Source: Myxococcota bacterium
Lineage (GTDB): Bacteria; Myxococcota_A; Polyangia; HGW-17
Direction: 5' to 3'
Assembly: GCA_018821305.1 (NCBI GenBank)
Contig: JAHJMN010000024.1
Span: forward strand, 1-61,185
Length of the DNA: 61,185 nucleotides
In this document: one piece after another, positions 1 through 61,185 of the stretch
How positions within the stretch are numbered: position 1 is the stretch's first letter
How the letters are laid out: the number at the start of each line of letters is the position of its first letter
Program-made: the position numbers and the translations under genes
The notes under the pieces: model-generated
What the model saw: the letters and a program-made list of their open reading frames with translations, nothing else
The model's database searches: none
What the model was told of the DNA's origin: nothing

Positions 1-174
1 ATTTTTTTATTATTTTAAATAAAATTTAAAAACGCCTAAGTGACATGTGTCTACAAAAAGAGACAGTCTTTTGGGGTGTGTCAGATTTTTCTTACAGTTA
101 AAAAGCGCGGATATCTGGTAATTTTCAAACCAGACCATCTTCACAGTAGAAGGATCTACAGGAATAATTGTATT
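1..174. other. AT-rich intergenic sequence, no gene seen
   Basis: No reading frame with coding character is visible. A weak hairpin (TGTCT...AGACA near 49-66) is present. The stretch runs into the family C repeat that begins at 175. Confidence 0.5.
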
Positions 175-449
175 TAGACCGCTTGCGGAATAAAAGGATC
201 AAAATTGGGAAAAGTGTAAGTTTTCATCAACCATCTGTAATTATGCTTTGATATTGAATGGTTACGTCCTGTTCCTGAACCTGTTTACCTGACTTCCTGA
301 TTCCCTGTTAAAAAAATCAGGTATTCAGGAAATCAGTAGCAGGAACAGGAACAATCGGGTAGGCAATTTCGCGCAGCGGAATGCGTTAGAGGGGCTCTTT
401 CCTGAAGATTTTCTTTAGAATAACTCACAATCGTATAACTACCATAGCG
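175..449 (+). repeat. Family C structured intergenic repeat, copy C1
   Basis: It begins with TAGACCGCTTGCGGAATAA and ends with CACAATCGTATAACTACC. Its centre (268-349) is a large imperfect hairpin whose outer arms are CCTGTTCCTG and CAGGAACAGG, with inner arms built of CCTGA and TCAGG blocks. Close relatives lie at 17770-18017 (same orientation) and at 3340-3478, 30700-30830 and 58275-58495 (inverted). It abuts the 3' end of the ccdA-like gene. No coding potential is seen. Confidence 0.75.
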
Positions 450-451
450 AA

Positions 452-1579
452 CTATTCTGTGCAGAGGGGAACTTCCCCGCTATTATTATCAGATGCTCCA
501 CAGGCGGCTCCGGCTTTTTTCTGAGGTGATTTAAAACCGGGAACATGAGACACTCCATCAATTGGTCCTAGACCCGGACAGGATTCCCCGGTCATTGCAC
601 TGATGGCTTGAATCAGACTGTCACCTGTCTGCCTGCCAATTAATCTCGCATCTTCATTTCCTTTCTGGGAAATTAAAACGAAAGTGGGTACACCTCTCAA
701 CCGGTATTTTTTAATGTAGTGTTTATTCTCAGGTTGACCAATGTTTATATTTTTAAAAACAATACTCTTTCCTTTACAAGTCTTTTTAACTTCTTCAAGA
801 ATGGGATCCATTTCTTTACAAATTGGACAATCATCCTTATAGAATTTAACCATTATTCCTTTGCCATCAGGTTTCAACGGATCCGCACTGTGAGGACATA
901 CAGGATTTCCACCACCAAGGGCATTTGAAAAGAAATAAAAAGCAGTAATCAGCAAAACAACACCAATTACCTTTTCGAAATATCCAAGATATTTCATGGT
1001 TTTATTAATGACACCTATTCCCGTTTCCGCAAACATTGCAGTAATCAGTAGAGGAACAGCAAAACCAAGACCGTACACGGTAAGATAAATCATTCCCGTA
1101 ACGGGTGAAGCGGTTTTTGATGCAGTATAGGTGAGAACACTTCCGAGAATAGGACCGATACACGGCGACCAACCTGCGGCAAAGAAAAATCCCATAAGAA
1201 AACTGGATACAAGGCCAACTTTCCTGTTAGAACTACCATCATCTGCTCGAACCACACGGTCCATAATGGGAATATGGATAAAACCCAGGAATTTCAAGGC
1301 AAAAAGTCCGACAAGAATACCGCCGGCCAATTGAAATGCTCCACGATGATTTTCAAGAAAGCTGCCAATTCCTGCGGCGCCAATGCCCATCAGGGAAAAT
1401 ACTAGAATAAAACCGATGGAAAAAACAATTGCTCTGCCAAGAAGTTGTCCCCGGGCCAGCCCCTTCACTTCAGAAATATCGGTTCCCACGAGAGAGGAAA
1501 GATAGATTGGTATCAACGGATATACACAGGGAGTTAAGTAAGTCCCCATGCCGGCAAAGAAAATCTTAGTTAAATCCAT
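452..1579 (-). CDS. CcdA-like transmembrane thiol-disulfide transporter fused to a thioredoxin domain
   Basis: 375 aa. Residues 1-220 form a six-helix CcdA/DsbD-beta module with the two paired-cysteine/proline motifs (TYLTPCVYPLIPIY near residue 15 and GWSPCIGPILGS near 137). These proteins pass electrons from cytoplasmic thioredoxin across the inner membrane. Residues 245-345 form a thioredoxin-like domain with a CPIC active site and a cis-proline segment (RGVPTFVLI). The layout resembles DsbD without its N-terminal alpha domain. A Ser/Gly-rich Cys-containing tail follows. ATG at 1579 has an AGGAGT Shine-Dalgarno. It lies 162 bp downstream of atpE and probably has its own promoter. It is a plausible reductant source for the DsbA-like lipoproteins at 14.7-17.5 kb (inference). 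Confidence 0.88.
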   Translation of the reverse strand: MDLTKIFFAGMGTYLTPCVYPLIPIYLSSLVGTDISEVKGLARGQLLGRAIVFSIGFILVFSLMGIGAAGIGSFLENHRGAFQLAGGILVGLFALKFLGFIHIPIMDRVVRADDGSSNRKVGLVSSFLMGFFFAAGWSPCIGPILGSVLTYTASKTASPVTGMIYLTVYGLGFAVPLLITAMFAETGIGVINKTMKYLGYFEKVIGVVLLITAFYFFSNALGGGNPVCPHSADPLKPDGKGIMVKFYKDDCPICKEMDPILEEVKKTCKGKSIVFKNINIGQPENKHYIKKYRLRGVPTFVLISQKGNEDARLIGRQTGDSLIQAISAMTGESCPGLGPIDGVSHVPGFKSPQKKAGAACGASDNNSGEVPLCTE

Positions 1580-1632
1580 GAATTACTCCTGATAGCATTA
1601 GTCCTGTGCACATGGATGCACGACAGGATATT

Positions 1633-1660
1633 AACATAAGACAAAAACTCCCGTTTGCAA
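1633..1660 (-). promoter_or_regulatory. Possible sigma70-type promoter for the ccdA-like gene
   Basis: On the minus strand TTGCAA (1660-1655) is followed after 16 nt by TATGTT (1638-1633), about 55 bp upstream of the ATG at 1579. A hairpin (TCCTG..GCA..TGC..CAGGA, about 1605-1630) lies between it and the gene. Both hexamers are imperfect, so this is a suggestion only. Confidence 0.3.
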
Positions 1661-1741
1661 GGCTTTATTTCCGGGTTTGTTCTGATTATTGAACGATAGA
1701 AGGATTTGGATTGTTTTTAGTATATATTATTCCTGAATTTT

Positions 1742-2131
1742 CTATAATTTTGCATAATACATAAATGTTACTAACAAAGCGTAAATTGCGAGGGATTCAA
1801 TAAAAACCATAGCAAGGATCATAACAGTCTGCACCTGAGCTTTAGCTCCAGGATTACGGGCAATTCCGGCAACTGCAAGACCACCGACTATTGCCATTGC
1901 AATGGCTCCGAATCCTATCGCGATGGCAAGGGGAATTACTCCCACAAATTCAAAAGTCACCTTTTCTTTTGATTTTCCTTCTATTTTCACTTTTTCAATT
2001 TCCACATCATCTTTTTTTGAACTGGCAGCCGTATTTTTATCATCTGCAGTTTCCTGTTTTGATTGCGCCATAGTTCCGAAGGAAAATGTAGAAATTAAAA
2101 TGATCAGTATAATTTTTGAAAGTCTCGTCAT
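1742..2131 (-). CDS. atpE: F-type ATP synthase subunit c with N-terminal signal-like extension
   Basis: 129 aa from the ATG at 2131, which has an ideal AGGAGA site; a longer in-frame TTG start would overlap atpB. Residues 1-22 look like a cleavable signal (MTRLSKIILIILISTFSFG, then AMAQ-like), followed by a charged linker and the two-helix c-subunit hairpin with the polar loop ARNPGAK. The ion-binding carboxylate is the Glu of FIESLAIYALL in helix 2. Aligned on the loop, the helix-1 glycine motif GxGxGxG reads A-M-A-I-V-G-G, so two glycines are alanine. The Na+-type glutamine of helix 1 is Met here, which favours proton coupling. It lies 10 nt after atpB. No other F1Fo genes are in the window, as in split atp operons. 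Confidence 0.93.
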   Translation of the reverse strand: MTRLSKIILIILISTFSFGTMAQSKQETADDKNTAASSKKDDVEIEKVKIEGKSKEKVTFEFVGVIPLAIAIGFGAIAMAIVGGLAVAGIARNPGAKAQVQTVMILAMVFIESLAIYALLVTFMYYAKL

Positions 2132-2141
2132 CAGTTGTCTC

Positions 2142-2909
2142 CTAGTGTTCTTCAGCAGTTGCAAGTGAAAAATAAACCACGCTAAGCATCATAAATACCA
2201 GTGACTGAATCAGAGCAGTGAGAATTCCCAGAAACAGAAACGGTATCGGAAGCAGTAATGGAAAAAGGGCTGTAAATATCGCCATAACTTTATGCTCGGC
2301 AAAGAGATTTCCCAGAAGGCGCACCGTAAGTGACAGTGGTCTTGAGAGATGACTTAATATCTCAATGGGAAGCATCAGCGGAGCAAGCATTATATTCGAC
2401 CCAGTAAATTGCTTCACGTAACGCCAACTATGTTTCTTTATACCAAGATAGTGAGTATAGAAAAACACAAAAAGCGCCATTGCGAGATTAAGTTGCAGTG
2501 TAGAATTGGGTGGTAAAAAACCGGGCATCATACCCAACATACTGCCAGTAAAAATAAACAGGAATATCGTTACGATAAGTGGAAAAATCTCCCGAGTAAG
2601 ATCTCTATCTCCGGATATGTCATAAGTAAGATTTTCCAGATTGTGAAGGATAAAATCTGTAATATTTAGAAAGTTTACCTTTTTGCCGGGAATTATAAAC
2701 GAAGGATCTTCACTGATTTTACGATATCTCAAAGATACCATAAGTATAATCAGGAAAACAAAAAGTGACATAAATACTGGCACAAGAGTAAAGTGTTCCT
2801 GCTTTTGCAGGAACGAATTCGACCATGAACGGCCGAAATATTGTCTCAGGAACTCCTGAAGACTTTGAAAACCGGGTAATAAATCAAGCCACGTAGTATG
2901 CTCGCCCAT
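2142..2909 (-). CDS. atpB: F-type ATP synthase subunit a
   Basis: 255 aa from ATG 2909 (MGEHTTWLDLLPG). The frame stays open upstream to a TTG at 2996, but that extension reads into the family A repeat end. Subunit a forms the two half-channels that carry protons to the c-ring. The essential arginine lies in SLTVRLLGNLFAEHK, followed by the conserved C-terminal helix pair ending at TAEEH. At least five hydrophobic segments are visible. It is directly followed by atpE (10-nt gap), the usual a-c order. No strong Shine-Dalgarno is seen before ATG 2909, so the start is the least certain point. Confidence 0.93.
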   Translation of the reverse strand: MGEHTTWLDLLPGFQSLQEFLRQYFGRSWSNSFLQKQEHFTLVPVFMSLFVFLIILMVSLRYRKISEDPSFIIPGKKVNFLNITDFILHNLENLTYDISGDRDLTREIFPLIVTIFLFIFTGSMLGMMPGFLPPNSTLQLNLAMALFVFFYTHYLGIKKHSWRYVKQFTGSNIMLAPLMLPIEILSHLSRPLSLTVRLLGNLFAEHKVMAIFTALFPLLLPIPFLFLGILTALIQSLVFMMLSVVYFSLATAEEH

Positions 2910-2990
2910 GAAAACGGAGTAAATCACTGATTGATTTTTTTTCAATATATTTATCAATGAATTTAGAAATGGATCAAATATATGATTTAG

Positions 2991-3321
2991 ACCCAATGCT
3001 GATCGGTTAGTGAATTTTTGAAGTAACTAATTTATAAATACAGTTTTGTATAATAATTACAGGCAGACAGGAATTCAGGAAAACAGGGGTCAGGAGCAGG
3101 GGTTTTACTTTGAAGGTGAGTGTTTTTGTGGCATAAAGACCGCTTTCGTAAGCGGTCAAGATCGATTTCAATTCAGTATTTGCATGTACACCTTCAGGAA
3201 TAAGACCCTGTATCCTGATTCTGCGCCTGTTTCTGACTCCATGAATATTTTTACTAATAATTATTATTCTTGTTTTTGTTACCAACATAAACTAATACGC
3301 CTTAACCGAGCAGCATTGGGT
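2991..3321 (-). repeat. Family A repeat, copy A1, complete with terminal inverted repeats
   Basis: 331 bp bounded by ACCCAATGCTGATCGGTTAG (2991-3010) and its near-complement CTTAACCGAGCAGCATTGGG (3301-3320). An internal perfect 8-bp hairpin GACCGCTT-TCGT-AAGCGGTC lies at 3138-3157. Read on the minus strand it matches 17487-17745 over most of its length. No transposase is encoded, so it resembles a MITE or a structured mobile element. It starts 82 bp upstream of atpB. Confidence 0.8.
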
Positions 3322-3339
3322 TAAGACCGCTTTCAATTC

Positions 3340-3478
3340 AGGAATAGACACTGCTTGCCTGATCCTGCTACTGATTACCTGTGCACTGAATGTTTTCAAC
3401 AGGTAGACACGGAATCAGGAAACAGTGGCAGAATCAGGTCGTAAACATTCAACATCAATGTATAATTACAAAATACTG
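3340..3478 (-). repeat. Family C repeat fragment, copy C6
   Basis: Inverted relative to C1. It shares the CTACTGATTxCCTG core, the CAACAGGTAG...GAATCAGG arm, and the tail TAAACATTCAACATCAATG. It lies between family A copy A1 and the 3' end of the solute-binding lipoprotein gene. Confidence 0.6.
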
Positions 3479-3528
3479 CAAAATCAAAATCACTTTTGAG
3501 CTTTCGAGCCTTTTAATCAGGAAGATGT

Positions 3529-5043
3529 TTAATTGAAGTCCAATTGATTCAATCCAGTGAATCTTGCGTTTGGGATCATTCGATATTTTCTTAATCTCTT
3601 TGATTTTACAGCAGAGTTGTGTTCAAACCAGATGGGAAAAACCGGTAATTGTTCCTGAATTATCTTTTGCATTTTGCAAAAATAATTTTTCCTCAAAACT
3701 GAGTCCATAGTCATTGAGGAAAGATTGTAATTCTTATCAAATTCAGTGGATCTTAACCCCCAACGATTGAAGCCCCCGGGATTATCCTGAGATGGAATCT
3801 TTGAACTGTGGAAAAATTCCCCTAAAATATCCGGTGACATTATTTCCGGCAGTTGCAATGAAAGTACTTCAAAACGTCTGGCACGCACATCGGCATAAAA
3901 AACACCCCACTCCAGAGACCTGATCCTTGTATGAACACCTATTGCAGCCCACTGCATAGCGATGGCGCGAACTATGGATAGCCGGAATGGATTGGAAGAC
4001 GTTTTGTATTCCAGAGTAAATCTAACTCCCTGTGAGTCTTTCGTGTATCCTGCTTCTTCAAGTATTTGACTAGCTTTCTGGGGATTAAAAGTTGGCTCAA
4101 CACCTGTTTCGCAGGAATATGGATGGGACGGAGGAAGCACACTTGATGCTTTTATAGCGGCGTTACGGAATCGGCTTTGGATAAGGCCATTCCTGTCCAC
4201 TGCCATCGCCAGAGCCCTTCTGACTTTGACATCTTTTAAATAAGGCGTATCCGTATTAAATCCAATATAAGTCAATGTTAAGCCAGGAGAGTTTGATACT
4301 ATTACATTTTTTAAACGAGAAGAAACAAGCTGGCTTATGTTATTCTGTGAGAGATCAGCATACCCACTTTCCATAAGTAGAGCTCTTATATTTTCTTCAA
4401 GTATTGAGCGGAACTCCAAATATTTTATTTTGCCTGCATTCTCCGAATACCATGGATTTCGTTCGAGAATAATGGAAGTACGACTTCGGGATTTGATTTT
4501 CCATCTGCCAGCCCCGAAAAGGCTGTTTTCACTCCAGTTTCCGCTTTTAATTGCTTTTACCGGCAGAATCGGCATATCGAGATCCTGAATAAAGGTAGGC
4601 CTGACCTTTTCCAGGGAAATTATGACACGATATTTTCCTTCGACGCTAATGTCCTCTACATCTTTCCATCGATGTCCATATGGGCTGGCTCTTCCAATTT
4701 TTGAACGGTATAACTCAATTGTACCAGCGATATCCCCTGCGGTAACTTCAGATCCATCGGCGAAAAAACGACCTTTTCTCAATACAAGTTCCCATTTAGT
4801 ATCGGATAAGGATTTTACGGACTTTAAAAGCTCATACGTTATATCTAACTTTTCATTATCATATGAAATCATGGAGGAAAATATAAGCCGCGATAATTTC
4901 ACACCATAAGCACTCACAGCGTACCGTGGATCAATTTCTCCAATTTCTGCTTCGACTAATATAACTGCCGTATCTTTTGGAGGACCTTTTCTGAGACTAC
5001 ATGAAATTTCCAGCAGAATAAAAAGAAGAAGAATCTTTTTCAT
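3529..5043 (-). CDS. Family 5 extracellular solute-binding lipoprotein (peptide/nickel type)
   Basis: 504 aa. The start MKKILLLFILLEISC gives a textbook lipoprotein signal with the lipid-accepting Cys at residue 15; a GTG 12 bp upstream is possible, and neither has a strong ribosome site. The body is an SBP_bac_5 fold: RLIFSSMISYD near the N-terminus, ELVLRKGRFFADGSEVTAGD (the family signature region), and KVRRALAMAVDRNGLI in the middle. Such proteins capture peptides or similar ligands for an ABC importer. No permease or ATPase gene is adjacent, so it is an orphan and its ligand is unknown. Confidence 0.85.
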   Translation of the reverse strand: MKKILLLFILLEISCSLRKGPPKDTAVILVEAEIGEIDPRYAVSAYGVKLSRLIFSSMISYDNEKLDITYELLKSVKSLSDTKWELVLRKGRFFADGSEVTAGDIAGTIELYRSKIGRASPYGHRWKDVEDISVEGKYRVIISLEKVRPTFIQDLDMPILPVKAIKSGNWSENSLFGAGRWKIKSRSRTSIILERNPWYSENAGKIKYLEFRSILEENIRALLMESGYADLSQNNISQLVSSRLKNVIVSNSPGLTLTYIGFNTDTPYLKDVKVRRALAMAVDRNGLIQSRFRNAAIKASSVLPPSHPYSCETGVEPTFNPQKASQILEEAGYTKDSQGVRFTLEYKTSSNPFRLSIVRAIAMQWAAIGVHTRIRSLEWGVFYADVRARRFEVLSLQLPEIMSPDILGEFFHSSKIPSQDNPGGFNRWGLRSTEFDKNYNLSSMTMDSVLRKNYFCKMQKIIQEQLPVFPIWFEHNSAVKSKRLRKYRMIPNARFTGLNQLDFN

Positions 5044-5161
5044 TGGTGAAAACACTAAACCGCTTTTGCTTTAAAAGGAATAAAAAATGTATGCGTTTGA
5101 TTTAAATTTGAAATGTTTTTTAGACAAAAAGAAACTTTTCATCAAAGGAAGTAAACAGGAA

Positions 5162-5956
5162 TCAGTCTTGCATCTTGAGGAACCGTGCAATTTGATCATG
5201 TTGACCTTTTGCAGCAGCCAGGAAGATGCGATCAACGCTACGACCATCCATGTAATCAGCAGGATTGAAAAGATTTCCCTCAAGATCGCGGATTTCCCCG
5301 CCAGCAGCCTTAAGGATTGCTAAACCAGGCGCTATGTCCCAAATGTGAACACGACCTAAAAGCGCACCCCAGGCAGCCCCTCTTGCCACGTATGCGATAT
5401 GGGCAACGGAAGAGCCAAGGGAGCGGATTTTTCCAGGGAAATTCGTTGAGAAATCCTGATGGAATCTTGAATATGTCAGAAGAACAGACTCGTTATCAAC
5501 GGAATCATCAAGTCTGGATTTGATTTTTTGTCCGTTGTGAGTAGCTGTCTTGCCAAAGCCAGTATACATTTCGTTTGTTGCGGGTAGATAGAAAACTCCG
5601 AATTTAAGTTCGCCATCATAAAAATGAGAAATTGAGATTCCCCAAATTGGAAGCATTGACGAAAAAGCCGCCGTTCCATCAACGGGATCGACAACCCAGA
5701 GATGCTCAGCATTGGAATAATCGCGTTGTTCTCCCTCTTCACCAAAAAAAGCATGATGAGGATAGGCATTCGTAATGCGACTTTCGAGATATGATTGAAC
5801 TTCGATGTCCGCTTCTGTTACCAGAGACATATCATATTTTAACTGAGGATCAGCTTTGCCGTAATGTTTCATGGCAATTTTACCGCCCTCAAGAGCAATT
5901 TCTTCGGCAAACTTAAGCATTTGTTCCCATTCCTGGGCCATTGGTTCCATTGGCAT
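5162..5956 (-). CDS. Inositol-monophosphatase-family sugar/histidinol phosphatase
   Basis: 264 aa. Metal-dependent phosphatase of the IMPase superfamily. Visible motifs are LVTEAD (45-50), GEEG (72-75, first metal Glu), DPVDGTAAF (90-98, catalytic metal Asp residues) and WDIAPGLAILKAAGG in the C-terminal half (third metal Asp). Members hydrolyse inositol phosphate, histidinol phosphate, fructose-1,6-bisphosphate or PAP, and sequence alone does not decide which. ATG 5956 has a strong GGAGG at a 7-nt spacing. It lies 30 nt downstream of the response regulator gene and is probably co-transcribed with it. Confidence 0.88.
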   Translation of the reverse strand: MPMEPMAQEWEQMLKFAEEIALEGGKIAMKHYGKADPQLKYDMSLVTEADIEVQSYLESRITNAYPHHAFFGEEGEQRDYSNAEHLWVVDPVDGTAAFSSMLPIWGISISHFYDGELKFGVFYLPATNEMYTGFGKTATHNGQKIKSRLDDSVDNESVLLTYSRFHQDFSTNFPGKIRSLGSSVAHIAYVARGAAWGALLGRVHIWDIAPGLAILKAAGGEIRDLEGNLFNPADYMDGRSVDRIFLAAAKGQHDQIARFLKMQD

Positions 5957-5986
5957 AAATATTTCCTCCTTCAGAGGGAATGTGTT

Positions 5987-7576
5987 TTACTGTAGTTTTT
6001 TATCTTTTGCAAGAACTTCTTTTATAATCACTTCGGCAAGTTGTGGGACTACTTCCCATGCAATCTTTTCAATAATTTCACGGGAAAGCTTGGTGAGGGC
6101 AAGATATTCTGGAGACTCAGATGCGGCAGCTTGAACTTTTTCTACGGAAGCAGCAACAATTCGATTGACCGTTTCTGCACTTGTAACAGAAGAAATTTCA
6201 CTCGCAGGTTTGCTTTCTGATACTTCAGGTGCAACGGGAGGAGCATAACTTGAAAGAAATACTGTATGCCCGGCAGATGGCTTCCCTGCAGGTTTAGCTG
6301 GTTCAGAAGGAACTGACTGCACTTCACCAGTGGGTGACTTCCTTTTAAGTACATTTGAGCTTGATACAACGGGAATTTGACCGCTGGAAGCTTTTCTTTC
6401 CACAGGGGGAATTGGAACGCCTGCGGGAAAAACAGGAGTTTTATCTTCACGATCGGTTTCAATTTCCGAAGAAACAGATCTTGCATTAAACGAACTTGCT
6501 GCCGGTGCCACGGGTATGGATGGCTTTGGAGCTGCTGGAGCAACAGGAGCGACCGGTATAGACGGTTTTGGAGCTGCTGGAGCGACCGGAGCGACCGGTA
6601 TGGATGGCTTCGGGGCTGCTGGAGCAACTGGGGCCACAGGTATGGATGGCCTCGGGGCCGCTGGAGCAACTGGGGCCACGGGTATGGATGGCCTCGGGGC
6701 CGCTGGGGCTGCTGGAGCAACTGGAGCAACTGGTATGGATGGCCTCGGAGCCGCTGGGGCTGCTGGAGCAACTGGAGCAACTGGTATGGATGGCCTCGGA
6801 GCCGCTGGGGCTGCTGGGGCCACGGGTATGGATGGCCTCGGGGCCGCTGGGGCTGCTGGGGCCACGGGTATGGATGGCCTCGGGGCCGCTGGGGCTGCCG
6901 GGGCTACCGGTATAGATGGTTTCGGGGCCGCTGGGGCCGCCGGAGCCGCCGGAGCTACAGGTATAGATGGTTTCGGGGCCGCCGGGGTGGATGGGGCCAT
7001 AGGTACCGATGGTTTCGGGGCACTGGTGACATCTCTGGATACAGCGGGAATTGAACCAGGCGTAAAAGCAGGCATTACCGGTGTGGTAGGTTTGTCGGAT
7101 TTGAATCCCATCTCCGGGAAATCCAGAGGAAACTCTTCTTCTTGATCTACATCATCAGGTGGTTCAGCATCAATGAAGATTTCAAATTCTTCTGGAGATT
7201 GTGCCTTTGCACCAGTTGAAATAACTTTTTCCGTAAGATCAAGAAGTTCCTGTGTAAGGAATGGCTTAATAATATTTGCGTCTGCCCCAACCCCTCGAAC
7301 CTTGTCGAAAGGCTTCATCTGACTTGTCATAATAACTACCGGAATTGCAGATGTAGACGAATCCTGTTTCATTGCTGCAAGAAGATCGTAACCGTCCAGA
7401 CCTGGGAGTTTATTGTCCGCCAGAACAAGAGCAGGCTTCTTTTCTTTTGCCAGCATTAGAGCATTCTGACCATCTGATGTGCTTACAACTTCGTATCCGC
7501 TGTTTTTACCATAAGTCATTTCAATGGCAGTTCTTATGGTTTTACTGTCATCAGCTACAAGAACGATTTTACTCAT
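5987..7576 (-). CDS. Receiver-domain response regulator with long Pro-Ala repeat linker and conserved C-terminal helix
   Basis: 529 aa from ATG 7576 (GAGG at a 6-nt spacing; a GTG 12 bp upstream is less likely). Residues 1-120 are a CheY-like receiver: Asp9/Asp10, phospho-acceptor Asp54 (VLADNKLPG), Thr84 and Lys104 (IIKPF). Then comes an acidic linker, followed by about 12 copies of [KR]PS[IV]PVAP(xAP)n. The last about 30 residues, [20 protein letters not shown] onward, match a C-terminal motif that I recall from deltaproteobacterial regulators. There is no DNA-binding domain, so output is probably by protein interaction. The Pro-rich part is likely an extended spacer. Confidence 0.85.
6493..7015 (-). 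repeat. In-frame coding tandem repeat (42/51-nt units)
   Basis: About 12 units of 14 or 17 codons encode [KR]PSIPVAPxAPAAP inside the response regulator. Units are nearly identical in DNA and differ by whole 9-nt (x-A-P) insertions, which suggests recent slippage or recombination. It is not a CRISPR: units abut without spacers and stay in frame. Confidence 0.9.
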
Positions 7577-7826
7577 CAATATCCTCACTTGCTCCGCTTG
7601 GCAATCCGGAACCCCTTTTCCGATCCAGATAAGCTGAACCCGGAAATATGAAAATACCAGATATAAATCCGCATTAACACGAAATTTGTAACAGAAACTG
7701 AAAAAGATCGCAAGAAATGTGATGTTTATGTTTTTTACAAGCCATTTTCTACACCGAGAATGGCGGTTTTTTGTAAAATACTACGTTACAATTTCAATTT
7801 GCAGATTGTGAGCCCTGAATTATGAA

Positions 7827-8624
7827 TCAGTAATACTTCCTGAAAAATTCGAAAAGTTTACCAATATGATCAAAAACATAGTCCGGTTTTATTTGAAAAG
7901 CATCCGCTTTTTCTCGACTTGTTTCACCACTAAGCATCAAGCAGGAGATCAAATTATTTGTAACACCCATCGTAATGTCTGTATCCAACTGATCTCCAAC
8001 CATTGCCAGCGTCCGGGAATCAGGAAAACCAAGTCTTTCAAGAGCAGCTTCAACCATCGGAGCTGCTGGTTTTCCTGTAATTATTGGATCCCGTCCGGTC
8101 ATTACTTTCAGACCCGCCAGAAAAACTCCCGTATCAGGAGTGAGGCCACGTTCTGTGATACATGTAATATCTGGCTGAGTTGCAAAATAAGGCAAACCGC
8201 GAAATAGAAAATGCCCTGCCATCTCCATCTTGTGATAAGTTATTCCCGTATCAAACCCCATGACTACGCATTGAGGATTTTCCTCAGTCAGAGTAAATCC
8301 CGCTTGAATAAAGTCATTTTCAAGAGATGAAGTACCACTTAAAAATACCCGACGATAATCTGTGTGCTTGAGAAGATATCTTATTGTACTGTCACCGGAC
8401 GTGAGAACTTGATTTTCCGAGACTTCAATTCCTCTTGAAACAAGCTTGTCACGGTATTCTACTGCACTTTTTGAAGAGTTGTTTGTAACATAAATATGAG
8501 GGATATGCTTTTCTCTTAAAAACGCAAGGAATGCCTGAGTGTCATCCATCATTTTCGGACCCACATAGAGGGTTCCATCGAGATCGAGCATGAAAGCTTT
8601 TGGAATTCTTACATTAGAAATCAT
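7827..8624 (-). CDS. HAD-superfamily IIA phosphatase (NagD / phosphoglycolate phosphatase-like)
   Basis: 265 aa. HAD motif I is DLDGTLYVG (14-22), motif II is VTNNSSKS with the IIA-type cap following, motif III Lys lies in IITGKPAAPM, and motif IV is MVGDQLDTDI. This set is typical of the NagD/AraL/PGP group, which dephosphorylates small phosphometabolites; the substrate is unknown. The ATG at 8624 comes one base after the 3' end of tRNA-Leu(UAA). The next Met would leave only two residues before the catalytic Asp, so the upstream start is favoured although there is no room for a separate leader. Confidence 0.87.
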   Translation of the reverse strand: MISNVRIPKAFMLDLDGTLYVGPKMMDDTQAFLAFLREKHIPHIYVTNNSSKSAVEYRDKLVSRGIEVSENQVLTSGDSTIRYLLKHTDYRRVFLSGTSSLENDFIQAGFTLTEENPQCVVMGFDTGITYHKMEMAGHFLFRGLPYFATQPDITCITERGLTPDTGVFLAGLKVMTGRDPIITGKPAAPMVEAALERLGFPDSRTLAMVGDQLDTDITMGVTNNLISCLMLSGETSREKADAFQIKPDYVFDHIGKLFEFFRKYY

Positions 8625-8625
8625 G

Positions 8626-8709
8626 TGCCCGGGACCGGAATCGAACCGGTATAGGAAAAATCCCGGCGGATTTTAAGTCCGCTGCGTCTACCTATTCCGC
8701 CACCCGGGC
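8626..8709 (-). tRNA. tRNA-Leu (anticodon UAA), class II
   Basis: 84 nt. Acceptor GCCCGGG pairs with CCCGGGC, and the discriminator is A. The D arm GCG/CGC has an 11-nt loop. The anticodon arm is GCGGA-CTTAAAA-TCCGC. A long variable arm of about 15 nt follows, then the T arm ACCGG-TTCGATT-CCGGT. CCA is not encoded. It sits one base downstream of the other tRNA and one base before the HAD gene. Confidence 0.96.
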
Positions 8710-8710
8710 A

Positions 8711-8787
8711 TGGTGGCTCTGCTGGGAGTCGAACCCAGAACATCTCGATTTTGAGTCGAGCGCCTCTGCCAGTTGGGCCACAAAGCC
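8711..8787 (-). tRNA. tRNA-Leu (anticodon CAA) with a short, class I variable loop
   Basis: 77 nt with encoded CCA. Acceptor GGCTTTG/CAGAGCC with discriminator A73. The D arm has a 3-bp stem GCC/GGC and an 11-nt loop, as in leucine tRNAs. The anticodon arm is CTCGA-CTCAAAA-TCGAG, so the anticodon is CAA (reads UUG). The variable region is only ATGTT (5 nt), followed by the T arm CTGGG/CCCAG. Bacterial leucine tRNAs normally have a long variable arm, so this is unusual. All stems pair, so it looks functional. Confidence 0.9.
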
Positions 8788-9017
8788 AAAAAAAACTGCG
8801 TTTCCAGTGAAACACAAAATAACCACATTAAGATTATTTGAAATATTCGAAATATTTCACAGTCGCAGGCCCTTCAGGTATGAATTTATGCAGTAATCCA
8901 TGAACTTTGGCAAGAGATTTTTACAAACAAATACACCGAAGACATAATCAGTCCCCGTGAATTACCTTTCAAACAGGAAAACGTTTGACTAATTTTGAGT
9001 TTAAGATCTAATTAGAT
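8788..9017. other. AT-rich spacer between divergent tRNA and cyclase genes
   Basis: No gene is seen. The left part must hold the tRNA promoter; no convincing hexamers stand out. Imperfect AT palindromes such as GAAATATTCGAAATATTTC occur near 8840-8860. The stretch ends at family B copy B1. Confidence 0.4.
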
Positions 9018-9218
9018 CGTGTCCTGAAATACCGGAAATCAAAGTTTTCGCCGATTTTTTGCTCAGGACTCTCACTGTTTTCGATGAAAACAGTTGTCGT
9101 CTTTGACGATTTCCTTCGGAAATACGTTTTAGACAGTAACCGCAAGGTGTTGAATTTATTACTAGTGGCCTGTCAGGATTTTTAATAAAATCCTTCGCGA
9201 AGCGAATTACAGGACACG
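9018..9218 (+). repeat. Family B structured repeat, copy B1
   Basis: Bounded by CGTGTCCTGAAAT and ATTACAGGACACG. Inside are a perfect 9-bp hairpin ACTGTTTTC-GAT-GAAAACAGT (9074-9094), ATTTCC-TTC-GGAAAT, AGGATTTTTAATAAAATCCT and TTCGCGAA. Its right end is 54 bp upstream of the cyclase ATG. Relatives are at 11469, 44509 and 61051, all in the same orientation. Confidence 0.8.
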
Positions 9219-9271
9219 AACTAATTAATATACTGGTTTTCCCGAACTATATTTTTTCAGGGTGTTTAGAA

Positions 9272-11350
9272 ATGGAAGACAAAAACAAACAATCAAGTAA
9301 ACCCACAATGAGGGTAAGTATAATTGTAGCCTTCATTATTCTTATTGTTGTATCTTTTTCATCCATCACAGGATTGATTTACTATTATACCAAGCATGCC
9401 TTTCGTGAAATGGTTGAAGATCTCATGAATAAAGTGGCTCAGAGGGTTAAAGTGGAAACAAAAAACCATTTCGAACCCGCTGTTTCTGAAATACTTTTCT
9501 TCACAAGTGCATCAGAGAAAAAAATTATTAACTTCAACGATTTTGATCAAATTGAAAATCTTTTTCTTGAGAGACTGAAACTTGTCGACAGTATTGAAAT
9601 GCTCAACCTTGGTCTTGATGATGGTTCTTTTATCATGCTTAAACGCATGCCCGATGGGAGCCTGCACACTAAAATAGTCCGTAACGGCGTTGCCACATGG
9701 AAACAAAGAAAAGTTAAATCAGATGTTGTCGTTTCCACCCAGATGGATCCCAAAGATGGATACGACCCAAGAAAGAGACCATGGTTTACCGGAGCTAAAG
9801 GCAAAAAAGATCTTTTCTGGACCGATGTTTATGTATTTTTCGCCGACAAGAAGCCTGGTATTACGGTTTCCAAGGCGTTTTACATTGATAATAAACTTGC
9901 CGGCGTCATGGCTGCGGATATAGGACTTGAAGATCTGTCTCGTTTTATTTCTAAAATGAAAGTTTCCCGAAGCGGAGAAATATTCATCCTCGATGGGAAC
10001 GAGAATGTAACTGCTTGTCCGGAAAAAGTTTCAGACGGTAAATGCCTTTTACTGAAACCACTTTCTGAAATGAAAGCAAGCCTCTACAAAAAAACTGAAA
10101 AAAAGATTAGAAGTATAAGCAACATAGATAATAAGCCACTTTCATTTAATGTGGGAAAAAAGGAATACAGTCTTCTGACACTTCTTCTTCCAGTTCCTGA
10201 AGGCCGAAACTGGAAGGTAGTAATTCTGGTGCCTTCATCGGATTTTCTCACGCGACTACTTGCAATTACAAAGAAGGCCCTATTTCTAATAATTTTCCTG
10301 TTCATTGGGGCTCTTATTACAGGGGTATTTGTCTCTCATCAGATGAGTAAACCTCTGAGAGGACTTGTTAAAGAAGTCGATAAAATTCGTTCCTTCGATT
10401 TTTCCACATCCACAGAGATCTCTCAATCAGGGTTTCAGGAAATTGAAAACGTTCTTGAAAGTGTTGAAAATATGAAAATGGGTCTCAGAGCCCTTGAAAA
10501 GTATGTTCCAAAAGATCTGGTTAAAATTCTGCTAGCGCAACAATCGGATCCTCAACTTGGGGGAAGCATTCAGGACCTTGCGATCTTTTTCAGTGATATT
10601 GAAGGATTCACATCCATTTCTGAAGAACTCGATCCCCAATCTCTTACTGAATTTCTTGGAGATTATCTGGATGCCATGAGTTCAACCATCAGGTATCATC
10701 AAGGCACTGTAGACAAATTCATTGGCGACGCTGTTATGGCTTTCTGGGGGGCCCCACTGAATGTTGAAAACCCTGAAAAATGCGCGTGCATTGCTGCCCT
10801 TCAATGTCAAAGAGGTATCACCGAATTGTCACGCAAATTCCCCGATCGTCCTCCGTTCAGAACAAGAATTGGTATCGACAGCGGCAGCGTACTTGTCGGA
10901 AATATTGGAAGCTCCACAAGATTTAATTATACAGTGATTGGAGATCATGTTAACCAGGCTTCACGCCTGGAGGGAATAAATAAAATATACGGAACATCCA
11001 TCATCATAAGTGAAAATGTTCATAAAAAAATAGGAACTGGTTTTATAACCCGAAAACTCGATCTGGTTACAGTTAAAGGAAAAAGCAAACCTGTCTATAT
11101 TTACGAACTTCTAAGCACCGATGACGATGAGGAAGACACTGTAAGTAATCAGAGACTTGAAATATGGAACCGGGCTTTCGAACTGTATCTGTCCGGAGAT
11201 TTTAAAACAGCACTACCTTTATTTAATGATGGTAAAACCAGTTGGCCAGAAGATGTGGCATTTAAAGTTTTTTATGACCGGTGCCAACTTATGATAGACA
11301 ATCCTCCGGTAGACTCATGGACCGGAGTATATGCAATAAAGACAAAATAG
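9272..11350 (+). CDS. Membrane class III adenylate cyclase with Cache sensor and HAMP
   Basis: 692 aa. N-terminal TM helix (residues 13-37), a periplasmic Cache-type sensor (about 40-325, with the KDGYDPRKRPWFTGAK signature), a second TM (about 330-352), HAMP (about 353-405) and a class III cyclase domain (about 430-610). Metal aspartates lie in FFSDIEGFT and GDAVMAFWG. The purine-specifying Lys is in VDKFIGD with Asp in TVIGDHVN, which indicates ATP and hence cAMP. The transition-state Asn/Arg pair is in VNQASRLEG. A C-terminal helical tail of about 60 residues follows. It probably senses a small periplasmic ligand; the ligand is unknown. Translation starts at ATG 9272 after AGGG. Confidence 0.92.
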   Translation: MEDKNKQSSKPTMRVSIIVAFIILIVVSFSSITGLIYYYTKHAFREMVEDLMNKVAQRVKVETKNHFEPAVSEILFFTSASEKKIINFNDFDQIENLFLERLKLVDSIEMLNLGLDDGSFIMLKRMPDGSLHTKIVRNGVATWKQRKVKSDVVVSTQMDPKDGYDPRKRPWFTGAKGKKDLFWTDVYVFFADKKPGITVSKAFYIDNKLAGVMAADIGLEDLSRFISKMKVSRSGEIFILDGNENVTACPEKVSDGKCLLLKPLSEMKASLYKKTEKKIRSISNIDNKPLSFNVGKKEYSLLTLLLPVPEGRNWKVVILVPSSDFLTRLLAITKKALFLIIFLFIGALITGVFVSHQMSKPLRGLVKEVDKIRSFDFSTSTEISQSGFQEIENVLESVENMKMGLRALEKYVPKDLVKILLAQQSDPQLGGSIQDLAIFFSDIEGFTSISEELDPQSLTEFLGDYLDAMSSTIRYHQGTVDKFIGDAVMAFWGAPLNVENPEKCACIAALQCQRGITELSRKFPDRPPFRTRIGIDSGSVLVGNIGSSTRFNYTVIGDHVNQASRLEGINKIYGTSIIISENVHKKIGTGFITRKLDLVTVKGKSKPVYIYELLSTDDDEEDTVSNQRLEIWNRAFELYLSGDFKTALPLFNDGKTSWPEDVAFKVFYDRCQLMIDNPPVDSWTGVYAIKTK

Positions 11351-11468
11351 TTGTGTTTTTCATTACCATAAAGTAGTGTCTGTGCGGGAATCCGGAAATT
11401 AAATTTTACTAAATTTTCAGATCCGGAAAATTTCCCAAAAGTTATATAAAGTATATTATAGTTAGTTA

Positions 11469-11614
11469 ATGTCCTGTAATACGATCTTTTCAATTTTACA
11501 CTAAATTTATACACAGGACATTAAGAATGAAGACCTTGAAATTATTATAGTGTTCTGAATAGCATGTTTTCCTAAACATGCTCAATTTTGATAAAAATTG
11601 AATTTCAGGACACG
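11469..11614 (+). repeat. Family B repeat, copy B2 (two adjacent hairpin units)
   Basis: Two inverted-end units lie in tandem: ATGTCCTGT...ACAGGACAT (11469-11521) and GTGTTCTGAAT...ATTTCAGGACAC (11550-11613). The second holds hairpins GCATGTTT-TCC-TAAACATGC and AATTTT-GATA-AAAATT. The right end lies 43 bp upstream of the zapA start. It fills most of the 306-bp gap after the cyclase gene. Confidence 0.7.
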
Positions 11615-11656
11615 AACTTTTTCAAACAATATCCGCATATAGCCCGGAGAGATATA

Positions 11657-11953
11657 ATGAGTGATACAAAAACTATAGACGTTACAATCGGCGGTCATAA
11701 TATAAGACTTAGATACGAGTCCGAGGAATCTTTTGCTCGTGAACTTGTTGATTTTGTAAAAAAACACCTCGATTCCATGGGGGCTGGCAATAAGGAAATC
11801 ACTGCTCAAACGGCAATTATTTGTGCCCTGAATATAGCTGAGGAGTATTTTAATTTCAGAAAAAACTCTGCTCAGGTCCTGGATCAACTTGAAGTCCGGA
11901 CTCGACGTATTCAGGAACATCTGGATGCCCTGAGCAATGAAACATTAACCTGA
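11657..11953 (+). CDS. zapA: ZapA-like cell-division protein
   Basis: 98 aa from ATG 11657, preceded by GGAGAG; the open frame further upstream lies in repeat sequence. Short N-terminal beta part (IDVTIGGHNIRLRYESEESF) with the family-typical DVTI.G and Y.L/A..V, then a long coiled coil (about residues 55-95). ZapA binds and bundles FtsZ at the division site. Position next to rny resembles the zapA neighbourhood of other proteobacteria, where 6S RNA can lie between them. Confidence 0.8.
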   Translation: MSDTKTIDVTIGGHNIRLRYESEESFARELVDFVKKHLDSMGAGNKEITAQTAIICALNIAEEYFNFRKNSAQVLDQLEVRTRRIQEHLDALSNETLT

Positions 11954-12142
11954 GTTGCCCAAAGCGAAGCACGCAGGTGACCTTTTGCAAAAGGATAATG
12001 CGAGCCTTTTTGATTTTCTAAATCAGAATCGTGTCCGGATATTCGCTGTTCGAAGAAATATTTCTTTGGTAAGAGGAATTCCGCAACCATCTACTGAGAA
12101 TTCAGCTTGCATTAACACTGAAAATACATAATTTGTTTTTGT

Positions 12143-12166
12143 CACTGCTTGGGCAGTGTTTATTAT
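12143..12166 (+). terminator. Probable intrinsic terminator after zapA
   Basis: CACTGC-TTGG-GCAGTG is a perfect 6-bp stem with a 4-nt loop, followed by TTTATTAT. It separates zapA from the structured leader of rny. Confidence 0.5.
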
Positions 12167-12183
12167 AAATTTTAACCGAGTTG

Positions 12184-12301
12184 AATAGATTCATAGGATT
12201 TGGCTACCCGCCACGTAGAAATTAGAAGCCGGCGGTTTATATAATTGAAAAGATCCTGTTTTAGTTGTTTCTTCCCCAGTAGAAGCAACTTCGAATCTAT
12301 T
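12184..12301 (+). ncRNA. Candidate structured RNA (multi-stem leader) upstream of rny
   Basis: A perfect 10-bp closing stem GAATAGATTC/GAATCTATTC (12184-12193 with 12292-12301) encloses two arms. One arm has AGGAT/ATCCT with an inner CCGCC/GGCGG; the other is AGTTG-TTTCTTC...GAAG-CAACT. This junction geometry resembles a riboswitch or small regulatory RNA, but I could not match it to a known class. The location between zapA and rny is also where 6S RNA could occur, though 118 nt is short for 6S. Confidence 0.4.
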
Positions 12302-12308
12302 CACCAGA

Positions 12309-12329
12309 TTGGTTTTCATTGAAAACCAA
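12309..12329 (+). promoter_or_regulatory. Hairpin immediately upstream of the rny ribosome-binding site
   Basis: TTGGTTTTC-ATT-GAAAACCAA is a perfect 9-bp stem ending 2 nt before the GAGGTG Shine-Dalgarno of rny. It could modulate translation or act as a cleavage site for autoregulation. Stem shape and sequence resemble the ACTGTTTTC hairpin of family B repeats. Confidence 0.5.
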
Positions 12330-12340
12330 CGAGGTGAATC

Positions 12341-13897
12341 ATGATTTATTACGTTATCACTGTACTTATCGGTGCCGGTGCAGGTCTGTATGCCGGTAAA
12401 ATTCTCACAACCTGGATCCTGAAAGTCAAACTTGGGAAATCTGAAAATGAGGCTCAAACTATTGTTGAAGATGCAAAAAGAGAGTCGGATTCCATCCTCC
12501 AGCAGGCATCTCTTGAAAGCAAGGAGTTAATCCTTAAAGCAAAATCAGATATCGAAAAAGAACTTGCCAGTTTCAATTCCACTATGAGGGAGAAAGAAAA
12601 ACGAATCGCCCGCCGGGAAGAAAAACTCGAACAGTTGGAAAAAGAACTCAAAGATAAACAGGCAGATGCAAATGAACGCCTGAAAGTTCTTGAAAGAAAA
12701 GAGCAAAGTGCCGAAGCAAACTTCCAGAAAGCACAAACGGCCCTCTCTGATATTAAGATTGAACTTGAAAAAGTCGCTGGAATGGATCAGGAGCAGGCAA
12801 GAAAGCTGCTTGAGGAAAAAGTTCTTGAAGATGCACGGAAAAATGCGATGGATCGTATCCGCGACGTTGAGAAGGAAACTCAGGAAAAGATTGATTCTAT
12901 AGTAAAAAATATCATTGTAACAGCCATTCAACGTTATGCTTCTGAGTATGTTTCCGAAAGGACTGTCAGCGTTGTTCAACTTCCAAACGATGAAATGAAG
13001 GGTCGAATTATCGGTCGTGAAGGCCGAAATATTCGAGTTTTCGAAGCCGTAAGCGGTGTAGATGTAATAATCGACGATACTCCGGAAGCAGTAATTCTTT
13101 CCTGTTTCAATCCCATGAGACGTGAAGTTGGCAAAATGGCTCTGACAAGACTCATCGCAGACGGTCGAATTCATCCGACACGAATTGAGGAAATAGTTGC
13201 CAAGTGTGAGGATGAACTCAATCTTCAGTGTCGTAAAACCGGCGAGCAAGTTGCTTTTGATATGGGCCTTCAAAAACTCCATCCGGAACTTCTCTACCTT
13301 ATCGGCACGCTTAAATTCCGCTCAAGTTATGGACAGAATCTTCTTGCCCATTCCATTGAAGTTGGCCATCTTGCAGGTATGCTCGCCAGTGAACTTAATA
13401 TTCCCGCTAAGTATGCACGAAGAGCGGGTCTCCTTCATGATATTGGAAAAGCCGTAGATCAGCAGGAAGAAGGATCTCATGCCGCCGTAGGCGCACTCCT
13501 GATAAAAAAATATGGTGAATCCGGAAGAATTGCCAGTGCCGTGGCAGCTCATCATAATGAAATCGAACCAAAATCTCTCCTTGATCATATAGTACAGATT
13601 GCCAATACTCTGAGTGCACAGCGTCCAGGGGCCCGACGAGAATTCTTTGCATCCTACATAAAGAGACTCCTTGACCTTGAAAACCTCTGTATGTCTTTTG
13701 CCGGCGTGAAAAAGGCATACGCTATCCAATCCGGTAGAGAAATCAGAGTTCTCCTCGAAAACAATCGAAGCGGCGACGAAGGGGCATTGTTGCTCGCAAG
13801 GGAAATTGCCGGTAAGATCGAAAACAATCTTGCATACCCCGGGCAGATCAAAGTCAGCGTAATCCGTGAAACAAGGTCAGAGGATTATGCAAAATAA
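12341..13897 (+). CDS. rny: Ribonuclease Y
   Basis: 518 aa, typical family length. N-terminal membrane anchor (residues 2-22), a long charged coiled coil (about 30-190), a KH RNA-binding domain with GRIIGREGRNIR, and an HD phosphohydrolase domain with RRAGLLHDIGKAVDQ and a further HHN. RNase Y is a membrane-bound endoribonuclease that starts mRNA decay. Good GAGGTG site before ATG 12341. It overlaps ymdB by 11 nt, the conserved rny-ymdB pairing. Confidence 0.96.
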   Translation: MIYYVITVLIGAGAGLYAGKILTTWILKVKLGKSENEAQTIVEDAKRESDSILQQASLESKELILKAKSDIEKELASFNSTMREKEKRIARREEKLEQLEKELKDKQADANERLKVLERKEQSAEANFQKAQTALSDIKIELEKVAGMDQEQARKLLEEKVLEDARKNAMDRIRDVEKETQEKIDSIVKNIIVTAIQRYASEYVSERTVSVVQLPNDEMKGRIIGREGRNIRVFEAVSGVDVIIDDTPEAVILSCFNPMRREVGKMALTRLIADGRIHPTRIEEIVAKCEDELNLQCRKTGEQVAFDMGLQKLHPELLYLIGTLKFRSSYGQNLLAHSIEVGHLAGMLASELNIPAKYARRAGLLHDIGKAVDQQEEGSHAAVGALLIKKYGESGRIASAVAAHHNEIEPKSLLDHIVQIANTLSAQRPGARREFFASYIKRLLDLENLCMSFAGVKKAYAIQSGREIRVLLENNRSGDEGALLLAREIAGKIENNLAYPGQIKVSVIRETRSEDYAK

Positions 13898-14717
13898 TCT
13901 CATTCCAAACCCCTTCGATTCCGGAGATGACTCTATCAGGCTCCTGATGTTCGGTGACGTTGTTGGGGAAACCGGTGTCAATGCAGCCTGTTCCCTGATT
14001 CCTGCTCTCAGGAAAGAGTGGTCTGTGGATCTTGTGATCGTTAATGGAGAAAACTCCAACGGTTTCGGTATGCTTCCAGAATCCGGTTCTCGATTATTCC
14101 GGGCTGGAGTTGATGTTATTACCGGAGGAAACCATAGCCTGAAGCCGAAAGCTGCACACCAGTGGCTTGCACAACACTCTCATGCGCTGCGTCCAGGCAA
14201 TATTGTTTTTGCGGAAAATACAGGAAATTATTACACTTTTGTAACAAAAAAAGGGTCAAGAATTGCCGTTGTAAACCTTGCAGGACAGGTATTTATGGAC
14301 AATGCGGATAGTCCTTTCCGGATGATCGATAATTTACTCAATTCATCCGAGTTTTCTGATATCAAACACATTATCGTCGACTTCCACGCTGAAGCAACGG
14401 GAGAAAAAGTTGCATTGAGCCACTTTCTTGATGGCAGAGTTTCTATTGTTGCCGGAACTCATACCCACGTTCAGACCTCCGATGACCGCATTGGAACCCA
14501 GGGTACAGGATTTATTACAGATCTTGGCATGTGTGGTCCCTATGACAGCATAATCGGGATGACAAAAGAAAACATAATCAGGAAGTACCTGACCGGCATC
14601 ACAGACAGATATCTTCCTGCAACCGGGCGTGCAGTCTGCGAAGGCATTGCAGCAAACCTCAGGATTGACACGGGGAAATGCTCAAATATATCAAAATTTC
14701 GTATTTTTCCCGATTGA
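13887..14717 (+). CDS. ymdB: YmdB-family metallophosphoesterase
   Basis: 276 aa from ATG 13887 (AGAGG nearby; an in-frame GTG at 13866 is possible). The metallophosphoesterase motifs are all present: MFGDVVGETG, NGENSNGFG, GGNHSLKP, DFHAEATGEK and AGTHTHVQTSD. The family (TIGR00282) hydrolyses 2',3'-cyclic nucleotides in vitro and usually sits next to rny, where it influences RNA turnover and developmental choices in Bacillus. The N-terminus carries about 14 extra residues before the first motif. Coupled to rny by overlap. Confidence 0.92.
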   Translation: MQNNLIPNPFDSGDDSIRLLMFGDVVGETGVNAACSLIPALRKEWSVDLVIVNGENSNGFGMLPESGSRLFRAGVDVITGGNHSLKPKAAHQWLAQHSHALRPGNIVFAENTGNYYTFVTKKGSRIAVVNLAGQVFMDNADSPFRMIDNLLNSSEFSDIKHIIVDFHAEATGEKVALSHFLDGRVSIVAGTHTHVQTSDDRIGTQGTGFITDLGMCGPYDSIIGMTKENIIRKYLTGITDRYLPATGRAVCEGIAANLRIDTGKCSNISKFRIFPD

Positions 14718-15517
14718 AATTGTTTCTATTATTGCTGTCAGTCAGTCTGTTTTCCTGTAGTGGAAAGAAAAGCAGACCTGAAAACGCACCGGCTCAGCCC
14801 AATACGCACATCCCAGATTGTAAAAAAATATCTGAAGTTTATACGCCCTGCGTTGATTTTTCCAACTCTACTACAAAAATGAATATCTCCGACTGGGAAA
14901 AAGAATTCAGAGCCCTTTGCATTTCCAAAAAAGACTGGCATCCTAAGATGTTAATTATGGAAAAATGCCTTAAAACCAGTACTGAATGCACCCCTTTTAT
15001 GGATTGTGTTTATGATTTACTTGCAACTTCCGCATGGAAAACCGCTCCTACTGTAAAAATAAATGATGTTCCTGGAGATATCAGAATAGGTCAGGGGAAA
15101 ATAGTTGTAGTTTTGTTTTTTGATGCATCCAAAGCCAAATGTACTTTTATTCTAAAGACTCTCGCTCGGCTTCAGGCTGAAAAACCTGTTTTTACTTTAA
15201 TTATTAAACCAACCTCTCATCAGGGATCACAGGAAGATGAATTGACTGCCTACGTGGCGACCCATTTGGGTAAACTGGATTATGCCAGGCAACTCAATTT
15301 TATTGCAGATTTTAAAAGAGACATAGATATTTCCGGATTTAAAGTTGATCCTGCCGTAGTTAAAAATATCAGGATAAATTCGGAATTTCTTGAAAATTCA
15401 GTAATTAACAGTCTCCCCGTTGTAATTATTTCTGGTAAGTCTTTTGAAGGAATTAGTTCAGAAAATCTATATAAAAATTTGATAAAAATCAGTACGGAAT
15501 CTCAAGGAGTAAAGTAA
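14678..15517 (+). CDS. Degenerate thioredoxin-fold lipoprotein with N-terminal four-Cys module
   Basis: 279 aa from ATG 14678, overlapping ymdB by 40 nt. An alternative TTG at 14714 overlaps the ymdB stop as TTGA and would give a compact signal ending LFSC. The lipobox Cys is followed by a Cys-rich segment that ends CTPFMDC, then a DsbA-like core (KIVVVLFFDASKAKCTF). The CxxC is reduced to one Cys and the cis-Pro stretch reads SLPVVII. The two downstream paralogues carry the equivalent CxxFMxC module at their C-terminus. It is probably not a disulfide oxidoreductase; a binding or partner role is possible. Confidence 0.6.
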   Translation: MLKYIKISYFSRLKLFLLLLSVSLFSCSGKKSRPENAPAQPNTHIPDCKKISEVYTPCVDFSNSTTKMNISDWEKEFRALCISKKDWHPKMLIMEKCLKTSTECTPFMDCVYDLLATSAWKTAPTVKINDVPGDIRIGQGKIVVVLFFDASKAKCTFILKTLARLQAEKPVFTLIIKPTSHQGSQEDELTAYVATHLGKLDYARQLNFIADFKRDIDISGFKVDPAVVKNIRINSEFLENSVINSLPVVIISGKSFEGISSENLYKNLIKISTESQGVK

Positions 15518-16476
15518 TGAAAAACATTTTATTCATTATGTGGGGCATCGCCCTTATGGCAAGTTGCAAGTCTCAAGATGTTGTTAAAGATACTTCCGAA
15601 AAAGAATCGCAAAATAAAAGCAATAAAAAGGTGGACGAAAAAGTTTCCTGTGAAGTGCTCTTAGAAAGGCACTTGAAGTGCTTTGTTCCTCCATCAGAAA
15701 AGATTTATAATATTCCTGTGTCAGACAGCCCTTTTAAAGGAAACAAAGACGCTCCAGTCACAGTGATTGAGTTTACGGATTTTCAATGTCCAGCTTGTAA
15801 AGGTTTTGCATTGAAAACCCTTCCTGACATCATTAAAGAAATGGGAAATGATGTAAGAGTGGTATTCAAACATTACCCCCTGAGTTTTCACAAAATGGCC
15901 TTCAAAGCATCGGAAGCGGCTATAGAAGTTCGTGCTCTTGGTGGAGACACAGCTTTCTGGAAGTTTCACGATACTCTTTTCTCCAATCAGGACAAACTTG
16001 ATTCCATCGACTTCATTTATTCAGCGGCGAAAAGTGCCGGTGTCGATGAATCGAAAGTCAAAGACGCAGTAGATAAAGGCAAAAATCGTAAAAGGGTCCA
16101 GGAAGACATCGATCTTGGGAATAAAGTGGATGTCGAAGGAACTCCCTGGGTTTACATAAATGGGAAGATGATCACCAGAGAAAGTCCAGAAGGTGCCGCA
16201 AAGGAGGCTCTGGTTCATGCAAAGGCCCTGATAAAAAGTGGAACTACAGCGGATAAAGTATATTCCTTTATTACAGATCACGGGAAGCCTTTTATTGAAA
16301 AACCCATTGAGGCCTCAAAAAAGAAGAAACTGGTTGATCAGTATCGCAAACCATTTCTTGAAAGATGCAAACAAAATCCGGACCATCCACTTATCAAGAT
16401 TTACAAATCCTGTTCAAAACCCGGGATAAAGTGTAAACAGTTTATGGACTGCTTCAATCAGAAGTTTACAAGGTGA
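15517..16476 (+). CDS. DsbA/Thioredoxin_4-like periplasmic lipoprotein, active site CPAC
   Basis: 319 aa. Lipoprotein signal ending LMASC. A Cys-containing stretch (VSCEVLLERHLKCFVP) precedes a DsbA-type domain: FTDFQCPACKG active site, helical insert (KHYPLSFHKMAFKASEAA, FWKFHDTLF) and the cis-Pro loop EGTPWVYINGK. The C-terminal module has the pattern F..C....I...C......C..FM.C. AAGGAG precedes ATG 15517, whose A is also the last base of the preceding stop. The family oxidises, isomerises or reduces exported cysteines; which one is not decidable here. Confidence 0.87.
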   Translation: MKNILFIMWGIALMASCKSQDVVKDTSEKESQNKSNKKVDEKVSCEVLLERHLKCFVPPSEKIYNIPVSDSPFKGNKDAPVTVIEFTDFQCPACKGFALKTLPDIIKEMGNDVRVVFKHYPLSFHKMAFKASEAAIEVRALGGDTAFWKFHDTLFSNQDKLDSIDFIYSAAKSAGVDESKVKDAVDKGKNRKRVQEDIDLGNKVDVEGTPWVYINGKMITRESPEGAAKEALVHAKALIKSGTTADKVYSFITDHGKPFIEKPIEASKKKKLVDQYRKPFLERCKQNPDHPLIKIYKSCSKPGIKCKQFMDCFNQKFTR

Positions 16477-16481
16477 TTGAT

Positions 16482-17486
16482 ATGAAAAAAATCATAATGA
16501 TTTCTATAATAGCTGCGGTTTTTGCCTGCAATGGTAAAAAAACAACTAAAACCACTGGTGATTCCGAAAAATCCACTGTAAATATCTCCATGGATAATGA
16601 TCCGGAAAAGATCGACACTTCCTGCAGCGCACTTTTTTCTCGTCATGGTAAGTGCTTTGTCCCTGAAAAAAAACATATTTTCAATATCCCCATTGGAGAT
16701 TCTCCATGGAAAGGTTCCGAAAAAGCCCTCGTTACCATCGTAGAGTTCAGTGAATTTCAATGTCCCGCCTGTGCTGGGTGGTCACAGACTGTGTTTCCTG
16801 AAATCATGAAAAAGTTTCCCGACGATGTTAAGCTTGTTTTTAAACATTTTCCCCTTGATTATCACCCCTTAGCGCAGACGGCAGCATTAATGTCCATGGA
16901 AGTAAAAAAGCAGGCTGGAAATGAAGGATTCTGGAAATTTCACGATCTTGCCTTTGAAAACCAGAAGGATTTAAGTGTCGAAAAACTTATTGAATTTGCA
17001 AAAAAAGCCGGAGTTAAAGATACAAAGGCTGTAGACAAAGCTGTTGAAAATGAGGATTACAAAAAAGCACTTAAAGCGGAGATGGATCTCGGCATGAAAG
17101 CCGGTGTAAGTGGAACTCCATGGGTTTATATAAACGGCGAGCTTTTTGCCAGAAACGTCTCATTGGAAGACATGATAAAACGGAAAAAAGCAGAAGCCCA
17201 AAAACTCGTCACTGCCGGGACATCAGCGGATCAGGTTTACAAGAAAATCACAGATCATGGAAAACCTTACATTGAAGTTCCAATTGAGAAATCAGAATAT
17301 GAAAAAATGCTGAATCTGATAAAAGAAGGCTTCCTAAAGAAATGTGGTGAGAATAATGCTCAGGTCAAAGTCCTATTCGAAATTATCCGCCGTTGCAGCC
17401 GCGAAAAACCCCATGATTGTGCAACTTTCATGAAGTGCATAGATCGCAATGCAAAAATCCTCCACGACAAATCCAGCAAGAACTAG
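16482..17486 (+). CDS. DsbA/Thioredoxin_4-like periplasmic lipoprotein, second paralogue
   Basis: 334 aa from ATG 16482 (AAGGTG upstream; a GTG at 16473 overlaps the previous stop). Lipobox AVFAC. It is a clear paralogue of the preceding gene: paired N-terminal cysteines (CSALFSRHGKCFVP), FSEFQCPACAG active site, SGTPWVYINGE cis-Pro loop, and C-terminal FLKKC...IIRRCS...CATFMKC. The charged tail is Lys-rich. It is third of three overlapping genes, so the products are probably made together at the periplasmic face of a membrane. Confidence 0.87.
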   Translation: MKKIIMISIIAAVFACNGKKTTKTTGDSEKSTVNISMDNDPEKIDTSCSALFSRHGKCFVPEKKHIFNIPIGDSPWKGSEKALVTIVEFSEFQCPACAGWSQTVFPEIMKKFPDDVKLVFKHFPLDYHPLAQTAALMSMEVKKQAGNEGFWKFHDLAFENQKDLSVEKLIEFAKKAGVKDTKAVDKAVENEDYKKALKAEMDLGMKAGVSGTPWVYINGELFARNVSLEDMIKRKKAEAQKLVTAGTSADQVYKKITDHGKPYIEVPIEKSEYEKMLNLIKEGFLKKCGENNAQVKVLFEIIRRCSREKPHDCATFMKCIDRNAKILHDKSSKN

Positions 17487-17745
17487 ACCCAATGCTGTTC
17501 GGTTAAGGCGTATTAGTTGATATTGTTAATAAAAACAACATAATTTAATAAAAGCAAGAACATTCATGAAGTCAGAAACAGTATCAGAATCAGGATAATC
17601 AGGGTCTTGTACCTGAAGGGGAATCGCAAGTACTGAATTGAAAGCTGTCTTTATGCCACAAAAACACTTACCTTCAAAGTAACCACCCCTGCCCCTGATT
17701 TCCTGATTTCCTGGTTTCCTGTCTCCCTGAAATTAATAAATTTAC
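17487..17745 (+). repeat. Family A repeat, copy A2
   Basis: Starts ACCCAATGCTGTTCGGTTAA directly after the stop of the preceding gene and matches the reverse complement of A1. Shared segments include GGCGTATTAGTT, CATTCATG.AGTCAGAAACAG and TTTATGCCACAAAAACACT. The 8-bp GACCGCTT hairpin of A1 is missing, leaving a clean junction. Its right terminus is replaced by a family C-like end (ACAATCGTATTACTTAGG). Confidence 0.75.
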
Positions 17746-17769
17746 AATCGTATTACTTAGGAAGCGGTC

Positions 17770-18017
17770 TAGACCGCTACATGAGTAAAAGGATCGAAAT
17801 GTGAAAAGTGTATGTTTTCATCAACCATTTGTAATTATGCTTTGATATTGAATGTTTATGACCTCAGCCTGAACCTGTTTAACTGACTACCTGAGTCCCT
17901 GTTTAAAAATTTCAGATAAACAGGAAATCAGTAGCAGGAACAGGAAAACAGGGGGCTCATTCCTGGAGCATTTTTTTTAACGAGTCACAATCGTATTACT
18001 CCGCAAGCGGTATAGAC
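17770..18017 (+). repeat. Family C repeat, copy C2
   Basis: Same orientation as C1. A 16-bp palindrome AGCGGTCTAGACCGCT (17763-17778) marks the left end and CCGCAAGCGGTATAGAC the right. The central CCTG/CAGG hairpin is retained. Together with A2 it fills the 566-bp gap before the minus-strand lipoprotein gene; no gene is seen there. Confidence 0.75.
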
Positions 18018-18052
18018 TCATATGCAGTGGGGTAAATGCGCTTGGTTGGAAA

Positions 18053-18640
18053 TCAGTCTACGCGGAATTCTGGAAATGAACTGCAGGAACTTGCAGATAT
18101 TCTCCCGCATGTATTGTACGGCAAATCCGGGTTTTTATATCCATTACAGGATTTCAAGTAAAGTATTGTAAATCCACCGTATTTTGAAGTGGAAAATGTG
18201 TTGACCCACTTATTCATCCGGGAACTGACTTTCAATGAAACGGCGCTTAAACTCCATAATCTTTTAGTGTGAACATTAATTCTGTAACATTTCCATCCGT
18301 TTTTATGGCACCCAGTATAGACTGCTCCTCTGCGGCATCCTGAGGCCATGGCTTTCCGAAATAGCGATGTGTCACTTACAGCGGGCCTCCTCCTGTATGG
18401 CGTCCGGATTCTTGGAGTTCTAAGTCTTTTAGTTTCTCTTTCATATGCTGCCTGTTCCTCCATGAGCTGTCTTCCAGTTTTATATTTTCGATAAGGCTTG
18501 TACCTGTAAAAGGACGTCCTTCGATATTTATATCTGTTATGGCGGTATGACGTGTAGCGCTTTCTTGGATATCTTGGCCTTTCCTCTTCACAGGATATTG
18601 TTGAGACTGCTAAAAGTAAAATCAAAGCAAAGTATTTCAT
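18053..18640 (-). CDS. Arg/Tyr-rich lipoprotein of unknown function
   Basis: 195 aa. A lipoprotein signal (LAVSTISC, Cys17) is followed by about 70 residues dominated by Arg, Tyr and Lys in short RY/KY runs, then a globular part with six or more cysteines (CRRGAVYTGCHKNGWKCYR, YNTCGRISASSC). The basic aromatic stretch could bind polyanions such as LPS, DNA or exopolysaccharide (inference). No family recognised. GAGG lies before ATG 18640. Followed downstream by family C repeat C2. Confidence 0.65.
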   Translation of the reverse strand: MKYFALILLLAVSTISCEEERPRYPRKRYTSYRHNRYKYRRTSFYRYKPYRKYKTGRQLMEEQAAYERETKRLRTPRIRTPYRRRPAVSDTSLFRKAMASGCRRGAVYTGCHKNGWKCYRINVHTKRLWSLSAVSLKVSSRMNKWVNTFSTSKYGGFTILYLKSCNGYKNPDLPYNTCGRISASSCSSFPEFRVD

Positions 18641-18760
18641 TTATGGCCTCAAAATTTTTTCAGTTTAATAGTTAAAGTAATATTATCGGCTGATTTATGG
18701 AGAATCAATAATAAAAATAAGATCTTTGAATTATAAATATTTTGAGGGGATATAAAAGAA

Positions 18761-20575
18761 TCAGAATTTAGCAGAGGTTATGATGGCGGCGCCGAATTTA
18801 TGTGCGCTTTCAAATTCACGGGAAGAAGTACCGTTGGGGAGTGTTTTCAGCGTGGTGTAGTTGGGATCGTTCTGATAGAGAACCATGAGAGAGATGTTCA
18901 TCATATCACTGAGAGCGATTGTAGCAGTAAGCTTGGTTCCGAAAATCGGAAGAGCATCTTCACCTTCAGGAAGTACACTGAGGGAACCCTGGTCACGGAT
19001 AACAATCGTACGACGTCCAAGGTCTACGGAAGAACTTCCGGTAGTGGCACTCAGGTCAACCTGGGCGGTTGCTGCAAACTGAAGACCCATAGTAAGACCG
19101 ATTGTGAGATGAAATTCCGGGAAGTGATAATCAAAACCTGCGGCAAAGAAAAGTTCAGGGCTGGTTTTGAGATCGGAACTGAGGGCCTGATAAGGCACGA
19201 AGCTCGGAACATTCAATAAAATGAAGGACGTTGAACGGGAGAAACCTGTAATGAATGTTCTCAGGAAGTTATGACGAAGCTGGAAACTTGCAGCACCGGC
19301 ATAAGCTGGCTGCATCATGGTTGTACCATATTTGTCAGGATCCTGAAGAGTCTGCATAATATAGTTACCTTCGACAGATGCCATCCAGTAAGTACCTGGT
19401 CTGTAACTTGGTTTTTTGTTAAGAGATGCGATGAATTCAGGGTCGTTTCTGAACAGACGAAGATCTGCACTAACGCCTTGTTTCATACCCTGCATATAAG
19501 CAACTCTTGCACTGCCACCGAACAACTGAACGTTTTCGCCTTCAACGCCGGTATTCGGGTTCTGACCCATTTGAATATAACCACCGTTAGCTTCGATTTT
19601 TAAATTTTGGTTCGGCTGATATCCACCACCGGCGAGGATACCATAGTTATTTTCCATTTCTCGGCCTTCATTGGTCCCGGGAGCAGGATTTGTAAGCATA
19701 CGAGCAGTTTTGAAACCGAGGAATGCGTATCCCATTTTATGATTGTACGCAAACTTAACGCCGGGAGTGAGTGAACGATAGGCATCGGGAAAGGATGCAG
19801 CGCCACCCCATGTCAAATCATAAAGGAAACCGAGGCGGAAGCGGTCGGTACTCACGGGGAACATCGTGGCACTTACTTCACTTTCGGGTGAAACAGCATA
19901 GCGAATCAGGAGGTATGTACCGTCGTCTTTGAGTTGACCGTCACGCTTGGTGGAGAAATCGTAAAGAGTAACGATGGCGCCTTCCGTTACGAGACCGGGA
20001 ATATAACCAGCCAGTTTCTTGTAAAGAACAAGGTGAAGTTGGTTTTCACGACCGGTACGGGCACTGTTCAAGTTATCAAAGAAGAGCTCATAACCATCAC
20101 GGTTACCAAAACCCGGAAGGGGGCTGTCAACGATGGTCTGTCCAGCTTTATGAAGGAAGTCATCATCACCGAAGATGAAAGCAATGCGGGTATCCACAAA
20201 GTTAGTTTCCGGGGAAGACCACATGGAACTTTCCATAAAGCGACGACGGCGGTCATGGCGCATTTTGCGACGTGTGCGAGCGGCATCATGGTATTCATCG
20301 TCAATAGTGCGGTCGTCTTTTTTCTCGTCTTTTACAACGCCCGTAGCTTTGGCGGCATCTTTTGAATCAGCTTTATCCGCTTCTACTTTTTTATCAGTAG
20401 TTGCGGTTACGGGAACATCAGCCTTCTTTTCTACAGGCTTAGCTCCATCTGCTTTCTCGGCAGGGGGTGCGGGTTTTACAGTTTCATCAGGCTTTGCAGG
20501 AGGATCCTGAGCCATGGCCATGGAACTGACAGTGAAAATAAATGCTGTAACTGAAAATAATAAATACTTACGCAA
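18761..20575 (-). CDS. Outer-membrane beta-barrel protein with charged periplasmic linker
   Basis: 604 aa, TTG start fixed by a strong AGGAGG 6 nt upstream. Signal peptide ends SMAMAQ. Residues about 24-95 are Pro/Ala/Lys/Glu-rich, then a very basic patch (RTRRKMRHDRRRRF). The remainder has alternating amphipathic strands with Gly/aromatic turns and ends in Phe, the usual BAM signature. This suggests a porin-like barrel with a periplasmic spacer. It is last in an operon after the 5'-nucleotidase and an OB-like lipoprotein (20-nt gap), so uptake of their products is a reasonable guess. No named porin family recognised. Confidence 0.7.
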   Translation of the reverse strand: MRKYLLFSVTAFIFTVSSMAMAQDPPAKPDETVKPAPPAEKADGAKPVEKKADVPVTATTDKKVEADKADSKDAAKATGVVKDEKKDDRTIDDEYHDAARTRRKMRHDRRRRFMESSMWSSPETNFVDTRIAFIFGDDDFLHKAGQTIVDSPLPGFGNRDGYELFFDNLNSARTGRENQLHLVLYKKLAGYIPGLVTEGAIVTLYDFSTKRDGQLKDDGTYLLIRYAVSPESEVSATMFPVSTDRFRLGFLYDLTWGGAASFPDAYRSLTPGVKFAYNHKMGYAFLGFKTARMLTNPAPGTNEGREMENNYGILAGGGYQPNQNLKIEANGGYIQMGQNPNTGVEGENVQLFGGSARVAYMQGMKQGVSADLRLFRNDPEFIASLNKKPSYRPGTYWMASVEGNYIMQTLQDPDKYGTTMMQPAYAGAASFQLRHNFLRTFITGFSRSTSFILLNVPSFVPYQALSSDLKTSPELFFAAGFDYHFPEFHLTIGLTMGLQFAATAQVDLSATTGSSSVDLGRRTIVIRDQGSLSVLPEGEDALPIFGTKLTATIALSDMMNISLMVLYQNDPNYTTLKTLPNGTSSREFESAHKFGAAIITSAKF

Positions 20576-20595
20576 AGGAAACCTCCTGTTGATTA

Positions 20596-22041
20596 TTATT
20601 CTTCACATCCCGTCTGAGTCAGACAGAAATCTTCCGGATCTCTCGGGATAATGATCCACGCGGGAGAACCAAAATCAAGGTGTTTAAGGGTACCGGTTAT
20701 TTTATAAATACTCTGCCCGAGATTGGCTTCATCTTCCGGATCAAAACCAATAATGCCCTTACTAACGACACCAACTTCAACGTTGTTCAGGTTTACGGTC
20801 CAGGTGAAATAGACATCGTAGTCTTCTTTAACGACGCAACCAACTTCATCCTCACAGTCGTACTTACACTGTTTTTCAGAAGCCAGATCGTAGTCGATGA
20901 CGCCATCGCCGTTCTGGTCACAGCGTAAAAATTCCGTTGTCGCTGTGACATTATGGATGGTAACCAGTGCAGATTCCATACGTTCCATTGTAAGAGGATC
21001 CCCAAAGTCGAGATCATCAAGTTCAATGGGAGCTGGCACAAGATCTGCACATTTTGGCTCATCGACATCACAACCGGGATCTTCTTCATGACATGTATCA
21101 ACGGTCCAGAAAGGGTTTTTCAGTTCTGTATAGCCCTGAAATTCATCCACCGCTCCCTGAAAAGAAAGAAGACAGTCACCACGGTAGAGTTCTTCCGGTG
21201 TATTAAAGTTATAAACATACAATGAGGCATAGTTGGGAGATAAATCGCCACTTTCAGGATCTCGATTGCAAACGTCCGTCACATAAAAACCTGTAACACT
21301 GACCTGAGTTACTACCAGACGAGCCGTTCCTGCCGGACATCCATCATCACCTGTGTACTCCGGAGCATCCACCTGAATACGGAATTTATTAAGCTCACTG
21401 CCATCGGAATCACGGATGCCTTCTGCTACGGCATCTTCATCTGCGGGTTTCTGAATGTCATAAATTGTGGGATTCATAAAGTAAAGATAGTTACTTACGC
21501 CAACAGCTCCCGTGCCCGAAAGGGGATTATCGTCATCCTGAGCATAACAACCGGGTCCGGGATAAATATTGTAACATGCAGAATTCACAACATCGGCAGC
21601 AGGCTCATAGCCCACATCTTCCACAAAGATTGAAACGGCCCCGAAAGCACCACGGAAATTGATGTTTCCGTTCCACTCACCCTGATTTAAAGCAACAGCT
21701 AAAACCAGACGCCCGTCGGGAAGCACTTTTGCATGGGGATCATCTTTGTCGAGAATACCTGATGGCACAACGGAAATAAGAACCGTGCGACCAAAAGTAG
21801 AGGCTGTCTGGAGGTTTTCATTCAGTGCTCTTACACTCAAAGGTACTGAAAATGAACCTTCCGTTAGATTAAAATCACAGGGATCATCCTCGGTATTTCC
21901 ACATACAGGCGTTACAGGCCCGTTAGCATCTCCAAAAATTACTTTAAAGGAAACCACATCCTTTTCATTGGAGTGTTTATCCACACAGGAAACAAAGGAG
22001 AAACTACCGAGCAATATAGTAAGAAAAAGAATATTTTTCAT
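20596..22041 (-). CDS. Lipoprotein with probable OB-fold-like C-terminal domain and Ca-binding loop
   Basis: 481 aa. Lipobox FSFVSC. Several Cys pairs. A dockerin/EF-hand-like loop CDQNGDGVIDYD lies near residue 370. The C-terminal stretch YKITGTLKHLDFGSPAWIII followed by PRD.ED resembles the OB-like modules that end secreted nucleases and YhcR-type nucleotidases. It is 7 nt downstream of the 5'-nucleotidase gene and 20 nt upstream of the barrel gene, so the three probably act together at the cell surface. Function inferred only from neighbours and fold resemblance. Confidence 0.6.
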   Translation of the reverse strand: MKNILFLTILLGSFSFVSCVDKHSNEKDVVSFKVIFGDANGPVTPVCGNTEDDPCDFNLTEGSFSVPLSVRALNENLQTASTFGRTVLISVVPSGILDKDDPHAKVLPDGRLVLAVALNQGEWNGNINFRGAFGAVSIFVEDVGYEPAADVVNSACYNIYPGPGCYAQDDDNPLSGTGAVGVSNYLYFMNPTIYDIQKPADEDAVAEGIRDSDGSELNKFRIQVDAPEYTGDDGCPAGTARLVVTQVSVTGFYVTDVCNRDPESGDLSPNYASLYVYNFNTPEELYRGDCLLSFQGAVDEFQGYTELKNPFWTVDTCHEEDPGCDVDEPKCADLVPAPIELDDLDFGDPLTMERMESALVTIHNVTATTEFLRCDQNGDGVIDYDLASEKQCKYDCEDEVGCVVKEDYDVYFTWTVNLNNVEVGVVSKGIIGFDPEDEANLGQSIYKITGTLKHLDFGSPAWIIIPRDPEDFCLTQTGCEE

Positions 22042-22048
22042 GACAATC

Positions 22049-24475
22049 CTATTCAGAAATTGGGAAAATTCGGTCTATACGGCCATCTTCACGAGCTTCG
22101 ATACAGGGAATATCAATGCACATTTCCACGGCACCATGGGTTTTCTGAATTTTACACCGGAGTTGTGCATCGGAATTATCCGGGAGATAACTGCAGTCTT
22201 TTTTCATGAGGTCAGCCATGTCTTCGGCGCAGTTTGCATACTTTGTGAACATACGAGTAACATCATCGGATCCACGGAGACTATCTAAAAGTGCACTGAA
22301 CGCATTCGTGAACTCTGTGGCACTGAGATTTGAAGTTGAGCTCACAAAAGTCGAAACTTCTTCAAAAGCCTGATCGTCAAGGTCAACGCCGCAACCGGCA
22401 TAATTGATATACATGAAATCGATAACGGCATCACGCAGGGGAATGCCCGTGTTGTACTGAGTTGTATTGAACTGTAAAACCCTGAAACCAGAACCTCCCG
22501 CAGCAATATAATCGTTAGCGGCAAGAGTATAACTTGCAAGGAGATTGATTGGGCGACCGCAACCGTTTGGTGTACAGAGTTCACCAGCGGGGCAGCACCC
22601 ACCGTTACCGAAAGATGTTCCATCAGGACAACTTTTGACCGGTTCAATATCATCAGGACAATCCGTACCGGAAGTGCAGCGAACACCGTCATAACTGCAC
22701 ATGGGTTTTTTAGACGTGTCATCTATCCCAAAATTGGTCGGATCCGTAAGACGACTGCCACCAATGGTAATGCGATGAGCAGTTTCAAAACTTCCTTCAT
22801 CTTTATAGGGGAACACAACATGATCATTACAGTTCATAACCATGGTGACGCCGGCAACCTGAGCTTGAGCCTGACATCCGCGCCGTGAAGAACGGAGTGC
22901 CACGTAATCAAGAAGGGCTTTAACTTCAGATCCTGAAAGAGTCAGCGTTGTAATAGTGTTTTCAAAGGGGAAAACGTTATACATGGTTTCAATGGAAACA
23001 GGGCCCGCTTCGATATCGGAACGAATACCGAGGGTATTTGTAAGGGAGAAATCTGTTTCAATACGCCTGCGTACCTGAATTGCTGTACTGACAAGGTTTC
23101 CAAGAGCGCTATCGCCGAAACCTGTTGCAAAACGACGGATTTTAACAGGTGCATAAGCAATGTATCGGGTAAGGGGCAGACGACGGTACAGTTCCGGACG
23201 ATACTGGTCTAAAATCCATTCGATGTCGGGATCAAGAGGCACAGATTCGTTCATGGGGTGCATAATCTGACGGAAAGCTTTAAGTTCCCATCCGTTTATG
23301 CGATGTCGTTCAATATCGTTGGGAGTTGCGGCAGAATCAAGTTCTGGAATTCCGAAAACCGTATCCATCTGACCGATGAACTTCAAAAATGCCCCAGAGT
23401 GCATAAGGGGAACCTTACGGGAACCTGTTTTAGTGTATGAAGTGGCATTTCCATATTGATCGCGCTGGGCAACGAGACAACCGCGTTTTTCCATTTCGTC
23501 AATGAGTTCAGGGCAACTCAGATCCGGAGTACAATCATCAACTACTTCCGGGGGAGATAACACAATATGCAGATGTCCACCGAAGAATACGTCGATACCT
23601 TCGGTGTTTGCGATAAGTTGCTCATCGCCAACAAGGCGCTGATTGCTTACGCAAAGATCATTAGAAGCACAACTATCACCAACACAATCAGGGTCATCAT
23701 CCTGAACCTGATCTTCACTTCCACGTTCCATCTGTTTTTCAGCTCTCAGGCCGAGGTGACTGGAAATAACGATGACATCAGAAATGGGACGTAGCCAATC
23801 AATATAAAACTGTGTAATATCAAGGGTATCGATAGGAGTAATACCGAGAGAGTTTCCGCCTTCGTACATGGAAACAATAGAGCCTAGACTACCAACTCCA
23901 ATGATTGCCACACGCAGACCCTGAACATTTACGATTTGATAAGGGTAAGTAATGGCACCAAGAGGACTGGCCCCGGGGTAGTACGGGTTTTCCAAAGCAT
24001 AGTTGATATTAAGCATGGGGAATGAAGCCCACTCATTAGCTTTATTCACAAAGTTCGTAACACCCATGTCAAATTCGTGGTTACCCACGGCAAAAGCATC
24101 AACTTTCAGATGGCTGTAGATGCGGAATTCAACTTCGCCGAGAAACTCATTGAAAATCGGTGCACCCTGAAAAACGTCACCGGTATCGAGATGAATTACT
24201 CGACCGCCAGCGGAACGGATACGCTTGATAATTGTACCGGCGCGAGCGGCACCACCGACAACTTCAACACCGCTGGAGTTATCATTTAAACCGAGGGCTT
24301 TATCCGTTTCCCCGACTTCCAGATAATAAGGCAAAAGCCGGCTGTGCCAGTCCGCCGTATGTATGAAAGTTACTTCCACATCATGTCCGCGAAGATCCGG
24401 ACTGTCCGTTTCTTTGAGACATGATAAGAAAGAAAACATTGTAATTATTGATAAAAGCAAAAATTTAGAACGCAT
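22049..24475 (-). CDS. UshA/5'-nucleotidase-family surface lipoprotein
   Basis: 808 aa from ATG 24475 with GGGAG upstream. Lipobox FSFLSC. The N-terminal metallophosphoesterase domain carries the expected motifs: FIHTADWHSRLLPY, HLDTGDVFQGAP, GNHEFDMG, VISSHLG and FGGHLHI. The C-terminal 5'-nucleotidase domain (GDSALGNLVSTAI, then PFENTITTLTLSG) binds the nucleotide. Cys-rich inserts (about residues 270-300 and 595-640) are unusual for the family and may be disulfide-stabilised. It releases phosphate and nucleosides from extracellular nucleotides. First gene of the three-gene operon. Confidence 0.88.
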   Translation of the reverse strand: MRSKFLLLSIITMFSFLSCLKETDSPDLRGHDVEVTFIHTADWHSRLLPYYLEVGETDKALGLNDNSSGVEVVGGAARAGTIIKRIRSAGGRVIHLDTGDVFQGAPIFNEFLGEVEFRIYSHLKVDAFAVGNHEFDMGVTNFVNKANEWASFPMLNINYALENPYYPGASPLGAITYPYQIVNVQGLRVAIIGVGSLGSIVSMYEGGNSLGITPIDTLDITQFYIDWLRPISDVIVISSHLGLRAEKQMERGSEDQVQDDDPDCVGDSCASNDLCVSNQRLVGDEQLIANTEGIDVFFGGHLHIVLSPPEVVDDCTPDLSCPELIDEMEKRGCLVAQRDQYGNATSYTKTGSRKVPLMHSGAFLKFIGQMDTVFGIPELDSAATPNDIERHRINGWELKAFRQIMHPMNESVPLDPDIEWILDQYRPELYRRLPLTRYIAYAPVKIRRFATGFGDSALGNLVSTAIQVRRRIETDFSLTNTLGIRSDIEAGPVSIETMYNVFPFENTITTLTLSGSEVKALLDYVALRSSRRGCQAQAQVAGVTMVMNCNDHVVFPYKDEGSFETAHRITIGGSRLTDPTNFGIDDTSKKPMCSYDGVRCTSGTDCPDDIEPVKSCPDGTSFGNGGCCPAGELCTPNGCGRPINLLASYTLAANDYIAAGGSGFRVLQFNTTQYNTGIPLRDAVIDFMYINYAGCGVDLDDQAFEEVSTFVSSTSNLSATEFTNAFSALLDSLRGSDDVTRMFTKYANCAEDMADLMKKDCSYLPDNSDAQLRCKIQKTHGAVEMCIDIPCIEAREDGRIDRIFPISE

Positions 24476-24960
24476 GTTCAAACTCCCAGCGGGTAGAATA
24501 GATAAATGAATGCCATCTTGCAAGCAAATTAATGACTGAAGTTCAACGTGAACAAAAATCTCACAGGACTTTAATATACTCAGCAAATATCATTACTAAG
24601 ACGTCTGCTTTACGTCTGATGTAATTATCAGCCAATGCTTATTTTAGTACTTCTTCCTTTTTAGACAAGTCTAACAATCACTTTTTTTAATAGTATTTGG
24701 TTAATTTGTTATGACAGGAGTATTGCAGTGCGTAAAATATTTCCCGTTCATTCTGTATGACTAAATATCTGTAATTACATATATTTTTACTTATTACTAA
24801 TGTACCTCTTAATTATTATATTACTCGCGCAATATACTCTTTTACTAATTACACGTATCATATCAAATAGATATTACTTTAAATTCAATTGTGGCCTCGT
24901 ACTTGCAAACTGGGCTTCCGCCTTTCCGCGGTGAATTCAGCGAAAGCAAAAGAGGTAATC
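24476..24960. other. AT-rich divergent regulatory region
   Basis: The 485 bp between divergent surface 5'-nucleotidase and plsC genes are strongly AT-rich with no coding signal. It contains a palindrome TTAGAC-AA-GTCTAA (24661-24674) suited to a dimeric repressor, and a 6-bp hairpin AGACGT...ACGTCT (24600-24618). Near plsC lies GCTTCCGC...GCGAAAGC. Promoters for both genes must lie here; no clear pair of hexamers stands out. Confidence 0.45.
24661..24674. promoter_or_regulatory. 14-bp palindrome, possible operator
   Basis: TTAGACAAGTCTAA is a perfect inverted repeat with a 2-bp centre located between the divergent genes, about 185 bp from the 5'-nucleotidase start. Operator function is inference. 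Confidence 0.3.
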
Positions 24961-25701
24961 ATGCAGCGAGTAACTCAGGCCCTTTCCAAAACATATATAC
25001 ATATTCGTCGTCAACCGGCGGTATTCTTCAACTTTTTCACATTCATTCTCAGTTATTTCTTCCTCTTTACGGTCAGCTTTATCTCCTGGATCTTCTTTTT
25101 TCTGCTGAACCGTACGGTCATAGTGGGGAAGGAAAATCTCCGTGCCGAGAAAAATACTCTGTTTCTCTCCAACCACCAGTCAATGATTGACTCCTTTCTA
25201 ATCGGCACTGTGATCTCCTTCCCTGCCCTCTTTTTGCGTCCTACTCTGATTCCCTGGCACCCGGCAGCAAAGGAAAACTTCTTCCGTAATCCCATTCAGA
25301 GTTTCTTTTCCCGCATGTGGAAATGCATAGCTGTACGCCGTGGTCAACATGATTTCGAAGCCCTCGAAAACATGAAAAACGCCCTTACAGCCTCCACAAT
25401 GCTCATTTACCCTGAAGGTTCCCGATCCCGGTCGGGGGAAGTCGGCACTGGTCGCCCAGGAACCGGCAAACTCATCCATGACACCGGTGCCAGATGCATC
25501 CCCATCTATATAGAAGGTATGAACGATGTTCTCCCAATTGGCCGCAGTTTTCCACGTTTCTTCCGGAAAATCACCGTGCGAATTGGTCACCCCGTGGAAT
25601 TTGACAACCTGCTCAAAGAACCTTCCTGCAAAGAAACATCTGAAAAGATTATCGAAAAAGTAATGGTAGAAATCCGGAACCTCAAAAACAGTGAGAAATA
25701 A
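24961..25701 (+). CDS. plsC: 1-acyl-sn-glycerol-3-phosphate acyltransferase
   Basis: 246 aa from ATG 24961 (AGAGG 5 nt upstream). One or two N-terminal hydrophobic segments (FFNFFTFILSYFFLFTVSF). Then the acyltransferase motifs: SNHQSMIDSFLIG (HxxxxD catalytic dyad), RGQHDFEALENM, and YPEGSRSRSGEVG (glycerol-phosphate binding). A PIYIEGM segment (motif IV) follows. It makes phosphatidic acid from lysophosphatidic acid at the inner membrane. Monocistronic as far as visible; followed by a family C remnant. Confidence 0.92.
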   Translation: MQRVTQALSKTYIHIRRQPAVFFNFFTFILSYFFLFTVSFISWIFFFLLNRTVIVGKENLRAEKNTLFLSNHQSMIDSFLIGTVISFPALFLRPTLIPWHPAAKENFFRNPIQSFFSRMWKCIAVRRGQHDFEALENMKNALTASTMLIYPEGSRSRSGEVGTGRPGTGKLIHDTGARCIPIYIEGMNDVLPIGRSFPRFFRKITVRIGHPVEFDNLLKEPSCKETSEKIIEKVMVEIRNLKNSEK

Positions 25702-25704
25702 TTT

Positions 25705-25820
25705 TCGCACCTATAGACCACTTGCGAAATAAAAGGATCGAAACGGGAAAAGTACTTGTTTTCATCACAACTATTAGTAATTCGCAATCACTTTGGATTT
25801 CGATTGTTTTACTCAGGAAA
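25705..25820 (+). repeat. Family C repeat remnant, copy C5
   Basis: Starts TATAGACCACTTGCGAAATA, then AAAGGATCGAAACGGGAAAA as in C1 and C2. The CCTG/CAGG hairpin is deleted, leaving about 115 bp between convergent plsC and the LEA14 lipoprotein gene. Confidence 0.6.
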
Positions 25821-25826
25821 GGGGGC

Positions 25827-26666
25827 TTACATTCCCGGGAGGAGGTTTTTTAACTTGTTTATGCCGATTTTGTCTTTGTGATCGATAACGAATTCCGTTT
25901 CGCTGCCCATGTCGAAGTTGAGTTTGAAACGGGTTTTAACGCCGGTGGTGAGAAGTTTCGGACCCCAGGAAAGCCCCTTGTTCATGGGCCAGGAAATGGG
26001 AATTGTAACATCCTGAAAATCCTTTGTACCGTCGGATTCAAGTTTTACTTTACCTTCGGTAATCACTGAGTCTTCAATTGTAAAACTGTATTTCGCCCAG
26101 GTAGTGGACATTTTCTGCTTTCGCGGAAGAGGAACGGCAACGACGATCTCCAGCTTCAGTTTATCCCCGCTCAGTGCAATGTTTTTGATTTTAACGGGCT
26201 GTTTACCGATTGCTATAGGAAGGCGGAAAGAACCCTCACGCAGGAGTTTTCGCTTTTCCGTCCCGATAAAAGTCTTCATTTCAATGTCAGCTTTGAGAGA
26301 ATAAGGCAGCTCCCCGCCACTTAACAGTTTTGCCGTATTTTTAAATGATTTCCCTAACTTCACGTTCATTCGCACGTCAATATTGCGGCTTTCCCCGGCG
26401 GGAATCTGTATTTCATCAACCAGTTTACCCTCTGCAGCCTTCGCTCCGTCGAGGGAGAACACCTGATCTACCTTCTTGACTGTGATCGCAACCTTGTGGG
26501 GATTGGAGATTTCATACCTCATATCCACCACAAGCTCCTTCAAACTGATTTTTTTCAGTATAAGTCTCTGTGCCTGAACTTTTACAACGGGCTTTTTGCC
26601 GCATGAGGCAAAAATCATCGCAACGGCAATTGCAATAAGCAGACTATTCTTTTTCTTTTGATTCAT
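25827..26666 (-). CDS. LEA14-like (water-stress domain) lipoprotein
   Basis: 279 aa from ATG 26666, overlapping the end of der by 23 nt. Lipobox IFASC. Two beta-rich repeats (LKELVVDMRYEISNPHKVAI and IKNIALSGDKLKLEIVVAVP) match the WHy/LEA14 pattern of alternating strands with NP. turns. Such lipoproteins occur in several proteobacteria, with roles unknown or in stress protection. Overlap with der implies translational coupling, although the functions look unrelated. Confidence 0.7.
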   Translation of the reverse strand: MNQKKKNSLLIAIAVAMIFASCGKKPVVKVQAQRLILKKISLKELVVDMRYEISNPHKVAITVKKVDQVFSLDGAKAAEGKLVDEIQIPAGESRNIDVRMNVKLGKSFKNTAKLLSGGELPYSLKADIEMKTFIGTEKRKLLREGSFRLPIAIGKQPVKIKNIALSGDKLKLEIVVAVPLPRKQKMSTTWAKYSFTIEDSVITEGKVKLESDGTKDFQDVTIPISWPMNKGLSWGPKLLTTGVKTRFKLNFDMGSETEFVIDHKDKIGINKLKNLLPGM

Positions 26667-27981
26667 GGCTGGACCTGAAAAACACCTGTATCGGTGCCCC
26701 GCGGAATCCGAATTCTTCACGCAATCGGTTGATAATGTACCGCCGATAGGATTCGGGGATATCTTTTGGCCGGTTTGCATGAACGATAAACACAGGCGGC
26801 CGCACTTCCACCTGAGTGACATAATAGAACTTCAGCATCCGCTTACCCACGAATGGTGGAGCCTTGGCGGCAATTGCTGCTTCCATAAAACGATTCAGCA
26901 TACCAGTAGTTACGCGTGTATTCCACTGTTTATGAATAGAAACTGCTTCTTTGAAAAGCTGGCGAACACCACGGCCCGTAACGGCGCTGGTTTCAATAAC
27001 CGGAGCCCATGGAACAAACCGCATTTTCATCTCCAGTTCTTCCATGACTGCCGCTTCCCGCTCTGTTCCCTTCACGAGGTCCCATTTATTGAGCGCAACA
27101 ATAAGGCATTTTCCCCGCCGCACCGCCAGATTCACGAGTTTTGCATCCTGATCATGAACTCCCAGTGTGGAATCAATCATGATTACAACAACATCGCTTT
27201 TTTCCAGGGCACTTATAGCGCGACCAATTGCCAACTTCTCAAGATCCTTTTCGATGTTAGCCTTTCGCCGCATTCCTGCCGTATCAACAAGCACAAATTC
27301 GTTGCCATCGTATACAAACGGCACTTCAACGCTATCGATGGTCGTCCCTGCAACATCATCCACAAGCATGCGCGACGAACCAAGTATATTATTGATAATA
27401 CTGCTTTTACCCGCATTAGGTCGCCCGAGAAAAGTAATTCGCACGGGAGCATCTTCACGCCTTTGCAGCGGCTCATCCTCCGTTTCAGGAATCAGAGTCA
27501 TGAGTTCATCAAGAACTTCGCTTACTCCACGATCGTGAGTAGCAGAAATGGCAAAAACCTTTTCCACACCCGCTTCAAAAAATTCCACGCTTTTCACGTC
27601 CGCCCGCTCGGAATCGAGTTTATTGGCCGCCACAACAAACGGTTTGTTAATTTTTCGCAGGTATTCAATGATATTTCGGTCTTCCGGCATGAGTCCATCA
27701 CGGCCATCGCCGATGAAGAGCACCGCATCAGCTTCATCAATGGCAACTTTAACCTGAGAAGCTATGGATTTTTTCATGCTTTCTTCCGAAGCACTGTCCA
27801 GACCACCGGTGTCGATGATGCGAAAACGTCGAATACCCCAGTGAGCTTCACCGTATATGCGATCCCTCGTTACACCGGGAATATCCTCGGTAATAGCGCG
27901 TCGCTGTTTGATTATCCTGTTAAACAGTGTACTTTTGCCCACATTGGGCCTTCCAACTATAGCAATTATCGGCAGAGCCAT
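26644..27981 (-). CDS. der: Ribosome-assembly GTPase Der (EngA)
   Basis: 445 aa. Two tandem GTPase domains: first G1 GRPNVGKST, G3 DTGG, G4 NKLD; second G1 GRPNAGKSS, G3 DTAGMRRK, G4 NKWD. The C-terminal KH-like domain contains RPKDIPESYRRYIINRLREE. Der is needed for 50S subunit maturation. ATG 27981 overlaps the era stop (TAATG), so the two ribosome-assembly GTPases are translationally coupled. Confidence 0.97.
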   Translation of the reverse strand: MALPIIAIVGRPNVGKSTLFNRIIKQRRAITEDIPGVTRDRIYGEAHWGIRRFRIIDTGGLDSASEESMKKSIASQVKVAIDEADAVLFIGDGRDGLMPEDRNIIEYLRKINKPFVVAANKLDSERADVKSVEFFEAGVEKVFAISATHDRGVSEVLDELMTLIPETEDEPLQRREDAPVRITFLGRPNAGKSSIINNILGSSRMLVDDVAGTTIDSVEVPFVYDGNEFVLVDTAGMRRKANIEKDLEKLAIGRAISALEKSDVVVIMIDSTLGVHDQDAKLVNLAVRRGKCLIVALNKWDLVKGTEREAAVMEELEMKMRFVPWAPVIETSAVTGRGVRQLFKEAVSIHKQWNTRVTTGMLNRFMEAAIAAKAPPFVGKRMLKFYYVTQVEVRPPVFIVHANRPKDIPESYRRYIINRLREEFGFRGAPIQVFFRSSHESKEKE

Positions 27982-28907
27982 TATTCATACCCCAATTTTA
28001 TAAGACCTCGGCTGGAATCCGTCCAACCGGGCTCAACTCTAACATTCAGAAAAACATGAAAATCCCTGCCGAAAATCCCTGCGAGGCTTTTTCGTGAGGA
28101 CTCACCAATCTTTTTAACCATGGAGCCCTTTGCTCCTATGATAATAGCCTTCTGGCTGTCGCGCTCAACAAATATATCCGCTTCCATGCGCACGCTATCG
28201 CCTTTATCCTCCCAGGAAATAACCTTTGTTCCAATGCTGTAAGGAATTTCCTGACTTACAAGCATAATAATGGTTTCCCGGATGACTTCTCCCGCAATCC
28301 ACTCGTCGGAGCGATCCGTATCCATGCCCTCGGGATAATAGGCAAAACCTTCACTGAGGTGAACTGAAATCTCTTTAATCAGAATATCAATTCCATCTCC
28401 GGTCATGGCGCTTAATGGAATAACCGCACCGATTCCCGGCACTGTTGACCATTTTCCAATCACCGGAAGCATCCCCTCCCGTTGCTTTTTCTTATCGGAC
28501 TTGTTGAGCACAATAATAACCGGCTTTGAAAGCTCAAGGGCCTTTTCCGCAAGTTCCAGAGCTCCGAATTTACGGAATTCATCTTCCTTAGATGAAGGAT
28601 CAGTAACAATAACAACCACATCCGCATCGGAAATTGAGTTTATAGACTGGGAAACCATGTAACGGTTAAGCTTCTTTGCCCCACTGTGGTACCCCGGCGT
28701 ATCGATAAAGGCAATCTGCACCTCTTCATCATTATATATGGCGGTAATATTTTCCCTCGTCGTCTGTGGCTTCGGACTCGTAATCGCAATTTTACGACCG
28801 GCAATTGCGTTAAGCAGCGTGGATTTCCCCGTATTGGGCCTGCCCAAAATGGCCACAAAACCGCTTTTGACTTTCTTAAGCCCAGTGGTATCAAATTCCA
28901 TATCCAT
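27981..28907 (-). CDS. era: GTPase Era
   Basis: 308 aa from ATG 28907 with GGAG 6 nt upstream. GTPase motifs are GRPNTGKST, a G2 Thr in TTRENITA, DTPGYH and NKSD. The C-terminal KH domain holds IIIGAKGSMVKKIGESSRK, which binds the 3' end of 16S rRNA. Era acts in 30S maturation. First gene of era-der-lipoprotein. Confidence 0.97.
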   Translation of the reverse strand: MDMEFDTTGLKKVKSGFVAILGRPNTGKSTLLNAIAGRKIAITSPKPQTTRENITAIYNDEEVQIAFIDTPGYHSGAKKLNRYMVSQSINSISDADVVVIVTDPSSKEDEFRKFGALELAEKALELSKPVIIVLNKSDKKKQREGMLPVIGKWSTVPGIGAVIPLSAMTGDGIDILIKEISVHLSEGFAYYPEGMDTDRSDEWIAGEVIRETIIMLVSQEIPYSIGTKVISWEDKGDSVRMEADIFVERDSQKAIIIGAKGSMVKKIGESSRKSLAGIFGRDFHVFLNVRVEPGWTDSSRGLIKLGYE

Positions 28908-29047
28908 CAATAACTCCTTTTATCCCCGAACACCAATACAGGCACGGACACAAACGTGCAAAATAATGTGAAATCTCCAATTTACAAGCTGAAACTCTGA
29001 TTTTTAAGAATTACTGAAACTGATTGTCTGTTTCCTGCACTTCAATT

Positions 29048-29199
29048 CCCTGCCTCCCTGCTTCCCTGCCTCCCTGCCTTCCTACCTCCCTGCTTCCCTG
29101 CTTCCCCGCTTCCCTGCTTCCCCTCCTCCCTGCCTTCCTACCTCCCTGCTTCCCCGTTTTAAAAACATCGGTGCTTTTGCTTTTGCTTTTGCTTTTTGA
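29048..29199 (+). repeat. Octanucleotide (CCCTGCYT)n tract followed by (CTTTTG)n
   Basis: About 13 imperfect copies of CCCTGCTT or CCCTGCCT occupy 29048-29155, including a repeated variant TCCTACCT. At 29172-29199 four to five copies of CTTTTG follow. The tract ends 27 bp before the beta-helix gene's ATG. Copy-number change could alter spacing of promoter or leader. It is intergenic, and translations of it are low-complexity only. Confidence 0.85.
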
Positions 29200-29225
29200 T
29201 ACGATGTAGTTACTGGGAGATTATC

Positions 29226-30683
29226 ATGAAGCTTACAATGACTTTGTTTGTGCTTATTTTCATCCAACTGGGCTTTGCAAAAGTTGCCCGGGCTCAGGAC
29301 TGCAACTGCGATCACCGCATTGAACTCGGAGAAAACCGCGTTGATGGAAGCGCATGGGCACCGGGAGAGACAGTCTGTATCATGGCCGGAGATCGTCCGG
29401 ATCTTGTTATTTCAAACTTTTCCGGTAGTGCATCGAACTATATCACAATTATAAACTGCGACGGCAAAGTTCGCACGGGATCTCCCGATGCCGGAGTGGG
29501 TTTTGCCATAAATAACGGAAAATACTTCCATCTGACAGGTACTGGCCACAGTGATTTTGAATACGGTATTGAAGTTACAGGTTCCCGCAGCGGAGCTCAG
29601 GGCCTTGCCATCGGAAGTTTCAGTACGGATTTTGAAGTTGACCACATTGAAATACACAACGCGGGGTTTGCAGGCATCATGAGCAAGACCGATCCTTCCT
29701 GCGACGAGGTGGATCTCACATATTTCACTCAGGAAAATTGCCACTTTCACCATAATTACATTCACCATGTGGGTGGTGAAGGTTTTTACATCGGTTATAC
29801 TTTTTATCCCGAGAGGGAATACACCTGCGACGGCCAGCAGGTCATTTTGCGCGGTCACCCCATGCGAAACATCTCTGTAACGGATAACATCATCGAAAAT
29901 ACGGATCTTGACGGCATTCAGATGAGCGCCGTTATTTCCGGAGCGCTTATTGCTCGAAATATCGTCTGGAATTTTGCCGTGGAAAACGAGACTTATCAGA
30001 ATCAGGGTATTCAGATCGGCTCCGGTACCAGCGGTGAAATCACAAGGAATTTCATTGCTTCGGGGCCCGGTATCGGCATCTTCTGGCTGGGATGGGGCGG
30101 TGCACATATTCACAACAACATTATTTATGAAACAGGCAGTGACGGCATAAATTGTCAGGATCGTACGGAAACGGCCCAGCCGCCGTTTATTTTCGAACAC
30201 AACACCATTATAAGACCCGGCCGTGACGGAATCAGGATGCACTCTACCCTTGCGGCAGGAAACCGTTTTACAAATAATCTGATTGTCGACCCCGGGGAAG
30301 CGTTTGAAACTCATTTCGGAGACTTTGATTTCACCGTCGAAGGAAACACATACCTGGATTCTGAAGGGGAAGCCGGGTTTGTTTCCTCTTCGGATTTTCA
30401 CTTGACGGCGGATTCTCCAGCAATCAATGCCGGCACCGCTGCCCATACTTCGGATTATGATTATGATGGGCGATTGCGTGATTCAAGTCCCGACTCCGGT
30501 GCTTTTTGTTTTGAAGGTGCTGCTTCATCGGAACAATCAGGTCCTGCCTTTTCCACCTGGCTTGAAAACGCCGGTTCTTCCGACGGCTGCTCATGCAAAT
30601 CACCGACCCAATCAAAAACACACAACATACCGATATATATACTGTTTAGCCTGATAGCCATCATCCTCCGACGTCGATTCTGA
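29226..30683 (+). CDS. Secreted right-handed beta-helix protein with MYXO-CTERM-like anchor
   Basis: 485 aa from ATG 29226 (GGGAG upstream). Signal peptide ends ARAQ. Residues about 60-430 contain many N-x-I/V-x3 turns typical of parallel beta-helix repeats (ISVTDNIIENTDLDGIQMSA, IHNNIIYETGSDGINC). The C-terminus has a Cys motif (DGCSCKSPTQ), one hydrophobic helix (IYILFSLIAII) and RRRF, the tripartite MYXO-CTERM/PEP-CTERM-type sorting signal. It is a likely surface-anchored polysaccharide-binding or -cleaving protein; no catalytic residues identified. The upstream octamer tract might vary its expression. Confidence 0.8.
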   Translation: MKLTMTLFVLIFIQLGFAKVARAQDCNCDHRIELGENRVDGSAWAPGETVCIMAGDRPDLVISNFSGSASNYITIINCDGKVRTGSPDAGVGFAINNGKYFHLTGTGHSDFEYGIEVTGSRSGAQGLAIGSFSTDFEVDHIEIHNAGFAGIMSKTDPSCDEVDLTYFTQENCHFHHNYIHHVGGEGFYIGYTFYPEREYTCDGQQVILRGHPMRNISVTDNIIENTDLDGIQMSAVISGALIARNIVWNFAVENETYQNQGIQIGSGTSGEITRNFIASGPGIGIFWLGWGGAHIHNNIIYETGSDGINCQDRTETAQPPFIFEHNTIIRPGRDGIRMHSTLAAGNRFTNNLIVDPGEAFETHFGDFDFTVEGNTYLDSEGEAGFVSSSDFHLTADSPAINAGTAAHTSDYDYDGRLRDSSPDSGAFCFEGAASSEQSGPAFSTWLENAGSSDGCSCKSPTQSKTHNIPIYILFSLIAIILRRRF

Positions 30684-30699
30684 CGAACAGTTTCGGAAT

Positions 30700-30830
30700 A
30701 ATACTATAGTGCCGCTTCAGGGAAGAGACCCTGATTGTCCTGTTCCTGCTACTGATTTCCTGTTGCCTGATTTTTTAACAGGCACGCAGGGGCCTGGTCG
30801 TAACATCCAATATCAATATACACTTTTAAT
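30700..30830 (-). repeat. Family C repeat, copy C3
   Basis: Inverted relative to C1. Contains CCTGTTCCTGCTACTGATTT, the TTTAACAGGC arm, and a tail CATCCAATATCAATATACAC. It lies between convergent genes. Confidence 0.65.
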
Positions 30831-31491
30831 CTTTCAGTTGGTTCATTACGGAAGCGAAGGGGTCAGAGGGTTTAATGTACAAACAGACAGCAGAAACGGC
30901 GAGAAACAGGGATCCGGCGATGTGAATAAAGGCACTGAACGTGACTTTAGGAGCATGGTGCGTTTTCGTCCAGACAATGAAAATCACCGCACCCGTTAGC
31001 AGTGCAAAGGTAAAAAATATTCCGGAAATAAGGGGAACAAGTCGGGGAAATTTCTTTTTATGAAGGTAGGCAAGAACAATAAAGAAAACGGAGAGGAAAA
31101 CCCCCGCAAGGGTTGTATACTTTAAGACAGGGCCGAGGATGCGGATTTTATCAAAGGTTTTTATTTCCTTTTTCAGGCGTTTCATGTCCTGTGAGTCTTC
31201 CCAGAAGTATTTGCGCAGCCGATCATAGCGGATTTCCAGTAACTTCACGTGTTTTTTGTACGTGATTGTCTCACAAGCTCTTCGTTCACCATGGATCTGA
31301 GTGCAACCAAGAAGGCATTTAATACAAACTGTGGCGCCGGAAAGACCCCAGCCTTCACGGTATTCCAGTGTTGTTCCGGAATCGGTTCTTTTTGAAAAAC
31401 GATAGCGCCATTCCTTGGAGAAGGCGCCAAGAAGCAAACTTGCTATGGCTAAAACCGCAAATATGACAGCTGAAATTCTGACTTTTGGCAT
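30826..31491 (-). CDS. Four-helix membrane protein, unknown
   Basis: 221 aa. Hydrophobic helix 1 (about residues 5-23), an extracytoplasmic loop with cysteines (CIKCLLGCTQIHGERRAC), then three further helices (about 125-145, 155-175, 190-210). The arrangement is reminiscent of claudin-like tetraspan topology, but no family is recognised. It follows the RCC1 lipoprotein gene by 12 nt and is likely co-transcribed. The stop lies within the C3 repeat border. Confidence 0.65.
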   Translation of the reverse strand: MPKVRISAVIFAVLAIASLLLGAFSKEWRYRFSKRTDSGTTLEYREGWGLSGATVCIKCLLGCTQIHGERRACETITYKKHVKLLEIRYDRLRKYFWEDSQDMKRLKKEIKTFDKIRILGPVLKYTTLAGVFLSVFFIVLAYLHKKKFPRLVPLISGIFFTFALLTGAVIFIVWTKTHHAPKVTFSAFIHIAGSLFLAVSAVCLYIKPSDPFASVMNQLKD

Positions 31492-31503
31492 TTTAATACT
31501 TTC

Positions 31504-33207
31504 TCAATATGGAGCTTCAACGGGGAGTTTTGAATTATCGTTTGTACCGTTACCCAACTGGCCATCGGTGCCGCGTCCATGACACCAGATGAAGCCTTCG
31601 GACTGCCATGAACATGTAAACTGCTCGCCCGTTGCGGACATTGTGTATCCACTGCCCCGGAAAATGCGAGTGGGTGAATAGGAGATGGTATCGCTTCCAA
31701 GTTCACCATTCGCGTTTGAGCCCCAGCAGTATAGATCACCTGAAGTTGTGACGCCACAGGTATGTTCATATCCTGCAGAAACGTGTGACCAGATAAGATC
31801 AGTATTTATATGGGTTGGAGTATAATTTGAAGTTGTACCACCAGCCTGGCCAAGACTGTTTGAGCCCCAGCAAAGCAGACGTCCATCGGTTTTTATACCA
31901 CACCCATGCCTGTCACCCAACGTAACAAAGGCCATGTTGAGTTCGCCCGTAAATTCCGGCGTGTAATAAGCATAACTGTCTCCAGTACCCAGAGAACCAC
32001 CGTAATTTGAGCCCCAGCAATAGAGAAAACCGTTTGATTTAATACCGCAGGAGGACCCATTGCCCGTTGCTACAAAAACCCAATCATTTGATGTGCCCAC
32101 ACGGGTAGGCACAGACATCCATGGACCATTACCGAGACCAAGGCATGCATTATTATTGGAACCACCCCAACACCACATGCTGCCGTCAGTTTTTATGGCA
32201 CAGGTATGGGTTACGCCACAACTGACCTGGGCCCAGTCGGAGTCTGTGCCTACGCGGGTTGGGACATTGCGGTTTCCTTCCGAGTATCCGATACCGAGTT
32301 TATCAAACCAATTTTGACCCCAGCAGTAGAGCTCTCCGGAAGTTTTCACGGCACAGGAATATGAATCGCCAGCGGACACCTGAGCCCATCCTGTTTCGGA
32401 TGTTACAGGGTAGACGCAATATCGATCGCTAGTATTTCCGGTACCAAGTTGACCAACCAGGTTATTGCCCCAGCAGTATAAACGACCGCTTGAATCCGTG
32501 GCGCAAATGTGCCTGTCACCGGCATCAATGGAAGTGAAAACATCACGACAATAGTAATAATTTAGGCTGCAGCCATCACACAGTAATGCGCCGAGATCCC
32601 AGCCGTAATCGCTGCAGCTTTCACCACCGAAGTCCGAACCGTCGCATTCTTCCCAGGTTTCCTGACGAATGTTGTCTCCGCAACTGCCTGCTTCTTCGCA
32701 TGGAGTAAAATCAAGGGTACAGTCGGTATTGCATTCGGGAGAAACCCCTGAGCGGTACCCGTAATCTTCACATACCGTCAATTCTTGTACAGTTCCGTCG
32801 CAATCCTCGTTGCCTTCAATGATGCCGTTTCCACAGACACCGTATAATTCGCATTCAAAATAATTGAGAGTACATGTTTCTGAGCAGTGTAAAAATCCAC
32901 CGTTGTAACCAAACTCCCGACAATCATTATTTACAATGGTATAATCTCCATCGCATTCTTCGTTACCTTCGACTACGCCGTCGCCGCAATAGTGGGCACT
33001 GCATCCGGACAGATCTATTTTGCAGTCACCAGAGCAGCGCAGTTCACCAGCGTTAAAACCCCAGGAAGTACACGATTTATTACGTGGAAAGGCACTCCCA
33101 TCACATTCTTCATCTCCTTCAACAAGACCGTTGCCACATTGAGGGCCGTCATCAATACAGGAAGTTAACAAAACCAGTGATGTAATAACTGACAGGAATG
33201 TTTTCAT
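31504..33207 (-). CDS. Lipoprotein with four Cys-rich repeats and a seven-bladed RCC1 propeller
   Basis: 567 aa, GGAG before ATG 33207. Lipobox LLTSC. Residues about 22-215 hold four repeats of CGNGxxEGxEECDG type (myxobacterial Cys-rich repeat, DUF4215-like). From about 220 to the end are seven RCC1 blades, each with HxCAxxxxGxLYCWGxNxxGQLGxG. The propeller is probably a surface interaction module. Related Cys repeats occur in the 854-aa lipoprotein at 44740. Precise role unknown. Confidence 0.85.
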   Translation of the reverse strand: MKTFLSVITSLVLLTSCIDDGPQCGNGLVEGDEECDGSAFPRNKSCTSWGFNAGELRCSGDCKIDLSGCSAHYCGDGVVEGNEECDGDYTIVNNDCREFGYNGGFLHCSETCTLNYFECELYGVCGNGIIEGNEDCDGTVQELTVCEDYGYRSGVSPECNTDCTLDFTPCEEAGSCGDNIRQETWEECDGSDFGGESCSDYGWDLGALLCDGCSLNYYYCRDVFTSIDAGDRHICATDSSGRLYCWGNNLVGQLGTGNTSDRYCVYPVTSETGWAQVSAGDSYSCAVKTSGELYCWGQNWFDKLGIGYSEGNRNVPTRVGTDSDWAQVSCGVTHTCAIKTDGSMWCWGGSNNNACLGLGNGPWMSVPTRVGTSNDWVFVATGNGSSCGIKSNGFLYCWGSNYGGSLGTGDSYAYYTPEFTGELNMAFVTLGDRHGCGIKTDGRLLCWGSNSLGQAGGTTSNYTPTHINTDLIWSHVSAGYEHTCGVTTSGDLYCWGSNANGELGSDTISYSPTRIFRGSGYTMSATGEQFTCSWQSEGFIWCHGRGTDGQLGNGTNDNSKLPVEAPY

Positions 33208-33290
33208 ATCATACTCCGGATATCCGGAATAAATTTTACTGTCATATTTGTAAAATACAAGTTGGATTTTTATTTTTTTCAGAAGGGGAA

Positions 33291-33848
33291 TCAGAAAGTA
33301 GTTTTAAAGCCAGCGATAAGCGTAGTGGTATCAAAAACGACGCTTGTGTTGTCACCAGTTGTGTTTGATACAAAATAAGATGCTCCCAGGTGGGCCCAGA
33401 AGCGATGATTTAAACGATACGCGAAGGTAAGACTGCCTTTGAAACTCCACCCGAACCTGGTTTTCGATAAATCCGTCCCGAGTTTCAGATTGTCATCGGG
33501 ATCTTCCGGCCAGATACTGAGACCTGCCGCAAGGGAAAGAAGTAGAAAAATGTTTTCGTGAAGACGAAAAGCAGCAGAACCGGAGACCATCTGCGAAGTA
33601 ATGAATCTGGGCTTTTCGGAATTCTTTGAGGAAATCCACATAAAAGCGGAAGTAAGACCTGCACTGTATCGGTCCGTGAGGATCTTTTCAACTTGAAGAG
33701 TAAACCCAGGTGAAAACTTCCCCTTTGTGAATGTGCCATTATCAACGTTGAAAAGGGGTATCAGGCCTGCATCAAAATCGATCCCCACCCGGTAAGAATT
33801 CTGACCGGAAACAAGCATGATAGCCGTTGCAAAAAATAAAGTCGTCAT
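33291..33848 (-). CDS. Small outer-membrane beta-barrel protein
   Basis: 185 aa. Short signal (TTLFFATAIMLVSGQ), then about eight amphipathic strands with Gly/aromatic content (FSPGFTLQVEKIL, FGWSFKGSLTFAYRL, HLGASYFVS), and a terminal Phe. The length fits an eight-stranded OmpA/OmpW-type barrel. It begins 19 nt after the upstream lipoprotein gene and is likely in one operon with it. No specific family assigned. Confidence 0.65.
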   Translation of the reverse strand: MTTLFFATAIMLVSGQNSYRVGIDFDAGLIPLFNVDNGTFTKGKFSPGFTLQVEKILTDRYSAGLTSAFMWISSKNSEKPRFITSQMVSGSAAFRLHENIFLLLSLAAGLSIWPEDPDDNLKLGTDLSKTRFGWSFKGSLTFAYRLNHRFWAHLGASYFVSNTTGDNTSVVFDTTTLIAGFKTTF

Positions 33849-33867
33849 TTTACAAATTTGACTCCAG

Positions 33868-35460
33868 TCAGTTCAGAGTAATTGTGAAACCCGTAAGAAA
33901 TGATTTTTCATTGCCGGGCACCCGGAAAGGCATGTCCCAGGGAATTTCATCAGCCTGAAGTGAATAAAGCCCAGCGTATCCCACAAAGTTAATCACTTTC
34001 TGATTTGTAAAAAAGTCATCGAGATAGTTGCGTATTGCAGAATTATCCACGTTGTCTACTCGGCTATTAATGACTAAAGCGGCCTGAATTTTTCCAGTCA
34101 TCCCTGAAAGCCAGTAATCTCTGGGCCTTATATTATCAACCATTGTGTGAACATGGTGGAATTCGAGATAAAATGTAGAGCCACCATTTTCTGTCACAAG
34201 CTCGCCATCTACCCACAGTTTTGCCCGTGCCGGTGAGCAGATCATGTTGAAGTTCTCAAGTTCGATTTGTACTGTTTTTCCATTTTTCGTAATGGTGCCT
34301 GATAAACTGTAGTCCGACGGAGGAATCGTTTGAACGAAAGTTGCATCAAGAAACGGTCCGGACATGGGGAGATCCGTCGAAACAAAAGTCCAGTTATCCG
34401 CAAAGATTTCCTTCTGGAAAAAGCCGTTTGCTCCACCCTGGCGACCCTCAACTCTCAATATTCGAGCAGCATTTCCCTTTCCCGTCTGGAATATCGTAAT
34501 TCGTCGGGTAATTGATCCATCGGTTATTTCAGGCTGCTTTAGCCAGTCTTCCGACGGAAGTTTGCGGGTAGTACCTGAAGGTCCCTGAATTATATACGAG
34601 TATTCCAGAAGTGAGTTTTCTCCCCCGGTGTCGAAATCATACAAACGGGTGTACATGTGCCCATTTTCGAGAATCACAAACATGGTTGAGGCACTCACGC
34701 TAATGTTGGCCATGGCCACGGTGCTTCTCAATGGTCCGCAAATCTGCCTGGACCAGTCATTGGGGAGCCACCAGTCGTTCCAATAAATCGAGTGACCATC
34801 TTCACCCAGTCTGTATACATGCGCTACCCCAAGACCGACACTGTGATTTGTCCCGTCAATATCCGTGTAATATTCAACCCCAAATGGATGAGAATCTGAA
34901 ACAGACCAACCATTTGAAATGGGAAATTCCGTTACCATTCCTGTACCATCCGCCATGACACCGCCCCAGGAATCCGTCCAGATGAAGGATGATGAGACAT
35001 CAGTCGTCAGATCGCTTCCCCTGTAAAAATTACCGTCGGCTGAAATGGCCATGAGATGAACACCATCGGCTGATATTGAAGTGATTTCATCGGGAACACC
35101 GAAATTCGGAAACGAAGATGAGTTGCCTTCTGGTTTCCCTGTTGAACCGAGAATTTCCCATTCTCCAGTTTCCCCGGTCATCTCTTCATTTGGTTTTACC
35201 CAGATTTTACCTTCCTCGAGGGCGACGTAGTAACGACGGTTGAAAGATCTTCTTGCTGTACGGAAGTAAACTCGCTGTACAGGCCATACTTCTTCTGTAT
35301 ATTCGATTGTATCGGAATCTGTGATGTCGGAATCGTGCGAAGAATCGACAGTATCAGCGTCCGGTTGCCCTGCATCATTTGTATTGTTGTTATTTGCTGC
35401 TTCAGTGGGATTGTCGCAGGCACAAAGAATAAAAAGACAGAAAAACAAAACCCTTTTCAT
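33868..35460 (-). CDS. Large lipoprotein of unknown function
   Basis: 530 aa, AAGGTG before ATG 35460. Lipobox FILCAC. A low-complexity Asn/Asp/Ser tether (about residues 22-55) leads to a beta-rich body with repeated W and G-D/N motifs (DEITSISADGVHLMAISADG, IYWNDWWLPNDW) that may form a propeller-like fold. No family recognised. Operon partner of the small barrel (19-nt gap). Confidence 0.6.
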   Translation of the reverse strand: MKRVLFFCLFILCACDNPTEAANNNNTNDAGQPDADTVDSSHDSDITDSDTIEYTEEVWPVQRVYFRTARRSFNRRYYVALEEGKIWVKPNEEMTGETGEWEILGSTGKPEGNSSSFPNFGVPDEITSISADGVHLMAISADGNFYRGSDLTTDVSSSFIWTDSWGGVMADGTGMVTEFPISNGWSVSDSHPFGVEYYTDIDGTNHSVGLGVAHVYRLGEDGHSIYWNDWWLPNDWSRQICGPLRSTVAMANISVSASTMFVILENGHMYTRLYDFDTGGENSLLEYSYIIQGPSGTTRKLPSEDWLKQPEITDGSITRRITIFQTGKGNAARILRVEGRQGGANGFFQKEIFADNWTFVSTDLPMSGPFLDATFVQTIPPSDYSLSGTITKNGKTVQIELENFNMICSPARAKLWVDGELVTENGGSTFYLEFHHVHTMVDNIRPRDYWLSGMTGKIQAALVINSRVDNVDNSAIRNYLDDFFTNQKVINFVGYAGLYSLQADEIPWDMPFRVPGNEKSFLTGFTITLN

Positions 35461-35585
35461 GACAACACCTTTTTCAACTATGTCATATCAGTAGAATTTT
35501 GTTTTTCAATGTATAAACTTCAAAAAATGTCAGGATTTTGTCAAAATTACAAGAATTTATGCAAAATGAACTGAAGATATTAAAA

Positions 35586-36686
35586 TCAGCAAAGGAAGTC
35601 GGCGCCTTCGATTTTGTCCGGAAGGTAATTTTCGGAGATGAAGGAAATCCCCTTTGCACTGAGAGCTTCGAGTTCGAGTTTAACGCGTGAATCAAGGAGT
35701 TTCTTCAATTCTTTTTGCCACTTCTGGTCTTTAAACCAGGGGTAGGCAAGCATCTGTTTAGCACGCTTTTCGTCATTTTTATCAAGGCTGATGGTAACAA
35801 CGTCAGGAAGATCGAATTTTTCGCGGTCGAAGGAACTTAGGCCAAGGAAACGGGCATCGGGAATGGCCATGCGCACGGATTCGTAAGCGAGATTGATACT
35901 TCCCTGCTTGATAACACTGTAAATGTAAAGTCCCCAGGGATCGTTATCCACGAGAACGTAAACAGGCAGATTGAGTTCATCGTGCATTCGGCGGATAAGA
36001 CGGCGAACACCACGGGAGGTTTGCCCCTGAGACTGAATCATAATACAGCCATGTTTTCGCCAGAATTTGTCCTCGTTAAGGCGACGCCAAACGGCGTCTT
36101 TCTCGATGAGGAGAATGTAGTTTGCATCACAGTCTTTAAATTTAATGACATCTTCTTCTACAATGGAGGGAATTCCCCAACCCCCGGAGCCAATTCGGCG
36201 GGCATTGATTGTGTCACCACTGTCCACTAAAGTAAGGTTACCGACCATGGTGCCACGGTTTGAGGCAAAAAGATGCAGTTCCTCACGTAGAGCTCCGAGA
36301 GTAACTTCAAGATCTTCAATTATAATATCCGATTCCGCCTGATCGTCGAATGTGTTTTCACCCCGGGAAAGCGTGTGTTTTGTCATGTAGAAAAGATCAC
36401 GGATACTCGTTGTTTTCTCTACTTTTAATAGCTCCGTGCAGGCGTTCGCAACTAAGAAAGTCTGCATGAACTTCTTACTCATTCCCTGATGGAAGAAAAT
36501 ACGTTCCTGAGTTTTATCCCCCATTTCGATCATGCGCCTTTCCTCATCAAAATTTATGTTGGAAAGGGATCGGATGGGAATATTCAGGTTTGGATTACGC
36601 AAGGCCTTGAAATCATTTATTGCTTCATGAGCCATCACAACGATTTTACGTAAAACATCTATACTTCGAGGGTTATTTCTTTTCAT
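35586..36686 (-). CDS. top6A: DNA topoisomerase VI subunit A (Spo11-like)
   Basis: 366 aa. Residues about 85-115 contain the 5Y-CAP site TSIRDLFYMTKHTL with the catalytic Tyr. The Toprim domain has the Glu in LLIEKDAVWRRL and the DxD in VDNDPWGLYIY. Ends in Cys. Topoisomerase VI relaxes and decatenates DNA with A2B2 stoichiometry. The ATG lies 2 nt after the top6B stop. Type IIB enzymes are mainly archaeal and plant but occur in some bacteria. Confidence 0.95.
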   Translation of the reverse strand: MKRNNPRSIDVLRKIVVMAHEAINDFKALRNPNLNIPIRSLSNINFDEERRMIEMGDKTQERIFFHQGMSKKFMQTFLVANACTELLKVEKTTSIRDLFYMTKHTLSRGENTFDDQAESDIIIEDLEVTLGALREELHLFASNRGTMVGNLTLVDSGDTINARRIGSGGWGIPSIVEEDVIKFKDCDANYILLIEKDAVWRRLNEDKFWRKHGCIMIQSQGQTSRGVRRLIRRMHDELNLPVYVLVDNDPWGLYIYSVIKQGSINLAYESVRMAIPDARFLGLSSFDREKFDLPDVVTISLDKNDEKRAKQMLAYPWFKDQKWQKELKKLLDSRVKLELEALSAKGISFISENYLPDKIEGADFLC

Positions 36687-36688
36687 TT

Positions 36689-38854
36689 CTAGTCCTCGTC
36701 ATCATAATTAAGGTATTTGGATGAAAACAGAGAACCCTCATCCGTGTCATCGCTGTCTTCGTCGTCAGTTTCGCTGTCTTCTACGTCAGAAGTAACATCT
36801 TCTTCGCCATCGCCCGTTTCACCGTCTTCATCCCCGGAAGAATCCGATTTTTTCCGTTCTTTTACTCCGGAATCATCATCTGAATCCTCCGCGTCATCGG
36901 ACCATACAGTAGGCTCCCCAGTATCATCAAGCACAGGTTTTTCTACTTCGTAGTTTGCAGTGGTGAAGTTTTCCATTGCAGTTTCAATGGCTTGATTGAT
37001 TTCGGTAACATTTTCCCCGGTAATTGCTGACAGGGCCCTTGCAAGTTCACTGGAATAACGCACAAAAATATCCCGCCGCTCCTGAGCTGCTTTTAGTTTG
37101 GTTTTTCGTGAGAGATAGTTCCCAAGTTCACGACCGCATTCCTGAAGGCAAAGTTTTACTTCTTCAATAATTTCGGGAAAGTGAGCCACAGCTTCTTTTG
37201 ATTCCGATGTAAAAGGAACCCAGACGCTGGCAAGATGCACCATTATCACAACGGGCCCCTGAGGGTAGCTGCCTTTTGGCTGGTTGATGCCGTAACGTTT
37301 CCAGTTGAGCTCCATAACCGCACGGGAAATGGCGCAGGCTTTTAACTGGTATAAAAGGGGAACCCGGTTTGCAAGCCGGATAATCTGAGCAGGAGATGAG
37401 GAAGCCTCTTTTTTAACAAAATCATTATATGTACGACGAAGACTTTCCAGTTCTTCCGCCGTCAGATTTTTCACCCTTGTTCGGGTACCTACGCCGGTTT
37501 TATCACATAAATCCGCCACTTTTTTTCGTGTAAAACTTGGAAGATCCAGAAGTGCTGCACTTATAGTTTTTTCAGGATCAAGGCTTACACCGGCAATGGT
37601 AAGATCATCCATATCACCGGTTTCCACATTACCTCGTAATTCACCACCATATGCGACGGCGGCTTCCACTACAAAAGGATTTCCACGATATACATGCGGA
37701 GGTCGGGATTTGGAAACGTAAAATTCTGCTTCGTTTACCTGCCGCCCGAGACCGCGTCGCATTAGCACCTCACCGATGGGTACAATGGAATCACTTGAGG
37801 GAGCCATGATTTTAATATTGCCAAGTTCCCGGTGAAGGGTTTCAATTTCTTCGGGAGAAAGTTTGGATGGTCGCTTTCCCACATCAAGTCCAGCGGCGGT
37901 GCATGCCTGCTGAGCAACTTTGGGAGTTACCCGGGAAAACTCAGTCTGAAGAAAAGAACCCACACGCTTGGTTTCCGTCTCGCGAATCATTTTAATAAAA
38001 AGACCCAGTTCAATTCCATGGGGATGAGGCTGCACAGCTTTCGGTTCACGGGGCAGCGCCTGAGAAACGCGGGGAAAGTGCATTCGTTCATGTTTTGGAT
38101 TCACATAGAAAATCTCCGCATGTGGATTTGCTACAGCGGTCTGGGCAAGGTATTCATCCACGCTGTGACGCCCGCTTTTATGCACGCCAACGATTTCCAG
38201 TTCAACCCTGGTTCCATGGGGCTCTTCCCATTCAACTATGAGGTCTTTAATAACGTTGGGACGATTTTTCTGCAGGTCCAAAAGAAGTTCAAAGTGGTGT
38301 GCGGGGTGTTCAAGACCAATTCGGCTTGTAATTCGCACGGGTTTTCCGGTAGTTAACTGACTGTACATACCCGCTGCACTGATTCCGATTCCCTGCTGTC
38401 CCCGGGATTGCTTGAGGGAGTGGAACTTACTGCCGTATAAAAGTTGACCAAAAATTTTCGGAACCTGACTTTTTACAATACCAGGACCGTTATCCTGCAC
38501 AGCAACTCGAAGTCTTTCATCCCCAATTTGTTCGATTTCAACTAAAATAGTGGGAAGAATATGGGCTTCTTCGCAGGCGTCCAGTGCATTATCAACAGCT
38601 TCTTTAACCGTTGTCATCAATGCACGGACTGGTGAATCGAAACCTAAAAGTTGTTTATTTTTAGCAAAGAACTCACTGATGGAAATGCTTCGCTGTTTTT
38701 CTCCCATTTCATCAGCTTTTGTTCTTCTCTCCTTTGGAGGAGAAGATTTGGGCTTTTCTTCAGAAATCGTAGTTTCGATTTCTTCCCCGGCAGGAGAAGA
38801 ATCGTTGCCTTTTTCCAGAAGTGCAAAAAGATCACCTAGTTCCATATCACTCAT
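36689..38854 (-). CDS. top6B: DNA topoisomerase VI subunit B (GHKL ATPase)
   Basis: About 721 aa from ATG 38854; a second ATG at 38845 and an upstream in-frame start at 38938 are possible. GHKL motifs: VKEAVDNALDACEEA (Asn), VQDNGPGI and QGIGISAAGMYSQLTTG. A transducer domain follows. The N-terminus has a 60-residue charged extension before ISISEFFAKNKQLLGF. The C-terminal about 65 residues are extremely acidic (Asp/Glu/Ser), which is not part of archaeal enzymes as far as I recall. Two-nt spacing to top6A. Confidence 0.94.
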   Translation of the reverse strand: MSDMELGDLFALLEKGNDSSPAGEEIETTISEEKPKSSPPKERRTKADEMGEKQRSISISEFFAKNKQLLGFDSPVRALMTTVKEAVDNALDACEEAHILPTILVEIEQIGDERLRVAVQDNGPGIVKSQVPKIFGQLLYGSKFHSLKQSRGQQGIGISAAGMYSQLTTGKPVRITSRIGLEHPAHHFELLLDLQKNRPNVIKDLIVEWEEPHGTRVELEIVGVHKSGRHSVDEYLAQTAVANPHAEIFYVNPKHERMHFPRVSQALPREPKAVQPHPHGIELGLFIKMIRETETKRVGSFLQTEFSRVTPKVAQQACTAAGLDVGKRPSKLSPEEIETLHRELGNIKIMAPSSDSIVPIGEVLMRRGLGRQVNEAEFYVSKSRPPHVYRGNPFVVEAAVAYGGELRGNVETGDMDDLTIAGVSLDPEKTISAALLDLPSFTRKKVADLCDKTGVGTRTRVKNLTAEELESLRRTYNDFVKKEASSSPAQIIRLANRVPLLYQLKACAISRAVMELNWKRYGINQPKGSYPQGPVVIMVHLASVWVPFTSESKEAVAHFPEIIEEVKLCLQECGRELGNYLSRKTKLKAAQERRDIFVRYSSELARALSAITGENVTEINQAIETAMENFTTANYEVEKPVLDDTGEPTVWSDDAEDSDDDSGVKERKKSDSSGDEDGETGDGEEDVTSDVEDSETDDEDSDDTDEGSLFSSKYLNYDDED

Positions 38855-39096
38855 ACTGATTCTCACAATCCGGACAATCAAGTCCGATGCATCGGTTCCG
38901 GGTGCCACAATATTTATTTGAGGGGAAAATTCAAACAAAATCCCCGGAGGAAAAAACCTGACATTTGTTCGTTTTTAAAAACATTGAAGTATTAGCCACT
39001 TAGATCCGGCACTACGGGAGAAAAAATAATGTTCGGAAGGATGTATTATGGAATTTCCAATAAAAACGCGAATTCAAAGGGCGAAGATACCAGATT

Positions 39097-41376
39097 TCAG
39101 GACTTGGATTTTTTCTTATCTTCGGGTTCCGGAGTGTCGGCAGTACTGGCTTCATCCTCTTCTCGATGATAACCATAACTGTACGTATAATACCCACCTC
39201 GACTTCCACCGTAGTAATAAGCCTTGGAGCCCCACTTGGATGAATCGACATAGTTCATTACACTGCCTATGATTCGCGCTTTTCCGGACATGGCACGACG
39301 TGTATAACGTATGGCAGGTCTGGTACTGCGGCCGTGGCGTGTTACTATTAATACGGCGTCTACAACCTGAGCTATGATTACAGGGTCAGTAACAAGACCA
39401 ACAGGAGGAGTATCAATGATCACTTTATCATAAAGACCTTTGAGTTTTTCCAGAAGCTCTTTGAAATTGGATGATTGCTCAAGCTCAGCGGGATTTGGTG
39501 GAATCGGACCGCAGGGGAGCACATGCAGGTTTTCAATGTCAGATATAATTATTGAATCCTCAACCTCGGATTTCTTAACTATAAGGGATGAGAGTCCTCG
39601 CTGCGGTTTCTGGCCGAAAGTCTTGTGTATGGTTGGTTTCCTCATATCACCATCAATGAGCAGTGTTTTTTCTCCGCTCATAGCCATGGAAATAGCGATA
39701 TAACTGGATATGGTCGTCTTGCCTTCGAGGGGCATAGAACTTGTAATCATCAGTGTTTTTATTGGGTTATCAGGGGTAGCAAAAACAATGTTTGTTCGGA
39801 TAGTACGAATCGCTTCCGCAATGGTGCTGCGAGGGTGATTGAAAATGTAATAAGCTCTGCTCTGCCTGTCATCGGGACGGGGTGGAAGCATGGGAAGATA
39901 TCCCAGGAACGGACAGCCAAGATACATCTCCAGTTCATCCTGACTTTTAACCGTATTATCAAGGTAATAAAATAGAACCAGAAACATAAGACCTATGAAC
40001 ATGCCGAGAGCAAACCCCAGCATTAGATTAACCGAAAGCCGCGGACTGAAAGGCATCCGGGGCAGCATAGCATTGTCCAGCGGCCTGATATTGTTTGTCT
40101 TGAGTTCTTCCGCGAGACCCGTTTCCTTGTGGCGGGCTAAAACAAGGTCGTATAACTTTGCAATTTCATCCCTTTCCCGCTTAATTTTCGCATGTTCAAC
40201 CTCAAGTTTAGCGAGGGAATGAGCTTCCGTAAAGGCCTGCTCTAAAGCCTGACGCGATCGGGCAAGTACTTTCAGGCTCAGGCGATAGTCAGCGGCGATA
40301 GAGATCTCAATTAATTTGATTTCATTCGTTATATTATCACTTATTATTTTCAGGCTTTTTTCCCCTTGAATGACCTGAGGGTGCTTTTCAAGAAATTCAA
40401 TGCGGTCATTTTGCAACTTAAGGTAATTACTGTAATAACCAGCTCTGAGCGCATAGATATGTTCTTTACCGCTGAAATCAAGACGGGGATCGTTCACTGG
40501 ATTTTTTGCCTGGAGACTTTTAAATATTTTCAGTTTTTCTGCTAACTGCTCTGCTTTTCGTTCTGCATTTTCATTATAAAGTGTTCGCTCACCAACAATT
40601 TTTGTGAGACGGGACATTTTTTCCGCAAGATTCACATCGTAAATTCCATTTTTAATGTGAAAATCCAGAAGTTTTTTATCAGCTTCATCAAGTTTTTCTT
40701 TCAATGACTTCAACTGACTATCAAGCCAGGTACTGGCACTCTTCGTAGATGAAATACGACGTTCGAGGTTTTCGTCGATGTATGTCTCCATAACTGCATT
40801 AGCCAAATCCCGGGCCAGTTCTGGATTGGGACTTATCACCTGAATCTGGACTATCCGACTGTCCTGTATCGGAATTACAGAAAGAGAGCTTCTAAGAATG
40901 TTTGCTGCCGCGGACATCTCATCGGTGTTTGGTGCCCGTTCAGGTATGTTTTTAAGCCCAAGAATCTGAAATACCTTTTTGCTTTCGAGACGCTGCACCG
41001 TGAGATAACTAATATTTCGGGATCTGATTACTTCAAACTGTGTTTCAAGGTATCTTTTTGCATACCAGTAATCATCAGAAAGCTCCGTAAGATTGGTTTT
41101 TATCTGAGATCCAAGATAACTGGGAAGTTGACTTGAAATTACTATGGTCGCATGAGTTTTATACAGCGGAGTTTTCTTTTTTGTAACAAACCAGGCGAGG
41201 GTTGTTGCGGCACCGGTAGTAAGAATAAGAACCCAGAAATACTTCTGGAGTATGTGTATAATTCGTTTCCAGTCTATTTGCCCGCTGCCGCTCCCCGAAG
41301 GAGATGCACTGTCAAAGGGGCCCTGTAAATCAGGTGACATATTAATTTCCCGACCTTGTGGTCCTGTTGCGTTCAT
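39097..41376 (-). CDS. Wzz/Wzc-type polysaccharide co-polymerase with BY-kinase domain
   Basis: 759 aa. Wzz domain: TM1 (about 45-65), long periplasmic coiled coil, TM2 (about 445-467). Kinase domain: Walker A SSMPLEGKTT (about 545-554), A' LLIDGDMRKPT, B KVIIDTPPVG. A C-terminal Tyr cluster (KAYYYGG, GGYYTYSYGYH) is the autophosphorylation tail. It controls chain length and export of capsule or exopolysaccharide. The start may be ATG 41376 or ATG 41340; neither has a strong ribosome site. 90 bp downstream of the polytopic membrane protein. Confidence 0.92.
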   Translation of the reverse strand: MNATGPQGREINMSPDLQGPFDSASPSGSGSGQIDWKRIIHILQKYFWVLILTTGAATTLAWFVTKKKTPLYKTHATIVISSQLPSYLGSQIKTNLTELSDDYWYAKRYLETQFEVIRSRNISYLTVQRLESKKVFQILGLKNIPERAPNTDEMSAAANILRSSLSVIPIQDSRIVQIQVISPNPELARDLANAVMETYIDENLERRISSTKSASTWLDSQLKSLKEKLDEADKKLLDFHIKNGIYDVNLAEKMSRLTKIVGERTLYNENAERKAEQLAEKLKIFKSLQAKNPVNDPRLDFSGKEHIYALRAGYYSNYLKLQNDRIEFLEKHPQVIQGEKSLKIISDNITNEIKLIEISIAADYRLSLKVLARSRQALEQAFTEAHSLAKLEVEHAKIKRERDEIAKLYDLVLARHKETGLAEELKTNNIRPLDNAMLPRMPFSPRLSVNLMLGFALGMFIGLMFLVLFYYLDNTVKSQDELEMYLGCPFLGYLPMLPPRPDDRQSRAYYIFNHPRSTIAEAIRTIRTNIVFATPDNPIKTLMITSSMPLEGKTTISSYIAISMAMSGEKTLLIDGDMRKPTIHKTFGQKPQRGLSSLIVKKSEVEDSIIISDIENLHVLPCGPIPPNPAELEQSSNFKELLEKLKGLYDKVIIDTPPVGLVTDPVIIAQVVDAVLIVTRHGRSTRPAIRYTRRAMSGKARIIGSVMNYVDSSKWGSKAYYYGGSRGGYYTYSYGYHREEDEASTADTPEPEDKKKSKS

Positions 41377-41466
41377 TAGTACAAAAAATATGGATAAAAA
41401 TCATCTGATAATTAATTCTTTCAGCAACAAGAGAATAAATCATTAAATTTTATCACCTTTCCATTG

Positions 41467-42753
41467 TTAAGCATGAGCCTGGACAGGAATATTCCGAATC
41501 TTCTGTGACAGGATATACTCGGAATTTACGCCAAGACTGTGTGCCTTCCTCAGAGAAAGGCCGATGCTGGCCATAATAATATAAAATGGTAGAATCTGAT
41601 AACGCATTCTATAAATAGTGCCAATATTACTTTCAACAATTGCATAGAGCACTGTAAGAAAAACGAAATAGATAATGATCGGTAGAAATTCCCTTGCTCT
41701 CGGATGCCTGAGACAGAAAAACAGACCCCGAACTACAAAAATCGATAAAAACCAGAGAAGAGGTACTTCAAAAGCACCCAGGGCAGAGTTTAAAGAAACC
41801 ACCTGCCAGGGAAATGGTGAAAAAAGAAAATGAATGAGACGAATGGGAAAATACTTTATGATATCAAACCCTGTTTCATAATGCTGATCCTCATAAAGCT
41901 CCGTTTTTCCGTAACTTAATCCCCTTTGATATTTATTAAGTTGATCAACGCTCACCTGTTTATCAACAACATTGCTCACATCATGCCCCAACCCGAAAGC
42001 AAATAGAACAGCCATCATCCCGAGAGCAATCGCCATGCCCTGAAATGTCTTTCGGATTGAAAGCCCACTCATATTAACAAAAACTGAAAACAAATAAACA
42101 GCTATAAGAACCAGAACTATGTAAAATCTAATGAAATAGAGTGGAACCAGGGGTAAAACTGCCCCGGGAATGTATGATAGGCGATGACGATAAACCACCT
42201 GGAAATAGCTATAAAACGCAACCACGACCATAAAAAGAATAGTAGTATCCTTTAAAATGGCAGCATTCCATATGATCGAAGAAGGCAAGAAGGCCATTAT
42301 AAGAACAAATGTTTTTACAACTCCCCAGGCAAAAATTGTAAGAAAAAGCCTTGCCAACAGCATAATGAGCAGAACACCCATGAGGGCGTTAAAATATGCA
42401 GGTACAGACATATTCTTACCGAATACAAAATAAAAAATTGCAGTCGTGTAGATATAGCCTGGGTGTGTTATTTTTTTTTCCGAGGAGTAATATCGTTTAT
42501 CGTAATCAAGCCCGTTCCATTTATCAACTATTCCATAGCCTCCCCTTATATAAAGAAAAGTATCCGGACCAGTAAGTTCAGGTTTTCCCATGTATTCGAT
42601 GTATATAAAAGACAACCCCATGCGGATGATCATTGCCACAAAGAGCACCGTAAGAATCCATTTTTTCTCATAATCTGAGAGATGGCGCAGTAAAACCATT
42701 CCCGCCAGGAAAAATAAAATTATTACAGTGAAAATCGTAAAAAAAACCGCCAA
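41467..42753 (-). CDS. Polytopic membrane protein, probable polysaccharide polymerase or glycosyltransferase
   Basis: 428 aa, TTG start with AGGA upstream. About 10-11 TM helices. The conserved-looking loop PELTGPDTFLYIRGGYGIVD with an Asp after TM2, and PSSIIWNAAILKDTTILF, resemble Wzy/EpsG-like polymerases and GT-C enzymes. It is just upstream of the tyrosine autokinase, so a role in the same polysaccharide pathway is likely. Assignment to a specific family is uncertain. Confidence 0.65.
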   Translation of the reverse strand: MAVFFTIFTVIILFFLAGMVLLRHLSDYEKKWILTVLFVAMIIRMGLSFIYIEYMGKPELTGPDTFLYIRGGYGIVDKWNGLDYDKRYYSSEKKITHPGYIYTTAIFYFVFGKNMSVPAYFNALMGVLLIMLLARLFLTIFAWGVVKTFVLIMAFLPSSIIWNAAILKDTTILFMVVVAFYSYFQVVYRHRLSYIPGAVLPLVPLYFIRFYIVLVLIAVYLFSVFVNMSGLSIRKTFQGMAIALGMMAVLFAFGLGHDVSNVVDKQVSVDQLNKYQRGLSYGKTELYEDQHYETGFDIIKYFPIRLIHFLFSPFPWQVVSLNSALGAFEVPLLWFLSIFVVRGLFFCLRHPRAREFLPIIIYFVFLTVLYAIVESNIGTIYRMRYQILPFYIIMASIGLSLRKAHSLGVNSEYILSQKIRNIPVQAHA

Positions 42754-42801
42754 ATTACATCCTGCTCAACCACATGGGTTTTAAGACATTCGCCTTTCGA
42801 T

Positions 42802-42833
42802 ACAATCGTATAGTACCCGAAAACGGTATAGAC
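42802..42833 (-). repeat. Isolated family C terminus
   Basis: ACAATCGTATAGTACCCGAA followed by AACGGTATAGAC matches the right end of C2 (18 bp core with changes) but no body is attached. It is a degenerate solo end in the 155-bp gap upstream of the membrane protein gene. Confidence 0.45.
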
Positions 42834-42908
42834 AATCCTGAACTTAAGTGTTGCACGGAAATTAACAGATTTTGATTTAGACTACACGAACTAACTTACG
42901 GAGTTTGA

Positions 42909-43907
42909 CTATTTTTTCTTTTCCGGAGCAGGCTTTTTGTTGTCTGCGGCAGGAGCTTTCTTTGCACCGGGAAGTACTACCCTCTTGTCATAAAGGGCTT
43001 TTGTAAGGCTATCGTAAACAATGCGTTCGAGATCAGTAACGGCTTTATAACCCTTGAAAATGTAACCGTCAATAACAAGGTTACAATCGGATTTTGTATC
43101 GACTGTATCAGCAACTTTAAGAAGTTCATCTACAACTTTACGGAGTTCATGTTTTTCGAGATTAACAAAATCTTTTTTGTCCATGCCGGCCTTAATAGCC
43201 ATTTCGATAGCCAATTTTGAGTTATTTCGACTCCAACTCTTTGCCATTTTCTTGTGCCATCTCCAGAATTCATCATTTCCAAGCTTTTTATGAACCATCA
43301 GGGCCACCGTAATAACTTTTTTACTGTCTTCTGTGTCTTTAGGAACCGGAATAAAAACCCATTTTATGTGATCTTTATTTGCCTTGAAAGATTTCTTTTT
43401 GGAGCCCATAATTGAGTCCATCCGAAGGTTTCCGTATTCAGCCAGTTCAATTACCGTATACGCGCCCTTTTCGTTTCCATCTACAGGGAAAACATGTTTT
43501 TTCATAATGTTTTCTATTACTTTAGTAGATTTAGCACTGAGCTTCTCAGCATTTTTATCGAGATAATCCTTCCATTTTTTCTCGAAATTCTCCCTCAGGT
43601 TTTTATAGTATACTTCGTCCATCTTTTTAAGTTTGGATTTAGCAATACAGTGTTTTTCCTTTACACGGTTAACTGAATACCCTCGCTTTACATTGAGTTC
43701 GACGCAATCGTAGTCGGATGGGCAATCGGAAACTGTTGAGCAGTGTTTTGTACAAAGTTTGTGACCCTCCACAGTCATGCAGCTGTTCGTTGCGCACTCA
43801 CGACTGTTAAGGCACCGGTCCCCAAGTTTCTTTTTGAATTTGTCACAGGCAGAAAATGTTAGAGCAACTGCCATAATAAAAAGTAATAATTTGCTTTTTC
43901 TCGTCAT
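42909..43907 (-). CDS. Inactive thioredoxin-fold lipoprotein with N-terminal Cys-rich module
   Basis: 332 aa, GGGAGAA before ATG 43907. Lipobox LTFSAC. Residues about 28-90 hold a six- to eight-Cys module (DRCLNSRECATNSC, HCSTVSDCPSDYDC). The core then follows DsbA-like topology (YTVIELAEYGN, DEFWRWHKKM, AIEMAIKAGMD, CNLVIDGYIFKG). In it the CxxC is replaced by NLRM and the TP(W) cis-Pro loop is lost. The Lys/Pro-rich tail is low-complexity. It is a non-catalytic paralogue of the 15.5-17.5 kb proteins by topology. Confidence 0.6.
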   Translation of the reverse strand: MTRKSKLLLFIMAVALTFSACDKFKKKLGDRCLNSRECATNSCMTVEGHKLCTKHCSTVSDCPSDYDCVELNVKRGYSVNRVKEKHCIAKSKLKKMDEVYYKNLRENFEKKWKDYLDKNAEKLSAKSTKVIENIMKKHVFPVDGNEKGAYTVIELAEYGNLRMDSIMGSKKKSFKANKDHIKWVFIPVPKDTEDSKKVITVALMVHKKLGNDEFWRWHKKMAKSWSRNNSKLAIEMAIKAGMDKKDFVNLEKHELRKVVDELLKVADTVDTKSDCNLVIDGYIFKGYKAVTDLERIVYDSLTKALYDKRVVLPGAKKAPAADNKKPAPEKKK

Positions 43908-44036
43908 TTCAATGTTCTCCCATTTTAAACTTAAAAATTATTTCGCTTTGTCGAAATCCCTTTTTTGAGTAATATGACTAATGTGCTATAAATACACACG
44001 TAAAGTCAGCAACTGATACCACACACCGGTGAACTA

Positions 44037-44399
44037 ATGCAATATCAAATTAAAACACAGAGAGTTTTCAAAATTTTTTCCGGTCCTGAACGCCGGTTTT
44101 TGTGGCTGCAAACGCCCCGGATTGATGACTGGACTGCCCCCAAAGAAGTAACGCAACTTCCTATTCCCTTTTTAATTGGGGATAATGAACTAAGTAAACG
44201 CGAGTTTCTCGTTTACCTTGATGAAATCAAGACAATGGATAACAACACGACAGGGATTCTCTTCCGTGGAAAAACCATCGATCCAATCAATGGTCAGGGT
44301 TACATAATCGAAGGTCAGTATGACTATGCTGAAAAAACCGGTCTGGCAGAAGTTACCGAGTACGAATCTCCCGATGACGACGACGATGACGAAGATTGA
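44037..44399 (+). CDS. Small acidic-tailed protein, unknown
   Basis: 120 aa, no signal or TM. Mixed alpha/beta body (FLWLQTPRIDDWTAPKEVTQ) and a terminal run of eight Asp/Glu. No family recognised. Possibly cytoplasmic and basic-partner binding. Start at ATG 44037 after GGTG. Stands alone on the plus strand between divergent gene 42909-43907 and the Cys-repeat lipoprotein. Confidence 0.55.
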   Translation: MQYQIKTQRVFKIFSGPERRFLWLQTPRIDDWTAPKEVTQLPIPFLIGDNELSKREFLVYLDEIKTMDNNTTGILFRGKTIDPINGQGYIIEGQYDYAEKTGLAEVTEYESPDDDDDDED

Positions 44400-44508
44400 T
44401 CATTTTTTTCCCTGAAAGCATGATTTTTCAATCCGGTGTAACAATAAAAAATCAAAATAATTTCTAATTATGCTTGTAGATTTCAGGAAATATTGTAGTA
44501 AATAGTTA
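44400..44508. other. Spacer after the small acidic protein gene
   Basis: AT-rich, with no terminator or gene recognised. It is followed by family B copy B3. Confidence 0.4.
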
Positions 44509-44686
44509 ATGTTCTGAAATACGATCTTTTCAAATTTTCGCAGTTTTCCAGCTCAGAACTCTCACTGTTTTCGATGAAAACAGTCGTTTATGCGAATTCC
44601 GAAGCAAATCGGCCTGCGTTACGATTTCCTTCGAAAATACGTCAGGATTTTTCTGGAAATTTTTCGTGTAGCGAATTACAGGACAC
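44509..44686 (+). repeat. Family B repeat, copy B3
   Basis: Bounded by ATGTTCTGAAAT and ATTACAGGACAC. Contains the identical ACTGTTTTCGATGAAAACAG hairpin seen in B1, and ACGATTTCCTTCGAAAATAC. The right end is 53 bp upstream of the Cys-repeat lipoprotein ATG. It is open in frame with that gene, which makes a falsely long N-terminus. Confidence 0.8.
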
Positions 44687-44739
44687 GAACAAATATTAGG
44701 CTGGGTTCAATTTTATTTAAACAACCTCAAGGAGTTGTC

Positions 44740-47304
44740 ATGAAATCAATACTTAAATTAATGTTTTTATTGAGCTTTGCACTGGTGCTCGCTTCCTGCG
44801 ATGACGACGATGATACTAACAATAATAATACGAATAATACTAACAACAGTAACAATACAAATCTGAATTGCGGAAACGGATCTCTGGATACCGGAGAAAC
44901 CTGTGACGGTACAGATCTTAATAGTAACGATTGCACCACTGTCCCGGGTAATTTTACTGGTGGAGATCTCAGTTGCAATGCGACCTGCACAGGGTTTGTA
45001 ACAACCGCTTGCATTGCCAATGAAACTTGCGGGAACGGCACTTTGGACACAGGGGAAACCTGTGATGGTACAGACCTTAACAGTAACGACTGCACTACAA
45101 TCGGTCAAGGCTTCACTGGTGGAACACTGAGTTGCGCTTCCAACTGCGGAAGTTTTATTACTACAAACTGCATCACTGTAAGTCAGCAGTGTGGAAACGG
45201 CATTAAAGAAACCGGTGAAAACTGCGATGGTAACGATCTTTCGGGAGCCAGTTGTGAAAGTCTCGGCTTCTCCGGTGGAACCCTCAAATGTTCGGACAAC
45301 TGTACATACAATGCTTCTGACTGTACGGCACCTACCTGTGGTGATGGCGAAATTAATGGTCTGGAAGCCTGTGAAGAATCCGATTTGGGTGGACAGGACT
45401 GTACGACGATTGGACAGGGTTTTGTTGGCGGTACTCTGCAATGTAATTCAAATTGCCAGTTTGACACTTCAAATTGCCTCACTTGTGGTAATAATGTGAT
45501 CAATTCAGGTGAAATGTGTGACGGCAGTAATCTGAACGGTGAAAGTTGCCTTACAATTGGTCACGGGTTCGTTGGTGGAACCCTCGCCTGCAATTCAACC
45601 TGCGATGATTATGACACATCTGGATGTACTCTTCCCACGTGTGGCGATAACATGCTTCACGGTCTTGAAACCTGCGACGGAACAAACCTTGATGGCAATA
45701 CTTGTGCAAGTATTGGTCAGGGCTTTACCGGTGGAACTCTCACTTGCAATGGTACCTGCGACGGGTGGAATACTACTGCATGCACACTTCCGCCCTGTGG
45801 CGACAACAATATTGAAGGTCTCGAACTTTGTGACGGCACAAATCTAAACGGAAATTCTTGCACAAGCGTTCCCGGCGGTTTTGTGAGTGGAACTCTCGCC
45901 TGTAATGGAACATGTAACGGGTGGGATACCTCCTCATGCAACCTTCCCGCATGCGGTGACGGTAGCAAAAACGGTTCAGAACTCTGTGATGACACAGATC
46001 TCGACGGATACACCTGTGTAAGTATCGGAGAAGGGTTCTTCAGTGGCACACTGGCTTGTAATTCTACCTGTGACGGTTGGGTTACTACTGGATGTAATGC
46101 ACCAATGTGTGGAGATGGGTTCATTCATGCTCCTGAAGTTTGCGACAGCGCCAATCTGAGTGGCAATACCTGCACCTCCATTGGAATGGGCTTTCTTGGC
46201 GGCATTCTCACCTGCCTTCCTGATTGCAGCGGGTATGATACCTCCGCATGCATTACACCGACTTGCGGTAACTATATAATTGAAGGTTTAGAACAGTGCG
46301 ATGGCATGGAACTCAATGGTAATGACTGCACTGATCTTGGATTTACAGGTGGCACTCTCAGTTGTGGGACCAATTGTAAATATAATAAACTTGCCTGTAC
46401 TAACGGTTGTGGTAACGGAGTCAAAGAAGGAACAGAAGAATGTGATATCAATGATTTAGGCACTGATACATGCGGTGATTATGGGTTTACAGGCGGAAAT
46501 ATGAGCTGTAACGAAAACTGTACGCTTAGTGTTTCCGAGTGTACGGGTGGTTGCGGCAACGGTGTTATTGAAGGCACAGAAGTTTGTGATTCAGAAAATC
46601 TTGATGGTGCAGCATGTTCTGATCTTGGCCTTGCAGGCACCCCGACTTGTGCTTCCGATTGCAGTGCCATAGATTACAGCCCCTGCGAATTTGTATATGA
46701 AACTGATGACACCGTTAACTTCGCATGGATCGAAATTAAGAACGAAATTGGAGTTACAGAAATTTCTACCCTTGACGATACAAATTCAACGGGACCATAT
46801 CCGATTGGCTTTGATCTTCCATTTTACAGCACAACTAAGAATCAAATATACTTAAGTGCAAATGGGCTCATCAGTTTCGACAGTGGCATTGGCTCTGATA
46901 CTAATAGTTGCCCTGTTGGAAGTTCTACTTATAACAACTTTGTATCGGCATACTGGGATGACTTGAATCCTGATGCCATTGATAAAGCTTACATAATGAA
47001 CTATTCCGTATGCCCATGGGGTTCTTCAGGTCAAGGATGCACTATTGTCGAATTTGACAACTGGCATCACTACAGTTATTCCAGTGGAATTATTGCAGGT
47101 ACTTTTGAAATCATCCTTTTTGAAGATGGAAATATCCTGATTCAATGGTTGGATAGCGGTGCAGAAAACGGCTTAAGCAGTTCAACAGGTATAAAAGGAA
47201 CATCCGCTGCAGATTCTACCACTTATGTTTGCAATACTGACGCTACGATTTCTGATAACCTCAGCGTTTGTTTCGTAAGACCAGGTACCTCCGGTTGCTA
47301 CTGA
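44740..47304 (+). CDS. Giant Cys-rich repeat surface lipoprotein (12 repeats)
   Basis: 854 aa from ATG 44740 with AAGGAG at a 5-6 nt spacing; the open frame upstream is repeat B3. Lipobox LVLASC followed by Asp5 and an Asn/Thr tether. Residues about 45-650 are 12 repeats of 45-52 aa with CGNGxxxxGExCDGxxL...C.....GF.GG.L.C...C. A C-terminal about 200-residue beta domain (PIGFDLPFYST, IYLSANGLISFDSG, FEIILFEDGNILIQW) resembles the NGLISF-type modules of secreted proteins. Probably a long rigid surface stalk with a terminal binding head. Confidence 0.85.
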   Translation: MKSILKLMFLLSFALVLASCDDDDDTNNNNTNNTNNSNNTNLNCGNGSLDTGETCDGTDLNSNDCTTVPGNFTGGDLSCNATCTGFVTTACIANETCGNGTLDTGETCDGTDLNSNDCTTIGQGFTGGTLSCASNCGSFITTNCITVSQQCGNGIKETGENCDGNDLSGASCESLGFSGGTLKCSDNCTYNASDCTAPTCGDGEINGLEACEESDLGGQDCTTIGQGFVGGTLQCNSNCQFDTSNCLTCGNNVINSGEMCDGSNLNGESCLTIGHGFVGGTLACNSTCDDYDTSGCTLPTCGDNMLHGLETCDGTNLDGNTCASIGQGFTGGTLTCNGTCDGWNTTACTLPPCGDNNIEGLELCDGTNLNGNSCTSVPGGFVSGTLACNGTCNGWDTSSCNLPACGDGSKNGSELCDDTDLDGYTCVSIGEGFFSGTLACNSTCDGWVTTGCNAPMCGDGFIHAPEVCDSANLSGNTCTSIGMGFLGGILTCLPDCSGYDTSACITPTCGNYIIEGLEQCDGMELNGNDCTDLGFTGGTLSCGTNCKYNKLACTNGCGNGVKEGTEECDINDLGTDTCGDYGFTGGNMSCNENCTLSVSECTGGCGNGVIEGTEVCDSENLDGAACSDLGLAGTPTCASDCSAIDYSPCEFVYETDDTVNFAWIEIKNEIGVTEISTLDDTNSTGPYPIGFDLPFYSTTKNQIYLSANGLISFDSGIGSDTNSCPVGSSTYNNFVSAYWDDLNPDAIDKAYIMNYSVCPWGSSGQGCTIVEFDNWHHYSYSSGIIAGTFEIILFEDGNILIQWLDSGAENGLSSSTGIKGTSAADSTTYVCNTDATISDNLSVCFVRPGTSGCY
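44869..46690 (+). repeat. Tandem coding repeats of the Cys-rich stalk
   Basis: Twelve units of about 140-156 nt encode the CGNG..CDG module. The first two are nearly identical in DNA, later ones diverge, which suggests recent duplication at the N-terminal end. Confidence 0.75.
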
Positions 47305-47459
47305 TTTAAATATTCTGAAGTCTGCTCTCTTTCCCCTTCATTTATCTGACTCATTCTCATTGCCAATCAAACTAAAAAAGATTTTTAGGACACTAACCAA
47401 TTAAGTGCTTGCTGAATTACTTTTGAGGTTGTAAAAATTCCATCGACAGGAGAACTCTG

Positions 47460-49436
47460 ATGGAATATTTACAGATTGACGGTAACAGTTTAAATATTGA
47501 GCAGATAATTCAAGTAGCACGCAACAGGAGGAGAGTTAAACTATCCCCCGCAGCAATGGAATCCACCGCAAGGTGTCGCGCAGTTGTTGACATGCTCGTA
47601 AAACATAATGTCCCAGTATATGGTCTCACAACGGGATTTGGTTCAAAACGAAATGTCTTTATTGATAAGGAAGATACTCGCAAACTTCAGCACAATCTTG
47701 TCAGATCTCATGCAAGTGGCATCGGCAAACCCCTTTCTGAAGATGTTGTCAGGGCAGCTCTTCTTTTACGTGCAAATGCACTGGCAAAAGGACAGTCGGG
47801 GCTTCGCACCTTAGTCCTTGAAAAAATTCTGGAAATTCTCAATAAAGATATCTATCCCTGGGTTCCGGATCAGGGCAGCGTATCCGCATCAGGAGATTTG
47901 GCACCTTTATCCCATCTTGCTCTTGTTGTAATTGGAGATCCCGGGGGGAAAATTTATGATCCTGCCAACATCATTAAATCCTCAAGACCCGGGAACTACG
48001 TTGAATATCCGGATGGTGAAGGGTTCATAAGCTCTGAACGAAGTAATTTGAAAAATCTTTTCGGGTATGAAGCCATTGACCTTGAAGCCAAGGAAGGACT
48101 TGCTCTTACCAATGGGGTTCAAGTCACCTGCGCCGTTGGTATAATAAATGCCTGGGATACTTCGATGCTGGTAAAACACTCGGATATTGCATCCGCCATG
48201 AGCCTCGAAACAATAAAAGGAATTGCTGGTGCTTTTGATGAACGGATTGCAAACGCAAGACCATATCAGGGGCAGAAAATAAGTGCCGCAAATATTCGCC
48301 TTATGATTGAAAACTCAAGTATTTTATCAATTCCAATAAACCTTGCCATGGTACGAAAAGTAACAGTACTTCTCAAAGAAAGCACTGAAATAAAAGGAAT
48401 TCCTGAAGATTTTAAGAGCAGTATTGAAAAAATAATTTCCAGTCTGGAAAAAATTCGCATTAATCCGCACAACCTGATTACTGATGAAAAAGAAAATAAA
48501 GCTTCACAGTTGCGCCGAGGACTTATTCCCTGCCAGACGGAGATTCAAACTCTCATCCGTAAGCTTTTTAACATGGATACCGATGAAGGTTCTCTTCTGA
48601 CTCTCCGGGAAAATCTGGTTCAGGGTGCTGACATTCTTGAAAAAGCTGTTCCCAAGATTGCAAGTGTTCAGGATGATTATAGTTTCAGATGTGCATCTCA
48701 GGTTCATGGAGCTGTCAGAAATACCCTTTCGCATGTAATGGAACTTCTTACTGTTGAAGCAAACTCAGCAACTGACAATCCCCTGATCTTCCCTCCGGAG
48801 GGACCCGAAGATCTGAATGAATATATATCGTCATTAACTGTGGAAAAATGCGCTGAATCGGTAATAAGCGGAGGTAACTTTCATGGTGAACCCATCGCTC
48901 TCGCTATGGATTACCTGACCATGGGCGTTTCCGAACTTGGCTCTATAAGTGAAAGACGTACTGCAAAAATAGTTGATGGCCGTCACAATAACGGACTCCC
49001 ATCTCTGCTCATTGATAAAAGCGGTCTGAACAGTGGTTTCATGATACCTCAATATACGGCTGCAGCACTGGTTTCCGAAAATAAAAGTCAATGTTTCCCT
49101 GCAAGTGTTGATTCTATCCCAACTTGTGAAAATACTGAAGATCATGTTAGCATGGGCCTGATCGCTGCAAGAAAAACCAGGACAGTGCTTGAAAATACTG
49201 AAAAAATCATTGCAATCGAGCTACTAAATTCTTTCCAGGGACTGCATTTCCGCTATCCCTTCAATCGTGAACTTGGAAAGGGCAACCAGATTGTTTTCGA
49301 TCTCATGGAACAGACCAAGGGTATTGAGTTTGTTTCTGAAGATAGAATACTCGCACCCCTTATTTCTACAATTCTTAATCTTGTAAAATCCAATGAGATC
49401 CTTAATCAGTTGACAAAACATCTCAATCTGGTCTAA
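47460..49436 (+). CDS. hutH: Histidine ammonia-lyase with large insertion
   Basis: 658 aa versus about 510 usual. MIO tripeptide Ala-Ser-Gly at 143-145 (GSVSASGDLAPLSH). Tyr54 in YGLTTGFGS, His84 in LVRSHASG, and NTEDHVSMG with the Glu typical of histidine rather than phenylalanine lyases. The late motifs SGGNFHGEP and GLNSGFMIPQYTAAALVSEN are intact. About 110 extra residues (about 290-395, mostly helical) replace a short linker, plus a smaller insert near 165-205. Product would be urocanate. No other hut gene is nearby. GGAGA before ATG. Confidence 0.9.
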   Translation: MEYLQIDGNSLNIEQIIQVARNRRRVKLSPAAMESTARCRAVVDMLVKHNVPVYGLTTGFGSKRNVFIDKEDTRKLQHNLVRSHASGIGKPLSEDVVRAALLLRANALAKGQSGLRTLVLEKILEILNKDIYPWVPDQGSVSASGDLAPLSHLALVVIGDPGGKIYDPANIIKSSRPGNYVEYPDGEGFISSERSNLKNLFGYEAIDLEAKEGLALTNGVQVTCAVGIINAWDTSMLVKHSDIASAMSLETIKGIAGAFDERIANARPYQGQKISAANIRLMIENSSILSIPINLAMVRKVTVLLKESTEIKGIPEDFKSSIEKIISSLEKIRINPHNLITDEKENKASQLRRGLIPCQTEIQTLIRKLFNMDTDEGSLLTLRENLVQGADILEKAVPKIASVQDDYSFRCASQVHGAVRNTLSHVMELLTVEANSATDNPLIFPPEGPEDLNEYISSLTVEKCAESVISGGNFHGEPIALAMDYLTMGVSELGSISERRTAKIVDGRHNNGLPSLLIDKSGLNSGFMIPQYTAAALVSENKSQCFPASVDSIPTCENTEDHVSMGLIAARKTRTVLENTEKIIAIELLNSFQGLHFRYPFNRELGKGNQIVFDLMEQTKGIEFVSEDRILAPLISTILNLVKSNEILNQLTKHLNLV

Positions 49437-49526
49437 TCGCGACAATCTGATAAACAAACAGACTTGAACCGTTTTGGGATAATATTGAATTTATAATAGG
49501 ACATTAATAAGTTCCTGAACGGCTTA

Positions 49527-49549
49527 AATGTGGGATTTTCCCTCACATT
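49527..49549 (+). terminator. Possible intrinsic terminator after hutH
   Basis: AATGTGGG and CCTCACATT pair with a bulge around an ATTTT loop, then AATTTAACTTTACTTTTTTT. The stem is imperfect. Confidence 0.4.
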
Positions 49550-49694
49550 AATTTAACTTTACTTTTTTTCTTTTGCTGGTAAAAAATTTATCGTCTGAAG
49601 TCTTTTTTTAAGTTCTTCAGGAGAACCCTCCGGGACAAATGTAATGTTTTTTATAAATTACACTGTCTTCCGGAAATTGTAATGGAGGTCGTCC

Positions 49695-50990
49695 ATGACC
49701 AGAATTGATGTTAATAAGGAACTGGAAAACATGAAGAAAAGTGAACTACTTTTACTTGCAAAACAGATCGGAATGACTGGCTTCTCCCGGTTCACAAAAA
49801 TTGAACTTGTCGAAAATGTAATTGACTTCGTTAAAAAAGGTGGCGAGAAACTGGAAGCCAAGCTCGAAGAAATTATCGGCAAATCCAAAGCTGCGCCGAC
49901 CCAAAAAACAAGAATTACTAATGTAATGCCTGTTGCTGGTGCCACTAGTGAAACCTCCGATAAAAGTACTAAAGAAAAAGAGCTCACTGCAAAAATAACT
50001 ACCGGTTCAAAATTGAAAGATGCAAGGGGAAATAAAGAACCCGATGCCATTGAAGATCGGGAAGCCTCTGCCAGAAATGAAATGGAAAAGCTCCGTTATA
50101 GTGGCACGCCACTCCATGCCCGAGGGCAACTGATCACGCCGGATCAACTTCGAGAAATCGACGACGATCTTCCGGATCTTCCCATCGGATACGGTGATAA
50201 TTCAATCCATTTGATGCCGCGAGATCCTCGCTGGCTCTTCTGTTATTGGGACATTAATGAAGAAACCAGGAGCTGGAACGGGAAATATTCCGGCGGTCGT
50301 ATTTTCTTACGGCTTCATGATGTAACCCATATCTCCTTTGATGGAAAAAACAGTTGGTCAATCCATCAGTTTGAACTCAATGAAGATGCCCGCTGGTGGT
50401 ACCTTCCCGTTCCCAGTGAAGGTCGTCATTTTATTGCTGAAATAGGTTATGTCATGCCGAGTGGACACTGGAATTCAATTGGATTTACGGATCCGGTTGT
50501 TCCTCCTCCGGGTGGTCAATCCCCATGGGTTCATGATGTATTTGTAACAATACCGTTTGATGAGCCACTTCCTCTGGTTTCATCTCCGGATAGAATCAAC
50601 TGGCTTGGCGAAAACCTGCCCCCGCGAGACAGTAAGCCTCAGATTCCGCGCTATGGAACTCCCGTGGAGCCGACTCCTTATTATGCCATGAACTTAACAG
50701 ACAGTGGAACTTCGCCGTCCGGAGTGTCCAGTTGGGTTCATATTCATCAGAATGAGGAACATGTTTCAACATTTCCTCTCCGGGTTGATGCGGACTTGAG
50801 GATTTTCGGAGGAACAATCCCCGATGCTCGACTGGAAATAAACGGAAAGGAAGTCCGCCTTGAAAAAGATGGATCGTTTACTCTTTCCCTATCTTTTCCC
50901 GATGGATTTCAGCGACATATAGTAACGGCTACTGGCCCAAATGGAGAAAAGAAAACCATCACCTTGACTTTTCAGAGGCATACAAGTTAA
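49695..50990 (+). CDS. DUF4912 protein with N-terminal Rho-N/SAP-like helix bundle
   Basis: 431 aa, GGAGG 6 nt before ATG. Residues 1-55 are a short helical domain (KSELLLLAKQIGMTGFSRFT) like Rho_N. Charged linker to about 150. DUF4912 core about 165-285 with LMPRDPRWLFCYWDINEE, LRLHDVT and ARWWYLPVPSEGRHFIAEIG. A C-terminal beta-sandwich-like part follows (FPLRVDADLRIFGGTIPDAR). DUF4912 genes often neighbour GH57 branching enzymes, as here (60-nt gap). Function unknown; link to glucan metabolism is contextual. Confidence 0.85.
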   Translation: MTRIDVNKELENMKKSELLLLAKQIGMTGFSRFTKIELVENVIDFVKKGGEKLEAKLEEIIGKSKAAPTQKTRITNVMPVAGATSETSDKSTKEKELTAKITTGSKLKDARGNKEPDAIEDREASARNEMEKLRYSGTPLHARGQLITPDQLREIDDDLPDLPIGYGDNSIHLMPRDPRWLFCYWDINEETRSWNGKYSGGRIFLRLHDVTHISFDGKNSWSIHQFELNEDARWWYLPVPSEGRHFIAEIGYVMPSGHWNSIGFTDPVVPPPGGQSPWVHDVFVTIPFDEPLPLVSSPDRINWLGENLPPRDSKPQIPRYGTPVEPTPYYAMNLTDSGTSPSGVSSWVHIHQNEEHVSTFPLRVDADLRIFGGTIPDARLEINGKEVRLEKDGSFTLSLSFPDGFQRHIVTATGPNGEKKTITLTFQRHTS

Positions 50991-51002
50991 ATTGTTTCAA
51001 AT

Positions 51003-51020
51003 ACGGGAGTTTGCTCCCGT
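51003..51020 (+). terminator. Hairpin between the DUF4912 and branching-enzyme genes
   Basis: ACGGGAG-TTTG-CTCCCGT is a perfect 7-bp stem followed by TTCGCC, so the U-tract is weak. It may attenuate or stabilise the mRNA rather than terminate. Confidence 0.4.
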
Positions 51021-51050
51021 TTCGCCTCCTTTCCACTATGGAGTAAATTA

Positions 51051-52631
51051 ATGCATAAAGGTTATCTTGCTTTAGTTTTACATGCGCATCTTCCCTTCGT
51101 AAGACATCCGGAATACAGTGATTTTCTTGAGGAAGACTGGCTGTATGAGGCTATTACTGAAACCTACATCCCACTTCTCTTAATGTTCGAGGGATTGGAA
51201 AATGATGGTGTCCCCTACAAGTTCACAATGAGCATGACGCCTCCACTGCTTTGCATGCTTTCAGATGATGTACTGAAATCCCGCTACACAAAGCATATTG
51301 AAAAACTTGTAGAATTATCTGAGAAAGAGCTCATTCGCACTGCTAATGACGGACATATGAATTATCTGGCACGTCATTACAACGAAAATTATATTAAATT
51401 CAGGGATTTCTGGCGTCGCTGGAACGGTGATCTCGTCGGGGCTTTCCGCCATATAATGGAAAAAGGAAACCTTGATATTATAACCTGCGGAGCCACCCAC
51501 GGGTACTTGCCACTGATGAAACGTAATCCCGAGGCTGTAAATGCACAGATCGCGATGGCCGTTCAGACCCATAAACGACTTTTAGGCGTTGAACCTACAG
51601 GGATCTGGCTTCCTGAGTGTGCATTTTATCCAGGACTTGATAAAATTCTTGCAAAACATAATATCCGCTATTTTATTGTAGATAGTCACGGAATCAGTTT
51701 CTCTCACCCTAGACCTCGTTACAAGAATTATGCGCCTCTTTACTGCGAAGGAAGTGGAGTTGCAGCCTTCGGGAGAGATCTCGAGACAAGTGTTCAGGTC
51801 TGGAGCAAGGAAAGCGGTTATCCAGGGGATCCCATGTATAGGGAGTTTTATCGTGACATCGGCTACGACCTGCCTTTTGAATACATTGGGCCATATGTGC
51901 AACCAACGGGACTACGCAAAAATACCGGGATTAAATACCATCGCATCACTGGAAAAAGTGAGCATAAAGAACTTTATGATCCATACTGGGCCCACGAAAG
52001 AGCTGCTCTTCATGCCGGCAACTTCATGCATAATCGTGAAAAACAAGTTGAGTATCTGAACAGCGAACTTGGCCGCAAACCCATTATTTTAGCACCTTAT
52101 GATGCCGAACTTTATGGTCACTGGTGGTACGAAGGTCCGTGGTTTTTAAATTATCTAATTCGTAAAGTTGCTTTTGACCAGTCTACTCTTTCCCTCATGA
52201 ATATGAGAGAATATCTGTCCAATCATCCCACACAGCAGGTTGCTATGCCAGCTGAGTCCAGTTGGGGAAATGCCGGATATCATGAATTCTGGTTGAGCGA
52301 TTCCAACGCCTGGATTTATAGGCATCTTCACAAAGCAGCGGATCGTATGGTCGAAATGGCCAAGTCTAATTCTGTAACTGATCCTCTGCGCACACGCGTT
52401 TTAAACCAGATGGGTCGCGAACTCCTTTTAGCTCAAGCGAGTGACTGGGCTTTCATTATTCGCAGTGACACCATGGTTGAATATGCTGAAAGAAGAACTG
52501 TGAATCATCTTCGCAGGTTCACGCGACTTTTTAATGAGCTCACATCTGGCTCCATCAGCGAGGACTGGCTTACAAAAGTTGAAGCTCTCGATAACATTTT
52601 CCCGGATCTTGATTATCACATTTATTCCTGA
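51051..52631 (+). CDS. GH57 1,4-alpha-glucan branching enzyme
   Basis: 526 aa. GH57 (beta/alpha)7 barrel with HAHLPFV near the N-terminus, the nucleophile Glu in GIWLPECAFYPGL, and the acid/base Asp in APYDAELYGHWWYEGP. The DUF1957 C-terminal helical domain follows (SSWGNAGYHEFW, RELLLAQASDWAF). It transfers alpha-1,4 segments to alpha-1,6 branches in glycogen. GGAG before ATG 51051. Its stop overlaps the next start (TGATG), opening a run of coupled genes. Confidence 0.92.
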   Translation: MHKGYLALVLHAHLPFVRHPEYSDFLEEDWLYEAITETYIPLLLMFEGLENDGVPYKFTMSMTPPLLCMLSDDVLKSRYTKHIEKLVELSEKELIRTANDGHMNYLARHYNENYIKFRDFWRRWNGDLVGAFRHIMEKGNLDIITCGATHGYLPLMKRNPEAVNAQIAMAVQTHKRLLGVEPTGIWLPECAFYPGLDKILAKHNIRYFIVDSHGISFSHPRPRYKNYAPLYCEGSGVAAFGRDLETSVQVWSKESGYPGDPMYREFYRDIGYDLPFEYIGPYVQPTGLRKNTGIKYHRITGKSEHKELYDPYWAHERAALHAGNFMHNREKQVEYLNSELGRKPIILAPYDAELYGHWWYEGPWFLNYLIRKVAFDQSTLSLMNMREYLSNHPTQQVAMPAESSWGNAGYHEFWLSDSNAWIYRHLHKAADRMVEMAKSNSVTDPLRTRVLNQMGRELLLAQASDWAFIIRSDTMVEYAERRTVNHLRRFTRLFNELTSGSISEDWLTKVEALDNIFPDLDYHIYS

Positions 52632-53800
52632 TGATATCATTACTTTTTCTTTCTGGTCTTTCAATAATTTACACTACAAAAATACCTGATGCGGAGATCC
52701 GAAGTGGCTATATTTTAAAGGGAGAGCCAAGGATCTACCCTAAAAAGTTCTTTACTGCAGAGGAATATGGCAGAATAAAGGGTAGTGGATTTTTCCCGGT
52801 GCTCGAAAAAGGGCCTAAATGCAAAGAAGGTTTCTGGTACCGGATCGGCACAGATGCATGGATTTGCAGCGGTTGGTTTATTCCATCCAGATCAAATCCC
52901 GGTGGCAATTTCAACTGGTCAAAGGGATTTAATCCAGGTCGATACTATAAAGCACGACAAAATCGCACAGAAATATATCCCACTTTGGGACACCTGAATG
53001 CTGGAAAACCACGCAGATTGAGACTATTGAGAGGCTTTCTCCCCGTAGAAACAATTTTCATTGGAAACTTTCCATGGTACAGGCTTTTTGAAAACGGTTA
53101 CGTTCATTCAAATGCCGTAGAACCATGGCCAGTTTCCGCTAATCGCAGTATTTCTGTTAAAAATAAAGAACTTCCACTTCTGTTTACCTCAGGGAAAAAA
53201 GAAATTCCCATTTATCGGAAAGCAGGAAAGAATTGGAAAGAAACGGGAAAAATACCGACATATTCCATAAGGTCCGTTAAAACAGTAATAAATGATTGGG
53301 TTTTGCTAAAAGCACCTAAAGATACCTGGATAAAAAGGGAAGATGTGAATATTGCATTCAAACTCCCTGTATTTAATCCTGAAGTAAAACCTGATGAGAA
53401 CTGGATCGATGTTAACCTTAAGGAAAATATTGTATATGCCGTAAAAGGCCAGAATGTAGTTCGTGTTTTTCTGGTGGCAGCATCGGACGAAACCCCTATT
53501 GGAACTTATCGTATTTATTGGAAGAAAGTTTGGAAAACATTTGATCGTCAACGACAAAAAGAAGCTTATTTTCTTGAGACAGTACCCTTTATTTTATATT
53601 TCAAAGAAAGTTATGCTTTTCATGGAGCCTACTGGCATGATGATTTTGGTCGTATCAAAACTCATGGATGCATCAACCTGAGTATCCCAGATGCAAAATG
53701 GCTTTTCAATTTTGCCTCCCCGAATCTTCCAGATGGGTGGTTTTCTCTGAAATCATCCAATACAACTTCAGGAACTCTTGTCAGAATTCGACGAAACTGA
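52631..53800 (+). CDS. YkuD-family L,D-transpeptidase
   Basis: 389 aa. A short N-terminal hydrophobic segment serves as signal or anchor. Residues about 20-250 have SH3-like character (repeated WYR and VLEKG). The YkuD domain (about 255-385) carries SYAFHGAYW and the catalytic THGCINLS. It builds 3-3 peptidoglycan cross-links or attaches proteins. Starts at an ATG overlapping the branching-enzyme stop; no clear ribosome site, so coupling is likely. Confidence 0.88.
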   Translation: MISLLFLSGLSIIYTTKIPDAEIRSGYILKGEPRIYPKKFFTAEEYGRIKGSGFFPVLEKGPKCKEGFWYRIGTDAWICSGWFIPSRSNPGGNFNWSKGFNPGRYYKARQNRTEIYPTLGHLNAGKPRRLRLLRGFLPVETIFIGNFPWYRLFENGYVHSNAVEPWPVSANRSISVKNKELPLLFTSGKKEIPIYRKAGKNWKETGKIPTYSIRSVKTVINDWVLLKAPKDTWIKREDVNIAFKLPVFNPEVKPDENWIDVNLKENIVYAVKGQNVVRVFLVAASDETPIGTYRIYWKKVWKTFDRQRQKEAYFLETVPFILYFKESYAFHGAYWHDDFGRIKTHGCINLSIPDAKWLFNFASPNLPDGWFSLKSSNTTSGTLVRIRRN

Positions 53801-54576
53801 TGATAATCAAATTTTTATTATTGATTTTATTTTTTTCAGGGTGTAAAGAAAAAAACTCTGATAAACCCGTTACAGTTCCTGGCCATACGCATATGACTAT
53901 CGAATTGATATCCGATTCAGACAATAAAAAAAATAACAGTTCCGATTTACTTACGATTCTAAATAGAATTGATTATCTTAATGTTTTTCCAAATTCACAG
54001 TTACGTAAAAATATCCTTCACATAAATGTCGAGAATAAATTTCCAAGACACCGACTTTTAAAAACCCTACAGCCACTTTTCTCCATCAAGGGCCGCTTTG
54101 AAATAAGACCAATGATGGATCTTCCAACAAAAGAAAATATCAGACTTCCTCGAGGTGTATCCTTCATAAAAAAATGCGGCCACACAATTATTAAAAGTCC
54201 CAACGAAGTGTTCCTTAAGAAAATTATTCAGACTCATTATCAGAATCTTGGTGGACTGTTTATTTTGACTATTCCTATTGGAGATCGAGAGTTTTCCGGT
54301 TCCTCAAGAGAGCTTATACTTTTAGGAGAGCCAATTCCAGCAAGAGCAATTTCCGGAAAATCTTTTTCTGTTTCCTGGAATTCATCCGGCGCTTTGGCAG
54401 GTCTGTTAGACGGAGAAATTTTCGAAGACTGTATAATTCCAAATAAAAACAGAATCATTATCAAAAATCCCTATAAAAAATATTACCCGCAGGTTCTTGA
54501 CACCCTTTTAAACACATCTCCTCTGATTAATTCATGGAAAATGGGTACTATTGTATCGGAGTATAAAAATAAATGA
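53800..54576 (+). CDS. Lipoprotein of unknown function
   Basis: 258 aa. ATG 53800 overlaps the previous stop (TGATGA). Lipobox ILFFSGC. Two similar alpha/beta halves with strands ILHINVENK and ILLGEPIPARAISGKSF, possibly a SecD-periplasmic-head-like ferredoxin fold (IPARAISG...LAGLLDGE). Not assignable with confidence. Lies between an L,D-transpeptidase and uppS, hinting at an envelope role. Confidence 0.6.
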   Translation: MIIKFLLLILFFSGCKEKNSDKPVTVPGHTHMTIELISDSDNKKNNSSDLLTILNRIDYLNVFPNSQLRKNILHINVENKFPRHRLLKTLQPLFSIKGRFEIRPMMDLPTKENIRLPRGVSFIKKCGHTIIKSPNEVFLKKIIQTHYQNLGGLFILTIPIGDREFSGSSRELILLGEPIPARAISGKSFSVSWNSSGALAGLLDGEIFEDCIIPNKNRIIIKNPYKKYYPQVLDTLLNTSPLINSWKMGTIVSEYKNK

Positions 54577-55289
54577 CGGTTCCTCAGCATGTTGCAATTA
54601 TAATGGACGGTAACGGCAGATGGGCACAGAAAAACGGAAAGCCGAGGCTGTGGGGTCATGCCCGTGGCGCAGACACTGTTAGAGAAATCACAACATTATC
54701 CAGAAAACTCGGTATTAAAGCACTGACTTTATATGCTTTTTCAACAAAAAACTGGGACCGTCCTGAGGAAGAAGTTTCAGGGCTCATGGGTCTACTAAAA
54801 GAATATATTCGGAAGGAACGTTCCACCCTTCTGGACAATGATATTCGTTTCAGAACAATCGGAAACATTTCAAAACTTCCCGAGGACTTAATTACTTCAA
54901 TTAACGAACTGAAAGATGCCAGTTCTCATTGCAAAAGCATGGATTTCTGCATCGCCCTCAACTATGGGGCCCGGGATGAAATTGTCCGTGCAGTTAAAAA
55001 AGTTACTTCCGATATTCTTGATGGCAAAATAACGCATGAAACGATTGACGAAAAACTATTTGACAGTTATCTGGATACTGCATGTCTTCCGCCAGTAGAT
55101 CTAATCATCAGGACTTCTGGTGAATTTCGGCTGTCAGATTTCCTGCTCTGGCAGGGAGCATATTCAGAATTCTATTTTACTGAAACATTATGGCCTGATT
55201 TCAGAGAAGAGGAATTCCGCAAAGCCCTTGCCAGTTACAGCCAGAGAGAACGCCGGTTCGGAAAAACTTCGGACCAGATAAGGAAATAA
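54573..55289 (+). CDS. uppS: Undecaprenyl diphosphate synthase
   Basis: 238 aa. Cis-prenyltransferase motifs: HVAIIMDGNGRWAQ (Asp12), GHARGADTVREI, TLYAFSTKNWDRP, DLIIRTSGEFRLSDFLLWQ and TLWPDF. Makes the C55 lipid carrier for peptidoglycan and polysaccharides. ATG overlaps the preceding stop (ATGA). Confidence 0.97.
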   Translation: MTVPQHVAIIMDGNGRWAQKNGKPRLWGHARGADTVREITTLSRKLGIKALTLYAFSTKNWDRPEEEVSGLMGLLKEYIRKERSTLLDNDIRFRTIGNISKLPEDLITSINELKDASSHCKSMDFCIALNYGARDEIVRAVKKVTSDILDGKITHETIDEKLFDSYLDTACLPPVDLIIRTSGEFRLSDFLLWQGAYSEFYFTETLWPDFREEEFRKALASYSQRERRFGKTSDQIRK

Positions 55290-55291
55290 TA

Positions 55292-56107
55292 ATGAGCATC
55301 TTTTCCAATAATCTAGCCAAACGTGTTGCTGTTGCAATCGTTGCAGGACCGCTTGTTATCCTTCTAGCCCTGTGGAGTAATCCCATCGGCTGGAAATCCC
55401 TTACCATTTTACTCACCATCCTTGGATTATGGGAGTTCGGCTCAATGACCTTTAAGCCGGATGAAGTTGCTGACCGTTATCTTCTTATAATTATTGGAAC
55501 CATCCTGACTACAGTTATGCTTTTTAATTTAAAATATCTGTTCCTGATTTTTCCCTGGGCCACCATACTTATCCTTACTACCCTTGTAATTACCAGTAAA
55601 ACCACGGATGGTGCAGGCATCAGGCTCGGAAAAATCTTCCTGGGTGTATTCTATATAGCGCTTCTATTTTCTTTTGTTGGATTACTGAAAGTATTTCCTC
55701 ATGGTGGAAAGTGGATTATTTTTACTTTGACCGTTGTCTGGTTTTCCGACACAGGAGCATATTTTGCCGGTAAAAGTCTCGGAAAACATAAACTCTCACC
55801 CTTTGTATCACCAAATAAAACATGGGAAGGGTCAATTGGTGGGATTATTGCGAGTATTGGAGCGGCGGGTCTTGCCACTATCTACTTTAAAGAGGCATCA
55901 GTTCCAGTACTAATCGGCCTTGCAATTTTTGCTGGTATTATGGGCCAGATAGGAGATCTGGCAGAATCGCTTATAAAAAGATCTTGTGGCGTAAAAGACA
56001 GTGGCACCCTGATTCCGGGGCATGGTGGCGTACTTGATCGTTTTGATGCACTCCTATTTGCGGCTCCCATAGTTTGCGGATACCTTTATTCCAGGATGAT
56101 CCTTTGA
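55292..56107 (+). CDS. cdsA: Phosphatidate cytidylyltransferase
   Basis: 271 aa, about eight TM helices. The C-terminal signature SLIKRSCGVKDSGTLIPGHG followed by GVLDRFD matches the CDS family pattern, with VSPNKTWEG upstream. Makes CDP-diacylglycerol. AAGGAA before ATG; 2 nt after uppS, the classical uppS-cdsA pair. Confidence 0.96.
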   Translation: MSIFSNNLAKRVAVAIVAGPLVILLALWSNPIGWKSLTILLTILGLWEFGSMTFKPDEVADRYLLIIIGTILTTVMLFNLKYLFLIFPWATILILTTLVITSKTTDGAGIRLGKIFLGVFYIALLFSFVGLLKVFPHGGKWIIFTLTVVWFSDTGAYFAGKSLGKHKLSPFVSPNKTWEGSIGGIIASIGAAGLATIYFKEASVPVLIGLAIFAGIMGQIGDLAESLIKRSCGVKDSGTLIPGHGGVLDRFDALLFAAPIVCGYLYSRMIL

Positions 56108-57576
56108 GAATTCCATTTTCAAATTTCCATGATATTTCAGGATGGCCATTTAGCGAAGATGATGTGTTTTTTACTTCACCTGTAAAAACATTTACCCCCG
56201 ATTGGTTTAAGAAAAAAGGAATACCAGGATTGAACTGGCTCAGTTGGTGTTCCCTTCTAATGGACATTTCTGATTATCGCTTGGCCGTATCTATTACAAA
56301 AGAATTAGATTTACCTGATGAGGTAATCGAATCAATAAAAAGCAGTAAGGAAGCTGCCTTCATATCAGATATTCAAGCAGTAAATCCTACTGAAAATTTA
56401 AGAGAGCTGGTTCTAAAATTCCGTGGATGTGTAAACGAAACCATAAAAAATGGTCATCTTCTGCATACTCCTCTTGATGGATTCCCTGAAAAATGTTTGA
56501 TCTCTCAATCTCTTCCTACACGATATCTTGGGTTTATCAAAAAAAGTGGACCTGATAATATTAAATTTCTGATTCCACAGGACACTATTGATGGGTGGAA
56601 TTGTTCAACAACAATTCCGTTTCCTGAGAGATGGGTTCTTTCAGATGTGAGATCCCGTGTAGATCGCATTGCATCTACCTCAAGGCTTGAAAATGCTTTC
56701 TCTAATTGGGAATCATTTCTAAGGGTGCACATTAAATCAGGAACCGCTGTCAGTATTTACCACGTAGATGATAAAGCAAGCGCTGTGTGTGCCATTACCG
56801 ATGATTCGGGTACGCTTCTGGATTCATATCGCATTGATAAACATCAAGATTGTGACAAAATCCTGGAAATTTACAATAAATTCTCTTCAAATAAAAATCC
56901 ACTTATTTTCCCTCTCAGTTCTTCTACGGTTCTGCTTTCCACAGTTGCAAAAAAACTTACGGGAAAGATAGTTTATATCCCGGATGCAGCAATCAAGTTT
57001 TGTGGAGAAAGCATTGGTTTAGAAAGAAAATTGACAACAACACACCCTCATGTGTTGCGCGCCGTTGCATTATCCGAGAGGGCAAGAGATCCCCTTTCTT
57101 CAGCGAAAAGAGTCCAACTTGCAGATCTTGGGTTATTTGAATATGCAAGTGGACCCCAAATAGATAATATCGATTTTATGCTTGAAATACTTCGGATTCT
57201 TCCGATTCCGGATCAGGATTCTAAACGACAAATAACTTCTACTCTCTTCAATTTAAATCCTCTGATAAAAAATATTGATGATCTGAAACCAGGCATGACC
57301 GCTTCAGGAACAGTGACTTCCATTGCCTCTTTCGGAGCGTTTATTAGAATTACTCAGGATCTTGAAGGATTACTCCACATAAGCGAAATGTCGGACGATC
57401 GTGTAACTGATATCCATTCCATCGTGAAGGTAGGGGATACTATCACCCTTCGTATTTTAAATATCGACAAAGAATCTGGACGAATTGGGCTCACTCTTAA
57501 ATCCTTAAATACCAATCGAAATCAGCGCGTTAAACAAAAAAACCTTGATGCTCTCGAAAAACTTTTTAAGAAATGA
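56104..57576 (+). CDS. Tex-like protein with YqgF-type core remnant and C-terminal S1 domain
   Basis: 490 aa if it starts at TTG 56104, which overlaps the cdsA stop (TTGA) with AGGA upstream; an in-frame TTG at 56074 is possible. The S1 RNA-binding domain is at about 395-470 (GMTASGTVTSIASFGAFIRI, LEGLLHISEMSDD). The central AVALSERARDPLSSAKRVQL stretch resembles the Tex segment A.SIARR.QDPL. The protein is only about 60% of Tex length, and helix-hairpin-helix motifs are not seen. It may be a reduced Tex paralogue with RNA-related function. Confidence 0.7.
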   Translation: MRIPFSNFHDISGWPFSEDDVFFTSPVKTFTPDWFKKKGIPGLNWLSWCSLLMDISDYRLAVSITKELDLPDEVIESIKSSKEAAFISDIQAVNPTENLRELVLKFRGCVNETIKNGHLLHTPLDGFPEKCLISQSLPTRYLGFIKKSGPDNIKFLIPQDTIDGWNCSTTIPFPERWVLSDVRSRVDRIASTSRLENAFSNWESFLRVHIKSGTAVSIYHVDDKASAVCAITDDSGTLLDSYRIDKHQDCDKILEIYNKFSSNKNPLIFPLSSSTVLLSTVAKKLTGKIVYIPDAAIKFCGESIGLERKLTTTHPHVLRAVALSERARDPLSSAKRVQLADLGLFEYASGPQIDNIDFMLEILRILPIPDQDSKRQITSTLFNLNPLIKNIDDLKPGMTASGTVTSIASFGAFIRITQDLEGLLHISEMSDDRVTDIHSIVKVGDTITLRILNIDKESGRIGLTLKSLNTNRNQRVKQKNLDALEKLFKK

Positions 57577-57656
57577 ATGAATTAACTCCCTCTTCAAGTA
57601 AATGCTCAATTATTATCACAAGCTCACATATTTTATAAGGTTTCGATCCGGATCCG

Positions 57657-57684
57657 TTGACTTGCAGAGATATTAAATTAAAAT
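57657..57684 (+). promoter_or_regulatory. Probable sigma70-type promoter
   Basis: TTGACT, a 16-nt spacer and TAAAAT lie about 105 bp upstream of the LDLa-like lipoprotein ATG. A perfect TATAAT at 57725-57730 has no good -35 and is an alternative. Confidence 0.4.
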
Positions 57685-57789
57685 TACATTAGTCTTTTAT
57701 GATTTTTACGACGATATTTTTTTATATAATGTCAATTTTCTATTGAATTAACAATCTACTATTTTGATTTGTTCACAAGGAGTTGGAAA

Positions 57790-58239
57790 ATGAAAACTTT
57801 AATCATTTCTGTAGCATCTCTTCTTTTTCTAATGCCTGCTTGTGATGATGATTCATCATCGACCCCAACAGGAACTGAAATTGCGACGGTAATCTGCGAT
57901 AAACTTGTTGAATGCGATCCTGAAACAACTACTGAAGAATATAACGAATGCATGAATGAATTTCAGCCAGTCCTGGATATAAACCCCCCACAATGCCGGG
58001 ATGCCGGGTGGGATCTCGCCATGTGTATTGATTCTTCAAGTTGTGAAGATCTTCAGATTCAAGGCACTTGCGGTTCCTATTATGCGCCTTTAGCAGCAGT
58101 ATGTACTGAAGAAATTTGTGGCGAGGATGACTATGAGTGCTCCGACGGCGAATGCATTTCAAATGATTTCCTCTGCGATGGGGAGTGCGACTGCAACGGA
58201 TGTGAGGACGAATCTACATGTGACGCCGCAAAGAAATGA
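57790..58239 (+). CDS. Small lipoprotein with LDL-receptor class A-like domain
   Basis: 149 aa from ATG 57790 (AAGGAG upstream). Lipobox FLMPAC. Residues about 30-110 form a Cys-spaced helical module (ICDKLVEC, YNECM, MCIDSSSCEDL) of a kind I recall from myxobacterial proteins. The C-terminal about 35 residues have C..DGECIS..FLCDG.CDC.GC.DE..C, closely matching LDLa spacing with the acidic Ca-binding end. Likely a surface Ca-dependent binding protein. Confidence 0.78.
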   Translation: MKTLIISVASLLFLMPACDDDSSSTPTGTEIATVICDKLVECDPETTTEEYNECMNEFQPVLDINPPQCRDAGWDLAMCIDSSSCEDLQIQGTCGSYYAPLAAVCTEEICGEDDYECSDGECISNDFLCDGECDCNGCEDESTCDAAKK

Positions 58240-58274
58240 TTTTCGCCTTAAAAGGCACACTCCGCTGCTTCCTG

Positions 58275-58495
58275 ATTAATACAATAGTGACTCGAAGAAA
58301 TGCTTCAGGAAAGAGGCCCTCTATAGCATTTCGCTGCGCGAAATTGCCTACCTGATTGTCCCTTGCATTTTTGCGAAGCAAAAATTGCTTGCCTGTTCCT
58401 GCTACTGATTTCCTGTTGCCTGTTTTTTAACAGGGACTCAGTCAGTCAGGAGACATGGAACAGGGTCAGGCTGTAATATTCAGCTCACTTTGAGC
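58275..58495 (-). repeat. Family C repeat, copy C4
   Basis: Inverted relative to C1. AATACAATAGTGACTCG end, TTTCGCTGCGCGAAATTGCC hairpin (shared with the CAATTTCGCGCAGCGGA part of C1), an extra GCATTTTTGCGAAGCAAAAATTGC-type hairpin module, and the CCTG/CAGG core. It fills the gap between two convergent genes. Confidence 0.75.
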
Positions 58496-58514
58496 GTTAT
58501 ATTTTTTCAACAAA

Positions 58515-59270
58515 TCAATCAATACAGGTATTTCGCTGATCACATGCGTAAAAACCGGCGGTGAGACAGTCTTCATTGGTATTACACACTACAGATTCAA
58601 TACAGTCTCCAGCTAAAGGCCACATATAGTCACTTCGAGGTGGCCATGCTTTTAATAGTCCACCCTTGGAGCCCCTGCGACACTGGTAGCCTGCAGGGCA
58701 GACGAGATGCATGGAGTCATTTCCTTCAATGAAATCACATAGACCACTGTAGCAGACATTGGTGGATACATCACATATTTCCCAGGGTCCGCAGGCAACA
58801 TTATCCGAACAACTTACAGACCAGGGTGAAGAAACAAGACCAGTAGGACTTACTTCAGCGCATCCGGTTGAATTGCATAAATGAGTCATCTCCAGACAGC
58901 GAAAATCGTCTCCGCAATAAAACCACGCTGGACAGTCTGTATGATTTTCACAATTAATAATTTCAGGATAACAGATCCCATCCATTGCACATGTAAGGTC
59001 TTCAGAATTCCCGAGTTCGTTACAGAACGTATCCTTGCCTTCGGAAAGACAATCCAATTTTCCACTGCCAGTTGTCAGACAATCGGGCTCCTGACTGGCA
59101 GCGCTGATACTGTCACATGCCACATTGCAACCCCACTTATGAGTACACCACGAAGCATATATATCATCCCTTGGAACTGAGAATCCAAGAGACCATCCAT
59201 CCCACGAATCAGTCTCCACACAGGAAAAAAGCAGTGTGGACAATATTAATAATATTATAAATTTGTACAT
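58515..59270 (-). CDS. Cys-rich surface lipoprotein
   Basis: 251 aa from ATG 59270. Lipobox STLLFSC. More than 20 cysteines in CxxxxxC pairs, including repeats of the type C.N..DC....YC.....C (CENHTDCPAWFYCGDD, CNTNEDCLTAGFYACDQ). This is the common myxobacterial Cys-rich module. No catalytic motif. Function unknown; probably disulfide-stabilised and exported, a likely substrate for the periplasmic thiol system. Confidence 0.7.
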   Translation of the reverse strand: MYKFIILLILSTLLFSCVETDSWDGWSLGFSVPRDDIYASWCTHKWGCNVACDSISAASQEPDCLTTGSGKLDCLSEGKDTFCNELGNSEDLTCAMDGICYPEIINCENHTDCPAWFYCGDDFRCLEMTHLCNSTGCAEVSPTGLVSSPWSVSCSDNVACGPWEICDVSTNVCYSGLCDFIEGNDSMHLVCPAGYQCRRGSKGGLLKAWPPRSDYMWPLAGDCIESVVCNTNEDCLTAGFYACDQRNTCID

Positions 59271-59576
59271 CACGTAAGTTTACACTGGTTATTAATATTT
59301 TCAAATCAGGAAATAATTGCCCTTTGCTGATCTGACAAAGGGCAACTCCAAGCCGGATTAATCTGCTTTTTACAATGAATGACTAAAAATTTGTACGGTC
59401 TATCCGAAAATACAGTGAGTAATTCCGCTCCTTTTTGTTTTTTCATTCTTCTAAACCTAGTGAGCGGATATTTAAAGGAGTTTTCGCCTTTTTAATGAAA
59501 CTCAGGTAGCTTTCGTGAACAGGAAAAAACAGAAAATTTTCTTTTCAGTTATGGTTATGATAGTTTACCAGTGACT
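59271..59576. other. Divergent spacer with one strong stem-loop
   Basis: Between the Cys-rich lipoprotein and csrA. It holds a perfect 10-bp stem TTGCCCTTTG / CAAAGGGCAA with a 9-nt loop (59317-59345). No U-tract follows on either strand, so it is not an obvious terminator. No small gene seen. Confidence 0.5.
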
Positions 59577-59589
59577 AAACCAGGATGGT
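59577..59589 (+). promoter_or_regulatory. Putative CsrA-binding site over the csrA ribosome-binding site
   Basis: AAACCAGGATGGT lies 6 nt before the csrA ATG. AGGAT sits in the loop of a short ACC/GGT hairpin and doubles as Shine-Dalgarno. It matches the known CsrA consensus RUACARGGAUGU at about nine of twelve positions, which suggests autoregulation. Confidence 0.55.
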
Positions 59590-59595
59590 AAAAAT

Positions 59596-59913
59596 ATGCT
59601 TACACTTACAAGAAGACCTGGACAGGAAATCAGAATCGGAGACGGTGTCCGAATACTGGTTAAGGAAATTCGGGGCAAACAGGTCAGACTGGGAATAGAA
59701 GCTCCTCCGGGAGTGCCGATCTACCGGGAAGAAATCTATCAGGAAATTGTCCGGGAAATGGGTCAGGCCGCCGCAGGTGAATTTGATGTCCTTGATTTTA
59801 TTATCGGTACGGAAACCACAGGGGCGACACCCCTTATTCCTTCTCAGTTGAAAAAATCTCAACCAAGAGTAGAAAAATCCGGCACCCCAGGGGAGGATGA
59901 AGATGATAATTGA
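59596..59913 (+). CDS. csrA: Carbon storage regulator CsrA with acidic C-terminal extension
   Basis: 105 aa versus 60-75 usual. Core residues: Leu4 and Arg6 in MLTLTRRPGQEI, and VPIYREEIY with the RNA-contacting Arg. The extension (about 70-105) is acidic and low-complexity. CsrA binds GGA sites to repress translation. It overlaps fliW by 11 nt, the standard pair in which FliW sequesters CsrA. Confidence 0.94.
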   Translation: MLTLTRRPGQEIRIGDGVRILVKEIRGKQVRLGIEAPPGVPIYREEIYQEIVREMGQAAAGEFDVLDFIIGTETTGATPLIPSQLKKSQPRVEKSGTPGEDEDDN

Positions 59914-60397
59914 TACCACTAGATTCGGCGGAATAGAAGTTGATGACAGCATGATACTCACCTTAAAGGGAGGACTGCTGGGGTTTGCCGATGCAACGAA
60001 TTTCATCCTTATTGATCATGCCCCTCAGAGCCCCTTTCGTTGGCTCCAGTCGGCCCAGATACCGGAGCTAGCCTTTGTAGTCATCGATCCATTTGAAGCT
60101 ATTGAAGACTATCCTCTTGAACCCTTGATGCAAGCACTCAAAGAAATTGGCATTCAGGAATCTGAAGAAATTGCCGTCGGTGTAATTGTCACTTTCCGAA
60201 AAGGGCCTCCGGGTAATACAGTAAATCTCCTTGCACCCTTGGTTTTTTCCGTTGATTCAAGGACAGGAGTCCAAACAGTACTTCATAATTTGAAATACGG
60301 AACCCAACATCCACTGACAATAGCAAAACCTGTTACCAGTGAAAATAATCAGACTGGCCGAATAGAAATATCCCCTCAGTCCTTAACTCAGGTTTAG
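59903..60397 (+). CDS. fliW: Flagellar assembly factor FliW
   Basis: 164 aa from ATG 59903; an ATG 6 nt upstream is too close to the GGGGAGG site. Family features are TRFGGIEVDDSMILTLKGGL, LLGF, FRWLQS, ELAFVVIDPF and NLLAPLVFS. FliW binds flagellin and CsrA allosterically and antagonises CsrA. Its ribosome site lies in the csrA coding end. No flagellar gene is in the window, but the pair implies flagellin control elsewhere. Confidence 0.93.
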   Translation: MIIDTTRFGGIEVDDSMILTLKGGLLGFADATNFILIDHAPQSPFRWLQSAQIPELAFVVIDPFEAIEDYPLEPLMQALKEIGIQESEEIAVGVIVTFRKGPPGNTVNLLAPLVFSVDSRTGVQTVLHNLKYGTQHPLTIAKPVTSENNQTGRIEISPQSLTQV

Positions 60398-60619
60398 ACT
60401 TTAAGAAACTTTAAATTAATCATACCTTCAGCTTGACGATAATAAATACCCTGATACATTCAGACCGCACCAAAATGGTGCCCTGACTCAATGACTGGAT
60501 TGGTCAGTGTTCTGAAGTGCATAATTTTAATCAAAAGTTTTGCAGCAGGCATATGCCTGAGTAGTTCCAGTAGCAACTTGTCATAATATCCTGTAAATAC
60601 AGGTGCTTGAGAGAAAAAT
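60398..60619 (+). other. Leader region of infA with hairpins
   Basis: Contains GCACC-AAAAT-GGTGC (60467-60481), CTGACT-CAAT...ATTG-GTCAG (60482-60507) and CCTGT-AAAT-ACAGG near 60590. A TTGACG with TACATT 16 nt downstream (about 60434) could be a promoter. Confidence 0.35.
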
Positions 60620-60838
60620 ATGTCTAAAGACGATCAGATTGAACTTGATGGTGAAATAGTAGAAGTCCTTGCGGGAGGACAATTCCGAGTTAAAACCGAT
60701 GACGGTCTCGTTGTCCTCGCACATCTTGCCGGTAAAATGAGAAGATATCGCATCCGAGTAGTTCTTGGTGACAGAGTGACCGTTGGTGTATCGCCCTATG
60801 ACCCTACTCGCGGTCGAATAATTTACCGCCCGAGATAA
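60620..60838 (+). CDS. infA: Translation initiation factor IF-1
   Basis: 72 aa, the normal length. OB-fold sequence IELDGEIVEVLAGGQFRV, HLAGKMRRYRIRVVLGDRV and the typical end SPYDPTRGRIIYR. It occupies the ribosomal A site during initiation. GAGAG precedes ATG. Monocistronic here. Confidence 0.96.
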   Translation: MSKDDQIELDGEIVEVLAGGQFRVKTDDGLVVLAHLAGKMRRYRIRVVLGDRVTVGVSPYDPTRGRIIYRPR

Positions 60839-60872
60839 TTCACTTTTTCAATAAAAACTTATTTTTAATTTA

Positions 60873-61045
60873 CAAGACCACTTTCGGATAGTATTCGACT
60901 GTGTCTTTGTTCCAGAAAATTCTTCAGTACCAAATTGATTTTCCTGCTCCTGACTCAGGCTTTCTGTTTTCCTGTAATTATTATATTACGTTGTATTTAT
61001 TGATTATTTACATTAAAAATTCACTAACCGAACAGCATTGTAACT
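60873..61045 (+). repeat. Family A repeat, partial copy A3
   Basis: Right half only. CCTGTAATTATTATA...AAAAATTCACTAACCGAACAGCATTG matches the reverse complement of the left end of A1. The left part looks like a family C end (AGACCACTTTCGGATA). It joins family B copy B4 within 6 bp. Confidence 0.65.
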
Positions 61046-61050
61046 AGTTA

Positions 61051-61185
61051 CTGTCCTGAAATACCGGAAATCAAATTTTTCGCCGATTTTTTGCTCAGGA
61101 CAGTAACCGCAAGGTGTTGAATTTACTGGTAGTGGCCTGTTAGGATTTTTAATAAAATCCTTCGCGAAGCGAATTACAGGACACG
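61051..61185 (+). repeat. Family B repeat, copy B4 (short form, may be truncated by the window end)
   Basis: CTGTCCTGAAATACCGGAAA through GCGAATTACAGGACACG. It is identical in plan to B1 but lacks about 65 nt between CTCAGGAC and CAGTAACCGC. Confidence 0.75.

Follow-up and report, generated by a model that had tools for sequence, protein, structure and literature searches.

A tRNA-Leu(CAA) gene with a short variable loop

The 61,185-nucleotide stretch of DNA analysed here (the window) carries a 77-nt tRNA-Leu(CAA) gene on which ARAGORN and Rfam concur (RF00005; score 58.5 bits, gathering threshold 29). It precedes a class II tRNA-Leu(UAA) gene by one base, and a gene for a HAD-IIA phosphatase comes next. 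The ATG of the phosphatase open reading frame (orf) abuts the 3′ end of tRNA-Leu(UAA), in which CCA is not encoded (8624-8625); either the real start codon lies beyond this ATG or processing of the transcript takes place at the junction. A terminator-like hairpin is present just upstream of the CAA tRNA (8817-8796, minus strand), in a region that is not conserved. Elsewhere in the window are complete subunits A and B of DNA topoisomerase VI (35586-38938), an enzyme known mainly from archaea, and a response-regulator-like protein (5987-7588) with a long P/A-rich repeat (PSIPVAPxAPAAP), which opens long orfs in other frames too.

Table 1. Positions of the tandem leucine tRNA genes and of the parts of tRNA-Leu(CAA).
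Feature	Position	Strand	Basis
tRNA-Leu(CAA), class I, 5-nt variable loop, CCA encoded	8711..8787	-	ARAGORN, Rfam; in 10/13 order genomes
D arm GCCCAACUGGCAGAGGC, signature of the short-armed leucine type	8762..8778	-	307/374 distinct short Leu tRNAs vs 0/1594 non-Leu (loci mostly recruited by this signature)
Anticodon CAA, reads UUG	8751..8753	-	Sequence, ARAGORN
Variable loop AUGUU, 5 nt; U48 partners A15	8739..8743	-	U48 in 294/304 five-nt-loop Leu tRNAs
T arm	8722..8738	-	Rfam, covariation
Discriminator A73 and CCA end	8711..8714	-	A73 in 162/166 short Leu tRNAs with encoded CCA
Class II tRNA-Leu(UAA), tandem neighbour	8625..8709	-	ARAGORN, Rfam

The CAA tRNA reads GGCUUUG-UG-GCC-CAACUGGCAGA-GGC-G-CUCGA-CUCAAAA-UCGAG in its first half and, from the variable loop, AUGUU-CUGGG-UUCGACU-CCCAG-CAGAGCC-A-CCA in its second. 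The acceptor stem has 7 bp and the anticodon and T stems 5 bp each; every stem position is paired, with one U-G. The D arm has a 3-bp stem and an 11-nt loop, and an equally valid drawing gives a 4-bp stem (C13-G22) with one A bulged. The molecule has the general features of a tRNA (cloverleaf, covarying stems, T loop UUCGA, encoded CCA) but not the long variable arm of class II. The sequence-only reading had described a class I tRNA-Leu(CAA) with a 5-nt variable region, a Leu-type D arm and A73, and ARAGORN, Rfam and the sequence bear this out. Allo-tRNA and tRNA-Sec-like molecules, in which the acceptor and variable arms are longer (acceptor/T stems of 8/4 or 9/3; PMC7609411), were considered and ruled out on the 7/5 stems and the 5-nt loop.

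Leucine tRNAs and LeuRS of the host genome

The host genome is an incomplete draft of 5.22 Mb (97.7% complete), and its tRNA set was assembled from 46 search matches. The leucine set comprises the class I CAA tRNA and four class II tRNAs (CAG, GAG, UAG and UAA). These four, like bacterial class II tRNA-Leu generally, share with the CAA tRNA a leucine anticodon, the 3-bp D stem with 11-nt loop, A14, A15-U48, G18G19 and A73; they differ in the variable region (12-19 nt, against 5 nt) and in having G12-C23 and G/A13 where the CAA tRNA has C12-G23 and C13.

A second, class II tRNA-Leu(CAA), for which the sequence-only reading had advised a search, did not appear: no other CAA tRNA is among the matches fetched from this draft. 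A class II leucine pattern returned exactly the four class II tRNAs named above in the host genome and in genomes G001, G002, G004, G006, G009 and G010 of the order; in G008 it matched them and two more, both within a tRNA array. In seven members of the order this pattern search found no class II CAA gene. It is possible that an extra CAA gene is hidden in a gap of the draft, which would require it to have been missed in every member of the order. The neighbouring tRNA-Leu(UAA) could read UUG too, by wobble. One LeuRS, ordinary and full-length, is encoded in the host genome; a second was searched for there and not found.

Conservation in the order and class

Homologues of the CAA tRNA, 91-96% identical, occur in nine further genomes of the order, each a different species and together from four families. 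All 13 genomes of the order were searched; the tRNA is present in ten, and the remaining three have completeness values of 73%, 86% and 65%. Among 15 homologues, 12 pairs are changed on both sides and 99.7% of cells are paired, a result that no shuffle matches. The 110 nt upstream of the gene are unconserved, and CCA is encoded in some of the homologous copies, not all. The tandem pair with tRNA-Leu(UAA) is present in families f1 and f3 and absent from f2 and f4. Elsewhere in the class, in other families, the CAA anticodon is on a class II tRNA-Leu (L042-L046, L051, L053 and L055). One genome of the order also has an array of about 35 tRNA genes (L100; G008:C185, 6535-12430) with a short-armed Leu(CAG) and long-armed Leu(GAG, UAA and CAA).

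Since the CAA tRNA is the only one found, is present across the order and has a class II counterpart in related families, it is not recent. The suggestion in the sequence-only reading of a minor or recently remodelled isoacceptor is thus at odds with fixation at the level of the order, and with the occurrence of the type in several phyla and many phages.

A wider short-armed leucine tRNA type

The CAA tRNA is an exact match to a type that we define by the D arm GYCCAAYNGGNAGAGGC, a variable loop of 5-6 nt and a leucine anticodon, together with A15-U48 and A73. The D-arm signature is present in 307 of 374 distinct short leucine tRNAs and in none of 1594 non-leucine tRNAs among the fetched loci, most of which had been recruited by that same signature. 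The D arm with a short loop is found in at least 119 genomic stretches, mostly singletons of Actinomycetota with anticodons UAA, CAA or UAG, and also in tRNA arrays of Planctomycetota, Moorena, Nocardia and others. Of 148 Actinomycetes genomes sampled, 44 (about 30%) contain short-armed leucine tRNAs, so that the earlier statement that bacterial LeuRS substrates are normally class II needs qualifying. In the host phylum, 29 of the 284 genomes sampled have them too; many of these genomes belong to family f32 (L460-L471), where the short-armed form is a tRNA-Leu(UAA), a separate, family-wide class I tRNA with an NNAGU variable loop. Known phages carry the type as well, annotated simply as tRNA-Leu.

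When the pattern was searched with the anticodon left free, leucine anticodons were found in all 133 viral matches (viral subsets: 78/78 distinct tRNAs; 55/55 with a six-nucleotide loop) and in 57 of 58 bacterial matches from 39 genomes; for distinct sequences the counts are 45/45 in Actinomycetes and 26/26 in the host phylum. The anticodons seen on the short-armed body are CAA, UAA, UAG, CAG, GAG and AAG, the whole leucine set. The lone non-leucine anticodon is CAC, in Nocardia panacis (G325:C17:549052-549104); this tRNA closely resembles the Leu(CAG) of the same genome, and its anticodon may have shifted or the copy may be decaying. An array on plasmid pNSMS105 of Nostoc sp. MS1 (L459) carries leucine tRNAs with short variable loops (UAG, GAG and UAA) whose D arm differs and is more class II-like, a possible second structural route to a short-armed tRNA-Leu.

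Several relatives can be compared directly with the CAA tRNA. The short-armed tRNA-Leu(UAA/CAA/UAG) of Actinomycetota (Arthrobacter, Curtobacterium, Actinomyces) share the D-arm signature, a 5-nt loop ending in GUU and a single-copy housekeeping position, but they are mostly UAA, their loop is usually GUGUU rather than ANGUU, and the acceptor stem differs. Leucine tRNAs of phages (Pectobacterium phage POP15, Gordonia phages) and arrays (L041, L100 and L119) have the same body – the tRNA-Leu(CAA) of POP15 is 82% identical over 68 nt, with the loop AUGUU in both – although they are part of mobile elements, with several anticodons per array. Animal mitochondrial tRNA-Leu(UUR) is likewise charged by LeuRS without a long variable arm, with A73 and A14 as determinants (PMC9976931), but is organellar and served by a mitochondrial LeuRS.

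The long arm has been reviewed as universal in tRNA-Leu outside animal mitochondria (PMC9976931). In the literature searched, the short-armed bacterial form appears just in a remark on a mycobacterial tRNA cluster (PMC6582537), where a tRNA-Leu(TAG) with a short variable loop lies beside a normal class II isoacceptor and is not the sole one; subscription journals and tRNA databases were outside the scope of the search, and the form may be better known there. The short-armed type is widespread, in several phyla and many phages, and hardly described; here a chromosomal member is the sole CAA isoacceptor across an order of metagenome-assembled genomes. Annotation pipelines that take the long arm as an isotype marker should be used with caution, and for engineering such short leucine tRNAs are ready-made.

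Leucine identity and a proposed mechanism of charging

The leucine determinants of E. coli are A73, U8-A14, A15-U48, G18G19 and A20a (PMC9976931), and the CAA tRNA has every one of them. Among short-armed leucine tRNAs, A15 is present in 298/302, U48 in 294/304 and A73 in 162/166. The tRNA set of Curtobacterium G338 has one UAA anticodon only, on a short-armed tRNA; the type must carry leucine there, because UUA would otherwise be unreadable as leucine. Recoding of UUG was tried as an explanation and rejected: in four synthetase genes of the host genome, UUG codons coincide with columns where related genomes have leucine at a rate of 0.50, as often as other leucine codons do (0.48-0.54).

We conclude that the CAA tRNA is very probably functional and serves as a housekeeping tRNA that decodes UUG as leucine, a judgement made from sequence. 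A rival reading gives it a different identity, such as Phe, Met or Ser, with UUG recoded or mistranslated; its class I shape might suggest this, as might anticodon bases 35-36 (AA), which it has in common with tRNA-Phe. We give this little credence, since A15-U48, A73 and the D arm are of the leucine type, UUG positions are leucine positions, and the same body bears the full leucine anticodon set and no phenylalanine anticodon, though none was excluded from the search. Serine is unlikely in particular, as SerRS requires a long arm and G73 (PMC7609411), both of which the CAA tRNA lacks. Of the sequence-only reading, then, the leucine assignment stands on the determinants, the UUG columns and the anticodons of the body, and the unexpected identity that it had also entertained does not. 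Still less credible is a non-functional relic, or an error of assembly or sequencing that removed a long arm. The UAA tRNA can decode UUG by wobble, which speaks for a relic, but the 91-96% identity in nine other species, the compensatory stem changes and the unconserved flanks exclude such an error, which the sequence-only reading had raised, and argue against a relic; the failure of the pattern search to find a class II CAA gene in seven members of the order also speaks against both.

LeuRS most likely charges the CAA tRNA through A73 and the D/T-loop core, with no need of the long arm. For E. coli LeuRS the long arm is dispensable, and tRNA-Leu variants without it stay active (PMC9976931); neither the variable arm nor the anticodon is needed, which would serve as a precedent for charging of the CAA tRNA. 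The single ordinary LeuRS of the host would read A73 together with the core formed by U8-A14, A15-U48, G18G19 and A20a. Position 13 is usually C in short-armed leucine tRNAs and G or A in long-armed ones. We propose that C13 pairs with G22 and, with position 46, rebuilds the 13-22-46 core of class I, so that the short loop could substitute for the long arm with the shape kept; the C13-G22 pair and the position-46 triple would thus explain, in structural terms, how a leucine tRNA can do without the long arm. No charging data for short-armed bacterial tRNA-Leu were found in the literature searched, and these tRNAs offer natural substrates for testing how LeuRS recognises tRNAs that have no long arm.

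Origin of the short-armed form

In a tree of 74 columns, which is short for judging origin, the tRNAs of the order cluster tightly (SH-aLRT 93) among short-armed tRNAs of phages, arrays and actinobacteria. Descent of the CAA tRNA gene from the short-armed leucine tRNAs of phages and tRNA arrays is weakly supported, and transfer from mobile elements is plausible. The alternative is that the long arm was lost locally, from a class II tRNA-Leu(CAA) that the lineage already had, with no acquisition of a ready short-armed tRNA. A class II CAA tRNA is still present in related families, its anticodon loop CUCAAAA is identical to that of the CAA tRNA, and the class I tRNA-Leu(UAA) of family f32, with its different loop type and separate clade, indicates more than one origin or arrival of the short form. 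Against local loss, the CAA tRNA aligns with class I CAA tRNAs from other phyla at scores of 49, 44 and 43, well above the 24 for class II CAA tRNAs of its own class, a difference that is partly due to the gap penalty for the arm; the D stem is also GCCC/GAGGC, as in other short-armed leucine tRNAs, and not the GCGG/GACGC of class II. Local loss is therefore a possibility that we take seriously without favouring it.

Descent from the mobile pool can tentatively be extended to a short-armed leucine lineage common to bacteria, phages and arrays, which might have repeatedly displaced the class II reader of UUG/UUA in core genomes (the host order, family f32, many Actinomycetota), and whose short form might evade factors that target long-armed tRNAs. 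The UAA tRNAs of f32 fall on the other side of a split (support 99) that roughly divides the NNGUU and NNAGU loop types, and because they lie in a different, strongly supported clade, at least two origins or arrivals of the short-armed form within the phylum are likely.
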